A DNA stretch of 64,000 bases from Pleurostoma richardsiae. Lineage: Eukaryota; Ascomycota; Sordariomycetes; Calosphaeriales; Pleurostomataceae. Position numbers and translations under genes: made by a program. Location of the stretch: assembly GCA_030052745.1 (NCBI GenBank), contig JANBVO010000005.1, positions 1 to 64,000 on the forward strand, read 5' to 3'. Positions 1 to 64,000 of this stretch are shown here, piece by piece (position 1 is the first letter of the stretch; every line of letters starts with the position of its first letter). The notes beneath the pieces are model-generated. The model did no database searches, had not been told where the DNA came from, and saw only the letters and a program-made list of their open reading frames with translations.

Positions 1-203
1 GGAGGGGAGGAGCAGGGGTGGGGTTGAGCGCGGCGGAGAGGGTGCGTGCCGCGCGGGCGGCTGCGGCGGCGGCTGCTGCGGCGGCGGGAGGGATGCAGGG
101 GAGGGGGGCAGGGGGAGGGCTTGGGGGTGTGGTGACGCCTGAGCCGCGGGTGACGAGGAGTCGGGAGGAGAGGATCGGGGTTGCGAGGGGAGCACGGCGG
201 TGA
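1..203 (+). CDS. Possible C-terminal fragment of a gene cut by the window edge
   Basis: The third forward frame is open from the first bases to a stop at 201-203. It is Ala- and Arg-rich, with a ten-alanine run and a basic tail ending in GARR. The stretch is GC-rich like coding DNA nearby, and sequence after the stop loses that character. There is no recognisable domain, so this could be the low-complexity tail of a protein or an open frame in GC-rich non-coding DNA. No function is proposed. Confidence 0.25.
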   Translation, partial: RGGAGVGLSAAERVRAARAAAAAAAAAAGGMQGRGAGGGLGGVVTPEPRVTRSREERIGVARGARR

Positions 204-880
204 GACGGGGGAAAGTGAACAAGAAAGAAGGGATTCGTTCTTCTTGGAGTGGGGATGTCCTCATGAGATGAAAAGTCGACGGAAGGGAGTGCGCTGCACG
301 GGAGCACTGGATACCCTCACGAGATCAAGTCAAGGGAGGCGTCTACTTGGATGGCCTGGGAGGAGTTAGATGGGTTTCTTGGCGTGGTCTAAGGGCGCCA
401 TGTTGGACATATACCTCCTGTTGCTATTGGAATAATGTCGGTCGGATACGCTATGGGTCACGGTTACGAAATACAAAAGTTCACAGTCAATCCGAGATCA
501 CTTGGGGTATCATCTATCAACGTTGGCATATTGGCTTCATCCTATGCGACATAGACTTCCCCAGTCCTGACTACCTAAGGCACGGGGCTGATGCATCACA
601 GCTGGCCCCTGATTCTGATACACATTGAGATAATCCTACAGTCCACAGACAAACGACGCCCACGTCGCCAGTTCGAACCAACGCCTTGCTATCGAATAAA
701 TACCTGTGGCAAAGGGGCACAAGCCCGCCTCCCGATCACACCATTCTTTAGAGGCTTTTTTCCCGTGCCTCAACTCCGTCCAACGCCAAGCTCGTCAGAA
801 AGGACGATCGCAACAAGCACAAAAGCATCGCACTTCGATGGCTGTCACCTCGAAGTTCTCTCCTCGCAGTCTATTGGGGA
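204..880. other. Intergenic region left of TAF2
   Basis: Several short open frames occur here but none has codon bias, a domain or splice support. It probably contains the 3' ends of TAF2 (which ends at 881 on the minus strand) and of the gene at the left edge. Nothing else was seen. Confidence 0.5.
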
Positions 881-3800
881 TTAGGGAAAGGTCGGAGGGC
901 TGGATTGGTCACCGCTGGGAGTCGGCGGAGCACCAGGCCGCTTGATCTTGATCTTGTGGATCTTAATGATGTGGGGTTTCGGGGCGGTAGCTGGAGTGGC
1001 AGGCGGCGCTGCTGGAGGAGCCTCGGCCGGCCGGGACGCCTGAGGAGACGGCTGCTGCGGACGAGGCTTTGGCGCCGTAGCCGAGGGTGAAGATGATGAT
1101 GTCGCGCCGTTCGGTGCAGACGGATGCCGAGCAGATGGCAGAGGCTTCCTGGCAGGCTTCGCTGAGCCAGGCGTGGGCTGTGAGCTGGATGCTGAAGCAG
1201 TGATCGAGGCTCCGTCCGAAGTCGATAGACCAGACAAAGGTGATGCCACCTTGACTGGCGTGGCAACGATGGTGGAGGCTCCAGGCGGCGTGGGACGAGA
1301 CCGCGACGCGGACGCCCACTGCTTCCGCTGATCGGCCGACAGCTTCCGCGGGTTATAGGTGGCTCTGAACATCTTACGCGTTCGACTCCCCTCGTCCGCT
1401 TCGTCGCTCTTCCTCTTCTTGGGCAGCTTAGGACGCTGAGGAGCACCGTTGGGGACAGAGCCGTTGACCTGGACCTCGGCAGCAGGAGGCGGGGATTCCT
1501 TGGGAACCGGCGCGGGTGGAAGCTTCTGCACTGGAAGGACAGAGATACTATCGCCTCTGACCAATGGAGGGGGCGCCGCAACAGAGATGGAGGGCTGCCG
1601 CTGAGGAGGCGGCGGTGGTGGTGCGGCGCTAGCAGTAGCAGGCGGTGCGGTGACAGAGAAAGAGGGCGGACGCTGGATCTTGATCTTCTTCGGCTCTGGC
1701 GGCTTCGATTCCGCTGGTGGTGGAGCGACTTCGGGCTCTAATGGCCTCTTTCGCTTCATAGACGTGCGAGGCACGGCTTTGAAGATAACCGCACATTGCT
1801 GCATTCCGTTAGCATTGTGGACTATCTGTGAATAGGTTGGCCGGGTGGCACAGAGCACGAACCTTGCCAGGGATCCTTGTACCACGCTCGATCGTCCAAC
1901 GCTTGGGATATTCGAGAGTCAGGAGCAAGGAGTTCTCCGTGTCGAACATCGTGGCGCACAGCTCCAGAAGATTTCGCTTCTCGGCAAGTCCAATAATGGG
2001 TGAGTCGATGGCCTTCCATAGCTCTCGCTGCAGGTCCTGGTTGTCCTTTAATGCCTCCCGAAGGGCGTCCAGAGCGCGAGAGATGTCCTCCTTTCGCTCG
2101 ATGTCTGCCTTCTTCTGCTGTATGACAGCCTCATCTTGCTCGATAATCAGACCGCTGTCATCTTCCTCCCCAGCAACAGCCCGCTTATCATTGTCCTCCC
2201 TGTGTTCGCCGATGGCAATAGCAGCCAGTCCACGGCAGAAGGCCTTGAACAGCCGATCACGAACGAACGGAGATGAATGAGTGCTCATGGTAGTGATCAA
2301 CAACCTCATGATGACCGGCTTCAACATGAGCTCAAGCTCAATGAGGCACTCAAATGCCTTGATCTGGACCAGATCTAGAGTCTCGTCCGTCAAGTACTGA
2401 ACGAAGTCCAGTGCATTGACGGGAATGACGCCAGACTTCATCAGCTTCTGCTTACACTCCAAAGCTGTGACAGTCCAGATGTTCTGGTACGAGGATGCCC
2501 ATTCGTCCATTCTCTGGTACCGCTCAATCTGCTCGAGGGCCTGGGCGAGGAACTCCTCTTTCTCGCTTGTCATCTCTACGTCCTCCTCCATGAAGCCTGG
2601 GTAATCCCTAGTCCGCACCAGGCTCGATGCAAGAGCCTCTAGGAGTTTCGCCACGTAGAAATGGTCCGAGTATGGGTTGTTCTCGTTGTCGTTGAAGATC
2701 AGCTGCTCGAGAATAAAGCGTCTAGCCTCCATTGGGCACTGCTCTCCTCCACCGCGAATTCGAGCCAGGGCCGATGGGATGACCGACCGGACCATGTATT
2801 CTGCCTTGTTTGAAAAGTCATTCGGCCGGGGAGTCGAGGATTCAGGGTAGCAGTAGAACAGCTGGAAGACGCGCATGAGATGCCACATGCCACGGAATCC
2901 GTTCTTGACGTGAGCGTGATTTGACAGTGCCTCCGCAGCCATTGAACGAATGCCATGGTAATATCGCCTGTCGTACAAGGTTCGGAGAAGAACCGTTGTT
3001 TGGATGTTGCTTGGGCGATTTCGCGCGATTGTCAGCATTGCCTCGACCTGTGCAGCAATGTCCCTATCCTGTTGCAACTGGGAAACGGTCATGTATATCT
3101 GCAGATTGGTAGTCATCTGGCAAATCCACTCAAAATCGGTATCGACGCGGATCCACTCATAAGACTCCTCGTCCATCCTCTTCTGCAGTTCGAGATCCCA
3201 GTCGACCAGTTTCCAGTCTGCCATTTCTTCGGGCGTTACGAGGACGTCTCCAAAGACGTTAACGTGGCTATCGTCGTCGTCATCATCGTCCTCTTCCTTC
3301 TCGCCATCACCCTTCGCGTTGGCGGCAAGCGCCTTGGCCTGCTCCTTTTCCTTTTTCTTCTGACGGCTCTTCTTTAAGCGTTTGTACTTGGTGTTGTACC
3401 CGATCTCCAGTCGTGAGCCCTTAGTCGCGGCGGCATCGAGTTTGACTTCTAGGAGATGTTCATAGGGAGTACCGTCGGCCTCGTGGACGCGGAACGTCAT
3501 AGGACCGGTAAAAACCAACTGCACCTCTCCGGCGTACACGCCATTGCGGTCCTCCTTCAGATCTCTCCAGAAATCGTCCTTGTCCAAGGGTCGAGGTTTC
3601 TGAGCATATTCGGCTTGTTCCTGTCTCACCAACATTTCGACACAGAGCCTCTTCTTGTTGAACTTCTGCGTGACCACCAGCCTGGGGCATCCAGCACCCA
3701 TGACCCATTGGCTCCAGAAGTCCTCGAGTCGAAGACGACCTTTCTTTTCGCACATCTTGCGGAACTTCTCCGAGGACACGACGAAAGGAGTCGCATCTAC

Positions 3801-5519
3801 GTTGTCGATAGCTGTGCTAGCATCTCTCAGGATGGCCGAGATGACACGAGTTAATCCCACAGTGTTGGATGCTTTGAGAAGTCGCCGGTCGAGGATGAAA
3901 AGTACCAGCGGTGCCTTGGTCGCCATGAACTTCATCTCAAAGTCCCCGAGATGCAGGTATTCTCCCAGGTCGTGGAGAGATGGGCGTCCGAGGTCGAGAT
4001 CAACTAGGCGATCGGCTTGCAGTCGCTGCTGGAAACGATAATGGTTGTTACCGCAGAGTTTCTTCATGAACAGATCCGTCATGTAGTACGCAATGCCCAC
4101 GACGATCCAGCTGTCTGTTCGCTCGTTTGCTGTGATGTAGATGCCGAAATACTGGCTCGCCAAGGAGTGAACGAGCTTCCTGGTGACCTCGATTTCCATG
4201 TCGATAATGTCCTCGGGGAATAGAAGGCGGCTGCTACATAGGGAAAATGACTGCAGCGGGACTGTATCCTCGACCATGTCCTCGACGTAGCAAAGCTTGT
4301 AGCTATCGAACGGATATTTACCAAAGGTGAGAGCGAAGAAGTCGGTGGCTAAGGCGAGGGCAGCACATGTATTGCGGACCTCGTCTTCCCTTCCAGGCAG
4401 GCAATACCCGTGAACTTTGACAGCACTCCCCTTTAGTGCTTCGTCGTCTTCTTCAGAGCGGAATGTAGAATAGAGATCGACGTCCTGGAACGGGCCGATG
4501 GCGAAGCCAACATGTTGTGCACCACAAGAGAGGGCCTCGAACTCCATGATCTTCTTTGTCTCATCCGTAGGATCGGTATGCTCTCCGATGAGATTTCCGG
4601 AGCATATGGCGGTCAGCTCGAGGAGTTTGTCTTCTTCGGTCATGGCGAGTTCCCGATGGTTGATAGGCTGCAGCTCTCGGCTCTTCGAGGCGCCGTTGGC
4701 GAGAGCATTAGATGACACTTGTGTCGCTAGAGGCTGCCTGAGCGCATCGCCAACTGTCCTAGGGAACTTCAGCGCGACATTCCAGTTCGTCTTAGATCGA
4801 TCGTCAACGCAAGGGAAGATGCAGCTGGCAGCCCCGCGTTCAAAGGAATGCCGCGTGTAGACATGAGGATATCGAGAGTCGCTGGGCTCCACACCGACAA
4901 AGTGCACGCCATCTCTGATGTGCTTCGTGCAGAAAGGTATCGTGATGTGGAAGACGCTCTTGTTCTCAGCCGCCGCCAATGACCCGGCATGAGCAAAGCT
5001 AGGGTTCCTGATCATGATCTTCGGTTTGCTGACTGGCTTCGGCGCGGCCTCTTGAGGGTGAAGCCATATGCGCAAGGAGCGATCGGCGGGCATGCAGCCC
5101 TTGCTCTCGCGTCCGATCATGGGCAGCTCAGTCCGCTTCTTAGGCATCAAGCTTCGCATACGATCGAGTCGCAGATGATGTTGCTTCGCATCCCACTCGT
5201 ATCCCTTTGGGGTGTCCATGAATTTGTACGGGTCGTTGTAAGTGGCCTTGACTTTCTTGCCGTTCACGGTGACATTGTCCACGTCGATATGAGCTTGTCG
5301 GGCGTCGAGGTAGATGGAGTCGACGTCGTCGACAGCGTTCAGGAAGATCTTGAGTGTGGTTTTTCCTTGCATCATTTTCTCCCTAAAGTTAATTTCCAGC
5401 TCGACGCTCTGGTCGAGCACCACGAAGGGCTCGTAATCGACTTCATCTTCTGTGGACGAACCACCAGTCGCAGCCGGGTCGGCCTCCGCGGTCGAGCCGG
5501 CTTCGAGTGTGCCGGGCAT
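881..5519 (-). CDS. TAF2: Transcription initiation factor TFIID subunit 2 (TAF2)
   Basis: Two exons, 5519..1863 and 1798..881, encode about 1,524 aa. The 64-bp intron has donor GTTCGT, branch TGCTAAC and acceptor GCAG; splicing keeps phase and joins PGK to QCAVIF. The N-terminal 900 residues have the M1 aminopeptidase-like fold of TAF2. Where active enzymes have HELAHQWFG this protein has HSLASQYFG (near residue 450), so catalytic Glu and one zinc-ligand His are missing, as is normal for TAF2. A Lys-rich segment and an acidic run (EEDDDDDDDS) sit near residues 730-770. The C-terminus is Pro-rich and basic, ending with KIHKIKIKRPG. Known role: TAF2 is a large TFIID subunit that helps contact core-promoter initiator DNA for RNA polymerase II. 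Identification rests on full-length family resemblance and intact architecture. The C-terminal exon would be missed if the intron were ignored. Confidence 0.9.
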
Positions 5520-6439
5520 TTTGTCTGGTACCCGAACCCCAGAGGTTCGTGAAATGAAAGGGCCTTGACGTGTGATGGAAGGGGCGGCGCGAGGAAACTG
5601 GCAGGCCTGCTGGCCAACTGAGGACAGCTTTGCCAGGTCAAAGCTTATCCGCTCAGTTTCTCATCGCGCGACTGAAAGGGAGGGGCCTGCGCATCAGGTT
5701 TCACGGTTGCCGTGGAGAGACTTCATGCGCGGAAGTGACGCGCCAAAGAGGTATTGTAAGAATGAGTACTGAGCGAAAGAGTGGGAGGAAGAGCGGCAGC
5801 AGGCAACAACGCTGCCTCCGTGCTCGAGATTGGAGATCCAAGGTTGTGAACGAGCGCGTGGATCGTGTCGTCAAAACCCACAGTGACCTTGAAAAGGGAG
5901 ACTGTTACAGCAGTACGATCTTATCGCGCTTATCGCCCAAATGGGTGATCGCCTCAGATGTACAGATCTAGCAACTGAGCCACACCCCACATACGCCACA
6001 TCAGACACCTTACGCCACACTATCTAAGTAGGTATGGATACCTGCTGTGTGCCTCGGAATGGTGAGTTCGTTACTGAGATGTCCAGATGTCTACGCTTGG
6101 ATATGGTGGTAAAGCTTGGGAATTTTCATAAATATATACTCACGGTTCCAGCTTGTTCATCCGACAAGCATAGATACCTTGTTCATTCCATGTCTCATAT
6201 ACTTGCTTCCCAGTCCTTGACCAGGGAACATTAATGTGTACACATACAGATGGTTCCGGTGTCATATCCTTCATAAGCCACCGAATCCATAACCCGCCAA
6301 GGTGCCATACTTGAGCATACCTACGTCAGGTAATGGCTAACCGCATTTATGTCTCAAAGACTCCAACCAGTCGCTAATAGGACATTGGCAGAACAGCAGC
6401 AGAAACAACGTGCTCTCCGGCCATCCAGGTAGGACGGCC
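5520..6439. other. Intergenic region: TAF2 promoter and 3' side of the SAS4-like gene
   Basis: The first few hundred bases next to 5519 should hold the TAF2 promoter and 5' UTR. The remainder is AT-richer, with only short chance open frames. No RNA gene or repeat was recognised. Confidence 0.5.
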
Positions 6440-8206
6440 TCAGCGCCCGTGGTCTCTCTTGTCACGTCTCCGCCGCCGAGCATTCGCTCTCACTATCTTC
6501 TCGTCGCGGTATTCTTCGGGGAGGTCAAAATCGGCCTCGGGCGGTTCGGGTACGGGTAGGCCCCATGCCATGACTGTGCGGCCTCTCCGTCGGTTCTGAT
6601 TAAGCGCAGCTTCGCGCTGGTATCTCTTCTTGAAGAATGAAGTGAACTCCTTGTAGGGTTCGGGGGAACTGGGTGGCGGTGGCCGTTTCGCTGCAGCCTT
6701 TGCGGCGAGCTTTCTTGACCTTGCCATTGCCTCCTCTCGGAGCTGTTTCGCGATCGATGCATCGACGTCACTAAGGTCGGGGGGGTCGCCCTCACTCGCA
6801 TCTTCGTCATCCTCGGACATGCCTACAACGTCGTTGGCCTCATCTGGTTCAGCTTCGCTGTCGTCGACTTCGTCGACTGCAGGCTCGTCATCCTCCCGGG
6901 CTTCGTCGCTCTCATTGTCATCGTCTTCTGCTCCCTCGTCCTCAGCCTCGTCATCGCTTGCTAGACCTTCCTCTTCGCTGGCTTTTGCTTGTTCAGCAAG
7001 CACGCGCTCCTTCTCGAGCTTGCGCCGTTTCTCTTCCAAGCTCCACCGGCGGAACTTTTCCAGGATCGCGTGGCAGCCCTTGATGAAATGTGCACGCGCC
7101 GGCTCGAACTGTTTCTTGCGTGACTCTGTGACTCCGCTCACGCCCATTGTCCTCAGCCAGTCGGGGCCCTGAAGCCCCTCCAGCAGCCGGATGATCTGGT
7201 CCTTCTCATGTTGCGCGCGGCCCTTCTCGGAATTACGAATGGACCGTTCCAGCCTCTCGGCCTTTTTGTGCGCCGGCTCAAAATATGAGTCGGGGAGAGG
7301 ATCATCAGGGGTTTTGCCCTTGTAGCGCGTCTCAAGGAAGCCAAAGTCGATCCTCTGCGAATCGTGGAGATCGGTGAATAGAGCGTCGGGGTAGCTGCGT
7401 ACTGGGCAGTCCCCACTCGGGCGGGGTCCGCCGCTGTGCTCCGAGGGCGAGGCTAGGGGTACAGCAGGATATGTGGGTGTAGACTCGACGACAACGATGG
7501 GTGTCTCGAGGTTAAGGATATCTGCAAAGTAAATGTTAACTAATCGGATTGACTTCTGGGGGGCGATGGAGACGCATAAGGTGGGCAGGAAGAAAAGGGG
7601 GCTCGTACGATGTTCCTTGGGGTCGTTGCCAATGACCTCGTCATAGTCGGGGAAATAGGCCGACAACTCGCTTTTGAATCGCGTGGCTTCTTGCGACCGC
7701 AGTTTGCGGCCCTCGGGCTTGATGTCTGCTGCACTCGGCTGTAACTTGTCCAGCTCGTGTCTGAGGCCATTCCGAGCCTTTTCCTGGCTTTTCGTGAGTA
7801 TGGGCGTGTTGCGTGTCGCGGTTGCTGGGGGTGCAGGAGGTGGGACAACAGCGGTGGACGGTGCGCTGTAGGGCGTCGGAGCCGGTTGTTGTTGGCTGCG
7901 TTGCGTGGCAACTCGCTTCGGCGGCGGGTGGTGCCTCGGAGCGATTGATTCTGATGGATTTTGCTGCTGGAATTGAGGCTTTGATATTATCTCGACTGTA
8001 AACCGTGCTCTTTTCGCTTTTATGGGATCGAAATCGTGGGCTGAGGGCTCGAAGGGGCGCTTCGCGGTGCGCGAATTGGCTTGCTGGAGGGCGATGGCGG
8101 GCGGGCGCTGGGAGCGCGTATGTGTCGCGACAAGGTGATGTGGGTGATGGGTGCGCTGGTGGCCCTCTGTCCTTCTCGTGGAGCGAGTTATGGACGTCAT
8201 GGCCAT
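6440..8206 (-). CDS. SAS4-domain-like nuclear protein (something about silencing complex subunit 4 family)
   Basis: Two exons (8206..7609, 7521..6440) give about 559 aa. The 87-bp intron has donor GTACGA, branch GTTAAC and acceptor TTTGCAG; skipping it inserts an unlikely segment between KEH and ILNLETP. I chose the ATG at 8206 because it has A at -3 and G at +4; an in-frame ATG at 8239 has a poor context. The N-terminal 200 residues are basic, Gln/Pro-rich and probably disordered. Residues about 245-365 contain LHDSQRIDFGFLETRYKGK and LEGLQGPDWLRTMGVSG, resembling the SAS4 domain of fungal acetyltransferase-complex subunits. Next come an acidic Glu/Asp-rich stretch and a basic Arg/Lys C-terminus. 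Inferred role: scaffold or chromatin-binding subunit of a MYST-type histone acetyltransferase complex. The family call comes from remembered motif resemblance, so certainty is moderate. Confidence 0.68.
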   Translation of the reverse strand: MAMTSITRSTRRTEGHQRTHHPHHLVATHTRSQRPPAIALQQANSRTAKRPFEPSAHDFDPIKAKRARFTVEIISKPQFQQQNPSESIAPRHHPPPKRVATQRSQQQPAPTPYSAPSTAVVPPPAPPATATRNTPILTKSQEKARNGLRHELDKLQPSAADIKPEGRKLRSQEATRFKSELSAYFPDYDEVIGNDPKEHRTSPLFFLPTLCVSIAPQKSIRLVNIYFADILNLETPIVVVESTPTYPAVPLASPSEHSGGPRPSGDCPVRSYPDALFTDLHDSQRIDFGFLETRYKGKTPDDPLPDSYFEPAHKKAERLERSIRNSEKGRAQHEKDQIIRLLEGLQGPDWLRTMGVSGVTESRKKQFEPARAHFIKGCHAILEKFRRWSLEEKRRKLEKERVLAEQAKASEEEGLASDDEAEDEGAEDDDNESDEAREDDEPAVDEVDDSEAEPDEANDVVGMSEDDEDASEGDPPDLSDVDASIAKQLREEAMARSRKLAAKAAAKRPPPPSSPEPYKEFTSFFKKRYQREAALNQNRRRGRTVMAWGLPVPEPPEADFDLPEEYRDEKIVRANARRRRRDKRDHGR

Positions 8207-8870
8207 GATTGGGACATCCAGCAATGCCTCGGCCAGCATCGACGGCGATGGGACCTGCTGTCAGATGGAAAGTTGATGCTTGAAGCTTCGAGTCGTGAAA
8301 TTTTTGGGTTTCCGCTTTGGCTGGGCTGCCTGCCTTCCCGAGTGTTTTGGTACGTTTGGTACCTTGGAGAGGGAGGGGAGCAGGCGGGCATGGATCACCC
8401 ATCACTCCCAGGTCAAGTACCTCCTCGCTCACTTCACCTTAACCAGAGTCGCCTATTCCTAGCCTTCGTTCGCTCTCATTTCGAGTTTAGAACAATGTTT
8501 ATTCACGTAAAACTTATTCAGATGCACACAGCTTCTGATTGCTTAGAAATCACAGTGCGCTTGCCATTAGAAAGCTACAATTACTGTTGTAATTGTGCGA
8601 CAGCCGCAAAGAGGGAAGAGACTTTCCAGGTGGGAGGAGCCCGTCCAAAATGCAGCGCTTTGGCGCGCCACCCTCTCCTCATAATCCATATGGCACAAAG
8701 CATCAGAAGCCCTTGCAAAGCATAAAACAAACCTAAGGAGATAGAAATAAAAGATGATGCGTATGGGGCGTCACTACAGTGAGGCCAGCTCAACGGCCAT
8801 TATGATTATGAATTTTCTTCAAAACGACAAGGACATTGCTGCACAGGTTAATCGCGATGTAGGTAAGTAG

Positions 8871-8887
8871 CTAGGGTTAGGGTTAGG
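8871..8887 (+). repeat. Interstitial telomere-like TTAGGG tract
   Basis: The sequence CTAGGGTTAGGGTTAGG occurs 0.7 kb upstream of the SAS4-like gene. Two and a half TTAGGG units match the telomere repeat of filamentous fungi. Such short tracts can be Tbf1-type factor sites in promoters, scars of break repair, or chance. Confidence 0.6.
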
Positions 8888-9144
8888 ATTCAAGCTCAAC
8901 CTTCCGCGATGTCATCTTCAGATATCTTCTTCAGAAAAGGAAATAGACGTTCTGGTCGTGCCGACTCGGGAGGAGAGAAGTGACTCTTTGCAACCCCAAT
9001 AGGATCAGTTCTACACTTGCACTTGAGCTGCGGTGGGATAGAGGTGCTCTTGTTCGCAATTTTTCTGTAGATGCTGACTGCAAAACCCGCCCATTCTTTC
9101 AAGCACTCAGTGGCTATTAAGCAGGATTTAGTTACCGGTTTGTA

Positions 9145-9211
9145 GCGCTTCGACTACCTGGCTGGGTACCAGCCCAGCCACCCAGCCAGGTAGTTAGGGC
9201 AGGTGAAGCGC
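9145..9211. repeat. Perfect 14-bp inverted repeat with outer arms (fold-back/hairpin)
   Basis: ACTACCTGGCTGGG at 9153-9166 is the exact reverse complement of CCCAGCCAGGTAGT at 9181-9194. The 14-base loop itself contains CAGCCCAGCC, which can pair with the left arm in an alternative stem. Outside lie GCGCTTC (9145-9151) and GAAGCGC (9205-9211), again complementary. The nested symmetry suggests a small fold-back element or MITE relic, or a cruciform-forming regulatory hairpin. Confidence 0.7.
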
Positions 9212-9793
9212 GGGATAGTGGTTACGGAAATAGCATGGCTCAGCCCAGTAACCGCCCACCGGTCTACGAGGCAAACCCAGGGATATGCCGTTTCCACAAG
9301 GCACCCATCCAGCAAGATCTGGGGTATTATTCCCGACCAACTACCAAATAACTACAGGGACTCGCCGCAACTTCTCGATGGAAGAAGCTATGACGTTCGG
9401 CACCTACGCAAGCGAGCAGCGCCACAGCCACGATCCCACTCACATCTCGGATCCGGGGCCGGCCTCTCCACCACTGCACGGCCACTGAGCGTGTAAGTGT
9501 GTGGTTGCGTGGCCCCAGGCCCCTCGCTAAGCGTTCAACCGTTCAGCTTCTCCAGGGTCAAGATGATGTATGTACTGTATGTAGGATGCTGACTACGGAG
9601 GCCGTCTTGCCATCCGCCACTGGTCCTCGTCAGAGTGTCGTTTCTTGGCATGCTGCAGACCAGACATGACCCGCTGTCTCTCTTGACCACCCTTATCAAG
9701 CTCTGGCTCTCTTCTTCTATTTCCTCGGCCAGATCCGTCTCTACTCTAGACACTCGAGATGGGAACCCGGTTTTCTATGATCCAGTCGCCAGA

Positions 9794-11824
9794 ATGCAGA
9801 ACGAAGAAGGCAACCAGATCGCCGACCGGTCGACGTCATCGCCGCCAACAGCTCCCCCACAGCCGTTGGAGCTACCCTTAACCCCACCAACCAGTCCACC
9901 TCTGGTCCCTGAGGACAACGGCGCAGGCGCATCCAGCTCCAAGCTCTCACTCCCAGCGACACCCTCGTCGCGCTCACGCAAGCAGTACATGGACTCACTC
10001 GTCGTGCCCTCTAATGAGGAGTTCGCCAGGATCTCCGATGTCCAGGTCCACCGGGAGACCGAGCAGAAGCGCCGGTCGCGGGACCTGCAGCGGGAGAGGA
10101 GGTCAATGGACAAGCAGCGCAGGAGCAGGAGCAGCGACCAGATTGCCCAGGCCCCTTCAGAGCAGGGCAGGAGATCTCGGCCCAGCATATTCAAGCGTGG
10201 CAACTCCGGCAGCGTCGACGACTCCATGCGCGCCAAGGCCGCCGTTCTGATCCAGCGGACCTACCGTGGCTATCGAACGCGGCGCGAGATGAAGGGGCTG
10301 GGCCTGGACGCCTCGACTCGCTGGGTCCAGGCGATTCGCGAGGCGCAGTTCCGGCAGATGACGACGCCCCGGGCGAGACCTACCCCTCGAGGGGAGTCGG
10401 CACCACCCGGACAGGACGAGCGGACTGTGTTGGAGCATCCCGCTGACGGGTCGGCTGCGAGCCGATCAGCGACGGCGCGGCACAACTGGAAGAAGGCGAG
10501 CACTATCGCGCGGCGCGCCGGAGGCGACGCTGACACGGGTGATGACTCGAGCTCCTCCGATTCATCCTCGACCTCATCCTCGGATGAATCGATGACGTCG
10601 GAGCAGAAGAAAGCAGAGCGTCTCCGGCGAGAGCAAGCCAAGGAGCGGAGGCGGAAGGAAGCACAAATGATGGGGCTGCAGTACTTCCTAGAGATGGTGG
10701 ATCTGAAGCACCGCTATGGGTCGAATCTGCGTGTCTACCACGAGGAGTGGAAGAATACGGACACGAACGAGAACTTCTTCTACTGGCTGGACTACGGCGA
10801 GGGGCGGAACCTCGACATGACAGCTTGCCCCAGGGAGCGGTTGGATAGGGAGCGGGTGCGCTACCTGTCTAGGGAAGAGCGCCAGTACTACCTCGTAACG
10901 GTGGACGAGCAAGGGCGGCTGTGCTGGGCCAAGAACGGCGCGAGGATCGATACCACGGAGAAGTACAGGGACAGCATCCACGGAATCGTCCCCGCCGACG
11001 ACCCCACGCCGGCGTTCCAGGCGCTCTCGGAGAATCCTACCCGTCTACTGGGAGACTCTAGCACCGGCGAGAGCTCGGACTCGGACGCCTCCGAGTCCGA
11101 GCTGGAGGCCGCACGCGCCGCCAAGTACGCCGACGGCCCGGGCAATGCCAAGGGCATGAAGAAGGTGAGCCACATCTCCGCCACGACGGTCATGAACCAG
11201 CTGCTGCGCAAGTCGGTGCGGAAGAACACGTGGATCTTCGTCGCCGACACCAGCTTCCGCTTGTACGTCGGCATCAAGAACTCGGGCGCCTTCCAGCACT
11301 CCTCCTTCCTGCAGGGGTCGCGCATCTCCGCGGCCGGGCTGATCAAGATCCGCAACGGGCGCCTCACCTCGCTCAGCCCGCTGAGCGGCCACTACCGGCC
11401 GCCGGCGTCCAGCTTCCGCGCCTTCGTGCGGTCGCTCAAGGAGGAGGGCGTCGACATGAGCCGCGTCTCCATCTCCAAGTCGTACGCCGTGCTGGTCGGG
11501 CTCGAGTTCTACATGAAGACGCGGCGCAAGGGCAAGGAGCTCGTCCAGAAGGCGACGCGCCGCCGCGAGAAGATGGTCCACCCGGAGGAGGTCCGCCGGC
11601 AGGACGAGGCCCTGCGCGACAAGTCGCAGAGCGCGGCGGCCGAGCGGCGGTTCCTGGAGGAGCAGGAGGAGCGCGGGAGGGAGGAGAACAGCGCCGGCGT
11701 GCAGCTGATGCAGAAGCTCCACCTGTCGCCGCGGGTGCCTGCCGGGCAGAAAGGGGGCGGCGACGAGGAAGAAGAGAATGTGGCGGGTGCGGGAGAGGTC
11801 GTGGGCGCGAACATCGAGAGGTGA
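9794..11824 (+). CDS. IQ calmodulin-binding motif protein of the IQM type
   Basis: This single exon gives about 676 aa from the ATG at 9794 (A at -3). An upstream in-frame ATG at 9635 would add 53 residues, but that stretch looks like a CT-rich fungal 5' UTR. The N-terminus is low-complexity Ser/Pro/Arg-rich. An IQ motif, VLIQRTYRGYRTRREMKG, lies near residues 148-166. Residues about 293-570 match the conserved core of plant IQM proteins: DLKHRYGSNLRVYHEEW, NFFYWLDYGEGRNLD, VADTSFRLYVGIKNSGAFQH and SPLSGHYRPP. The tail is a charged Arg/Glu helix followed by a disordered end. Known: IQ motifs bind calmodulin without calcium, and plant IQM proteins are calmodulin-responsive signalling proteins. 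Inferred: a cytosolic calmodulin effector of unknown task. Family membership is clear; the fungal function is not. Confidence 0.82.
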   Translation: MQNEEGNQIADRSTSSPPTAPPQPLELPLTPPTSPPLVPEDNGAGASSSKLSLPATPSSRSRKQYMDSLVVPSNEEFARISDVQVHRETEQKRRSRDLQRERRSMDKQRRSRSSDQIAQAPSEQGRRSRPSIFKRGNSGSVDDSMRAKAAVLIQRTYRGYRTRREMKGLGLDASTRWVQAIREAQFRQMTTPRARPTPRGESAPPGQDERTVLEHPADGSAASRSATARHNWKKASTIARRAGGDADTGDDSSSSDSSSTSSSDESMTSEQKKAERLRREQAKERRRKEAQMMGLQYFLEMVDLKHRYGSNLRVYHEEWKNTDTNENFFYWLDYGEGRNLDMTACPRERLDRERVRYLSREERQYYLVTVDEQGRLCWAKNGARIDTTEKYRDSIHGIVPADDPTPAFQALSENPTRLLGDSSTGESSDSDASESELEAARAAKYADGPGNAKGMKKVSHISATTVMNQLLRKSVRKNTWIFVADTSFRLYVGIKNSGAFQHSSFLQGSRISAAGLIKIRNGRLTSLSPLSGHYRPPASSFRAFVRSLKEEGVDMSRVSISKSYAVLVGLEFYMKTRRKGKELVQKATRRREKMVHPEEVRRQDEALRDKSQSAAAERRFLEEQEERGREENSAGVQLMQKLHLSPRVPAGQKGGGDEEEENVAGAGEVVGANIER

Positions 11825-12115
11825 GGAGTCGGCGATGGTATTTACAGGGTGGTTTCTAGATTCTCACGGTGGATTTATGATGTGTTTTATACCCAAGGTC
11901 GGTCTCTGTTTTATGACCTGTCTCTAGAACGTTACGATTCATGACCCCTAAGCTCCTTTGAAGAACCGAGGCCAGGCCAGGTGCCCGTTGCTGTTTTATC
12001 TCTATCTCTCCTCGCTGAGATATGCGAATTGGTATATATATCTGACATTGTTCCTTACACAAAACAATATGTACTAGAGAAGCTTCCCAGGACCACCGGG
12101 AGAGGATTACATGTT

Positions 12116-13178
12116 TTAATTAAAGAGAAACTCCTTCAGGACCGGCGAGCCAGAGAACTCCGGGTTGAGTAGAATACAGCTGTAGAGAGCAGAGAGTCAG
12201 TACATAACATGCGGGCGAGGCAGAGACGAGAGAAACTGAGACGCACTTTAAGAAGTATTGCAGTCCGGCCCTCCGCTTCTCGAGGAATCTCGGGCGGAAC
12301 TTGGAGATGACGCTTTTGGGCGGCAGCTCAGGCACGGCGGCCTCGAAGCCCGGGAAGGAGTGCACGAGCCGCCGGCGGAACTCGTCGAACTCCGAGTAGC
12401 GCTTTCGAATGTTCATGTACGATCCCTAGCAGAAGTTCGAGTTAGCAGGATCCATCACGGATAGGCCTCACTGGCATTTCCATTCCTCGCTCCCGAGCTG
12501 AAAAGCCACTGTGCGGACAAAGAGCTGGGGTAAGAACAGGACAGCACTCACGCTCAGCGTCTCGACTTTGATATTATACACCACAAAAGCGCCGACGTTG
12601 GTCGCGCTGCCGTTGACCACGACGTAGTCGGTCACCTCCACGCTCTTAGCCCAGCACGCCTTGTTCTTATCCCTCCCCGTCGCCGCCGCCCCGCCCCCGT
12701 TGCCCCTCCCCCGGCCAGCGTCGTCGTCATCGCGCTCGTTGTCTCGCAGCGTGATCGCCCCGGGAGGCAGCAGGCTGTCCGTGGACACGCTGCGCTGGTG
12801 CGAACGGTGCGAGGCTTGCTGTCCGTTGCCGCCCTGCGGGAAGGACCAATACGGCGGGGACGTCACGGGGGAGGTGACGCGTTCCAGGGCCGGGGGAATA
12901 TCTGGCTCGGGGGCAGACGAGAGAGTCGTAGAAGGGATCACTGGGCGCTGTTGCTGGGGGCGGCCATCTGTGGCGGCAGCAGACAGGGCGGGACCGTCGT
13001 CTTGCGGAGGCAACGGGGGGTCAAAGGGCGGGAACTGCTCCGTCGCGGAAGCCGCGTCATCGGTCTGGAGTTTCGCGACGCCGTTTTCGTTCAGCTGGCG
13101 GTCGGGAGCGGGCTCTGGAGGCGGTGACGGTCCTGCGGATGACGCCATGGAGCCATGTGAGGCGTTGATGGCGCTCAA
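12116..13178 (-). CDS. YPT35: PX-domain protein, Ypt35-like endosomal/vacuolar adaptor
   Basis: Three exons (13178..12552, 12425..12247, 12179..12116) encode about 289 aa in consistent phase. The first 150 residues are Pro/Ser/Gly-rich and disordered. The C-terminal 130 residues form a PX domain: SVEVTDYVVV, VYNIKVETLSG, then RKRYSEFDEFRRRL with the phosphoinositide-binding RYSEF, the Pro-rich PELPPKSVISKF, RFLEKRRAGLQYF and the end NCILLNPEFSG. Placing the PX domain at the extreme C-terminus, with this ending, fits yeast Ypt35. Known: Ypt35 binds PI3P on endosomes and vacuoles and recruits Vps13 to membrane contact sites through an N-terminal motif. The terminal exon is only 64 bp and is easily missed. 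The gene converges on the IQM-type gene with about 290 bp between them. Confidence 0.8.
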
Positions 13179-14646
13179 TTCATTGGGATGCCGAATGCGT
13201 TGAGGCGGTCAAGGAGGAAGATGGTGGGGAGACCTTCAGGGCTGGATGGGCAGAGCTGGTGATGATGTCGTTTTGCGACGGGGAATTGGCTTAGCTTTGT
13301 CTTCTTAAATTGACCGGGGGGCCCTGTGCACCTAATGTGAACGAGGTATTCCCCACCCTACCTGGCCGGCAAAATTCCCCGTTAAACATATATGGATTAA
13401 ATGTAGGTGTTTATTTCTCTATGACTACTACATATAATCTTAAGAGAGTTTATACGAATTTAAAGTCTACTATTGTCAAGCCTTTAAGGTTACAGGGCAC
13501 AGGGCCTTCTAGGGTCTAAACAGGTGAAACGGGCCTGCAACAACCTTCGAGTCTGGGCTTGCACACCAGGTGGAGTCCCTGTCCAAACAGGCGCATCCTA
13601 CCAAATGCTCCCTACATTCCTGAGATATAGACGTCAATGTGTACAGGTTGCCTTCATCTCCGTCAACTGTGCACTCCGATACAACCTCCTGTGCAGCTGC
13701 CCTGTAGCCCAACAGAAAGTAAAAAGATAATTTAAGTTGAAACGGAATGATAAACTACTATGGAAAATAAAGACGATAGAGAAAGATCGTACGAGAGGTT
13801 TATATAAGAATCCTCTAAGTCGAGCTTCCACGAAAGATAGGGAATTTATGTCCGGACAGTAACTATCGCCGATGGCGACGAGAAGTAAACGACGTCGGCT
13901 TGACAAGAAAGATTTGTACGACTTTGAAGCAGACAAATGATAAGAACCGGGTCGCAGCCGTAAGACATACTGTATATGCTTAGCACATGCAGTTTCCAGA
14001 GTTGTTCACTGAGGGGATCAAGGCCTAGATTGAGGACAGGCCGGCGTCGAAGGCGTTTAAAGACGTATCGCTTCTTAAGATCACGTTGCGGGTACATTCA
14101 AAGATCGAGCCGAGAACGATCTCTTTTGAGTAGCCAGACAGGGGGACCACTTGCTTTCTACACTGGCCAACTTCCGCAAGACTTAGAGTTCTCAATCATC
14201 ATTCTACTCTCTGTGTTGCGGGGCAGCTGCAACCACAGGCTGCCGTAGACAAATGCTTTCGCTTTTATTTCCATATTGGGAGTCGCCAATATTACCTTCT
14301 TTGACTGATCACGGGAGCGATTTCACTAGACCTACTTTCATTAGCACCCATAGCGCTGTGTTAGTTTCCATTTATGGACCAGCACCTACTAAACGGATAT
14401 CGTGCTTCCTAGCCAACTGATGGTTACACGAGAGAGCGCCGTCCTCACCCGTACTCCATCCGGCCAGATTTCGGACGATCCAAGCAGGCCACAAAAGGCG
14501 CAAGCCGAAGTGTCACGACCTCTTACAAAATTACAAAATACCATGGCTAATGCTGTCTCTCCTCGTGCTGTCCCCGGCTGCACTCACCTAGATTCACTCT
14601 CAATGCTCGTGGATTTGGTCGTATAGACCTTTAGGTCACCGTCGCC
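13179..14646. other. TpA-rich gene-poor stretch, probably an eroded repeat, plus the promoter of the first SDR
   Basis: From about 13,370 to 14,300 the sequence is rich in TA dinucleotides (for example CATATATGG and TTTATATAAG) with many interrupted frames on both strands, unlike flanking GC-rich genes. Minus-strand open pieces between 13,509 and 13,936 look like leftovers of a coding region, but no transposase, polymerase or integrase motif could be recognised. The shift fits decay of repeated DNA by mutation toward TpA. About 300 bp before 14647 should be the SDR promoter. Confidence 0.35.
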
Positions 14647-15623
14647 ATGCCTCTCTATCAGCCGCCCGATGTCAACACTCCAGTACTCTCGCAGTTTTCC
14701 CTCAAGGGAAAGATCGCGGCCGTTACTGGCGGCGCCCGAGGAATCGGCATCGAGGTCGTCCGAGGACTGGCCGAAGCCGGCGCAGATGTCGCGCTCATCT
14801 ATACCTCGAGCAGAGATGCAACGGAGTCCGCGGCAAAGATCGCAAAGGCTACCGGTGTACGTGTTGAAGCCTTTCAGAGCAACGTCGCTTCTAGATCCGC
14901 CATCCTCGACACGCTTGAGCTAATCGCACGAGACTTCGGCAACGGCCGTCTCGATATCGTCGTCGCGAATGCGGGTGTTTGTGCCAACGTCCCTAGCCTC
15001 GAGTATGACGAGTCGTCATGGGCGAAAAACAACAGCGTTAATTATGATGGGGTCATGTGGACAGCACAGGCGGCAGGCAAGATATTTAAGAGGCAAGGAA
15101 CGGGCAACCTCATCATCACGGCGTCCGTCAGCGCTATCCTCGTCAACATTCCGCAAACCCAAGCTGCGTATAATGCCTCCAAGGCAGCTGTCGTTCACCT
15201 CGCTAAGAGCTTGGCTGTGGAATGGGTTGACTTTGCCAGGGTCAACTGCATATCACCCGGATTCATCGAGACCAAAAGTAAGTTTCAGGACTCATCTTGT
15301 CTTGTAGCCCTTCCTATTGGATCCCTGTCTCGCTGCGGTCCAAGTTGACCTTGGTATTGACAATGATGCAGTGCTGTCCTCTCAGCCTAAGGAGCTGTAT
15401 GCTCAATGGTTAAGTATGATCCCTGCACGACGGATTTGCCATCCGGCCGAGTTGAAGAGCGTAAGTATTTCGGTTTGCTAGGATACCTTGGTTTCACATG
15501 TGGTGCTGTCGGTCATGATGCTAAATCTGAGTCTCCCAGGCTTATGTCTTTCTCGCAAGTGCCGCGTGCTCCTACATGACCGGCAGTAATATTGTCATAG
15601 ACGGTGGCTACACTTTGCCGTAG
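14647..15623 (+). CDS. Short-chain dehydrogenase/reductase, polyol (sorbose/xylulose reductase-like) type, copy 1
   Basis: Three exons (14647..15277, 15372..15460, 15540..15623) encode 267 aa. Classical SDR features are seen: cofactor motif TGGARGIG, VANAGVCAN, catalytic Ser in ITASVSAI, YNASKAA with the Tyr-x3-Lys pair, and the end TGSNIVIDGGYTLP. The sequence resembles fungal NADPH-dependent sorbose/L-xylulose/mannitol dehydrogenases (Sou1/Sou2, Lxr). Known for these: reversible reduction of a ketose to a polyol in the cytosol. The start MPLYQPPDVN matches that of the second copy at 23406-24338, with which it shares exon lengths and intron positions exactly. It is the leftmost enzyme of the sugar/polyol cluster and is followed by the co-directional SurE gene. 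The exact substrate is unknown. Confidence 0.85.
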
Positions 15624-16223
15624 GGGCATAGTGACGAGCACAAGAAGAACATATGTATTTTGACAGCAAGACCTAGTTCAGAATGGAGGTCTTATAATAC
15701 AACGTTAGACAGCATAGAACCCGCTCTAGTTCAAGAGGTTAGAAATGGAATCAATACTATCGACAAGCATAGCTACTGAGCATCTGCATGCTCGATTGGG
15801 TCGGGACCCGGGTCATACATGGCAGAAAGATACATCTGGTGGCTCTGTACCTGGTACTACTACGAAGGTGGATGGCCAAAGTTTTGCATGCTACCATTTC
15901 GTGTTCTTCGTGATGGAGACACCTAGGACGTCCGTGACGGCGCTTGCCGAAGCACGGCCAGCTAAACAGCATGGAATGGGATCCTTGTGATGGGATCTTT
16001 ATTAGGGCGTCATCCAACGTGCGGTAACTTCCGATCAGTTGCTGCAATGATGCTAACTCGGGGACGTGGCCCGTTTATAAGTGACCGCATCACGCGCACG
16101 ACCTATAAAACTCTCCGCTACCGACATGAGAAAACTCCGCCGTTCCGTGATCGCGTAGTTCCTCCATATCTGATAAGATGGGCGTGGATATGCAGAGCGA
16201 TAGGGCACCTTCACTCCTTCACC
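15624..16223. other. Intergenic region upstream of SurE
   Basis: About 600 bp separates copy 1 SDR and the SurE-like gene. It contains the shared TGCGGTAA motif at 16020-16030. An in-frame extension of the SurE frame reaches back to 15987 but lacks family resemblance, so it is treated as untranslated. Confidence 0.5.
16020..16030 (+). promoter_or_regulatory. TGCGGTAACTT motif upstream of SurE
   Basis: TGCGGTAACTT lies about 195 bp before the SurE start. It resembles TGCGGTAATTTT at 18336 and TGCGGCAATTTT and TGCGGTAATATA at 24675-24703, all in intergenic regions of the same cluster. The CGG triplet is the usual half-site of Zn2Cys6 regulators, so this may be a site of the cluster regulator (inference). 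Confidence 0.4.
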
Positions 16224-17128
16224 ATGCATATCCTTGTCGTCAACGACGACGGCCCTCCGTCTAACATCTCTCCTTATGTACAAAGCTTAGTTGACGAACT
16301 TCAGTCCGCCGGCCACGTCGTCTCCGTCGTCCTGCCCTACACTCAACAATCATGGATTGGAAAGGCGCACATGATTGACCGGGTAGTCCGGTGCGTGCCG
16401 TCGGACAATCCAGACCAAGAAGGCTGGTTCTTCGTCAACGGCACGCCGGCCACCTGTGCCCAGGTCGGCTTGAATCATCTCTTTCAGAATCGAGGACCAG
16501 TAGACCTGGTCGTCTGTGGCCCAAACTTCGGACAGAACATAACGGTCTTGTTTGCGCTGTCCTCCGGAACGCTCGGTGCCGCTATGGAAGCCGCTCTGTG
16601 CGGGAAATACGCGATCGCATTGAGCTACAGCAAACCCCTTGTCTGCAAACCCCAAGCCGTCACCGCGACTGCCAGACACAGCGTCAGGATCATTGAGGCG
16701 CTCGTAAAGCAGTGGCCTCGGGACGGCAGCGTGGACATATACAGTGTTAATATGCCGGTGGAGGCCGATGTAGCGGGACGAAAGGTGGTCTGGTGCGGGA
16801 TCTTGGAGAATCACTGGCACGGAGAGAGCTCTTTCGAGGAGCTGACGACTACTCCCAACGAAGCAGTAGACAAGTCAGCGGTCAAAAAGGAGCCTGTGAC
16901 TCGCTACTTCCGATGGGCACCCAATTTGGGTCATATCGATCGGATCTTAAACGCCGCACCGGTCGGGACGGACGGATGGGCGACGAGGAACGGTTATACG
17001 AGGCAGGTCACTGGACTTTGACTGATTCGTAGGAGCCTCGAAACTAACAGCGTTCCAGCATAACACCTTTACAGGCAAACTTCCTCGAGCAGGCATCCGA
17101 CTTGTATGGATCGGACTTCACAGTCTAG
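16224..17128 (+). CDS. SurE-like survival protein/acid phosphatase (5'/3'-nucleotidase family)
   Basis: Two exons (16224..17002, 17059..17128) encode 282 aa. The start CACCATGCATATCC gives MHILVVNDDGPPSN, with the metal-binding NDDG of SurE. Other family marks are VNGTPATCAQVGLNH, CGPNFGQNITVLFALSSGT and DIYSVNMP. Known: SurE enzymes are metal-dependent phosphatases on nucleotides or other phosphomonoesters; in fungi the domain occurs alone or fused to a tubulin-tyrosine-ligase domain (Pby1). No TTL domain is present here. The end is restored only if the 56-bp intron uses a GC donor (GAG|GCAGGT), giving GYTSITPLQANFLEQ, which fits the conserved SurE end; without splicing the protein stops after RQVTGL. 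In the cluster it could dephosphorylate a sugar or polyol phosphate (inference). Confidence 0.83.
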
Positions 17129-17291
17129 GCAGTCTCATCCAGAGAAAATCCGCTCATGCAAGTATCGCAGTTGAATCTTTCTATGCTCATCTATCTTTGT
17201 CTATGATTCCCAGTGTTGTGTCTAGGCCATCTACCGTTTCGTGTCGCAGTCTAGATACTTCCATCACGTCTATCCTCGCCTTCTGGAGCGC

Positions 17292-18551
<1,260 letters not shown>

Positions 18552-19825
18552 ATGGCAGTAAGTAGAATGGGTATTGCTAGGAGGTGCACTGAATGACTGG
18601 CCGACAGGTGAACCCCTCTTTCGTACTTCGTGCGGTGAAAGATGTTGTCATTGAAGACAGGCCCAAGCCGGCGTTGGAGGATCAGAACGATGTGATTCTC
18701 CATGTTGCCCAAACAGGCATCTGTGGTAGCGACGTAAGTTGAGATATTTCCTTCCTCTTCCCCTCCGTAATACTGATATTACTGCTCAGAGCTAATGTCC
18801 ATCAAGGTGCACTAGTATGTTCTATATATTCAAGCCCTCGCTCCAGGAGCAACAACTGACCTAGTCCTCCGCGCACAAGCTGGCAACGAGGCCGTATCGG
18901 TAACTATATCCTCACCGGGCCTATGGTCCTCGGACACGAGTCTTCAGGCGTTGTTGTCGAGGTCGGTTCGCTCGTCAAGCACCTCAAGCCCGGCGACAGG
19001 GTTGCCATTGAGCCAGGTGTCCCTTGCCGACGATGCGACTACTGCAAGAAGGGGTCTTATCATCTCTGCGGTGATATGGTCTTCGCGGCAACTCCTCCTT
19101 GGGACGGAACGTTGGCTAAGTACTATGTGAATGCCGCCGACTTCTGTTACAAGATCCCTGACTCCATGGACTTGGAAGAGGCAGCCATGGTGGAGCCCGT
19201 GTCAGTCGCTTGTGCCATTGCGAAGACCGCCGACCTCCGGGCTCACCAGACTGTTGTTGTCATGGGTTGTGGCCCCATCGGTATCCTCTGCCAGGCAGTC
19301 GCCAAGAAATACGGCGCAAAGAGAGTCATCGGGGTGGACGTTGTGCAATCGAGGCTGGATCTCGCAAAGCAATACGGAGCGGACGGGACCTTCCTCCCTC
19401 CGCGTGTGGCGTCCGGTGTCGAGCCAAGTGCACACGCCGAGAACGTAGCCGCGCAAATTCGCGATACCTTCGACTTGGGAGACGGCGCGGACGTCGTCCT
19501 GGAGTGCTCTGGCGCTGAGGCGTGCATACAGATGGGGATCTATGTTGCCAAGAGAGGCGGAACATTTGTCCAGGCCGGAATGGGCAAGGAGAACGTGCTG
19601 TTCCCTATCACCGCGGTCTGCACGCAGGGACTGGTGATCAAAGGGTCTATCCGATACTTGAACGGCTGCTATCCAGCGGCAATCGACTTAATCTCCAGCG
19701 GTGAGATTGACGCTAAGAGACTGATTACGAACAGGTTCAAGTTCGAACAGTCAGAGGAAGCATTTGACTTGGTGAGGCAGGGCAGACACGATGTCTTCAA
19801 GGTTATGATTGCGGGTGTGCCGTAG
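18552..19825 (+). CDS. Zinc-dependent polyol dehydrogenase (xylitol/sorbitol/arabinitol dehydrogenase type, MDR family)
   Basis: Four exons (18552..18557, 18608..18733, 18807..18814, 18880..19825) encode 361 aa in consistent phase. The first exon holds only Met-Ala and the third is an 8-bp microexon supplying V-H and two bases of Tyr in GICGSDVHYWQRG. Catalytic zinc ligands are the Cys of GICGSD and the His and Glu of LGHESS. The structural zinc set is the Cys of [15 protein letters not shown]. The NAD-binding motif is [10 protein letters not shown], followed by VIGVDVV with an acidic residue at the strand end, favouring NAD. Known reaction for the family: polyol + NAD to ketose + NADH, for example xylitol to D-xylulose. 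It is divergent from the mannitol-type SDR and upstream of the sugar porter. Residues around the active site do not settle the substrate. Confidence 0.88.
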
Positions 19826-20868
19826 ACGCGACTTCGTCGCCTCACTATGCTATTCACATGATTAATAGGTAGCAAAGTCGCTAGGCTACAACTGTAAATC
19901 AAAAATTTAATAGTTATGAAGTGATTACCTTGCCAAATATCTCGAACTTCGTAGAAAGCTTCGTGCCGTACTGGCTGACGCCAAGTTGTGGTGCCCACGT
20001 CATTCCTCAACACTCGGCGTTCTAACATATTCGCTCCTGAGCCTGTTGAGAGATAGGGACAAGATGGAAATGTCCCTTCAAGTCTCACCATCTAGTCTCC
20101 ATATACCTTCCACTGGCTTTGCCTTCATAATCTGTCGATTATTTCCTGGATAATAAGCACTCTGATAAGTGCTCGTGGTTATTCCTTTCCCCCGAAATCA
20201 TCAGATGTGCTGAGCATACCGTGATGTCCTCGAACCCAGACAGACTTTCTCTGTTTTGAGATGTGCGAGCGGAGGCCTCACAGGGAAGAGGCAAGGAAAC
20301 CCGAACTCCGTCGACGTTTATGAGACGCGAAAATTGCCCGTTCCGGCAAGGTAGCCCAGAGGCTCCGCAGTTGCCACATAAGCGCGATCCCAAACGTCCC
20401 GTTGGTCTGCATGTGTGCCACTCGGTGGCTAACGGGTATACCTTCACCTTTTACCCCGACGCATTCGACTCCGCGTATGCGGGGAAGATATGGGATAGAC
20501 TCCGGGGACCGTTCGCTGAAACCTTCGGTGGTTCTGCGAAGTACTACTCCGCATTGTTAACCATTCCAAAGGAAGTCCCACATTCAGGGGTTCCGGGGAA
20601 AGGGATGCCACCATACTTCCCCGGTTCTCCAGGTCTTGGAACACTCATCATGCCCCGGAGCATCGGCAAATGGCATCTCTCTGCCCCTCTAGGACAGGGG
20701 ATTAGTGAGCTGTGTAAGAGACGTGAAGACATAGTGACAACATGCAAGTATATTTCAGGGAAGTATAAATCCGGACCAAGTCTTACCTTCAGTGAGAACA
20801 CAACCCACACTCTCTCCATCTATATCTTGACGAACTCTGAGCTTCAACACAGCTAAATTTTCAGAATC
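19826..20868. promoter_or_regulatory. Long upstream region of the sugar porter with clustered CreA-type boxes
   Basis: The 1.04-kb region has one chance open frame (20263-20856) without domain or splice support. Between 20479 and 20658 it carries GCGGGG, CCGGGG (twice) and CCCCGG (twice), all matching the SYGGRG consensus of the carbon repressor CreA/Cre1. Glucose repression of the porter is therefore likely (inference). Confidence 0.5.
20479..20658. promoter_or_regulatory. Cluster of five CreA/Mig1-like SYGGRG boxes
   Basis: Sites are GCGGGG 20479-20484, CCGGGG 20502-20507, CCGGGG 20593-20598, and on the other strand at 20619-20624 and 20653-20658. Paired close SYGGRG sites are the known arrangement for functional CreA repression. 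All lie 210-390 bp before the porter start. Confidence 0.5.
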
Positions 20869-22843
20869 ATGACAATTCTGACGGGAAAGAAGCCGTATTT
20901 TGGCCTTAGAGGAGGATGGCTCGTTTTTTGGGTTACAGTAAGTTCTCATAGCATCTTACAAACACCGATGTGTTGAAGGTAGAGATGGCTTATATGGTGG
21001 CAGGTCGCCTGTGCAAGTGACATGACATTATTCGGCTATGATCAAGCTGTTTTCAGTGAGTTCGACGGTAGGTCCCTGCCGCACGGGATCTGATTGTCTC
21101 TTTTAGGTGGTGTTGTGGTCACCCAAGATTTTCTCGTACTCCACGACCTCGTTGGTCCAGGCAAGACGAAGGTGCTTTCAACTGTCACCGCCATCTATAA
21201 TGTTGGATGCTTTATCGGAGCGATCATCGCATTTACCATAGGTGAGCGTACCGGACGCAGATGGGCTATTATCATTGGAACCACGATCATGGCCGTCGGG
21301 ACGATCTTGCAAGCATCCTCATTCAGCCTAGTCCAGATGTTCGTCGGCCGTATCGTTCTTGGGTAAGTCTTCTCCTAGGACGGAACGTTTCTGCGTATAT
21401 ACAGACAGAAGCTAAGAAGAACACTCTCTGTCTTCACAGAGTCGGAAATGGTATAAACACGACGGCAGCCCCTATCTGGCAGACCGAGACCTCGAAGGCA
21501 CAGTGGCGAGGCAAGCTTGTCATCTTGGAGATGATGATGAACATAGCAGGATTTTCCCTGGTCAATTGGATCAACTACGGCCTATCCTTCCGTGGGGGCT
21601 CCATAGCATGGCGCTTCCCCCTGGCTTTCCAGTTCATCTTCATCTTCATTCTCTGGGGAACTGTCCCATGGCTGCCAGAGTCGCCCCGGTAAGCGAGATA
21701 ATACGAGAAAGCCAGTTACTGGGTGTCATAACTAACCCTCCCTGCACTAGATGGCTCCTTGCCCACAACCGTAAGGATGAAGCCCTCCAAGTTCTCGCTG
21801 CTCTCGAGAACAAGGAATCCACCGACTCCATTGTTGTCACCGAATTTAGAGAGATTGAGTTTGCAGTCGAATATGAGCGGGAGCATGTCGTGAGTTGGCA
21901 CCATCTCTTCATGGGTAAGAAGCAACACTCTGGCGACACGAAGACGATACGCCGCCTGCTGCTTGGTGCCGGGACGCAGTTCATGCAACAATTCGAGGGA
22001 ATCAACATAATGAGCTACTACCTTCCAACAGTTTTCATCGAATATGTCGGGTTGTCTAACCAGATGGCACGCCTGCTCGTGGGCTGCAACTCCGTCTCAT
22101 ACCTCGTCTTGTCCTGTGCGGCCGTACCGCTGATTGAGAAATGGGGACGGCGAAGGCTTATGCTAATTTCCACCTTTGGCCAGTTCGTATCGTTTCTGGT
22201 TATCACGATTTTGCTGAGGTTCTCTGGCAACAGCAGCAATGGCAAGACAATCGCCACTGCCTCGATTCCATTCTTCTTCCTCTTTTATATTGCTTTTGGA
22301 TGGGGGATGTTAGGTGTGCCGTGGTTGTATCCTACGGAGATCAACTCTTTGCCTATGAGAACAAAAGGCGCAGCACTGGCAACCGGGACGAACTGGTGAG
22401 CCTCCGGACCGACTTGACTGACTAACATGAGGAGCTGATGTTGACATTCTAGGATTACCAACTTTGTCATCGTGGAAATTACCCCGATCGGAATTCAGAA
22501 CTTGGGCTGGAAATTCTGGATCGTCTGGACCGTCTTCAATGCTGCTTTTCTGCCAATCATCTACTTCTTGTATCCTGAAACTGGTAGGCATTGAATTAAC
22601 CAAAAAACCTACACAAAACTTGGCTGACGTTTCCCAATAGCGAATCGACACCTCGAGGACATCGACGCGTACTATCGCACTAACCCGTCGCTCATTGTCA
22701 CGAGGGATAGTGATGCTATCAGCACGAAGAGACCACTCAAATACATCCAGCATGAGGCCGAGGAAATCCGTCGAAATCGCACCAGTATCTCTGGTTCTGT
22801 CGTCGAGGACGTGGCCAGAGACATCAAGCCACAAGGGGTTTAA
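20869..22843 (+). CDS. MFS sugar/polyol porter (sugar porter family)
   Basis: Seven exons (20869..20937, 21004..21055, 21107..21362, 21440..21688, 21751..22395, 22453..22583, 22641..22843) give 534 aa with consistent phases. Sugar-porter signatures are seen: FGYDQAVFSG in the first helix, GERTGRRWAIIIG, PESPRWLLA, QQFEGINIMSYYLP, KWGRRRLM, GVPWLYPTEI with TKGAALATGTNW, and the motif after helix 12 split by an intron (YPETANRHLEDID). Twelve membrane segments are expected. The C-terminal tail is hydrophilic. Known: such porters import mono- or disaccharides or polyols by proton symport. It lies in the same orientation downstream of the zinc dehydrogenase, with CreA-like boxes upstream. The substrate is not determined; the context suggests the sugar or polyol used by the cluster. 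Confidence 0.88.
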
Positions 22844-23405
22844 GATCCAGAACTTCCGCGGCGAGTCTAATAATGGGAAAATGTTTGTGTCAGACACGGG
22901 ATGCGGGTATCTGTCTGCCAGCAAAAGTGGATGAATATTTTCTGGTCGAATTATCAGTGAATCTGCTTTCTACATGCTTTCCTACCTATAAGCGTAGAAA
23001 GTACTTTATATACTCGAAATGAATGCTGAAGGACTTTATACACACATAACCGCGTCGGGACACTCTACCTCCAAGCATTTCCATTGTGTTGACGGCAGGG
23101 ATCCCACGACTAAGCGTAATCAGCAGACGAGCAAGGGGTTCTGATGCTTGAAGACAGTAGACTAGACAAGCGATACGAGCCATTGCGATTCCATGCGCGA
23201 AGAGTGGCCTGACGTCAAACAAAAACGCACCGAGAGTTACAGAGCATACCATCGGAGACACTGCTTGTGGCGTGACCATCAAGTGGCATCAACAAGCAAG
23301 ATCTATCTTATGTTCTTATTTTGCGAGCTATATGCTTTATTTTAGACCATTCAACAAGTAGGCAGCATCACCACCATCTCCGAAGCTCTCCGAGTCTCTA
23401 CGGCG
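22844..23405. other. Convergent intergenic region between porter and SDR copy 2
   Basis: These 562 bp lie between two convergent genes and probably hold both 3' UTRs. No open frame with support and no repeat was seen. Confidence 0.5.
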
Positions 23406-24338
23406 TCACGGGAGAGAATAACCGCCGTCGATGACAATATTCGCACCAGTCATATAACAACAAGCATCGCTGGCAAGGAAGACATAGGCCTAAGGTAGTA
23501 CGCACGTGTCAGCTTTGACCACTGAGACTTTGGAACAGGGGCTGAGGTCCACCTACACTCTTCAACTCCGCCGGATGGCAGATGCGTCTTCCCGGGACCA
23601 GGGCCATCCACTGATCCTGGATCTCTTGCTTCTGCAGTGAAAGCACTTTCAAAGAGTATGTCAACTTTGGTCTTGAAGACCCAGTCTCTGAGGGGGGAGG
23701 GGCTCACTCTTTGTCTGGACGAAGCCCGGCGAGATACAGTTCACCCTCGCGAAATCCACCCACTCCACGGCAAGACTCTTTGCCAGATGTACCACCGCAG
23801 CCTTGCTCGCGTTGTATGCCGCCTGTCTCTGGGGTATATTCACAAGGATCGAACTCACACTCGCCGTAACAACTAAGCTTCCCTTCCCGAGTCGCTTGAA
23901 TATCTTTCCAGCAGCTTGCGCTGTCCACATGACGCCGTCATAGTTGACGCCGTTGTTGTGCCGCCAGGTCTCTTCCGTATATTCCAGGTTAGGGATATTC
24001 GCGCAGACGCCGGCATTGGCAACAACGATGTCCAGCCGTCCGTTGCCGAACTCGCTACAGATCTGCTCCAGTGTTTTCGCTATCCTGTCTCGGTCAGAAA
24101 CGTCAGAGCGGTATGCCTGGACGCGCTGGCCTGTTGCCTTGGAGATCTGGGCCGCCGTCTCTGGAGCGTCGAGGCTGGAGATGTAAATCAGGGCAACGTC
24201 CGCACCGGCCTCCGCGAGACCGCGGACAACCTCGAGGCCGATGCCGCGGGAACCACCTGTGACAACTGCCACCTTCCCATTGAGAGAGAACTGTGACAGC
24301 ACGGGGTCGTTGTAGTTTGGAGGCTGGTAGAGCGGCAT
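23406..24338 (-). CDS. Short-chain dehydrogenase/reductase, polyol type, copy 2
   Basis: Three exons (24338..23708, 23645..23557, 23489..23406) encode 267 aa. An in-frame ATG at 24362 would add eight residues; I chose 24338 (A at -3) because MPLYQPP is shared with copy 1. Features are TGGSRGIG, VANAGVCANIPN, VTASVSSILVN, YNASKAA, WMALVPGRRICHPAELKS and TGANIVIDGGYSLP. Exon lengths (631, 89, 84) and intron phases equal those of the gene at 14647-15623, so the two arose by duplication; they face opposite directions and lie near the two ends of the cluster. Known family activity is reversible ketose/polyol conversion. Without splicing the frame runs into unrelated sequence after TKS. The gene is divergent from the Zn2Cys6 regulator. 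Confidence 0.85.
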
Positions 24339-24835
24339 TCTGGTCTCAGGGTTGACTGTCACTTGATATCGATGCGGTTGGGCAAGAGTTCACTGCTTGG
24401 AGGATGAAAATGGTAGGTCGTTTGAGCTACCGAAGTCCAAGGTTGCTAGTGTGCTCGCCTGGCCAGATAATATACTCCAGCAATGCGGCACCAGGAGAAG
24501 TGAAAGGCCCATTTCCCCCGCTTCCCCCGCGTGGTTACGACACGAAGCGTCTGGACACGGAGGAGCACTTGGACAGCCACCGCCATGGCGTGTGACTTCT
24601 GCTTCCTCAAGTCTGTCGGTTCTCCGCAGCATTTCTATGGCACGAACGACCATTAGAACTTAGAACGTGGGAACTGCGGCAATTTTACTCAATGCGGTAA
24701 TATAGCCGAGACTCCCCATCTAGGTAATTCAGTCCCTCGCTCTGATATGCACGGCGCTCCGGCCCACAGAATGGAGCCTTCGACTCTTGCCAATGCATCG
24801 TTGCCCCGAGGCCGCTCAAGCTGCAATCTGCCTAT
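24339..24835. promoter_or_regulatory. Divergent promoter between SDR copy 2 and the Zn2Cys6 regulator
   Basis: The 497-bp region holds two tandem TGCGGYAA motifs (24675-24703) about 135-160 bp before the regulator start, suggesting shared control and autoregulation. Confidence 0.45.
24675..24703 (+). promoter_or_regulatory. Tandem TGCGGCAATTTT and AATGCGGTAAT motifs
   Basis: Two copies on one strand, starting 18 bases apart at their TGCGG cores, precede the regulator gene. The second shares an exact 11-mer with 18334-18344. Their CGG triplets fit a Zn2Cys6 protein binding direct repeats (inference). Confidence 0.45.
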
Positions 24836-27048
24836 ATGAGGAATACGCAAGAGATAACTAGACGCAAAGGCACGCGATCTCGGAAAGGATGGTATGTTGT
24901 AACTGTTCCTATGTGAATTATGTCCTTTGCCGAATATGGTGACTTACGCGAGTTCTGTCCAGCCTTGAGTGTCGGACGAGGAAGATCAAATGTGACGAGA
25001 CGTTGCCTAGTTGCGGGCAGTGTAGAAGAAGTGGAAAGTCCTGCTCCGTCAGAGATGCTGTTTTCAGGCCTGATGCTCGGTCGTTTCATCTCCAGCACCT
25101 TTCAAATGGACAAGGCGCCGACGACGAACACGCAAGCCATACCGTCTGGGCTCAAGTCGCCACTGAAGGTGAGCTCGGCTGTTCTACTCCTTCTTCTTCC
25201 TCTCTAACAAGGCGAAGCTGTCTTCGATGGCCCTATCCAGGAGGACCCCACTGTGAGGCCCGAAGCGGATGGCCAATATGAGGTGGATAGCCCAGATGAC
25301 CTCGACCATGACACAGTGTCTCATGGGAGCGCTCGAAGTGAAGAGCACCGCAGCAGCAATTATGCACAGAATCCCAGCTCTCATGGACTCAGACCACATT
25401 CTCCAATAGTTCGATCAGCCCCTGGGTTCATTGGCCTCGTCGAAGCCACTGATACTCCCGGTGTGAATCAAACAAGCCGTGATGTCACGACTCCCACAGA
25501 CGGCCGCATTGCTTTCTCTCACGGAGTTGTGGGCCGCGGGAGCGTGGAGGAAGCGGAAGAAGTCGCGTTCTTCCTACGACAATACTCTGAAGGCCTAGCA
25601 AAAGGGTATGTATCTTTGTCGCAGCCACCAATCCCTCTGACATCTGGTCTAGAATGGATCTCTGGGCTCAAGATCACTTCTTCAGTCAGCAGGTCTTGAT
25701 TCTGGCAAGAAACAATGCCCTCGTCAGGTATTCCGTCTGCGCTTTAGCAGCAAAGCATATGGGCCAGATGGAGAATCCAACCTTGCGAGTTAAGAGGGTC
25801 ATAGGACAAGAGCGCATTATGAAGACCATAGAAAGAAGTGGGCTTGACTATCTCTGGTACGGGGCCAAGTACTACGAACGGGCCGTACGGCTGCTATCAG
25901 CGGACATCTCGAGCCCGGCGAATTCTAGCTCCTACGCATTACCGTCACGAACACCCGACGTCCTCGACAACGAGGTCTCAGCCAGTTACAGCCCAGGCGG
26001 AAGTCTGACGGACGGTCTCGAGGATCCTACCACTGGCCGTCTGGTTGCTGTGTGCATTCTGGTTGAATACGAACGTCTCAGCACTACATTAAAAGGCTGG
26101 GCCGGGCACCTGAATGGATTTGCAAAGTTGCTCCATCTGGACAGGCTTGGACAGGTATACTTGAATCAGTTACAGTCGTCAGCAATGCAGATGCTCTTCT
26201 GGCACTTTTGTTTCCAGGACTGGGAAGAGTCCTGTAAGTAACCGTGCCCTATGTTGCGATATTTTCTAACTCCTAACCCATGTGCAGTTGTCACGCGAAC
26301 TGCAGTACGAGTTGACGTGGATAATGCGATGCTATGGCACACCATGGGACTCTCACCTAGCGATGGCGACTACTGGCACCGAAACTCTGCGACCCCCAAT
26401 ACGGCTTTCACTCCACATCGTTATCACGAGAGAACATATCTCTACGAACTGATTAGGTTGATGTGCCGGCTGGCCAACAACTCGATACGGCATCTGGATA
26501 TCGAAAGCTCCGAAATAAATGGAGAAGAACCGCAAGGCCCTGAAAGACGGTGGGCGGAGTTGAAGCACGAACTAGACACTTGGCATGATACACTGCCACC
26601 GGCTTTCCAGCCGGACGCTTGCCTGCCGCACGGAATAGCGTCGACGTCGCGAGTCTTCGTCGAAGACTCGTGGTTTTCCACGAGTGTATGCGGTCTTTCT
26701 ATGATATACTACTACACAGCACAGATCCTCCTGACCATACAGCGCCCCAGCTCCTTGACAACGAGCAACATCGGTCCAAGCCATTTCGATCTTCTTGTAG
26801 CATACCGTGCGGTGCAGGAGGAGCTTCGTGGTTATGCCAGAAAGATCGTGTCCATTGCCTCAGGGATGCATGAAGACGCCATGAAGATGTACATTATCCA
26901 GCCGCTATATGTTGCTGGGAGGTGTCTGACCGACGCGGAAGACCGACGCAAGCTTCTGGATATGTTGCGGGGCATAGAGAGGGAGTTCGGCATCTTCACG
27001 GAATATAGAGTAAAAGCTCTATGCGAGGAGTGGCGGGCATGTCAGTAG
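24836..27048 (+). CDS. Zn2Cys6 transcription factor, candidate regulator of the cluster
   Basis: Five exons (24836..24891, 24963..25168, 25212..25605, 25653..26233, 26288..27048) encode 665 aa with consistent phase. The zinc cluster at residues 19-46 has spacing C-x2-C-x6-C-x6-C-x2-C-x6-C (GCLECRTRKIKC then CGQCRRSGKSC); its first Cys codon is split by intron 1. A linker rich in Ser and Asp follows. From about residue 205 the protein resembles the fungal-specific factor domain of the Fungal_trans_2 type (FLRQYSEGLAKGMDLWAQ, LARNNALVRYSVCALAAKH, CILVEYERLS). Known: such proteins are nuclear and bind CGG-containing sites. Its position at the right end of the enzyme set and the TGCGG motifs in its own and other cluster promoters suggest it is the pathway regulator (inference). 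Confidence 0.87.
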
Positions 27049-29112
27049 TTAAACTACCTGGTATATTCGTAATTTAAGCTATTTTAAAGTATTTATACCT
27101 TGAAATCTGTAATGACTAATGTAATCTGAACTCGAAGACAATAAGGTTATCTTTTTAAGTGAATGCTGGTTAGGCTGGGCTTATATGTATGGGAAGGGTG
27201 CCCTCAGGCCGCAATCGTCCTGTCAGCTGTCAAGCATGCCAAACAGGCCGTCAGGATTATCACGTGACAGCGCATGGGGCTAGATGCCCCCTTTATGCAG
27301 TTATGCCTAGAAAGTAATCGATTTTTCGATTTCATGTGCAGTTATAGAGGAGTTTGAACTCACTAACGGATGAGGAACTAGGTTTTACCGTATAGGGTCC
27401 CGATCTTGCTGCGATACGAGGGTCAACCTGCTCAATTCGAGACGAAACCGGTTTCTATCAAGAGATAAGAGCACATCGGCATCTTTTCGGATCCAATGCA
27501 AGGCAATGCAAGGCAATCCAAGACAAATGTCTCGTTGGCCCTGCAGGCTTGCTGCAGTTAGAGTTTCGCCCCGGTTCCCCGGAAAAAGAGCCCGTGAGAG
27601 GCGGCGAGAAAAACTGGATTACCGATGAGTCGCTGGCACTAGCTTGGGTTGAGGACCCGGAAGAAGCTCCAGAAGCCCAACGGCTTTTGCCTCCAGGTCA
27701 GTTGACAATCAGGAGCGGAGTCTAGACTCGGTCACAGTGTGGTGTAGCGTACTGTAGAGCAGAGCTTCCTGCGGGGCCGGTCTTCCGACCGTTTGGGAGA
27801 ACTGGGAGAATACGAGGACCGTGAGCTTATGGCAGCTTGTAAGAGGCGAAAATCGTGGCTGCTTGGGCGACCTGAATGCGTCGGGTCGCTCTGGTGTGCC
27901 TCGTAATCGACCAGAATGGGCTCTTTGTCCTGCCGTCTTGCAGAGTCTCACACATACGAAGAAAGACATCCGGCTGGTTGAGTACGGATGTCTTGAACAC
28001 TGGATGGGGCTGCTTTCAAGCTTAAAAGTGATCGGTCAACTATTAGTGCCTCCGACAAGCCACCAGCGCCCAGCAGGCGCTTTTGCCGGCCTAGGAAAAC
28101 GAGCTGAGGAAGAATCGGCAAAAGGGGCAAAGGCCACAATGGCGACTCTGCGTGCGGTGCAGATGAAGGAGACTGGGTGAGACACGAGGGAAGATCTTCC
28201 TCTCTGTTTGTACCTCCCAGTTCAGTCAGAGAGGGTCATCATCTCACAATCATTTGTGACCCCCAACCATGCCAAGCATGCCTGCTCTCGCATCTTCAAC
28301 TCCGCATCTGACGGTGACCCACGCGCCGGAGTCTTCCCAAGGTGCCGAAGCGGACAAACGAACCATGAAAATGTCAATTGGGTGCCGTGATTGGAGAAGA
28401 GGAGCTGTTGCTCCTCCTCCTGGGGACCCTGCAACTGCACGATGGCCCGAGGAGGCTACCCTACCTTGCCTACCCTAGCTAGGACAGGCATGCATTCCCG
28501 CGCCATGTCTAGGGTGGTATCGCTGCTCTACCACGGGCGCATCCCCGACCACCACCTCGCCCGGGGTCTCCTATTATTTTCAATCTCTCTTCTCTTAAAA
28601 GGGACTCCACCCACGGTGCTCCTGCCGGTAGCTTGCCTGTCTCCTCTTGTTCCTGTTCTCGTCCCTCCGGAGTCTCGCTCGTTGCCGTCTCTCGCTCAAA
28701 TAGCAGCAACCTTCTTCCGTTTCCCCTTCGTCTTCTTGTCCGCCTCGCTTGGACAATCTATTTTTTACCGTACAGACCTTTGGATAATAACCGTGGTCTC
28801 CATACCGTCGTTTCTGCAGCTTTGGACCCAATTGTCCGCTAATCCCCGTAAGTCAGGCTCCTGTTATACTCGGACTAAGACCAGCTCAGAACCACCCGTC
28901 TTTTGCCTCCATTCCAGAGCCTCCGGGTTTCCGGGGACAGTCTATTTGTTTCTTCGCTCAGTCATAGCTCCGGGGCAAGCTTGATAGCTCCTAGTTTGAC
29001 CGTGCTAACCGGATGGCATGATCAGACCCGAGCTTTATAATAATCATCACACACCCACTACTCTAATTGTCCCTTCGCTTGTCCGACGATAGCCCATACC
29101 GATATTTTCACG
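27049..29112. other. Two-kilobase intergenic region right of the cluster
   Basis: The first 200 bp is AT-rich. A short direct repeat, CAATGCAAGG twice plus a partial third copy, lies near 27,494-27,523. The segment before 29112 is CT-rich, like a fungal promoter, and has TTTATAATAA near 29,035, about 75 bp before the next start. Open frames (for example 27821-28180 and 28391-28984) lack support. No RNA gene was recognised. Confidence 0.45.
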
Positions 29113-29915
29113 ATGCCTTCCCTCAGGACCGCCGTGCTGGCCTTTGCCGCTGCCCTGTTTGCTACCGTCCAGGCAGACTACGTGATCGACCCCACCAGTG
29201 TCCCTCTGTCCACCAGGAGTATGTGCTACCCGGATATGTCGGGCCCGAAGCTCGGATAGCTGACTATCTTGTGCTCCGCCAAACAGAACAGTGGTGTACC
29301 TCGGAGGAGAGCACCTGCCCCATCATCTGCGAGCAGACGCCCCCCTACAGCACCCTCGTTAACACGTGTGACCCTGTAAGACCATTTGCTTACCCCAACC
29401 GCTCTCCGGCCTGCGTTCCGCTCCTCCCGTTGCAGTGCCAGTAGCATGTTTCGCTGACCGTCCTCTCTCTTCTCCAGACGACCCTGACCTACGGCTGCGT
29501 CTGCGGCAACAACCTGCAGCCCAACGTGTCCGAGTACTCCCTGACGCTGCCCTACTTTGTCTGCCAGGAGTGGGGCAACCAGTGCGTGACGGGCTGTGGC
29601 TCCGACAACACCTGCGCCTCGGCGTGCCGCGAGGACCACCCGTGCGGCGCCCTCGACCCGACCCGCGTCAACACCACCAGCTCTGCCTCGGCCGGCGCCA
29701 CCGCCACGGGCACCAACGGCGCCGCCGCGACGACCAGCAACCAGGTATACGACGGCTTCGGCGACTCGAGCGCCACGGCGACGGCGGGCAGCAGCAGCAG
29801 CGGGAACAGCGGCAGCGACAGCAGCGTCGCGGCGGCGTCGCTGGACCTGGCGAGGGCGTACAGCTTGGTTGTTGTGGTGGCGGGGATGTTCGTCGGGTTT
29901 GGGTTCATGCTGTGA
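29113..29915 (+). CDS. Secreted Cys-rich GPI-type surface protein (DUF7707-like)
   Basis: Three exons (29113..29218, 29287..29375, 29478..29915) encode 210 aa. Residues 1-21 form a signal peptide (MPSLRTAVLAFAAALFATVQA). The mature domain starts DYVIDPTSVPLSTR and continues QWCTSEESTCPIICEQ, TLTYGCVCGNNLQPN, PYFVCQEWGNQC and SACREDHPCGA, a regular Cys spacing shared by DUF7707-type ascomycete proteins. A Ser/Thr/Ala/Gly-rich linker follows. The last 20 residues are hydrophobic (SLVVVVAGMFVGFGFML), with small residues just before, fitting GPI attachment. Inferred place: plasma membrane or cell wall. The family function is unknown. Splicing at 29218 gives STRKQWC. Confidence 0.8.
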
Positions 29916-31346
29916 GGAGCATGCTGCGAGTGACAGGGGAGGGGAAACCGACCTCTATCTACTTATCGTATCCAGTCCGGATGGCCCGGTCATCACCGTG
30001 GATGCGTCTGTGACAGGACGCGTCGCGTGAGCCAAAAGTTGAAGGGGGAGAATGAAGAGCAGCAAGATCTTTACGCGGCAGGACTTACAGTCTTGCTGAT
30101 TCATCTTAATGTCTAAAACCGGCGGTGAAGAACACTCATTTAAACGGAGCGACGGGGTTCGTTGGTGTATAAGGCGCCTGGGTCTACTCGAGCCATGTAC
30201 AGATTACAGGAAAAGAGGGGATCAGGATGGCGAGAGTGACCGATTCTGATTTGAGCTGCATGCTCTCTGTTCCTTCTTCCGCTTAAAGCTGATCTTGTCA
30301 GATTGTGTAATTCATGAGATAGAGAAGAACAAGCAGCAGTAGCATCATCATCAGCATCAGAAGAGTCGGGGTCCAACTGCACAGAGCGACGTCAAGCGAT
30401 GTGCACGCTAAACCTCGTGATCGACGTCCTCTTTTGCTTTTATGCTTGTTTTTATTGGAGATGGGAGCGGTGGAGTGGGCAACGGCGGGAAGAAGTGGGC
30501 TAAGTTAACAGACAACTAACAAGGAGACAAAGGTGACAAGGTGACAAGGACCTCACCGACTCCGGAGTCCGGCAAGCGTCGAGGCCGCCGCTCCGCTTAT
30601 TTGCACATGCCACGCGGCTATTCGCAGCCCCAGCTGCACACCCCCATCTTAAGCCACACTGGGCCACACTGGGCCACCCAGAAGCGGTGGAGGAGGTGAG
30701 CCGCGTGTATCAGTACGATATGAATCGACACCGTCATTGCGCGTCCCAGCCAAGGTACCTTACAACACGATCCTCCCGTGTGTGTGCCAGCCCGGCTCAG
30801 CCAATTGGTTGGGTGTTTAAGAGCATGGCGTCAGGGGCTGGCCATTGGAGCTCAGGGGTCCTTTCACGTGTCAGAGTCTCTTGATGTGAATCTGCGGGCT
30901 GTGCGAAAGCCGCTGCCTCCATCATCATCATCAGCTGGCCTGGGCAGGCGGGAGGCGGAGGACGTGATTCGAGGTGAATCGCCGAAGCCGCAGAGGTGCA
31001 TGCCTGTTACCGCCATTATTGCGTGTGTCCCGGGGCGGAGACTCAACAAAAGCCCCCGAGACCAAGACGGGACCCTCTCCGGGCCGGGCAGTGGGCGGTG
31101 GGCAGTGGGCAAATGACCACTGCAGGGGCGGAAATCTAAAATAAGAGGGAGATGGGACCCCCATCGACGTGTTCCCCTTTAAGGCGGAAAAAAGTATCCA
31201 TCGGCGACGGTCCGCTGTCTTTGCTAGTAACAACACACCACATAACCATGTCTCAATGAACAATACAATACAGATCGCTTGTACTTTCTCCTCCCATTCT
31301 CTCTAAGTCTGTCTGCCGTCCCGCCACGGCTGGCACATTCTCCAAC
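29916..31346. other. Intergenic region with short tandem repeats
   Basis: It contains minor direct repeats: GGTGACAA twice near 30,531, GGGCCACACT-type units near 30,655-30,680, and GTGGGC repeats near 31,088. No gene was supported. The stretch before 31346 is the phosphotransferase promoter. Confidence 0.45.
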
Positions 31347-32907
31347 ATGGCGCTCAATGTCTCCAAGGTCTCCAGCAGTGCGTCCTTCCCCCTCGAACCC
31401 CACCAAAATTTCCCCTGGAGATTGATCCCGATCCCTCGAATTACGCCCGGCTAACCAGCGCGTGCTGCTGCGGTTGTGTAGAGAAAGCTGCAGCCGAGTG
31501 CATCTCGGAGGACGCGCTCAAGCACCTCAAGTCCTACAAGTACTCGGCCGTCGACAAGTCGCCCGTGTCGCATTACATCCTGCGCCCATATGTACGAAGC
31601 AGAAGCAGCCCGCCTCTTCCTCCCCGACACCGCCGCGTCACCAGCTAACCCTCGAGCCACAATAGTGGAATGCCGTCGTCGAGTTGATGCCGCTATGGCT
31701 GGCCCCGAACATGGTCACCCTCATAGGGTTTCTCTTCATCCTGGGCAACGTTGGCCTCCTGGTCCTCGTCATGCCTGATTTGATCGGCCCGGTACGTCGT
31801 CCCCGAGAGACACGGAGCAATATCCGGACGCGCAATCGCTAATGGAGGATGTGGTTGGCAACAAAATAGGGACCCTCATGGCTATACTACAGCTTCGCGT
31901 TCGGCCTCTTCATGTACCAGACGATGGACAACATTGACGGCAAGCAGGCGCGGCGGACCGGCACCTCGAGCGGACTGGGCGAGCTGTTTGACCATGGCAT
32001 CGACTCGCTCAACTGCACGCTCGCCAGCCTACTCGAGACCGCCGCCATGGCCCTCGGCACCTCGAAGCTAGGCGTCTTCACCGCGCTGTGTCCCTGCGTC
32101 CCCATGTTTTTCTCGACCTGGGAGACCTACCACAGCCACACCCTGTACCTAGGCTTCGTCAACGGGCCCACCGAGGGCCTCCTGATCGCCTCGGCTATGA
32201 TGGCCCTGTCGGGCTTCTTCGGCCCGGGCATCTGGACCACGCCGCTCGTCGACCTCGTCGGCGAGAAGCACGCCGCCGCCCACGGCGACAAGCTCGGCGA
32301 CCTGACCGTGCGGGACATGTGGGCCTTCATCCTCATGGGCGGCTTCTTCGTGCATGTGCCCAGCTGCATCCGGCACGTCATCCAGGCGCGCCGGCGGCAG
32401 GGCTTGCCTGTGGCGCCCGTCTTCCTCGAGTGGACGCCCATGGCCGTGTACACCTTCTCGATCGGCGCGTGGCTGTACAGCCCGTACTCGACGCTGCGCG
32501 CCGAGAACCACCTGGTGCTCTTCTGCCTGACCATGTCCTTCGTCTTCGGGCGCATGACCACCAAGATGATCCTCGCCCACCTGACGCGCCAGCCCTTCCC
32601 CTACTGGACCGTCATGCTCTTCCCCCTGGTGGGCGGCGCCGTCCTGGCCAACCTGCCGCGCCTGGGCCTGCCGCCGGTCGGGCCCAGGGTCGAGCTGGCG
32701 TACCTCCTCGGCTACTTCTTCTTCGCGCTCGTCGTCTACTTCCACTGGGCGTACCTCGTCATCACCGCTATCTGCGACTACTTAGGCATCGAGGCCCTAA
32801 CGATCCCCCGCGAGAAGCAGCTCGAGAACAAGAGGCTGCTAGCGGGCGAGACCTACAAGGCGGCCAACGGCAACGGCACGGCGAACGGGAAGAGCAAGCC
32901 GGCGTAA
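31347..32907 (+). CDS. CDP-alcohol phosphotransferase (ethanolamine/choline phosphotransferase, Ept1/Cpt1 family)
   Basis: Four exons (31347..31377, 31482..31591, 31666..31791, 31870..32907) encode 434 aa. The first exon is only 31 bp. The start of the mature core, LKHLKSYKYSAVDKSPVSHYIL, is typical of Ept1/Cpt1. The CDP-alcohol phosphatidyltransferase motif D-G-x2-A-R-x8-G-x3-D-x3-D is seen as DGKQARRTGTSSGLGELFDH followed by GID. About eight to ten membrane helices follow, ending in a short hydrophilic tail with GNGTANGKSKPA. Known reaction: CDP-ethanolamine or CDP-choline + diacylglycerol to phosphatidylethanolamine or phosphatidylcholine + CMP at the ER/Golgi membrane (Kennedy pathway). 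The sequence does not show which headgroup is preferred. Confidence 0.9.
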
Positions 32908-33773
32908 GGAGCCGGAGTCCACTCCTACTGCGCGGGGGATTAGGATCTGGTGGCGGGAAGAGTAGGGAGCAGGAGCATGCGTGCGTGCCTCCAGTGCAGA
33001 ATTTTCGACTTTGGCATAGAATGATGGAAGAAGACGACGCCGAAAACAAAACTCATACAAGGAGCTCGGAGCAACTGAGGAGAGCTTTTCGCGTTTCCAC
33101 GCGTTCGGCTTGGCTTCTTCGGTTTCCAAAGGGTCAGGGCTGAAGCATGACGCCATGGGAGGAGGGCCATCACAAAAAGGGGTTTCAGCGTGGTGATGAA
33201 AAAAGGGCTCGGGTGGCAGCATTTCTCCTTTCTTTTTTTCTCTCTAGAAAGGACATATACATCATTTTTAATAGCATCAGGCGAGGCGTTGAGGATTAAG
33301 CCTCCGGGGTCCTGGGCGATTTGCATATACACCCAGCAATGGTTCTGTTTAATCAAGCTGGCTCTAGATGTTCCGGCTGCAGCGTCAGCGAGGGTGGGCA
33401 AAAGATACTGGTGGGATTAAAGGCTCGGTATTCAACGTACGAGGGCAAAGCGCTTATAGATAGATGAGCTTCATCAACCAGCATCACGATGTGCATTTTC
33501 ACCAAATAACGTCTCAGTGTCTCGAGTCCACGGCCACTGTTTAACGATGCAAGTCGGCACTCAGTGCTTACCCCAATTTTTAAGTTGCTTTTTCCCGTTT
33601 CTTAAACCATCCGAGCAACAAACAATTGCTCGTTTTAGAAAGTTGAGATCCGTTCATGAGGCAGTATAAGAACGAAATACCCTTCTACACGAGGGGGAAG
33701 CCTCACTGTATTCAGTCTAGGTACATAAAGTGAGAGGAGCAACGTCTCGCCTAGCAGCCCGCCCTTCGCAGCA
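32908..33773. other. Convergent intergenic region
   Basis: It lies between the phosphotransferase (+) and an SDR (-). Only short frames without support occur; both 3' UTRs are likely here. Confidence 0.5.
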
Positions 33774-34738
33774 TCAAAAGTCCGTCGACTTCGCAACTTC
33801 CTCCCACTCCCGCAGCAGCTCCTCCGTGACCCTGCATTTCTCCCTGATCGTCTGCACGCAGTCCGAACCCAGCACCAGCCGCACCGGCACGTCCCTGCCC
33901 TCCCCGCACCCCGTCCCCGTCAGCACGTCCACGATGACCCTCGCGCCGCGCGCCGGGTCCCCCGGCTGCTTCTCGTCGACCCCGTCCAGCATCGCGCGCA
34001 TCTGCGCTACCGGCGTGCCCTCGTACACGGGCAGCACCCGCGCCGTCTTGATCCGGTGCACTGTTGCGCCGGTGCCGGCGTTCAGGAAGCCCGTCCGGAA
34101 GTAGCCCGGCTCGATCGCGCAGACGGCCACCCCGAAGGGCGCCAGCTCGGCCCGGATGCCCTCCACCATGCCAGACACGGCCGACTTGGTGCTGCAGTAG
34201 AGCGCCACCCCGGGGCCGGAGGACCACGAAGCCAGGGAGCCGTAGTGCGCGAGGACGCAGTGGGCTCCTGACGCGGCCGCGGCGCGGAGATGCGGCGCTG
34301 CAGCGCGGGTGATGTTCGCGACGCCGAAGACGTTGGTGTTGAACGACGCGGCGATCTCCTCCTGACTTTGCAATTTCGCGCCTCGTCAGTACCGCCATCC
34401 TAGTAGACACCTAACATACAGTCCTTCGAGCCGATGGCTCCCGTGCTGGCTTACCTGGCCTCCTCGACAGCGCCCTCGAGGACGTACCCGGCGGCGTTGA
34501 CGACGTGGGTGATCTTCCCGTAGACCCGGCTCGCCTCGTCGAGCTTCGCGGCGAGGGTGGCCTCGTCGGCGGTCACATCCAGGGCCATGACGTGCGCGCC
34601 GGCGGCGGCGAGGTCGGCCAGCCGCGAGGGGTCGCGCGCCGTGGCGATGACCTTGTGCCCGCGCTTCAGGGCCTCCTGCGCGACGTGCTTGCCGAAGCCG
34701 CTGCTAGCGGCAGTGAGGAGGAAGACGATGTCGGCCAT
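33774..34738 (-). CDS. Classical short-chain dehydrogenase/reductase (oxidoreductase of unknown substrate)
   Basis: Two exons (34738..34455, 34365..33774) encode 291 aa. The cofactor motif is TAASSGFGKHVAQEALKRG, with ATARD after the second strand, an Arg typical of NADP preference. NAAGYVLEGAVEEAS and NTNVFGVANITRAAAPHLR follow, then the catalytic region YGSLASWSSGPGVALYCSTK with Ser, Tyr and Lys. It belongs to a different subgroup from the polyol SDRs of the cluster; the overall look is of the YusZ/retinol-dehydrogenase-like group. The C-terminal quarter is very GC-rich. No neighbour suggests a pathway. Confidence 0.8.
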
Positions 34739-35647
34739 TGCGCTAGTGGTGTTGTTTGTGTGGCTCTTGATATGCTATGCTCGAGTTGTTTGAGATGCTT
34801 GCCTTGAAGTGATGCTTGACTTGATCGAAAAGGGCGAGTCTGTCCAGGTTCTTATATTCCCGGGGATACTTACTGGCCGCAACGCAACAGGAGGCATCAA
34901 AACGAACATGATGCCGTCTCGGACCCGCGGATTTCAATCCCGTGGGACATGCTCGGTCCATGTGTAGATATCCATCCTCTTGTAGTCACTGCTCCCAGTT
35001 CAGTGACGACATCTCTGCCAATGGGCGGTCCTTCCCCGGACGGCGATAGCATCGCGCGGCAGACTACGCCGGCAAGGCAGCGCTGGCCCGCGCGGCTAGC
35101 GGCCGCATGCCGACACTATGGGGATGTCGTGCAGCTGCACAGATTGCTGTGGGTGGCCACAAGCGGGAGGCGTCGCTGTCAATCGCCGTCGGCCCTGTGT
35201 TGGAAACCGCGGGATTCAGAAGGTGTGGTTCAGGGGGTTTCGGCGTTTGGGGGCCATCGCCGAAAAGGCCAAGCCAGATGGCGCATCCGCGCCCCGTCAA
35301 AGGATCGAGGCAAGCCTGCTTTTATCAGGTCTGGCAAATATCCTCCGAGGATCGTTGGAGGTTCAGAAATTCCCTGCATGATTGGTGACGGTATGCATTA
35401 CTACTTGAACGGGGGCTGTATGACTCCGGAGAAGTGGATGCTTGCCCGGCCCCGTTTCCTTCGGCGTCCGGCTTATAGGACGTCGGGAGCAAGAGGCCAT
35501 TAGCGCTCAGAAACTCGTACAATAAGACAGCTACACAGTAGAAGCTAGCTCTTTGCGCACTTCCTCGTACTCGTTTTGTGTAAGTGTTATTCCCTCCTGT
35601 TGAATCGTCAAATGTATGCATTGCCCGCATCACAGTATTCTCCGCGC
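34739..35647. other. Intergenic region between SDR and ABC transporter
   Basis: It begins with the SDR promoter. An open plus-strand frame (34949-35503) has no domain or homologous look and is treated as chance. No repeat was recognised. Confidence 0.45.
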
Positions 35648-38600
35648 TCAGTCTATTTTATCGACCCTACCGTCTTTCATCCAAACTACCTTATCTAAAC
35701 CTGGCCTCATCCTTCCCTTGAACGCCCCAAGTTTGTGTGTGACCATAACGACGGTGTGACCCGTCTGGATAAAGCTCTCCTGGACGATATCGTAGATCCT
35801 CCCCTCAGTAGTCGGGTCCAGCGACGACGTGACCTCGTCTAACAGCACGATCGGCTTAATTGTAAGGCTGTCTGAGAACGTCGCTCGGCTACCAGGCTTC
35901 CCTGACCTTACTCCCAGTTGCACAAGAGCTCTGGAGAGGGCAAGGAGCTGCGCCTGGCCGACCGAAAGCGTGGGGAGGGAGGAGATAGGCTCGTCGAGCA
36001 CGGGGGAGACATCCGCTGCCTCTCCGAAATAATGCGAGAAGAGCCCTGTCTTCCGCAAGGCGTCCAGTAGGCAGTCCTCGGTAGCGATTCGATCAGGGTC
36101 GAGATTGAGTCGGAGGGTGATATTAGGGAGGATGAGAGGGTTCTGTGAGACGGTGATGAATGCCTTCTGCCGTATGGTCGAACGCGATATTTTGCTGATG
36201 TCGAGACCATCTACCATTATGCGCCCAGACTGGACATCCAGGAGCCTAAGAAGTGCTAAGAGGAAAGATGATTTTCCACTTGGAAGAGAGGTTCACATCA
36301 GCAGGGAGAACAAGGTAAGTTTCTAGCTGCTGCAGGCCACTCACCTTCCAGTTCGTCCACACACCACCACCGTCTGCCCTGGTGTGATCCGCAGATTTAA
36401 GTCCCTAAGAGCCGTGGCCGAAGAACTGTGGCGCTGTCAGTACGAAACAAACTGCGTATCAAGTTACTCCTCACTTGTATGCTGCTGTAACTCCCTTGAG
36501 CTCGACCTCCCCCGCTGACGGCCAGTCCTCTGGAGGTGCAAAGTCCTCACCAGGCTGATCCTCTCTTGGAGTGTCCTCCTCCACCTCCTTTAGCCTAGCA
36601 ATAGCCCCCAGAGATATCTCTAGGTTTGTCCAAGATTCAACAAGGCGCAGAAGCGTCGTATTCACGACTAGAATAAGATTCAGTGCAACGCCTATCTGCC
36701 CTCCCGTCGTGGACCCACGAAGTACCACGGCAAGTGTAATAGTTCCAACGGCGATCGCCGCGACTAGGAGGTCGAGGACTACGTTGAGCCACCGCTGTAG
36801 GCAGAAGAGTAGGTAGAACGGCTTCTGTGACTCGTCCAAGCCTCTGGAGTTCTCTGCTGCCATCTGCTTCTGCCATCCAAAGGCTCGGATTGTAGCGATG
36901 CCCTTGACCTGCGAGTCGTGAGCGGAATGTGGTAAGAGGGGGAGTTGGGTGTGTGTACTAACGGTTTCGAGGAAGCTAGAGTACACGGCCGATCTCGACT
37001 CTAGCTCGAGCAGTCGTAGTTGGCGAGACGTCCGCAGGTATACCTTCTGAACGAGATAGACGACGGCTGCGCAGAAGGGCAGTGTGAGTGTCAGTAGGTG
37101 TTGGACGGCGAAAAGCAGGCCGGCCTGCATTATCAACTTGAAGACCTCTGCCACCAGTGTCAGCCTGTGCGTATTAGTAGTCATTGGCGAGAAATTCTTA
37201 CGAACGCTCAGCGTCTGAAGGGCAGGCGCGAGCTTCTTGTCCACGAGTTGAATGTCTTGCCCGAATCTGGCACAATCAGCATCATACACATACGGTGCGA
37301 GAGATGAACTTGCCGGTTAAGTATGCTTCCAGTATCTGTTTGAGAGAAATACAACAGTGGAGCACTGCTGCCGTGTCAATAAGGAGGTCAGGGCCTAGCC
37401 ATTTCCCGAGCTTACCCCATGATAGCCCGTAGCAGTCGTCGATGGAGGACAATTCCTGACTGCGGTGCGATTCGGAGGACAGTAGACCTCACGTAGAGTC
37501 AGATACGTGGTCTGCAACTATTGAAGGAGTCTGCGTTACTCACCACATCTGTCCATTCGTTATAATCCAAGCCAGTAGCAAGAGTACGAGATAGCCAGTA
37601 ACAAAGAATATTGTGTTTGCCGATCTAGACTCGGTCCACCACTTCAGCCAATACTGGGGAAAGGTGATGAAGAACCCATACAACACCGTACAGGCGACCA
37701 TGAGGATGATGTTTGCAACCCCAGCAGACTTGAAGTAATAACCTGATATGGTCAGCTACATAAGGAGTAAGAGCCGAGGACATTACCATAGAGCGAGGAG
37801 TCTCCAGTCCTCCTTTGCAGGTCTTTAGAGGCAGCGGACGAGGTGGATGCTCCCGACAGCTTGTCTAGCATGCTCTTAGGTTGAGTAGGAGTTCCTTGAA
37901 GCGTATCTTTATTCGAATGGATGATCGAATCGATTTCCTTCAGGTGAGGGCGCAAGCTCTCCCACGACCCCTTCTCCTGGATCGTCGAGTCTGCGAGAAC
38001 AGCCACTTGATCCGCCAGATGGAAGTACGACGCTAGGCAATTAGCGCCCGGTCACATATTCGAGGCCTTCAATGGCGAAAGATACTCACTGTCGTTTGTA
38101 ATCCAGAAGACCGTCATCCCGGATACCTTCAAGAGGCCGTCTGGTCCTAGAAGGCCCATGATCGCTTTGGTCCGGGTCTTCTGGTCCAGAGCACTGAAAC
38201 TATCATCTAATACGGCAATGCTACAGCGCGCATATACCATTCGAGCAAGAGCCTACATGGTGTCAAGCCTGAGTTCAGAGAATGGGAGGTGGACAAGCTC
38301 ACCAGACGTTGCCGCTGCCCTCCCGAAAGGTTCATCCCTCCGCTGCCGACTACTGTGTCATCCCTCGCTGGAAGTGCGTCCAAGTCCTCGTCAAGGCAAC
38401 AGCTGTGTATAGCCTGCTTGTACCAGAGGGGATCCCGGTTTGATTCGGCGACTGGCCCGTAGATGATGTCTTTGATAGACTGGTTTGGCAGCCAAGTTGT
38501 CTGGGCACAGTAGCCGATCCGTTTCGAGGTTACTGCGACAGTGCCATCGGACGGTGTAAGCTCCCCTAGCAATGCTCGAGCAAGCGTTGTCTTCCCTGCT

Positions 38601-40823
38601 CCTACTGGTCCTGAGCATATAGTCATTGAACCCTGAGCAATGTCCAGGCTGATATCCTTCAGGATGGTCCGAGTACAAGTGGGATCCTTCACCGTCACGT
38701 TCTGCAACCGGACTGCAGGTGTAGTTTTCGATACATCCTGTCGCGCTTGGGATGAAGACTGTGAACTATTTGAGTGCTGTGATACCTCGAGTCGACTGTC
38801 AAGTATCCCGTCTTCTAAGAGATAATTTTGTATGCGGGAAGAGCTCAAAAACGACACAACGGCCCGGGGAACAATAGTCATAATCATATTTGCTGGATGC
38901 GTCACCAAGCCTAATATAGCGACAGTGGTGAAAGCGGTCTCTGTGTCAAGGCTGGACCCTGCTAGAGACGCCAGGATGGCATATAGAACGATGGTGAGGA
39001 CGGGCGCAAACATGCCCAGAGCATTTGCTGGATGAAGCGTGAGGACGCTGCCCGACTAATAGGTGTTCTGGGTCGGTGATGCACTTACCGCTTGCGTTAT
39101 AACCCACCATGAGCCACCGGACACTTCTTGCTGCATCCATCTCGGTGTGCCGAAGCTCTTGGATGTGGTTCTCTAACGCCTGCTGGATGCCGAGCATCTT
39201 AATGTCCCTGATCGAGGATATCACAGAGGTGGTCATCGACATGCGATTCTGCGTCGCCGTATTCCACCTTCCTTGCCTGCCTTTGAGATTATTGGCCACG
39301 TAGCGGCTCACCTGAGCACAAACTGTGCCGCATGTCAGTTCCTCAGGTCGAATAGATGTAACCTGGTGGCCTAGCACCCACAGAATATGATGAGGAGAGG
39401 CAACGGCCAGAGCCATCCGACCTCCCGTGCTAGCAGCGTTATACCAACGATGACCTCGAGCAGCTGAGCCCACGTTTCGTGGAACATCTCTGCAGACTTC
39501 TCCATACTGGTGACATCGTTGCTGATTAGGGTGATGACTTTCCCTTCGTTAGATTCGCCATCGCGAGAGCTTAGGGAGGAGCCATGGAGTAGAGACACAA
39601 GAGCACCCCTGATCATGACTTCAAGCCTATTCAGTGCATGCTTATAGACTGAGGTAGATATCTATAATGCAGACGTTAGCTCATTTCTAAGAGTGATCCA
39701 TTCATAACGGAGAGAAAATGGATTGTCGTCCCGCCCGAACTGTAGTCATGAGCGATCGGAAGAAGGCAGGAAAAACTAACTGCTAAGCCAACATAGATGA
39801 CCACGGCAGCTGGGACGATTCGGTAACCCGTAAGGTCGTCGGCCTCGTCGGTGGCCGCTCCGGTGATGAACTGAATCGTTTGACTTATAAGGACGGGCTG
39901 GGCAAACCGGAAGAAGACCAACGACAAACGAGGCGCGATGGCGGCTAGAAACGCTCCCTTGAGGCAACTGAACAGAACTCTGGGGAGCGTGGTGATCTCC
40001 TCGGGCCTGACTATACATTCGCATCAGACATCCGTCTCTAGTACGAAGATCATCAAGTAGTTTCCAAACCTCTTTGGACCCAAGCCTGCAATGCATTCCG
40101 CCTCAGCGTCTCCGAACTCAGGCCATGATCCACGACGGGCAATTCTTTGCCCAGTATAGTGTTGGTGTACCCCTTCACGAGAATGGGGTTTATCCACCAG
40201 AAGAAGACCTTCCCCAGCAGGCTTGTCGTGGCTTCCGGCGGGAGGCGCTTGTACGCGTCTAACAGTATCGGTCGCTTGTCCCGGCACTCGAATCCGAGGA
40301 GAAGGAGGCCCATCGAGAGATCAAGAACGAGGATCAATTGAATGGGTTGACCAATGTGTTCTCCAGGTAAGGTAAGCCAGAGCAAACTGCCAGCCGACTC
40401 TGCGAGCAAATATATCACAGTGAGATCTGACGGACGGACTGACCGCCAATGCTCTCGGATGAGTAGCTGCAGCAGCCCAGCTACAGCGACTAAGGACAAA
40501 GACGCTGCTATAAGAAGCGCTGGATCATGCCTAGACAGCAGCACGAGGACCGTAAGCTCTGCGACACGAAGAATGATATATAGGCAAGTGATGGCCTAGC
40601 CGTGTCATTAGCATTTCGAGTAAGTGATGACTTGGAACCGAATGGCTTCAGAAGCATCACTCACAATCTTGACACTGCCTTGCGTGCTTGGATGCACCTT
40701 GACGGATGAGCGTCTCAGGCTCCATAGTCTAAATGGTAAGCACAGAAGGAATAATCCTGATATCAGAGCAGAGCAAAGCGGCAGTAAGGCTGGTTTCCTC
40801 GGTAAGGAAGAATCAGCTTCCAT
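35648..40823 (-). CDS. ABCC-type (MRP-like) full-length ABC transporter
   Basis: Sixteen exons give 1,426 aa with every junction in phase: 40823-40665, 40595-40070, 40010-39781, 39661-39382, 39322-39089, 39027-38303, 38252-38090, 38032-37787, 37742-37544, 37487-37416, 37364-37314, 37266-37202, 37147-36963, 36908-36475, 36425-36345, 36278-35648. Five N-terminal helices form a TMD0, followed by TMD1, NBD1, TMD2 and NBD2. NBD1 has Walker A GPVGAGKTT (near residue 615), LSGGQRQRLALAR and IAVLDDSFSALD, with Asp at the catalytic position, and WITNDT where the switch His is expected. NBD2 has Walker A GRTGSGKSS, split by an intron, LSVGQAQLLALSRAL, IVLLDEVTSSLD and VTHKL, so it looks competent. Known: ABCC pumps export or sequester conjugates, toxins or metabolites across plasma or vacuolar membranes. 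The start at 40823 is the least certain point. One intron (37313-37267) uses a GC donor. Confidence 0.87.
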
Positions 40824-41354
40824 GGCCAGTCGCGCGTCTGGTCCCTCAAAGCAGCATTCGTGTGCAGCTCATTGATGAAGAGACATTGCAGGACAGATCA
40901 GATTGGATGCAGGAATTAGAGAGAGAGATATGGTCCTGTACAGCTCGATCTTCATGCACAGCCAACTGACAAGGGGGTTCTCCTCGTATTGATAAGTAGC
41001 GTCCACGCACGCAATCTTCCCTACCTACCTGTCCACCAACCAACTAACAAATCCAGCCTGTCTCTCAGGCAAGGTTTATTCTCTTCTACAGCGAGCTTAG
41101 ATGGAATGACCTGAGCTTTATACAGCTATCGCGGATTTCTATGAAGAAGAAGAAGGAGGAGCAGGAGGGAGCGGACGGATGATAACGCAGCAGCGGCAAA
41201 CACGCTGCCCCGCTATTACTTAGTGGCCACCTTTCAGGGCCCGTTGTCGCTATTGAGCTTCCTATTCAGAACACAAGCGATCGTCAGCAACGCAAGGCAA
41301 ATCAACATGTCGAAACATTATGACCGGCACTGAACAGGTGGACGGGCCGTGACA
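40824..41354. other. Divergent promoter region of the ABC transporter and glutaminyl cyclase
   Basis: These 531 bp separate divergent starts. A short plus-strand frame and a minus frame (41043-40846) occur; the latter could hold an upstream ABC exon, but no splice joins it convincingly. No motif is called. Confidence 0.45.
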
Positions 41355-42491
41355 ATGTTTCGCCTGGCTTCTGTTCTCGCCCAGCTTCTCGTCCTGTCCA
41401 TTCTGGCCGCTCCGGCGCTGGCATACACCGCCCTCTCCGACGACGGCCTCAGCAGGATCCCGGCGCCCGGCCGCGACTTCGACATCCTGCATGGCGCGCT
41501 GCTCGCCCCGATCCTGATCCCGCGGGTCCCCGGGACGCCGGGCTCCGAGAAGGTCCAGCAGCATTTCGTCAGCTTCTTCAAAAGACATCTTCCCAGGTGG
41601 ACCATTGAGTGGCACAACTCCACGTCGACCACCCCGGCTACCGGCGCCCAGCAGGTCCCCTTCCGGAACCTGATCTTCCGCCGGGACCCGCCGTGGGCCG
41701 TGTCCGGGGACGTGGGCCGGCTAACGCTGGCGGCCCACTACGACAGCCTGTACCGGCCGGAAGGCTTCATCGGAGCGACGGACAGCGCGGCACCATGTGC
41801 GATGCTGCTGCATGTGGCTCGCGGCGTGGACCAGGCGCTCACCGAGCGGTGGGACGCGATGCTGGCAGCTGGCCAGACTGGCGATGGCCTCGAGGAGGAG
41901 AAGGGTGTGCAAATCCTCCTGCTGGACGGCGAGGAGGCATGGGTGTCGTGGACGGCCACCGACTCCACCTACGGCTCGAGGGCGCTCGCCCAGGCGTGGG
42001 ACGACGAGGGGCTGCACCCGGCGTCGGCCATCTACAGGACCCCGATCGAGGCCATCAGCTTGTTTGTGCTGCTGGACCTGCTCGGATCGGTGAACCCCAC
42101 GGTCCCCTCTTACTTCCCCGGCACGCACTGGGCGTATCAGCATCTGGCGAGCATCGAGAAGCGGATGCGTAGGTTGAAGCTGCTGGAAACGAAGCCCTCC
42201 ACGCCCTTTCTTCCGGATGCCGCAAAGCGGCGCAACCAATTCGGCCGGGGATACATTGCAGATGATCACATCCCCTTCCTGGAGCGCGGCGTGGATATCC
42301 TGCATGTCATCCCGAGCCCGTTTCCTCCCGTGTGGCACACGATGAATGATGACGCCGTTCATCTGGACGGCCCGACGATGCAAGATTGGGCGAAGATCAT
42401 AACGGCATTCGTCGCCGAGTGGATGGACCTTGACGGCTATCTTCCGAAACTCAAGGAAGGCGGCGAATTATCTGGCAAGACGGAACTGTGA
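41355..42491 (+). CDS. Glutaminyl-peptide cyclotransferase (M28-family zinc enzyme), secretory
   Basis: This single exon gives 378 aa from the ATG at 41355. Residues 1-23 are a signal peptide (MFRLASVLAQLLVLSILAAP). The fold is that of M28 peptidase-like glutaminyl cyclases. Zinc ligands visible are Asp in GATDSAAPCAMLL, Glu in LLLDGEEAWVSW and His in PSPFPPVWHTMNDD. Other family marks are LTLAAHYDS, YGSRALAQAW and ADDHIPFLERGVDILHVIP. Known reaction: converts N-terminal glutamine of secreted peptides to pyroglutamate in the ER/Golgi lumen. It has no membrane helix beyond the signal. It is divergent from the ABC transporter, with no evident functional link. The GC content is high throughout. 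Confidence 0.88.
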   Translation: MFRLASVLAQLLVLSILAAPALAYTALSDDGLSRIPAPGRDFDILHGALLAPILIPRVPGTPGSEKVQQHFVSFFKRHLPRWTIEWHNSTSTTPATGAQQVPFRNLIFRRDPPWAVSGDVGRLTLAAHYDSLYRPEGFIGATDSAAPCAMLLHVARGVDQALTERWDAMLAAGQTGDGLEEEKGVQILLLDGEEAWVSWTATDSTYGSRALAQAWDDEGLHPASAIYRTPIEAISLFVLLDLLGSVNPTVPSYFPGTHWAYQHLASIEKRMRRLKLLETKPSTPFLPDAAKRRNQFGRGYIADDHIPFLERGVDILHVIPSPFPPVWHTMNDDAVHLDGPTMQDWAKIITAFVAEWMDLDGYLPKLKEGGELSGKTEL

Positions 42492-43080
42492 TGCAGTGCG
42501 TTGTAGATATGGCGCCCCAGCCTTCACCCCCAAGTTGCGGTGTAACCATACCTACCCGGCATACCTATCTCAGGAAAAATGATCCATTGTACACAATTGC
42601 AGAGGATGCATTTGGTCCGAGCCGGTATAGACAAAAACAAAGAAAAGCCTCCGTCCATACTAGCTGAGCAAAGAGAGCATTTATGATTTACCGGATGCTT
42701 CTGTGCCTACCTGCTGTTTGTTATAAGTGGCCAAGCATCTATTCAACGCATAACCAGCTCAATATTCTCCAACACCCTCTACTCCTCCATTTGGCTCGGC
42801 CATGAACCAAGATGCCTGCACGCGCTGCGCGGTATGTGGCATGCGAAAGGGATGCTCGTGATCTTGCACGTGACTATGAGTGAGGTACACGGGTACCTGG
42901 CGCTAGCCCCTAATGGCAAGGGCCCGCTGGCCGGTGCAATTCAGCGACAAGCCACGTAACAGCTGCTGAGCTACAGTGAAGCTCTAGCTTAATTGTGTAG
43001 GGAACATACTCGCCTCGTCGAAGTCGACAAATCCACGACAACATTCAGACCGAACGACTTCCCTGCACATCAAAGACATA
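42492..43080. other. Intergenic region between glutaminyl cyclase and SWP1
   Basis: It holds the cyclase 3' end and the SWP1 promoter. No supported frame or repeat was seen. Confidence 0.5.
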
Positions 43081-44177
43081 ATGCGGCTCTCAGTATCTCT
43101 TCTTTCTCCGCTGATTCTCCTAGCGGCTGGCGCTGCGCAGGCTGCGTCCTCGTGGGGATTTGACGATGGCAGCGTCGCGGTAACCTCAAAGAAGGGTGGT
43201 GAGGCCGTCACAGAGAAGTATGCTAGCCTGCCTTTCTAACAAGAAAGAAACAAATATCACGACCAATTGCTGACGATCTGCAAGATTTACACAGAAGTCG
43301 CCCCTCAATAAGGCCGTGACGCTCGGGGGCCAGGATACCATCACCGTCAGCCTGACAGCCAAGGATAGCAGCAAGGGCAAGCGGCCACACCAGGCCTTCG
43401 TGGTTCTGAAGGACGAGGAGACTGGTCTGGAGGCCCCATTCCCCTTCACAGTCAAGGAGGATGGCAAGGCGAAGGTCCAAATTGTCAGTTCATTCCTCAA
43501 ATCCCCTCACTGGACTCTTTGCCGTTGTGAAGCATTGTTGCTAACATACTCTGTCCCGAACTTAGGCGCAGAAGGACCTCCCCGTGCAGCTGCTCCTGGC
43601 TGGCAAGCCTCTTCACGCGAGTGTTATTATTGCCTCCTTCGGCTCCGAGAAGGGCCTCATCGCTCCGGCATTCGACCTTCAAGTCTCGCTCGACCCCAAC
43701 ACCCCTGCGCCGACCTACACGGAGCCCGTCCGCTACGGCAAGAAGCCCGAGATCCACCACATCTTCGGCGGAGATCCCCGCAGCCCGCCAAAGATCGTCT
43801 CCCTCTTCTTCGTTGCGGTCGTTCTCGCAACCGTCCCGGCGCTCTTCGTTGCCGTAAGTTCCACATGGCGTTGTATCTGGGCCCTATGCGATGGATGTAC
43901 CCGTGACCGTGACTAACATTGTTTTCTTGCTAAACAGTGGCTCCTCCTCGGCGCGAACCTCAATCACCTCCCCAAGGCGCTCGGTGCCGCGCCTATCTCC
44001 CATGCCATCTTTTTCGGCTCGATCGTTGCGATGGAGGGCGTCTTCTTCCTTTACTACAGCAGCTGGAACCTGTTCCAGGTGCTGCCGGCCATTGGCGTGG
44101 TCGCCATCGTCACCGTTCTGAGCGGCACGAAGGCGCTGGGTGAGGTGCAGAGTAGACGGCTTGCGGGGGAGAGATGA
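43081..44177 (+). CDS. SWP1: Oligosaccharyltransferase subunit Swp1/ribophorin II
   Basis: Four exons (43081..43217, 43285..43483, 43566..43853, 43938..44177) encode 287 aa. Residues 1-21 are a signal peptide. The first intron ends at a CAAG acceptor (43284) rather than the nearer CACAG; this keeps phase and gives EKFTQKSPLNKAVTLGG, as in the family. The lumenal part is beta-rich (DTITVSLTAKD, HQAFVVLKDEETGLEAPF, ASFGSEKGLIAPAFDL). PVRYGKKPEIHHIF with PRSPPKIVS then leads into three C-terminal membrane helices. Known role: Swp1/ribophorin II is a non-catalytic subunit of the ER oligosaccharyltransferase that transfers glycans to Asn of nascent proteins. Length and topology match yeast Swp1. 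Confidence 0.9.
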
Positions 44178-44647
44178 GCGGTACGGTGTTGGCATTATGG
44201 GATTGAAAATGCTTCGGCCTGGCGTTCCGAAGACGTGTATCATTGTGCTGGGCGTGTATTATCGGCTTTGTATGGCTAGGAACTCATTACGAGACTAAGG
44301 CAGATAAGCCTGGATGATCAAAAAGGACTACACGTACCCAAAAAGCAGAGTAGGTCCGACTGCTCTGGGCATTGGAAGTGCTGCCTGTTCTGTTGCGACT
44401 GTTTACATGATGTGCAACGTTTTAGTATGCGCTGAACGGCGTGATCACTCCGGAAAGAATAGTCGCTGTTATTCATGATAGGACTTTCTTTGTAGTAGAC
44501 TGCTGGTATATTTGAATCGCCCTAATTCTAATCATGGTATCCAGTATCGAAACAAAAGCTCCCTGACCCCTATCCCAAAATCAACCGTCTATTAACCTTT
44601 TAGACAAGAAAAACGCCCGCTTAAAGATCTAGCTAGGAAGGCCCATC
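44178..44647. other. Convergent intergenic region
   Basis: These 470 bp are AT-richer and lie between two convergent genes, with no open frame of note. Both 3' UTRs probably lie here. Confidence 0.5.
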
Positions 44648-45184
44648 TCAGTGCCTCTTCTCCTCCATCAGGACATCGACTGACCGCCGGCGCCCGGCCC
44701 ACTGGCCCGGCTCGTACTCCGGCGGCTGGTCCTCGTACACCTCGTCGAGCGACGCCCGCCTCGGCGCCGCCCGCTCCTGCGAGCCGGACCGGTAGTACCC
44801 CGACTGCTGCGGCTGCGGCTGCGGCTGCTGCACCGGCTGCGCGACGACCTGCTGGGGCTGGTGGTGGACGTGCACGGGGCCGGCGGCGACGACGGGGTAC
44901 CCCCTGCGGGCGGCCTTGCGGGCGTACTTGGCGCTGCGGCGCTCCCACCTGGCCTCGCGGCGGCAGTCGCGGCGGGTCATGTAGGCCGGGCCGGCGAGGT
45001 AGGCGGCGGTGGTGGTGGTATTGCACTGGGCGCAGCGCTGCTGACCGCAGGCGCAGGGGCTGGCGCTGTAGACGACCGGCTGGGGGGAGACGACGTAGGA
45101 CGGGTGGTAGTGCGGGTCGTAGTCCTTGTCGGCGCCGGTGAGGCTGCGGACGATGGTGCCAACGATGCCGATGAGGAAGACCAT
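44648..45184 (-). CDS. Small Pro/Gln/Arg-rich orphan protein with a hydrophobic N-terminus
   Basis: This single exon gives 178 aa and I do not recognise a family. The N-terminus MVFLIGIVGTIVRSLTG is hydrophobic and could be a short signal anchor or membrane hairpin. A CACGQQRCAQCN segment has four closely spaced Cys. A basic stretch (RRDCRREARWERRSAKYARK) precedes a Pro/Gln-rich run, and PPEYEPGQW near the end could serve as a PY-type WW-domain or ubiquitin-ligase site. GC-rich coding character and a clean ATG support a real gene. A CT/GA-rich promoter-like stretch lies upstream at 45,185-45,400. It could be a cytoplasmic-face membrane-associated protein; no function is proposed. Confidence 0.65.
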   Translation of the reverse strand: MVFLIGIVGTIVRSLTGADKDYDPHYHPSYVVSPQPVVYSASPCACGQQRCAQCNTTTTAAYLAGPAYMTRRDCRREARWERRSAKYARKAARRGYPVVAAGPVHVHHQPQQVVAQPVQQPQPQPQQSGYYRSGSQERAAPRRASLDEVYEDQPPEYEPGQWAGRRRSVDVLMEEKRH

Positions 45185-46613
45185 CTTGGTTTTTTTGGTG
45201 TTTGTCTGGGGGATCTTCTGGGGTGTGGAGGTGAGGTGGTGAAATACGGATGTGTGAATGAGAGAAATCCTTCCGTGGAAGTGGTGTAAGCTGTGGTTGG
45301 AAGGATTGATTTGACTCGACTTTGGTCTTGAGGTGGTTTGAATTGCTTGATGAGGATGAGAGAGAAGAAGCTGGTGTTGAAGACGGAAAGAAAGACGTTA
45401 CTTATACCTGATTCACCCTACCTGTCATCTCTCAATCCCCCGCAGCCGTCGCTTTCGCGACGAAACCCTCTGTGTGGAGGCTGTGCCAGGAGTTGCGAAT
45501 GCGAGAGGGAAGGTCAGATTTGCATAAGCCGTTTTGGGACACATCTCGCGGGGTAGCGCAGCCCGGGCTCGCGAGGGGACCTCATTGGCCGCTAAAGCGA
45601 ATCCGAAGCCGACGGTGGGTGGGCTATCATCGCCGGTGCGGCATGGCGTACGGGGCTGAGCTTGGCAGCGCCTCCGAGGCAGCCAAGTCCGGAGTCTCCG
45701 TGTGTACGGGAGGTACGGAGGGCTCGTCACATCGACTTCGGACCAAGATGGCTTCCTCTGGATTTTCTACGCAAAATGCCTGCTCTTCAGGCCGTCTGTC
45801 CGAATGTCCCTTCGATAGCTTGCATTGGGAGGGGTCCAGAATCTCCTCAAACCTACTGAAACTCGGCTTCAAATCAGTCCATCCCAGCCCGAAATGCTGC
45901 CCGTGTCGATGGGCCAGGGAGTCAGGCAGAAATTTGTATTCTCATGGTGCTTATTCAGTAAAACAGGATGATCATAGGCGCTCCTATTCTTCGACCGGAA
46001 GGCATCTTCTACAGGTCGAAAGCCTACTGGCTTGTCATTGGCCAGACCCGTGTACACCGCTGTCGGGGAACGCTCACCGACCACACCGTGATGGGGCTAG
46101 GAGCAAGGTACTGCCCAAGTTAGTTTTGATACTGCATCGCAAGATCCGGCTTCTTTAACTTTTATAATCTTGAGGATTATGTAGCAAAAACCTCACATGA
46201 CATTGCCTCATTATTGAAACACGTATTTCCTGTATTTCAAACCTCTAGACCCTAGGATGAGGGTGTATGCTTGCTAATGGGATTTGCGCCATTATGACTG
46301 GTGACACGTGCTAAACTTATTGTTTACTTTTCGACCACGACCCATGCCTGATGCTCACCTTCCCCGGTTTTCCTTTCCCACGCACACATCCATCCCACTT
46401 GCCTGCTCTACCCTGCATACACACGCCTTCTGGATCTTGATTTCAGCTGCATCTGCCTCTCTTCAGTTTGACACCAGCAATTGCGATCCCGGCTTGCATC
46501 GTCCTGCGCTCGCACCTTCCACCCTATCTCAAAACTTCGAGCGCACTGTAAACAAAGCAGTTGCTGCGCCTGACTGTGTTCTCTACCGGAGTGCGACGCG
46601 TCCGGAGACCACG
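45185..46613. other. Divergent promoter region with an unsupported long frame
   Basis: An open frame at 45472-46158 (228 codons, plus) has no domain and unusual composition. The in-frame stretch before 46614 (from 46308) is Pro/Thr/Cys-rich and probably 5' UTR of the spindle pole gene. No repeat was seen. Confidence 0.45.
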
Positions 46614-49600
46614 ATGGCCTCCAGCAACGCCCTTCCAAACTCAAATGGCAGGCAGGCCAAAGTCCACCGCCATCAATCACGCCTCACCCGGGAGATGCAG
46701 CAGGCTAGACAGAATCCTTTCAACCGCTCTCCTCCCTCCTCCACCGGCTCCCACGACACCGTCAGCACGACTGTGGGCATTTCCTCTACCTTCTCGTTCC
46801 AGCCCGACGCCGAGTCCACGCGCAGATTCGACGACGACCTCAAGCTGCGCCCGCGCCGTGCCATTGGCCGAACAGGCCGATTCGGTTCCATTGACGCGAT
46901 CAAGAAGACCATCGACACCTCTGCCCTCGGCCGCCTCTTCCCAGAGTGGAGTGTTAATCCGACCATTTCCACGTCTGACGAGAACAACGCGCTTCCCCTG
47001 AACAGGAACATTGCTGCCAGCGCTCAGAATAAGCTGAACACTAGGCGCGACGAAGAAGCTAGATTCGATCATATCGACGCGTTCGACACTACTAATCCGG
47101 GCGCTTTCGATATTTCCCAGAGCGTGCAGTTCTACAAGGGTTTCGGCGCTGCTGAGAAGGAGAATATTCCTCCGGCGCGGGATCAGAAGACTCCCGACGT
47201 CTACTCGAAGCACTCCAAACGGAGTAAGGCTGACATGCAGCCGACGGTGGAGAACGAGTCGGACTGTTCTATTCTCTCTCATACCCCGGGTCGTGGATCG
47301 CAAGGAATTCGCACTTCCCGATTCTCAAGACCTCACCCCGCGGCTTCTTCAGGTTCGCCGCTGCCTCATAAGCTGGTTTCCAACATGCCTTCCAGCGTCC
47401 GCTCGGGCAATGAGGGCTTCTTGTCGAAGCCTAAGACTGCATTCAACCAGTCCATGAACGCCAGCGCCTTTGCGATGGATCAGACTGGCCGCTCATTCTT
47501 TCTGCCTCCTTTCAACCACCTGAACGACCTAGTGTCCGGGACATTGAAGTTCAGCAGCATGATTCGCGGTGTGCCGGTCTTTGTTAAGAATGGTAAAGCT
47601 CATGTCCAGAACCAGGAGTCACCTCAGGACCACGCTGAGGTCCAAGCAATTGAGCTCCCTGATGACGAGCACCGTATCTTTGTTTCCATGGATAAGATTC
47701 GAGAAGAGATTGCCGTCCTGAAGGAACATGACGAAATGCTCCAAACAGAGGCCGAGAGGCTCCAACAAGAGGTGGACCAGCTTCAGGCTGAGCTCCAAGA
47801 AGCCAAATCCCGGAAACATTCGGACAGTGCTATCGGCTCTGATTCCGATCATTCTTCGAGTGAACGTATCAATGCCCATCTACAGAGTAAGTCTCAGTGT
47901 AATCCCTTATCTTCGGCTCTCGTATTAACATTCTTCAAGAAATCAAGACGCTCCAAGCTCGCCTTGACGAAGCGCAACGTGTGATCAAGGTTCAGGAGCT
48001 TCATAACACCTCGTTGTCTGCGGAGCGTGATGCAGCTCTTCAAAAGCTGGGTGCAGCTATGGACGCGTCTAAGAAAGTCGAAGCCGACATTGATACTCGC
48101 CAGCAGGAGTTTGAGTCCATCAAGCATTACCGTCATGAGCGTGAAACATTGAAGGTCGAAAAGAAGTCTTTGTCCGCGGATAACAATGCTCTGCGACAAG
48201 AGCACGAGTCGCTTGCTTCCGAGAACCAGACGCTTCGTTCCACCAACAAGGCTATCGTTTCCCAGCATAACGCTCTTCGCCAAGCCCATAATGCGCTCAA
48301 AGAAGAGCTCAGTACTGTCCGTGAAGAACTTGCGTCGCTTCAAGCCGATTATCATTCACTGCGGGACGAGAAGAACATGGTCGCAGAGGATCACGCAGCA
48401 CTTGAGCGGAATAATGAGCAGTATTTCCTGGAAAACAAGTCCCTACGAACCAAGATCAGCCTCCTTGAGCAGCGGAACCGCGATCTTCAGCACTCAATTG
48501 CGAACCGCGATCAGCTCATCGAAATGATGCAAAACGAGCCGACTCGCACACAGACCCGGGATGTCTACCGCGTTGCGGAACTCGAGCAGGAGCTGGAAAA
48601 TGCCAAGAAGCAAAATGGTGTCCTCGAGGAGAAGGCCGCGAAGTATTCTGCGGAGGCGCGCCTGCTTAATGCTAAGTGCAACAAGCTCTCCAGCGTTCTA
48701 GATGATCGAACTAGAGAAGTCAGGGAGGCGATCAAGGAAGTCGAGATGAGAACCGCGACGAAGATGGATGTGATAGAGGAGCAGACGAACACGATTCATA
48801 CCCACAAGTCTGCACAGAGTCTCCCCGACCTTGCGGCTCGTCCTCCCTCTCCGGAGCGAGAGGCCAAGGAACATCGTCGCCGCAATTCAGACAACACGGG
48901 GCAGGTTACGGTATCCGTAGATGAGAACATGACATCAGCCTTCTTTATCCCGGATATCACCATGCAGAGTGGGGATGAGAACACAGGCAACCCGACAGTC
49001 ACGTCGAATGATGCTCGTAGGGTTGCGTTCATGGATGTCACCGAGGAGACCGAGAAGCAGGAGGAGACTGGAAAGCAGAACGCTGCTACGACAGGACCGT
49101 CTCTCTCGAAGCCTGCGCGGCGCGTGTTTGACGGTCTGTGCAAGCACAAATGCTCAAATTGCAGCGTGTGCTCCAGACTCACGAGCGAGATGAAGAACGT
49201 GGCATTCCACTCGACGTCGACAAGGACTACATCTAAGACGAGTAAGAAGACGACGACATCATCCCACGAGGAGACACGAGAAGGCAGGAGGAAGACCATC
49301 ACGATTCCGCGACCGGTTCCTGTCACCGATCGGATCCCCAACCCGACTGAAGAGTACGAAGAGGAGCCGACCATGCGACCAGCCAAGTCGCCAGCGCATT
49401 CCCTGGCCATCGTCCTGAAGGAGATTCAGGATGAGATCGAGCATCTGCAGAGCGCAGTCGTCGCGAAGCAGGCGGAGTATAACCAGCACGACAAGTCGGC
49501 TGGCAGGCGGGGACGGCGGGCGCTGGTGGGCGAGATCCAGAGCTTGCAGAGGCAGCTGGAGATCAAGAGCGAGCAGGTGTACCGGTTGAACGATGTCCTG

Positions 49601-49708
49601 GAGGGGCAGAAGATGGCGGGCCAGCTCATGACGGAGCGGGAGATCGAGGCGACGATTATGTCTATAACGTCGATGAATGACACGGGAAGTTGGAATGGCT
49701 TTGACTAA
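46614..49708 (+). CDS. Spindle pole body coiled-coil protein, Ppc89/Cep57-like
   Basis: Two exons (46614..47886, 47940..49708) encode 1,013 aa. The start MASSNALPNSNGRQAK follows a long in-frame region that is likely 5' UTR. The N-terminal third is disordered and carries RRAIGRTGRFGSIDAIKK and TSALGRLFPEWSVNP. Residues about 360-720 are almost continuous heptad coiled coil rich in Glu, Lys, Gln and Leu. A Cys cluster (CKHKCSNCSVCSRL) follows near 830. The C-terminal 120 residues match the Cep57-type microtubule-binding region of fungal Ppc89: HSLAIVLKEIQDEIEHLQ, YNQHDKSAGRRGRRALVGEI and VYRLNDVLEGQKMAGQ. Known: Ppc89 anchors the spindle pole body core in fission yeast. Inferred role here: structural component of the spindle pole body/MTOC. 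The name Ppc89 is by architecture, not direct comparison. Confidence 0.78.
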
Positions 49709-50373
49709 TGCGGCGGACTCTTGCGAGGCATGACCGTACGGTAATGGAGTTTTGTTTTTCAGGGGGAGTGACTGCATTGATGGTCAAGGTTGTCTTCAAA
49801 AGCTGCAGGAGTTCTTGTTGGATTACGGCGTTGGTTGTCTTTTGGCTGGTCTGCGGCATGCATCACGGTCACACCTTGTATGGAGTAGAAGGGAACGAAG
49901 ATGACAACATGAGACCTCATTTATTCGCATTGATATGATGAGCCTTTCTGTGTTGCGATCGTGGTCTTGCATGCTCGACATAGCCAGAGGCCTAGAATCG
50001 ATGATGCATGTTATGGACGGAGTAACTTGGCTCCGTTAGGAAAGGGACCCGAGTATATCAAGTTCCCATCATCTCAGCCCGGAGCAGCAACATCTCTAGA
50101 TCTGTAGTCATTTACCCCTGGCCTCCTAAGCCTCTTGTGCCGCCGGTGGGAGTCACGTGACAGAAGCTGCTGGCTGGCGCTGAAAATTGCGGGACAGCAG
50201 TGAGGCTGCTAACCTCTTGTACCTGAAGCCCCACAACCGCCTGCTGCTTGGTCTCCCTCCGCAGCTCGAAGCACCACATCGCGCCTCAGTTCACCACAGC
50301 CTTCTTGAGCCACGAGCTTCCCACCCAGACACCCGGCCCGCTCCTCCGAAGGCATAACCAATCTCTCTCAGCC
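49709..50373. other. Intergenic region upstream of Y14
   Basis: It holds the 3' end of the spindle pole gene and the Y14 promoter, the last 150 bp being CT-rich. Nothing else was seen. Confidence 0.5.
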
Positions 50374-50955
50374 ATGGCCGACCAGGAGATGGACATCGAC
50401 GAGCCCGGCTCGCCGCCGCCCCCGCAGGCCAAGGTGGCCGACATGCAGACGCACGCGAAGGCGACGGCGGTGCGCTCCATCGAGGGCTGGATCATCATCG
50501 TCACCAACGTCCACGAGGAGGCCGACGAGGAGGCCCTGCACGACAAGTTCGGCGAGTTCGGCGAGATCAAGAACCTGCACCTCAACCTCGACCGGCGGAG
50601 CGGCTACGTCAAGGTGCGTCTCGGTCTCCCTCTCCCTCCTCCTCCCTCTTGCGCGGGGAGGGAGAAAGCTTCCTTTCTGTTTCTTGCAGGTTGACTGACC
50701 GCGGGCTTCTTGGTGTAGGGATACGCGCTGATCGAGTACCCCACGCTGGCGGAGGCGCGCGCGGCCATCGACGGCGCGCACCAGACGAAGCTGCTTGACC
50801 AGACGGTGCTGGTGGACTTTGCGTTCGTGCGGCCGCCGCCCGGGAAGGGGAACAGAGGGGCTGGTAGAGGGGGTCAGCGCGGGGGACGGGCAAGGAGCAG
50901 GAGTAAGAGCCCGTCGGGAGGCCGGGACAAAGACAGGGACGAGGAGATACAGTGA
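50374..50955 (+). CDS. RNA-binding protein Y14/RBM8A (exon junction complex)
   Basis: Two exons (50374..50613, 50719..50955) encode 158 aa. [14 protein letters not shown] precedes an RRM: RNP2-like [35 protein letters not shown] and RNP1-like [12 protein letters not shown], split by the intron, then [21 protein letters not shown]. The tail is Arg/Gly/Ser-rich ([20 protein letters not shown]). The length and the [10 protein letters not shown] motif are typical of Y14. Known: Y14 pairs with Mago in the exon junction complex, marking spliced mRNA. Its presence fits an intron-rich fungal genome. Confidence 0.92.
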
Positions 50956-51743
50956 TTTGGAAGCGGTTGGAGGATTTGGCACCCGAGGAATGGGGAAACG
51001 TCTGATCCGGGGGCAGCGGGAGAGATAATGTGCTCGGTCGAAATGACATGCGTGTCTCTCTCCCGTTGAGCCCTTGCAATATTCTGCCGACATGTCCTCA
51101 AGGTGAATGAGAAGACATGTCGGCGCGCCAAAAGTCGATCGCGATGGTGAGTAGGGAGGCTTTTGCTGTGCTCGGATGGCGGATTTACTGATTCACTTGC
51201 CAGATTCGGTCAAAATTGGGCTATGCGATTCCGGTTGTCACGAGGCTGTGACGGCTCTTGGTGAGGACTAAAGGACTGCTTGGAACGGAAAAGTGCCTAG
51301 ATGTCGAAATGCCATGACGAGTCTAGAAGGTCTAGTACAGATCACGCATAGGAGCGAAAAGGAATAAAGCACAGACAGCAAATGTCATGGCAGCAATAAG
51401 ATACCTCTCTCAAAACGATCTATATCATCAATCGTAACGAGCTAGCCTCCAGATGAAGTCCGTGAGATCCAGCTCCATGCAGACATCCAATTCAGCATAA
51501 TGCGTGTCGTTACCATATCCTTCATTCCTAAACGTCCATCATCCAACATATATCGATCTCCTGTTGCTCTCCTCTCTCACCTTCTCATTCTGTTCTCTCT
51601 CTTGACGAATACCAATAGCTCTGTCGATGATGAAAAGCAGGCGCTCTGCGTAGTCCCAAACATCACATCATAAGACGTCGTGAATTTTTCATTTGCAGTC
51701 TTCCCTCTCTTCCACCCCTATCCACCTAGATTCGTCCCCTTCC
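50956..51743. other. Convergent intergenic region
   Basis: This AT-richer stretch lies between Y14 and the PhoD-like gene. It probably contains both 3' UTRs. Short frames on both strands lack support. Confidence 0.5.
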
Positions 51744-54700
51744 CTACCTCTTCAGGCTCAAGAACCGCTTGATCCCCCCGCCGCCTGCCCCTTTCTCGGC
51801 GTCCTGCTGCCCCTGCTGCCCCTCGGCACCGGGCTCTTCCCCCTCGTACTCGTACCACAGCCTCGGCACCAGGAGGCGGTACGGCACCGTGATGCCCGCC
51901 GGGTCCCGCGGGTTGACCTCGACGTTGAGGCAGATGTCCAGCCCGCCCTCGACGTCGACCTCGAGCTCCGCGGCGTGCCGCTTCTGCTTCGTCGACAGGC
52001 CGGTCGGCACCCGGCGGAACGGGCCCGGCCGGAACGACTCCTGCGACGCCTCGCCGTGCCTGCCCTCCTCCGGGTGGCCGGTGGGCGCGGAGCGCTGCTG
52101 TTGCTGCTGCTGCCCGCGCGGGTGGTGGATCGGCTCCTCCTGCCCGAGCACCTTGGCCGCCTTGTTGTTGCCGTTGTTGCGCGGCGCCCGCGCGGTGAAG
52201 TACGAGTCGTCGCCCTCGGAGAACTCGTCGAAGGTTGGCGAAGGCGCGCCGGCGCCGCCCCGCAGACCGATGGTGTCGCCGTGGTGCGGGCGGTACTGCT
52301 GGTCCTTGCCGCGCGACGGAGGCGGCGTGTAGTCGTCCTGCTCCTGCTCCTCCTCCTCGTCGCTGTCGCCCCACGTGCCGTTGATGCCACCATCGTCCGG
52401 GTGGCTCGCGTTCCTCTTGCGGCTGCCGGCGCGGCGGAAGATGTTGAAGTCGCCGCGCGTCAGCGATAGCGTGCGCGTCAGCATGCCGGGCCGCTGCTGC
52501 TGTGGCTGCGGCTGCTGGGAGTCGGCGCTGGCGCGCCTGCCGCGGGAGAAGGAGCGGAAGAGCCCGCCCGTGCTAGAGAGCGGCGGACGCGAGTCGAGCA
52601 CGTCGGGGCGGTAGGTCGGCCCGCGGCTCTTCTTGGAGAGGCGCCGGATCATCCGGCCCCCGGGGCTCACGACGGGGGACTCCTCGTGCGCCGATGGGGG
52701 CGGCGAAGGCGGCGGGCTGTTGGCGCCGGGGGTGTACTCCCGGATGGAGCACCAGTTGCGGTGGGGCAGGAGGCGCTTGTTGTTGCGCGGCTTGCCCTCG
52801 ACGCCGCGGGTGAACAGCGGGATCATGTCCTCGTCCGTGTTCTTGTCGAAGTGGTGCACCTTGTTGCGTTTGTTCAGGATGTCCGCCATCAGGTCCGGCG
52901 GCGGCGTGTTGGCGATGGCCGAGGAGATGACGTTGGGCATGTACCGGAAGTCCTTGTGCTTGGCGAGGCCCAGCTTGGGGTTCGAGTAGAACTGGCCGAC
53001 GGCGGCGAGGTGGACGTCACCGCTACACACAGAGTATCAGTTGAAAGGAGCATAGGGAGTCAGAAACAATCTTGCTCACCTTAGCATAGTGATGCGCAGG
53101 GACTTGTCGGCGGCAAGATCCTGAAGGTCTTCGATGACAATCGCGCGCTCCGCCTTGTGGTTCTTGGCCGTCCAGTGGTCGTCCAGATCGTCAAGGACTT
53201 CGACGCCTCCGTCAAACTTGTTCATAACGTTGCCGAAGACGCCCGTCCTCCCGAGCGCCTTGATAGGGTCCATCAGGCGAGATGTCAGGCTGTGGCTCAA
53301 TGTTAGCATGGCACGCACGGAGTTATTTGTCATTGTACTCACATGTTCTCAAGCCATACCAGCCGGGGGTACGCGATCGGCACGCCCAGAAGAACAAGCA
53401 AGTGGTCGACCTTGCCCTTGACGATCTCGGCGTAGCATCGGTCCATGATCTTCCTCCAGGTGTCTTCGCTTACGACTTCGTCGCGCATCCTCTCCGTGCG
53501 GCAGTCCACTGCCAGCAGTGCGAGTCGCGAACCGAGGAACATGAACAAGCTCCTGCTGACCTCATTGATATACGGCCCAGGGCGCTCTCCCAAGGTCCAG
53601 CTAGGCTCCGTCGCCTCAGTCTCGTCGACGACGCTCTGGTGCTGGAACAACATGTAGTACTTGAACGCGACATTGCCGAGGCCGGAGAAGACGGGCGAGT
53701 GCATAAAGTGCTGTGGGTAGGACCCAAATCCGTCGATGATATCGTGGTCGTCGTACATGTTGACCATTGGGATCTGGGAGTTGGCGAGACCGAACAGTCC
53801 CTGCGAGAACCACATGGCATATCTCTCTAGGTAGTACTCCTCCAGCTCTTCCTGCATCTCGGCGGTGAATGGCGCGTTGTGCTTGTGCAGGGGGTTCTTG
53901 ATCATCAGCCAGTTCTGGAAGAGCTTCGTCTGCCGCATAACGGAGTCGCAGTAGAGCTGATCGCCGCCTCCCAGCATGACATGGAAGGGGCGGCTCTGGT
54001 GGGTGTTGAGCACATCGCGCCACATCGGATCGGGTCCGCTCAGCTGGTCCGGGTCGACGCTCAGACTGAAGCCGTTGCAGCTGTGGAACATGACATTCAT
54101 GCTTTGCCCCCGTGCTGGAACCCAGAAGCCAGTCGCAGGGCCGCGGTTGATCCTGTAGGCAATCCTCTGCTCTTTATCACGGAGTTCGACCTCAATGCTG
54201 AACCGCCAGAAAGTGTAGCCGCGCTCCACGTGGAGGCGGTACCCTCGTACGTCTTTGTACTTGCCGACTTTCTCACCGTCCACGGCAACACGCTTTCTAC
54301 GATATGCGAAAGACCCTGGCGGGTCCGGGGATCCATCCTTGGGCGGGACGTCCGGCGGAGTTTTTGTCTTCTCGAAGAGGCCGTCGTCCGTTTCGTCTCG
54401 GGAGAGGTCCCTTGCCTCTTCGAGTTGCTCGACTGGACGGACATAGAGAGTCTCACCCTTGCGACCCAGCTTTGGATGGCCGGCAATAGGATCGACGTAC
54501 TCCGGCGGAAGCTCATCCTGCACCTCGGTCGGCGGTGGCGGGAGTAGTTCGATCGGCTGGACGAAGAGCCTCAGAGTGGGAGCGATATCATATGAGGAGT
54601 CCCTGTCCTGCGTGACGATCATGACCGTTCCTCTCCAGATCTCTCTGCCAGACGCAGCACCGTTTCGAGTTGACCGAGTAGGAGCGCGTTCGTGCTGAAT

Positions 54701-57051
54701 GCCACAGAACCTCAAAAGGGGGCCGCACTTCAAATACAATGGTGGCTTGAATCTCGTGGGAGCTGCAATTCAAACGTTAGCAGGTCGCCGCACCGTTAGA
54801 AAGCTATCTCCGACAGCAGAGCAACTGAGGCTTCAGAAGAGGGCTTGAAAGAGTTGACTATGAATGACACGCCGCGCCGTACTGCGCTCTGGTTGACACA
54901 CCGGGTGGACGAGGTGGTGCGGTGGGTGGGGGAGAACCGTTATATAGCTGGCGGGGATAACGGCATCACGATTGTGGTCATCGCAGCAAAGAACTTCAAT
55001 GCGGAGGTGACAGGCATGGGCCACGTACATTTGGAGCGATGAAAGACAAATGAGAATGCGCCCTTACCGTTGGTCTCATCGTATTCTCCGTCGAAAGCCT
55101 CCGCTTTCCTCGGCCGGGATGACATGCTGCCTCGCCTCTTAGACGGAGCATTTTCCCACCAGGTCTGATCTCTATTCATTCCCGGCTCTAAAGACCCCTC
55201 GAGGTCCAGGAGCGCCCCGGAGAGCGTCCCCACTGTGCCCTTCTTCCACTCGTCGAGGTACTTGGGCGGGTTGTACATGCCCTGTCCGGGCTTGAGCTTC
55301 TCCCGCCTGCGCGGAAGGTAGTCGGAGACGTGGTGATGCTCGCTATCTGAACTTCGGTCGTCTTCGTCGCTGTAGTCATCTCCGCCTCGTTCACCAGATG
55401 CCGCTGCGACAGCACCGGTCGCAACTGCGGCGGCGGCGAGGCCTGCATGTGGCCTGGTGTCTCGCTGGTCGGTACGCGGGGCGGCATCCCTCTGGCTGGG
55501 TCCCCTGGTCACCTTGACCGAGTGCGGTATGTCTGCGTGGTCCGGGTGGTCTGGTGGGCTCCTGCTTCCGGACGGCATCCTGGTCTCGCCCGGCGGCGGC
55601 GGCGGTAGCGCCTTGTCCCGCACTGACCCTCCACCCGCTCTGGGAACTGTGGGCCCGGCGGGAGCTCCCGCATTCCTCGGCTCGTCAACCGAGCCATGCC
55701 GTGTCTGAACCATCGGGAACTTTTTCTCAGCCTCCTGCCTCCTGCTGAACCACGGGTCTCCGGGAGGTTCCTTCTTCAATTTGTTGCTGCCGCTCCGCGT
55801 CAGGGCGACGCCTGCCGTTGGGGTCGTCGCGGTGGGCGTTGTCGGCGAGTCCGATTCGGTGGGCAGCCTCATGTCGGTCTTCTCTGCGCGCTCACGGAAG
55901 CTGAGGTTGCGCTGGGGGATCCCGGACCTGAGCGAATCTACGGCGCCGCGCGGTCGGCCTTCCGGGGCTTGCACCTTGGGCGACCTCCCAGACACCGGCC
56001 CATGCCTCTGTCCGTCGTCCGGCGGATTCTGCGACAACGGCCCTCTCTGAGTAGCAGTGGTCCGAGCCCGGACAGGATCCGGGAGAACGGATGGACGCTC
56101 GCCGTCCTGGCTCATAGATGGCCTGCGTTCCTTGAAGCGTACCTGTGGCTGCTGACCAGCGCCTTTGTCTGGAGCTTCTATGTTGGCCCGCTCGCGCGCG
56201 CGCTGCTCGGCGGCCTCGACCCGAGCTCGCTTCTCCTCCTTGGTGATGCTGTCGAGCGTCAGCTCAAGCCTCTGCAAGGGTGATCGCTCGTTTGCGAACT
56301 TTCGGCGGTCGGATGGCGACCTGATCGATGCCTTCCTCGCGGTGTACGCCGGGTCTATGCTCAAAGGCACGGTACCCTGGTGCCCATTGACCGCATCCCT
56401 CGTCCCGCCGTTGCCTTCGGAGACGCTACCACGCCGGCGCTTCGAGGCCGAGTTCGCGTTGAAGGTCTTCTGGCTGCGGTCCAGAATCGGCGGCTTGTCC
56501 TGTGCCTCAGGGGCGACGGCCTTGTAGTATTCTTCCGGATCCATGCTGCCCGGGCTGACGGGGTAGTCGGGCACTGGCACTCCTCCAGGCTTTGTATAGG
56601 TATATGGCAATCCACCGTTGCCGAACGGGTGCCTGTAGCTCACTGGCGGCTGTTTGGGGACATCCGGAGCGGCGGGCAGAGCAGGACCGGCAGCGTACTC
56701 CAGGTCCTCGTCTCTGTTTCGGCTTGCGCGGCGGCGGCGCTTCTCCAGCACTTCGGGAGGGTGCTGGCTCTGTCCGTAGGTCAGCGAGGGCGGTCTGGGA
56801 GCTAGTCCTTGGCCCTGGAAGCTGGAAGCTGTCGGAGAGGCGTAGGGGCTCAGGGTGGACTCGGTGGGCGCCTCGGTATTAGTAGTCTGGACGGACGCTC
56901 GATTGGCCTTGGGCTGGGACGGGCCAGCTGTCGTCGCATCCAGCGATTGGCGGCGGGCGACGTGGGAGCTGTAATCGTCAGATGCGCCGCGAGGCTTGCC
57001 GCGGCCGGCGACCTGTGGACCAGGGAGGTCGCCCCAGTAGGGAGCAGCCAT
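51744..57051 (-). CDS. Large PhoD-like phosphatase-domain protein
   Basis: Four exons (57051..55068, 54762..53343, 53289..53080, 53022..51744) encode 1,630 aa with consistent phase. The first 650 residues are disordered, Pro/Arg/Ser-rich, and include an Ala-rich stretch and SDYLPRRREKLKPGQG. The 305-bp intron after residue 661 is long for this genome but has donor GTAAGG, branch TGCTAAC and acceptor TGCAG, and joins DETN to APTRFKPPLYLKCG. The middle has the PhoD-type metallophosphatase motifs GGGDQLYCDSV, MYDDHDIIDGFGSYP and the downstream VIEDLQDLA and SGDVHLAAVG segments that supply metal ligands. The last 300 residues are Gln/Pro-rich with acidic runs. Known: PhoD-like proteins hydrolyse phosphodiesters or monoesters with Fe/Ca; the fungal giants are little studied. 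There is no signal peptide, so it is probably intracellular. Confidence 0.82.
54763..55067 (-). other. 305-bp intron of the PhoD-like gene
   Basis: GTAAGG donor, TGCTAAC branch site and TGCAG acceptor were read directly. It is four to six times longer than other introns here. It has open stretches on both strands that could hide a regulatory element or alternative exon. Confidence 0.6.
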
Positions 57052-59499
57052 TGTCTCTTTCGTCAGAGACGGTGTGATTGGGCTCGGTTGGGTGTTCTCA
57101 GCTTGGAGGTATTCTTTTTTTTCTCGTCAAAGGGTCACGGCAACCCATGCATGGCCTAAGCTTAGCTCTTATGGCTTGCCAGTCGGGAGCAGCTCATGCA
57201 GGTGTCCATAATAACCAATGCGGGACAAACACATGCGATTTCTTGCACTGCAGCAGGACCTGCATGAAACGAGAGAGCACTCGACTCGAGGTGAATAAAA
57301 AATAAAGAGCTCGGGTCTGTATTATTCTGGGAGACGGCGGAAACAATTTTTTTTCCCTTGGTAGATGCGGAAATGGAGGAGGTTGACGCCCGCCTCATCG
57401 GTCCTAGCGACCTGACCTTGACCTTGCTCGATCTGCGCGCACATTGCGTTGGCGCTGTGTGGTACGACCGGGGTGGGAGCTCTGGGGCAGCGCCTCTTTC
57501 TTTTCCGCTTCTTCGTTTTCGTTTGAACAGTTCACCTCTTCCCGACCGCCTTTTTTGTCTCTGTTGCTCCCCGCTTGTACCTCGAGCGAGAAGTTTGCAC
57601 CAACTCCAGCTCCGTCGGGCAGCCGAGGGAGACAGAGTCAGTCGGCGAAGTTTCAGATTGTCTTAGTGAGGCGGCGCCCTACTAGAGTCAGATATCAGAA
57701 GCCATGAGGGAGGCTGTAATGGGTGACATGGCTTCGCCAGGGAGCCTGTTGTTGGGGTGTCATTTCGCCTGGGAAATGGCGGGAGAGAAAAACCAAATAC
57801 TGGTGGCTGGACACCGAATCAAGCTACGGACGGCACAGGCACAGACGGACGGACCCTTACCATTCATGCCACGTTCGCAGTATCCGGCGCTCTGATGCGC
57901 CTGTCCATCCGAGGTGAGGCACGCAGAGAATAGGGACAGTCAGACAATCGAGGCCAATCCTCATTAGATTTCAAACTGGAGGGTTTGTTCGGAGCGCAAG
58001 CCCCAATACGGAATACACGTGTCTTCAAGACAACTCAAAAACAATACCCAGATCAATGTTAAGGGTCGTTAAATGCTTCGATATATATGGCTTGATAGGT
58101 GCCAGCTGGGTGATGACCTGCTTGTATCATAACGTACCAGTTTCTTCTCATGTCTGGTGTTAGTCTTCAAGCGAAGGTACTACCTCTCTAGGTACTTTTG
58201 GAGTTAACGCCAACCTGCTAGCAGATGGTCCCTCTCTTTACAGAACGATAAACGCATTAAGCATGTTAGTCTATCTGTTGTATTCTTGCTCGTACGGTGG
58301 CCGCGTTGACTTGATCCACAGCTTGGTCTTCAAGGAAAGCCACAGGTGATACGGACTACGGTGGGGTTAAAGCGCGAGCGAAATCCTCCGTGAAGCCGGA
58401 AACCGCTATTTTGGGGTTCCATAAGCCGGAAACAACCAAACTTCGATTCTGGAAGGTGACAACGGAAGGTACCTTCCTACTACCTAACTGGTTCGGGCAG
58501 CTGGAGACTTCGACCGGCAGATGTGGTACTTGGAGGCAACAGCAATTATGCACTGAGTCTGGCGAGCCTCAGAAGTACCGTAATCGCGGACGCATGTACC
58601 TCATCACTTTGACGCATGTGATTGGCTGTCAGCGGCGGGTGGCTGACTGGCAAGGCCACGCATCTCTCTGCGCGGCTTGCATTGGGTCGGCGGCAGGGAG
58701 GCGAAAGGAGGCTGCTACGCTGCCCTTTGTCAGTCGGTGCCTGTGCGTATGTACTGTAGGTACGGAGTACGGATGCCGTCCATCATCTCCGGCACATCCC
58801 CATTGCATCCCTCGGCACAGCGAATGAACGCTGCGGTCTTTGCGACCTCTCTAAACTTCTTCCTCGAGAGCCTCTGTCCCGAGGCTGTGCGTTTCTGTTC
58901 CCCACGGCAGTTAGACGGCGGCATCGCTGCGGCGCAGTGCCGGGAGACCACCTCGCCTCTCGCCGAGTTTCTCCTGTCCCTTGGCTGCCGCCTTGACAAA
59001 GAAACGGTCTCAAGGGGATCCCTCGCCAAGGCAAGTTTCGAAACCCCTTGGCCGCTCCATCATCCCCATCCCAGCATCGCAGACTTGAAACCGAGCCAAC
59101 AGGCCTTCCGTGCGACTGCGACTGCGTCGTGTCGCCTTTTCCCCGTCCGCTTCTGTTCTTACCTTTCCCAGCCGATGCGAGTGCCTGCACCTATGTGCCT
59201 GCAGTTCTCTCCCATTACAGTGTGCGCTCACTTCTCGTCACTCTGCATGCGGCGTTGCCAAATCATCCTTTCTTTGACCGATCTAACTGTCTTCAAGAGT
59301 CTCCTCGATTGCTAAGTCCATCGAGCCGAATACATACCCTGAGCGACGATAGCCCGTCACTTTCGGCGACACACGTCAGCATCTAGCAACACCTATGAGA
59401 CCGACTTTATAGTAGCCCCGACTACCTCTTCCCTTCCCGGGTGCTTGCGCGGATCGCTGTGGAGGGCTTCTCCTCGGTCCTATCCGTCGCGGCCTCAAG
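57052..59499. other. 2.4-kb divergent region between the PhoD-like gene and kexin
   Basis: It contains both promoters. Frames at 58390-58827 and 58677-59315 (plus) have no domain, signal or splice support. The 58,650-59,490 part is CT-rich and may be kexin 5' UTR with upstream ATGs. A short TTTTTTTTC run occurs near 57,350. No RNA gene or transposon was recognised. Confidence 0.45.
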
Positions 59500-62212
59500 A
59501 TGAAGATCTGGCCAGTCGCTGGCCTTCTCGGCCTCGCGGCATGTGCTGCCGCAGGCTTACCGAAGGTCCATCCTCGAGATCACAGCAACAATGACTACTA
59601 CGTCCTACATCTTGACCCTGAAATATCACCGGAGCAGGTCGCGTTGAGATTGGGACTGGTTCATGAGGGTCAGCTTGGGGAATTGAAGGATCATCATCTC
59701 TTCGCAGGGGACAAGGTAGAGCACGACGTCGTCAAACGGGAGGTACAAGAGCGGCGCCGGCGAAAGAGGAGCCTTAACGACCGCGATGTTCTGGACGGCG
59801 TCCTATTTTCGGAGAAGCAGGCCTTGCGCCAACCCTGGGAGAAGAGGGTAGTGCCGCCAAAGCCTGCCGGGCCGATATCTCTCGCCTCTAGAGATGGCAA
59901 TGGCCCTGTAGACTGGGCCGTGAAGAAGATGGACGATGTTGCAGCTGCCCTGCAGATCAACGACCCCATATTCAAGGAACAGTGGCATCTGTTCAATCCC
60001 GTGCAGGTCGGGCACGATGTTAACGTCACGAGCCTTTGGTTGGAGGGGATCACTGGCAAGAACGCCACAGTCGCAATTGTCGATGATGGCTTGGATATGT
60101 ACAGCGACGACTTGAAGCCGAACTACTACGCACAGGGCTCTTACGATTTCAACGACAAGACTGATGAGCCGAAACCGAGACTGTCCGACGACCGCCATGG
60201 TACAAGGTGCGCTGGTGAAGTCTCGGCCGCCAGGAACGACGTTTGTGGAGTTGGTGTTGCCTACGATTCGAAGATTGCTGGCCTGCGAATTCTGTCGAAG
60301 CTCATCTCAGATGCCGACGAGGCGGTCGCCATGAACTACGACTTCCAGCACAACCAGATCTACTCCTGCTCGTGGGGTCCTCCGGATGATGGCCGTGCCA
60401 TGGAGGCTCCCGGGATTCTCATCAAGCGCGCGATGCTGAATGCGGTCCAGAATGGCCGTGATGGACTAGGGTCCATCTATGTCTTCGCGAGCGGCAACGG
60501 CGCAGGTAACGATGACAACTGCAACTTTGACGGGTACACCAACAGCATCTACAGCATCACGGTGGGAGCTATTGATCGAGAGGGACAGCATCCCTACTAC
60601 TCTGAAAAGTGCTCTGCGGGTCTTGTTGTCACATACTCCAGCGGTGCGGGAGATGCCATTGTAGGTTTTCAAATGATCTCTCATGCCTTCAAGAGTTGAG
60701 GTTAACGCTATTTTAGCATACAACAGACGTAGGGCAGAATGCTTGCTACAGTGGACATGGCGGGACATCCGCTGCTGCTCCTCTTGCTGCCGGAATCTTT
60801 GCCCTCGCCCTCCAGGTCAACCCCGACCTGACGTGGAGAGACATGCAGTATCTTGCCATGGACACTGCTGTCCCCATTAACCTTGAGACGGATGAATGGC
60901 AAACGACGACAATCGGCAAGAAATACAGCCATACGTTCGGCTACGGCAAGATCGATAGTTACGCCCTCGTTGAGAAGGCCAAGACGTGGGTCAGTGTCAA
61001 GCCCCAGGCTTGGCTCTTCTCGCCATGGATTCATGTGCATGAGGATATCCCTCAGGGTGAACAAGGCCTCGCTGTCAGTTTCGACGTCACGCCTGACATG
61101 CTCAAGCAAGCGAACCTCGCTCGCGTCGAGCATGTTACGATAACCATGAATGTGGAGCATACGCGGAGAGGCGACTTGAGCGTCGATCTCGTTAGTCCCA
61201 ACAAGGTCGTCAGCCACCTCTCCACCGCACGCCGACTAGACAACGCCAACACTGGATATGACGACTGGACATTCATGAGTGTTGTTCACTGGTAAGCAGC
61301 CTCATCCTTAGACTTGAGGTCGCTACTAACGTTTAGCAAAGGGGTGAATCCGGTCTCGGCACCTGGACCGTCATCGTAAAAGATACGAAGATGAACGAAC
61401 ACAAGGGCACCTGGATTGACTGGCACCTCAAGCTCTGGGGTGAGAGCGAGGATCCTGCCTTGGCCAAACTTCTGCCAATGCCCACCGAGGAAGACGACGC
61501 GGACCATGATATCACCGCAACGACTACGCTCAGTGCGACTACGACGACGCTCCCACCTGACCCCGCCGCTACCCAGTCGGAACCCCCGATCGTCACTCCC
61601 TCGGACCATCCCGATAGGCCATCCAAGGTCAAGCCGAGCACTACGCTGGCTGACGGATCCGTAGCAACGGATACCGGAACCGCGGTGGATGAGAAGCCCG
61701 CTGCGGAGACTAGCAGCTCCTCCTGGCTGCCCGGATTCCTGCCGACGTTCGGTGTCTCCCCTGCCACCCAGGCCTGGATCTGGGGCTCCATCGCCCTCAT
61801 CGTCATCTTCTGCTCCGGCCTCGGCGTCTACCTCTGGATCGCGCGCCGCCGCAGGCTCCGCAACAGCCCGCGCGACGGCTACGAGTTCGAGCTCCTAGAC
61901 GAGGAGGAGGCCGAGGGCCTCAACGGCGGCGAGAAGGGCGTGCGGGGCCGCAAGAAGGGCCGCAAGACCCGCGGCGGCGAGCTCTACGACGCGTTCGCCG
62001 GCGGCAGCGACGACGAGGCCGACTTCGAGGCGGACGAGTACCGGGACCGGTCCGCGGACAGGGAGGACGGCCAGAACGAGAAGAGGAGCATACGGCACGA
62101 GGGCGAAGAGGAGGAGGAGCATCCTCACCACGTCGTTGGCGACGACGATGATGACGATGAGGATGCGGGGAGCGATGACGAGAGGAGAGGTCTGCAGTCC
62201 GGACGGCGTTAG
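59500..62212 (+). CDS. KEX2: Kexin, Kex2-type proprotein convertase
   Basis: Three exons (59500..60660, 60717..61291, 61342..62212) encode 868 aa. Residues 1-18 are a signal peptide. The prodomain ends at basic pairs, including EKRVVPPKPAG, like the yeast autocleavage site. The S8 catalytic set is visible: Asp195 in VAIVDDGLDM, His233 in DDRHGTRCAGE, oxyanion Asn333 in ASGNGAGNDDNC and Ser405 in GHGGTSAAAP. A P/homo-B domain follows (VEHVTITMNVEHTRRGDL, GLGTWTVIVKDT), then a Ser/Thr-rich stalk, one membrane helix near 726-748 (IWGSIALIVIFCSGLGVYLW), and an acidic tail with YEFELLDEEE, resembling the Tyr-based Golgi-retention signal of yeast Kex2. Known role: cleaves secretory precursors after Lys-Arg in the late Golgi. 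The tail ends in long Asp/Glu runs. Confidence 0.94.
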
Positions 62213-62678
62213 AACGGGCATCGTCTATAGATGCTCTTTTTTTCTCTCTTGTGTTCGGTTTCTGTAAGCAAAAACGTGCGGAAAGGATCACGCGCGAGCT
62301 CCTAGCATAGGACCCCCCAGCATTGGTTAACTGGAGTATTGATCACTTGTTTGGCATATCTACCAATTTTTCTTCTTTCAGAAGCAGAACTCTCATCATC
62401 AGCACTGCTTATTCCTACGTGAAGAAACTGTGAAGTGCCCTGAGCGAAGAAAGCCAGTCCAATAGCGTTGTCATGCTAGTTGATGTTGAAATCTACGTCG
62501 TTAATAATGGCCCGGCGCCTCCCCTTTTCCCGCCCGGTTCCCCTAAGAATTATAGAAGCAAACGGATTTGGAATCCTTCCACTGCTCCTACCACCCCAGT
62601 ACGATACTCTTGTAGTGCGGCGCCACTCAGTTCCCCCTCTCACGCGGAACACGACAATCAAGCCACGCCCCCGCCGTC
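62213..62678. other. Convergent intergenic region
   Basis: Contains the 3' UTRs of kexin and the sorting nexin. Short frames here are unsupported. Confidence 0.5.
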
Positions 62679-64000
62679 CTACGGAGCCAGCACCCCCTCC
62701 CTCTCCATCTCCTTGACGTACCGCTCCCACACGCCGATGACGCCGTCGTAGAAGCCGACGTGCGCGTCGGCCAGGCCGCCGAGCTGGCGGCGGAACTCGA
62801 CGCGCTTGACGCGCTCGAAGTCGCCGACCTCGCGGACCACCTCCTCGTCGAACATCTCGGACGTCTTGCGCGCGGCCTCGGCCTCGCGCGTCAGCTCGTC
62901 GATGCGCAGCTCCAGCCGGCGCTGGCGCTCGCGCCGCGACTGCTCGTGGTCCACGCCGCGCACGTCCTCGATCTTGCTGCGGATGAAGCCGCCCGCGCCC
63001 GAGAGCGCGCCGCCCGAGGACCCGTAGCCGCCGTACGAGGCCGACGCCACCATGGAGTCGCGCTCCGCCGTCGACTTGTTGAGGTACTCGGTCAGCTGCT
63101 CGTAGTCGAGCTGCTTCTGCTCCCGCGCCTTGAGCAGGTTCTTGAGCGCCCCGCTGTAGGCCGCCATGTCGCGCAGGCTGCCCAGGTAGTCCTGGTCCGT
63201 GTGGTCGCGCAGCTTCTTGAGGCCCGCCGCCGTGTCCTCGACCGACGCCGCGAACGCGTGCACTGCCGCCTCGACGCTGGGCTCCAGCGTGATCAGCTTC
63301 TGGAACTGCTCCGCCAGGTCCTTGAGATCCGCCTCGATGTCGGTCTCGCGCCGCGCCACGCGCGCGACCACCTTCTCCACCTGTGCGAGGTCGTCATCCA
63401 GCTTGTCGCTGCGCTCCTTCACCTCAATGAACCGCCGGTCCGGCCGGTGCACTTTTGTGAAAGCGTTGATGAACGTGTCAGCGAAGTTGTCGAACACACC
63501 GCCCGATCCGGCGTCACCGCCTGCTGCCGCCGCGGTAGATGAGCGCGACGCCCTCGACTTCATGACGGCATTCCAGTCCGGGCTCTCCAGGAAGGTATGG
63601 AAGATCGCCGCGCGCCGCAAAACCGGATGCAGCGTCGTCCTGGTGAGGAATCTCTGGAGTGAGTGCGCGCGCCGTTGCGTAAAGTCCGTGCCGAACCGGT
63701 CGCCCCGCACATACTCCATGCGCTGCTTGTCCGGGAGGGGCGGAACGGCACAGGCCGGGAAGTCCTTGCAGAGGGTCCGGTATAGAAAGAGGAAGTCTGT
63801 GAAGCGCCGACGGACGTGGGTGATGGGCTTCTGGAAGGATGGAAAGGTGGACTAGGGATTGAGGAGAGACGTCAGTTCAGGACTTGGCAGAGGACAATTG
63901 TATCGAAGAGCTTAGGGAGGAAACCAGATGCCTTCCGTCCAAACGTGAACAAACATCCCTCTTAGAGTAGCATACTCACATTTGTCGTGATCAGATACGA
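62679..64000 (-). CDS. SNX4: Sorting nexin Snx4/Atg24 (PX-BAR), 5' part outside the window
   Basis: The gene runs off the right edge. The visible exons are 64000..63980 (partial) and 63851..62679; the 128-bp intron has donor GTGAGT and acceptor CCCTAG. The PX domain reads YLITTN, then RRRFTDFLFLYRTL, PPLPDKQRMEYVRGDRFG and the helical SLQRFLTRTTLHPVL. A linker (FLESPDWNAVMKSR) leads to a BAR-type coiled coil over 250 residues (FIEVKERSDKLDDDLAQVEK, and RRERQRRLELRIDELTREAE) ending GVLAP. The sequence TFPSFQKPITHVRRRFTDF is typical of Snx4. Known: Snx4 binds PI3P and works in endosome-to-Golgi retrieval and in selective autophagy as Atg24. About 398 codons are seen, most of the expected 450-500. 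Confidence 0.9.

Follow-up and report, generated by a model that had tools for sequence, protein, structure and literature searches.

A probable polyol/ketose utilisation gene cluster with its own porter and regulator in Pleurostoma richardsiae

In the oxido-reductive D-galactose and L-arabinose pathways of Aspergillus, NADPH-dependent short-chain dehydrogenase (SDR) reductases alternate with NAD-dependent zinc dehydrogenases on polyols and ketoses, and the genes involved are mostly scattered. XdhA and SdhA are among the enzyme names used for these pathways (excerpt of PMC5371717). Here we have analysed a 64,000-nucleotide stretch of the Pleurostoma richardsiae genome (the window), in which seven neighbouring genes form a polyol-type array that probably represents an accessory, pathway-regulated polyol/ketose utilisation cluster. 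No such cluster is described in the titles and abstract openings searched, a result that is weak for SurE since this term also matches the word "sure". If our reading is true, the locus provides a carbon-source cluster that can be tested and that includes a regulator of its own, a short route to function for an uncharacterised regulator-porter pair of Aspergillus and Penicillium, genera with usable laboratory strains, and a possible substrate class for divergent fungal SurE.

Layout and surroundings of the array

All seven gene models are complete and free of in-frame stops, every intron is bounded by GT..AG (17 of 17), and the Pfam assignment is consistent with the family call in each gene, upholding the picture of seven adjacent sugar/polyol or regulatory genes drawn in the initial annotation. 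The array opens with SDR1, a carbonyl-reductase-like short-chain dehydrogenase of 267 aa on the forward strand (14647-15623; exons 14647-15277, 15372-15460 and 15540-15623), and continues with a single-exon SurE phosphatase of 265 aa (16224-17021, forward) from a stand-alone, divergent clade. SDR3, of the NADP-mannitol 2-dehydrogenase type (17292-18092, reverse; 266 aa, one exon), and a zinc-dependent dehydrogenase of the sorbitol/xylitol type (18552-19825, forward; 361 aa, four exons, including an 8-bp microexon at 18807-18814) diverge from one intergenic region, 18093-18551. There follows an MFS sugar porter (20869-22843, forward; 534 aa, seven exons), which would import a sugar alcohol or ketose; then SDR2 (23406-24338, reverse; 267 aa), whose three exons match those of SDR1 in coding length and whose product is 77% identical to it, confirming the proposed paralogy. 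The last gene encodes a Zn2Cys6 regulator with Zn_clus and Fungal_trans_2 domains (24836-27048, forward; 665 aa, five exons), the protein that would turn the gene set on.

To the left, the flanking open reading frames scanned encode an IQ-motif protein as well as TAF2 and SAS4; to the right, where 27-31.9 kb lay outside the scan, the first frame scanned (at 31912) matches CDP-alcohol phosphatidyltransferase weakly. The left flank had also been described as eroded, TpA-rich DNA, a description that the composition supports weakly. In 500-base steps over positions 1-32000, two left-hand steps do stand out in TpA/ApT, 9001-9500 (1.18, but with a second index of 1.17) and 13501-14000 (1.10, second index 0.95, GC 0.458); the strongest step, however, lies on the right, at 28501-29000 (1.21, second index 0.89). 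Composition likewise does not show a foreign origin of the cluster, since its GC3 of 0.57-0.69 overlaps the 0.62-0.95 of 11 flanking frames. A repeat search of the window and of the first 10,000 positions of C65, a contig carrying a second polyol locus, found no telomere repeats, and because of this and of the TAF2 and SAS4 genes on the left we dropped a subtelomeric origin.

Predicted chemistry of the oxidoreductases

The best solved relatives of SDR1 are 3-quinuclidinone reductase and carbonyl reductases, the latter as a group NADPH enzymes. Such relatives would suit membership of the array in a cluster for secondary metabolism or detoxification, with the SDRs acting as carbonyl reductases on a non-sugar substrate. 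We reject this as very improbable, because no match to a backbone synthase (PKS, NRPS, terpene synthase) turned up in the seven cluster genes or in the 16 window frames scanned on their flanks; furthermore, the porter matches Sugar_tr in full, and the best matches of the zinc dehydrogenase are a ketose reductase, sorbitol dehydrogenases and xylitol dehydrogenases. In a polyol/ketose cluster, SDR1 and SDR2 would instead use NADPH to turn a ketose, for example one resembling L-sorbose or L-xylulose, into the corresponding polyol by reduction.

Aligned with 1e3j, the zinc dehydrogenase retains ICGSD, GHE, EPVSVA and a 16-residue stretch, and with them the catalytic zinc ligands and four structural cysteines, roles that we take these motifs to have. 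It appears to be of the sorbitol/xylitol type, an assignment by sequence that does not tell sorbitol use from xylitol or arabitol use. The model has an aspartate, D200, at the position where this residue is the rule for NAD preference, and the enzyme would use NAD to oxidise a polyol of sorbitol/xylitol type, giving D-fructose or D-xylulose.

Over 260 residues, SDR3 shares 71% identity with the NADP-dependent mannitol dehydrogenase Cla h 8 (PDB 3gdf), and a site of the S-Y-K type is kept (ITAS and YNVAK). Full-length similarity to a solved enzyme together with this site makes SDR3 a predicted NADP mannitol 2-dehydrogenase, which would interconvert D-fructose and mannitol with NADPH as a storage or redox sink. 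Its own genome has two close copies, SDR3 itself and a second on contig C45 that matches it at 72% and 58% over two pieces. Taken together, the NAD-like D200 of the zinc dehydrogenase, the NADP enzyme nearest to SDR3 and the carbonyl reductases nearest to SDR1 agree with the opposite cofactor preferences suggested in the initial annotation, at the level of sequence.

A mannitol 2-dehydrogenase type of SDR raises the alternative that the genes serve synthesis and turnover of mannitol or another polyol as an osmolyte under stress, rather than growth on polyols, and a phosphatase with reductases would perhaps fit polyol synthesis. We hold this to be improbable: the array includes a sugar porter together with a specific regulator, which are linked elsewhere too, and the relatives on C45 (GC3 0.963, from one measured exon) and C115 (0.934) are better candidates for general-purpose copies than the cluster genes at 0.57-0.69. 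Several of the cluster enzymes are extra isozymes.

Linkage within the genome and in other fungi

The second polyol locus, at 11.3-27.2 kb of C65, holds an SDR3-like gene, a P-loop sugar-kinase-like protein with 3c8u (deposited as fructokinase) among its best PDB matches, a regulator, a porter, a zinc dehydrogenase and an SDR1-like gene. Compared with their window counterparts, the zinc dehydrogenase is 65% and 49% alike in two separate stretches, the SDR3-like gene 50% and the SDR1-like gene 48%, whereas the porter is only 27% like its window counterpart and the regulator matches Fungal_trans rather than Fungal_trans_2. The closest recurring pair is the zinc dehydrogenase and the SDR1-like gene; the SDR3-like gene lies 12 kb from that zinc dehydrogenase. 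A third locus, at 18.9-28 kb of contig C2, combines a related regulator and a porter with an SDR and a transketolase. All three loci, in the window, on C65 and on C2, lie less than 30 kb from the start of their contigs.

In other fungi, the recurrent element is the regulator with the porter. When the 119 listed non-self porter relatives, out of 1266 found, were compared with all 21 non-self regulator rows (18 of which entered the regulator tree), 8 of 20 named Aspergillus/Penicillium regulator relatives had a porter relative on a contig of the same size (seven links) or in the same tag series (one link), a co-localisation expected of a catabolic cluster. In all four cases with serial tags the two genes lie two tags apart, judged by tag spacing only, and the window order of porter, SDR2 and regulator has the same two-step spacing; a subset of the array thus appears to be syntenic in relatives. 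Since other fungi also link the regulator with the porter, and C65 again joins a zinc dehydrogenase to an SDR, we regard the array as more than a chance assembly.

A porter tree was built from 56 of the 119 listed non-self porters together with the window model and an outgroup from the same genome. By path, the row closest to the window porter is the basidiomycete Auricularia (76%), which falls in the same poorly resolved four-row set, and horizontal transfer of the porter may be considered. An AU test on 33 of the 119 listed porters plus the window model rejected placing the window porter in one clade with those Eurotiales (Aspergillus/Penicillium) porters that are linked to the regulator (p 0.00027), a result that counts against our main reading; the group had been picked after the porter tree was viewed, and 3 of its 14 porters were omitted.

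The SurE phosphatase, the extent of the cluster and described systems

SurE is the weakest member of the cluster. Its domain scores 153.4 bits against a curated Pfam cut-off of 22.1, and D8, D9, S43 and N101, presumably the metal-site residues, are kept in alignment with the 2e69 SurE; on domain and residues it is a predicted SurE phosphatase, which would remove phosphate from some ester. PBY1-type proteins (SurE plus a tubulin-tyrosine-ligase, TTL, domain) belong to the same Pfam family but differ in carrying TTL, a domain that Pfam finds in none of the seven cluster models. The genome has its own PBY1-type SurE on C86, 45% identical to the cluster SurE and adjoined by TTL; in a tree of 28 of the 120 listed relatives with the window SurE and the C86 copy, the cluster SurE falls in a separate eight-row clade apart from the PBY1 type (100/100). 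Clonostachys rosea, Plectosphaerella cucumerina and Fusarium oxysporum also have SurE genes of the stand-alone kind. Linkage elsewhere is not seen: among the first 10 relatives of the list, none lies on a contig equal in size to that of any listed porter. Seven of these ten come from the stand-alone clade; two others are placed with the PBY1 type and the third, P0009, has the source name tubulin-tyrosine ligase.

The initial annotation had envisaged a pathway interconverting polyol, ketose and a phosphorylated intermediate. The families, the regulator-porter spacing and the two related loci favour its polyol/ketose part, while the phosphorylated intermediate is not borne out, because SurE alone suggests it, the seven include no kinase and the SurE-porter contig comparison gave 0 of 10. 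A polyol pathway with a phosphate-removing step, in which this stand-alone, fast-evolving SurE would act as a sugar- or polyol-phosphate phosphatase feeding the oxidoreductases, is unlikely in our estimate; the C65 locus instead has the sugar-kinase-like protein, without a SurE match.

The upstream regions offer a suggestive candidate for a shared regulatory site. The 8-mer TGCGGTAA is common to three of the five intergenic stretches of the cluster, with forward-strand sites upstream of SurE (16020-16034, as TGCGGTAA..CGA), between SDR3 and the zinc dehydrogenase (18336-18352) and between SDR2 and the regulator (24693-24709), and is absent from the stretches upstream of SDR1 and the porter. 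Among 1000 random sets, 9% hold a word at least as enriched and 1.5% an enriched word with CGG or CCG; the mean number of shared eight-letter words is 6.3 in random sets against two in the cluster promoters, and just 3 of 38 genome-wide sites of the extended word fall in the cluster. As it is not significant alone against these sets, we reject the word as proof of co-regulation.

Perhaps the functional unit is smaller, comprising porter, SDR2 and regulator, to which the zinc dehydrogenase probably belongs too; SurE, SDR3 and possibly SDR1 would then be passengers. Overlapping our main reading and partly counted inside it, this version is tentative, with roughly one chance in three by our reckoning: in other fungi only the regulator-porter spacing was seen, the closest C65 pair is zinc dehydrogenase with SDR1-like gene, and SurE relatives gave no contig match with listed porters. 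Against it, SDR3 and the zinc dehydrogenase have their divergent intergenic region in common, C65 also has an SDR3-like gene, and SurE sits inside the array with the candidate word upstream.

For the polyol/ketose utilisation cluster, a close parallel is found in Aspergillus. One source gives the name AN8467 to a Paecilomyces variotii porter relative (P0169), and an excerpt of PMC9151342 reports that with L-arabinose AN8467 of A. nidulans depends on AraR for its expression, and with D-galactose on both GalR and GalX, a feature that we count as shared with the oxido-reductive pathways for a gene of that name. The next number, AN8468, is called a WD-repeat protein with a NACHT domain in a published table, and therefore AN8467 of A. 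nidulans need not belong to such a cluster. The window genes differ from those Aspergillus pathways in being clustered, and in adding a mannitol-dehydrogenase-type SDR and a SurE.

Gene models and enzyme types of the cluster

The initial annotation's observation of seven adjacent genes at 14647..27048, in the order SDR1 (+), SurE (+), SDR3 (-), zinc dehydrogenase (+), porter (+), SDR2 (-) and Zn2Cys6 regulator (+), was borne out on this 1,337,341-base contig (genome of 39.4 Mb in 136 contigs). Hand-built from splice signals and reading frames, the models contain no in-frame stops and 17/17 GT..AG introns, and each is backed by a Pfam match; the zinc dehydrogenase model includes an 8-bp microexon. 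The public protein NKR23_g2583 matches the regulator at 100% and uses another start frame in the region 24836-25211; it has 606 aa and no zinc-cluster match, whereas our 665-aa model has the zinc cluster; the porter (20869-22843) has 534 aa in our model and 504 aa in the public protein. We scanned 16 flanking window ORFs. On the left, the closest ones with a family match encode an IQ-motif protein, SAS4 and TAF2; on the right, the closest is a weak match to a CDP-alcohol phosphatidyltransferase. A small open frame at 29526-29915 (+), cysteine-containing and Ser/Thr-rich with a hydrophobic end, possibly encodes a GPI-anchored protein.

Over 260 residues, SDR3 shares 71% identity with the NADP mannitol dehydrogenase 3gdf. 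SDR1 and SDR2 share 77% identity with each other and 41-44% with SDR3; the best solved relatives of SDR1 rank as carbonyl reductases, then a quinuclidinone reductase and mannitol dehydrogenases, and SOU1, the sorbose reductase of yeast, belongs to this group as well. The best matches of the zinc dehydrogenase are a ketose reductase (1e3j), sorbitol dehydrogenases and a xylitol dehydrogenase, and it retains the zinc ligands and four structural cysteines. Its D200 (VDVVQ) falls at a position where an aspartate marks NAD enzymes and which lacks one in the NADP enzyme 1e3j. SurE retains the metal-site residues D8, D9, S43 and N101, in alignment with those of the bacterial enzyme, and the porter is a complete Sugar_tr protein.

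Related loci and further copies in the genome

Two other contigs of this genome repeat parts of the arrangement. Contig C65 carries, at 26.3-27.2 kb, the SDR1 relative that scores best outside the window. It adjoins a close zinc-dehydrogenase relative (24.1-25.3 kb; the copy on C115 scores higher), accompanied by a sugar porter (19.9-21.5 kb), a Fungal_trans regulator (16.7-18.5 kb), an SDR3-like gene (11.3-12.1 kb) and, at 12.6-13.3 kb, a P-loop kinase-like protein whose best PDB matches are the hypothetical protein 2ga8 and 3c8u, which was deposited under the name fructokinase. By our own arithmetic, given 12 further zinc-dehydrogenase loci and 11 further SDR matches in the 39.4 Mb, about 0.03 such pairs within 5 kb would be expected by chance. 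The 11.3-27.2 kb stretch reads as a second polyol locus that includes a P-loop sugar-kinase-like protein. Farther on, the flanks to 46.5 kb hold an O-methyltransferase piece, a further SDR, a Fungal_trans_2 regulator piece and a GH3 glycosidase. On contig C2 (18.9-28.0 kb), a regulator relative has a sugar porter on one side and an SDR on the other, with a transketolase adjoining, in what looks like another sugar-pathway locus; this Fungal_trans_2 protein is the sole relative outside the window to match the window regulator beyond its zinc-cluster end. Together, these repeats are the best in-genome evidence that the families cluster for a reason.

Several of the enzymes have additional copies elsewhere: a mannitol-dehydrogenase-type gene on C45 (72% and 58% identical to SDR3 over two pieces), the zinc dehydrogenase on C115 (53%), and a SurE on C86 that adjoins a tubulin-tyrosine-ligase domain (45%). 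The seven cluster genes range from 0.57 to 0.69 in third-position GC, compared with 0.934 for the C115 gene and 0.963 for the C45 exon measured. From these comparisons we infer that the isozymes in the cluster are accessory ones.

Linkage in other fungi and the place of SurE

Linkage of regulator and porter was assessed by comparing gene tags and equal-sized contigs, taken to be the same contig, between the two protein searches, with 21 non-self regulator relatives (20 Aspergillus/Penicillium rows at 27-35% identity and one matching over 5% only) set against the best 120 of 1266 porters. Seven of the 21 lie on a contig equal in size to that of a listed porter, every pair within one species; with A. 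wentii, linked by tags, the total reaches at least 8/20 Aspergillus/Penicillium rows. Wherever tags are serial, regulator and porter stand two apart (4/4: P. brevicompactum N7506_001781/001779, P. angulare N7456_006480/006482, P. canescens N7467_007258/007256 and A. wentii MW887_011588/011590); in the window, exactly one gene, SDR2, separates them. A. fruticulosus is linked by an equal-sized contig with draft numbers far apart (200299 and 216715), numbers of a kind that is not known to be positional. The other 12 of the 20 rows have no match among the best 120 of 1266 porters, and in A. karnatakaensis and A. niger a listed porter lies on a contig of different size from the regulator's.

All eight linked porters fall inside one 14-row clade (support 87; inner order poorly resolved). 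Because the window porter lies outside this clade and the window's own regulator forms a long branch when placed in a tree with 18 others, the link is either old or was made more than once. In the porter tree, two basidiomycete porters (Auricularia 76%, Mycena 71%) are placed among ascomycete ones, which may point to transfer between phyla.

The window SurE groups in an 8-row clade (support 100/100; several long branches in the tree) with Clonostachys rosea, Plectosphaerella cucumerina, three Fusarium oxysporum rows and two further rows, separate from 22 rows, the C86 copy and the PBY1-named ones among them. Among ten SurE relatives compared, seven of them from its clade, none lies on a contig equal in size to that of a listed porter relative. 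Because of this separate clade and the lack of contig matches, SurE is the least certain cluster member. A third SurE gene, at C68:389.6-392.2 kb, lies close to a GFO/IDH/MocA oxidoreductase whose C-terminus is Gal80-like.

Candidate regulatory word and comparison with described systems

The 8-mer TGCGGTAA occurs in three of the five intergenic stretches, on one strand throughout (expected 0.05); neither SDR1 nor the porter has it in the upstream stretch. Of 1000 length-matched random sets, 9% had a word enriched to the same degree or more, and 1.5% an enriched CGG- or CCG-containing word; the cluster promoters share 2 words, against a mean of 6.3 in random sets. Genome-wide, 38 sites match the extended pattern, 3 of them in the cluster, and 84 match its reversed control. 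We regard TGCGGTAA as a candidate site, nothing beyond.

Taken together, the general reading is supported in part: this is most likely an accessory polyol/ketose cluster; the phosphorylated intermediate that the phosphatase had been taken to imply is still without support. The literature available to our search, in which the term SurE also matches 'sure', yielded no description of a cluster like this one. A. nidulans AN8467, whose name one source gives to a Paecilomyces variotii porter relative, drops in expression on L-arabinose when araR is missing and on D-galactose when galR or galX is, according to one study (PMC9151342), and is listed as putatively glycerol-selective in another (PMC8306328). 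A third (PMC5371717) describes AN2666 as a dehydrogenase of xylitol and sorbitol and ascribes transport activity to the AN2665 protein; the two gene numbers are neighbours. The type of cluster is most likely one already known, of which the window offers a further example.
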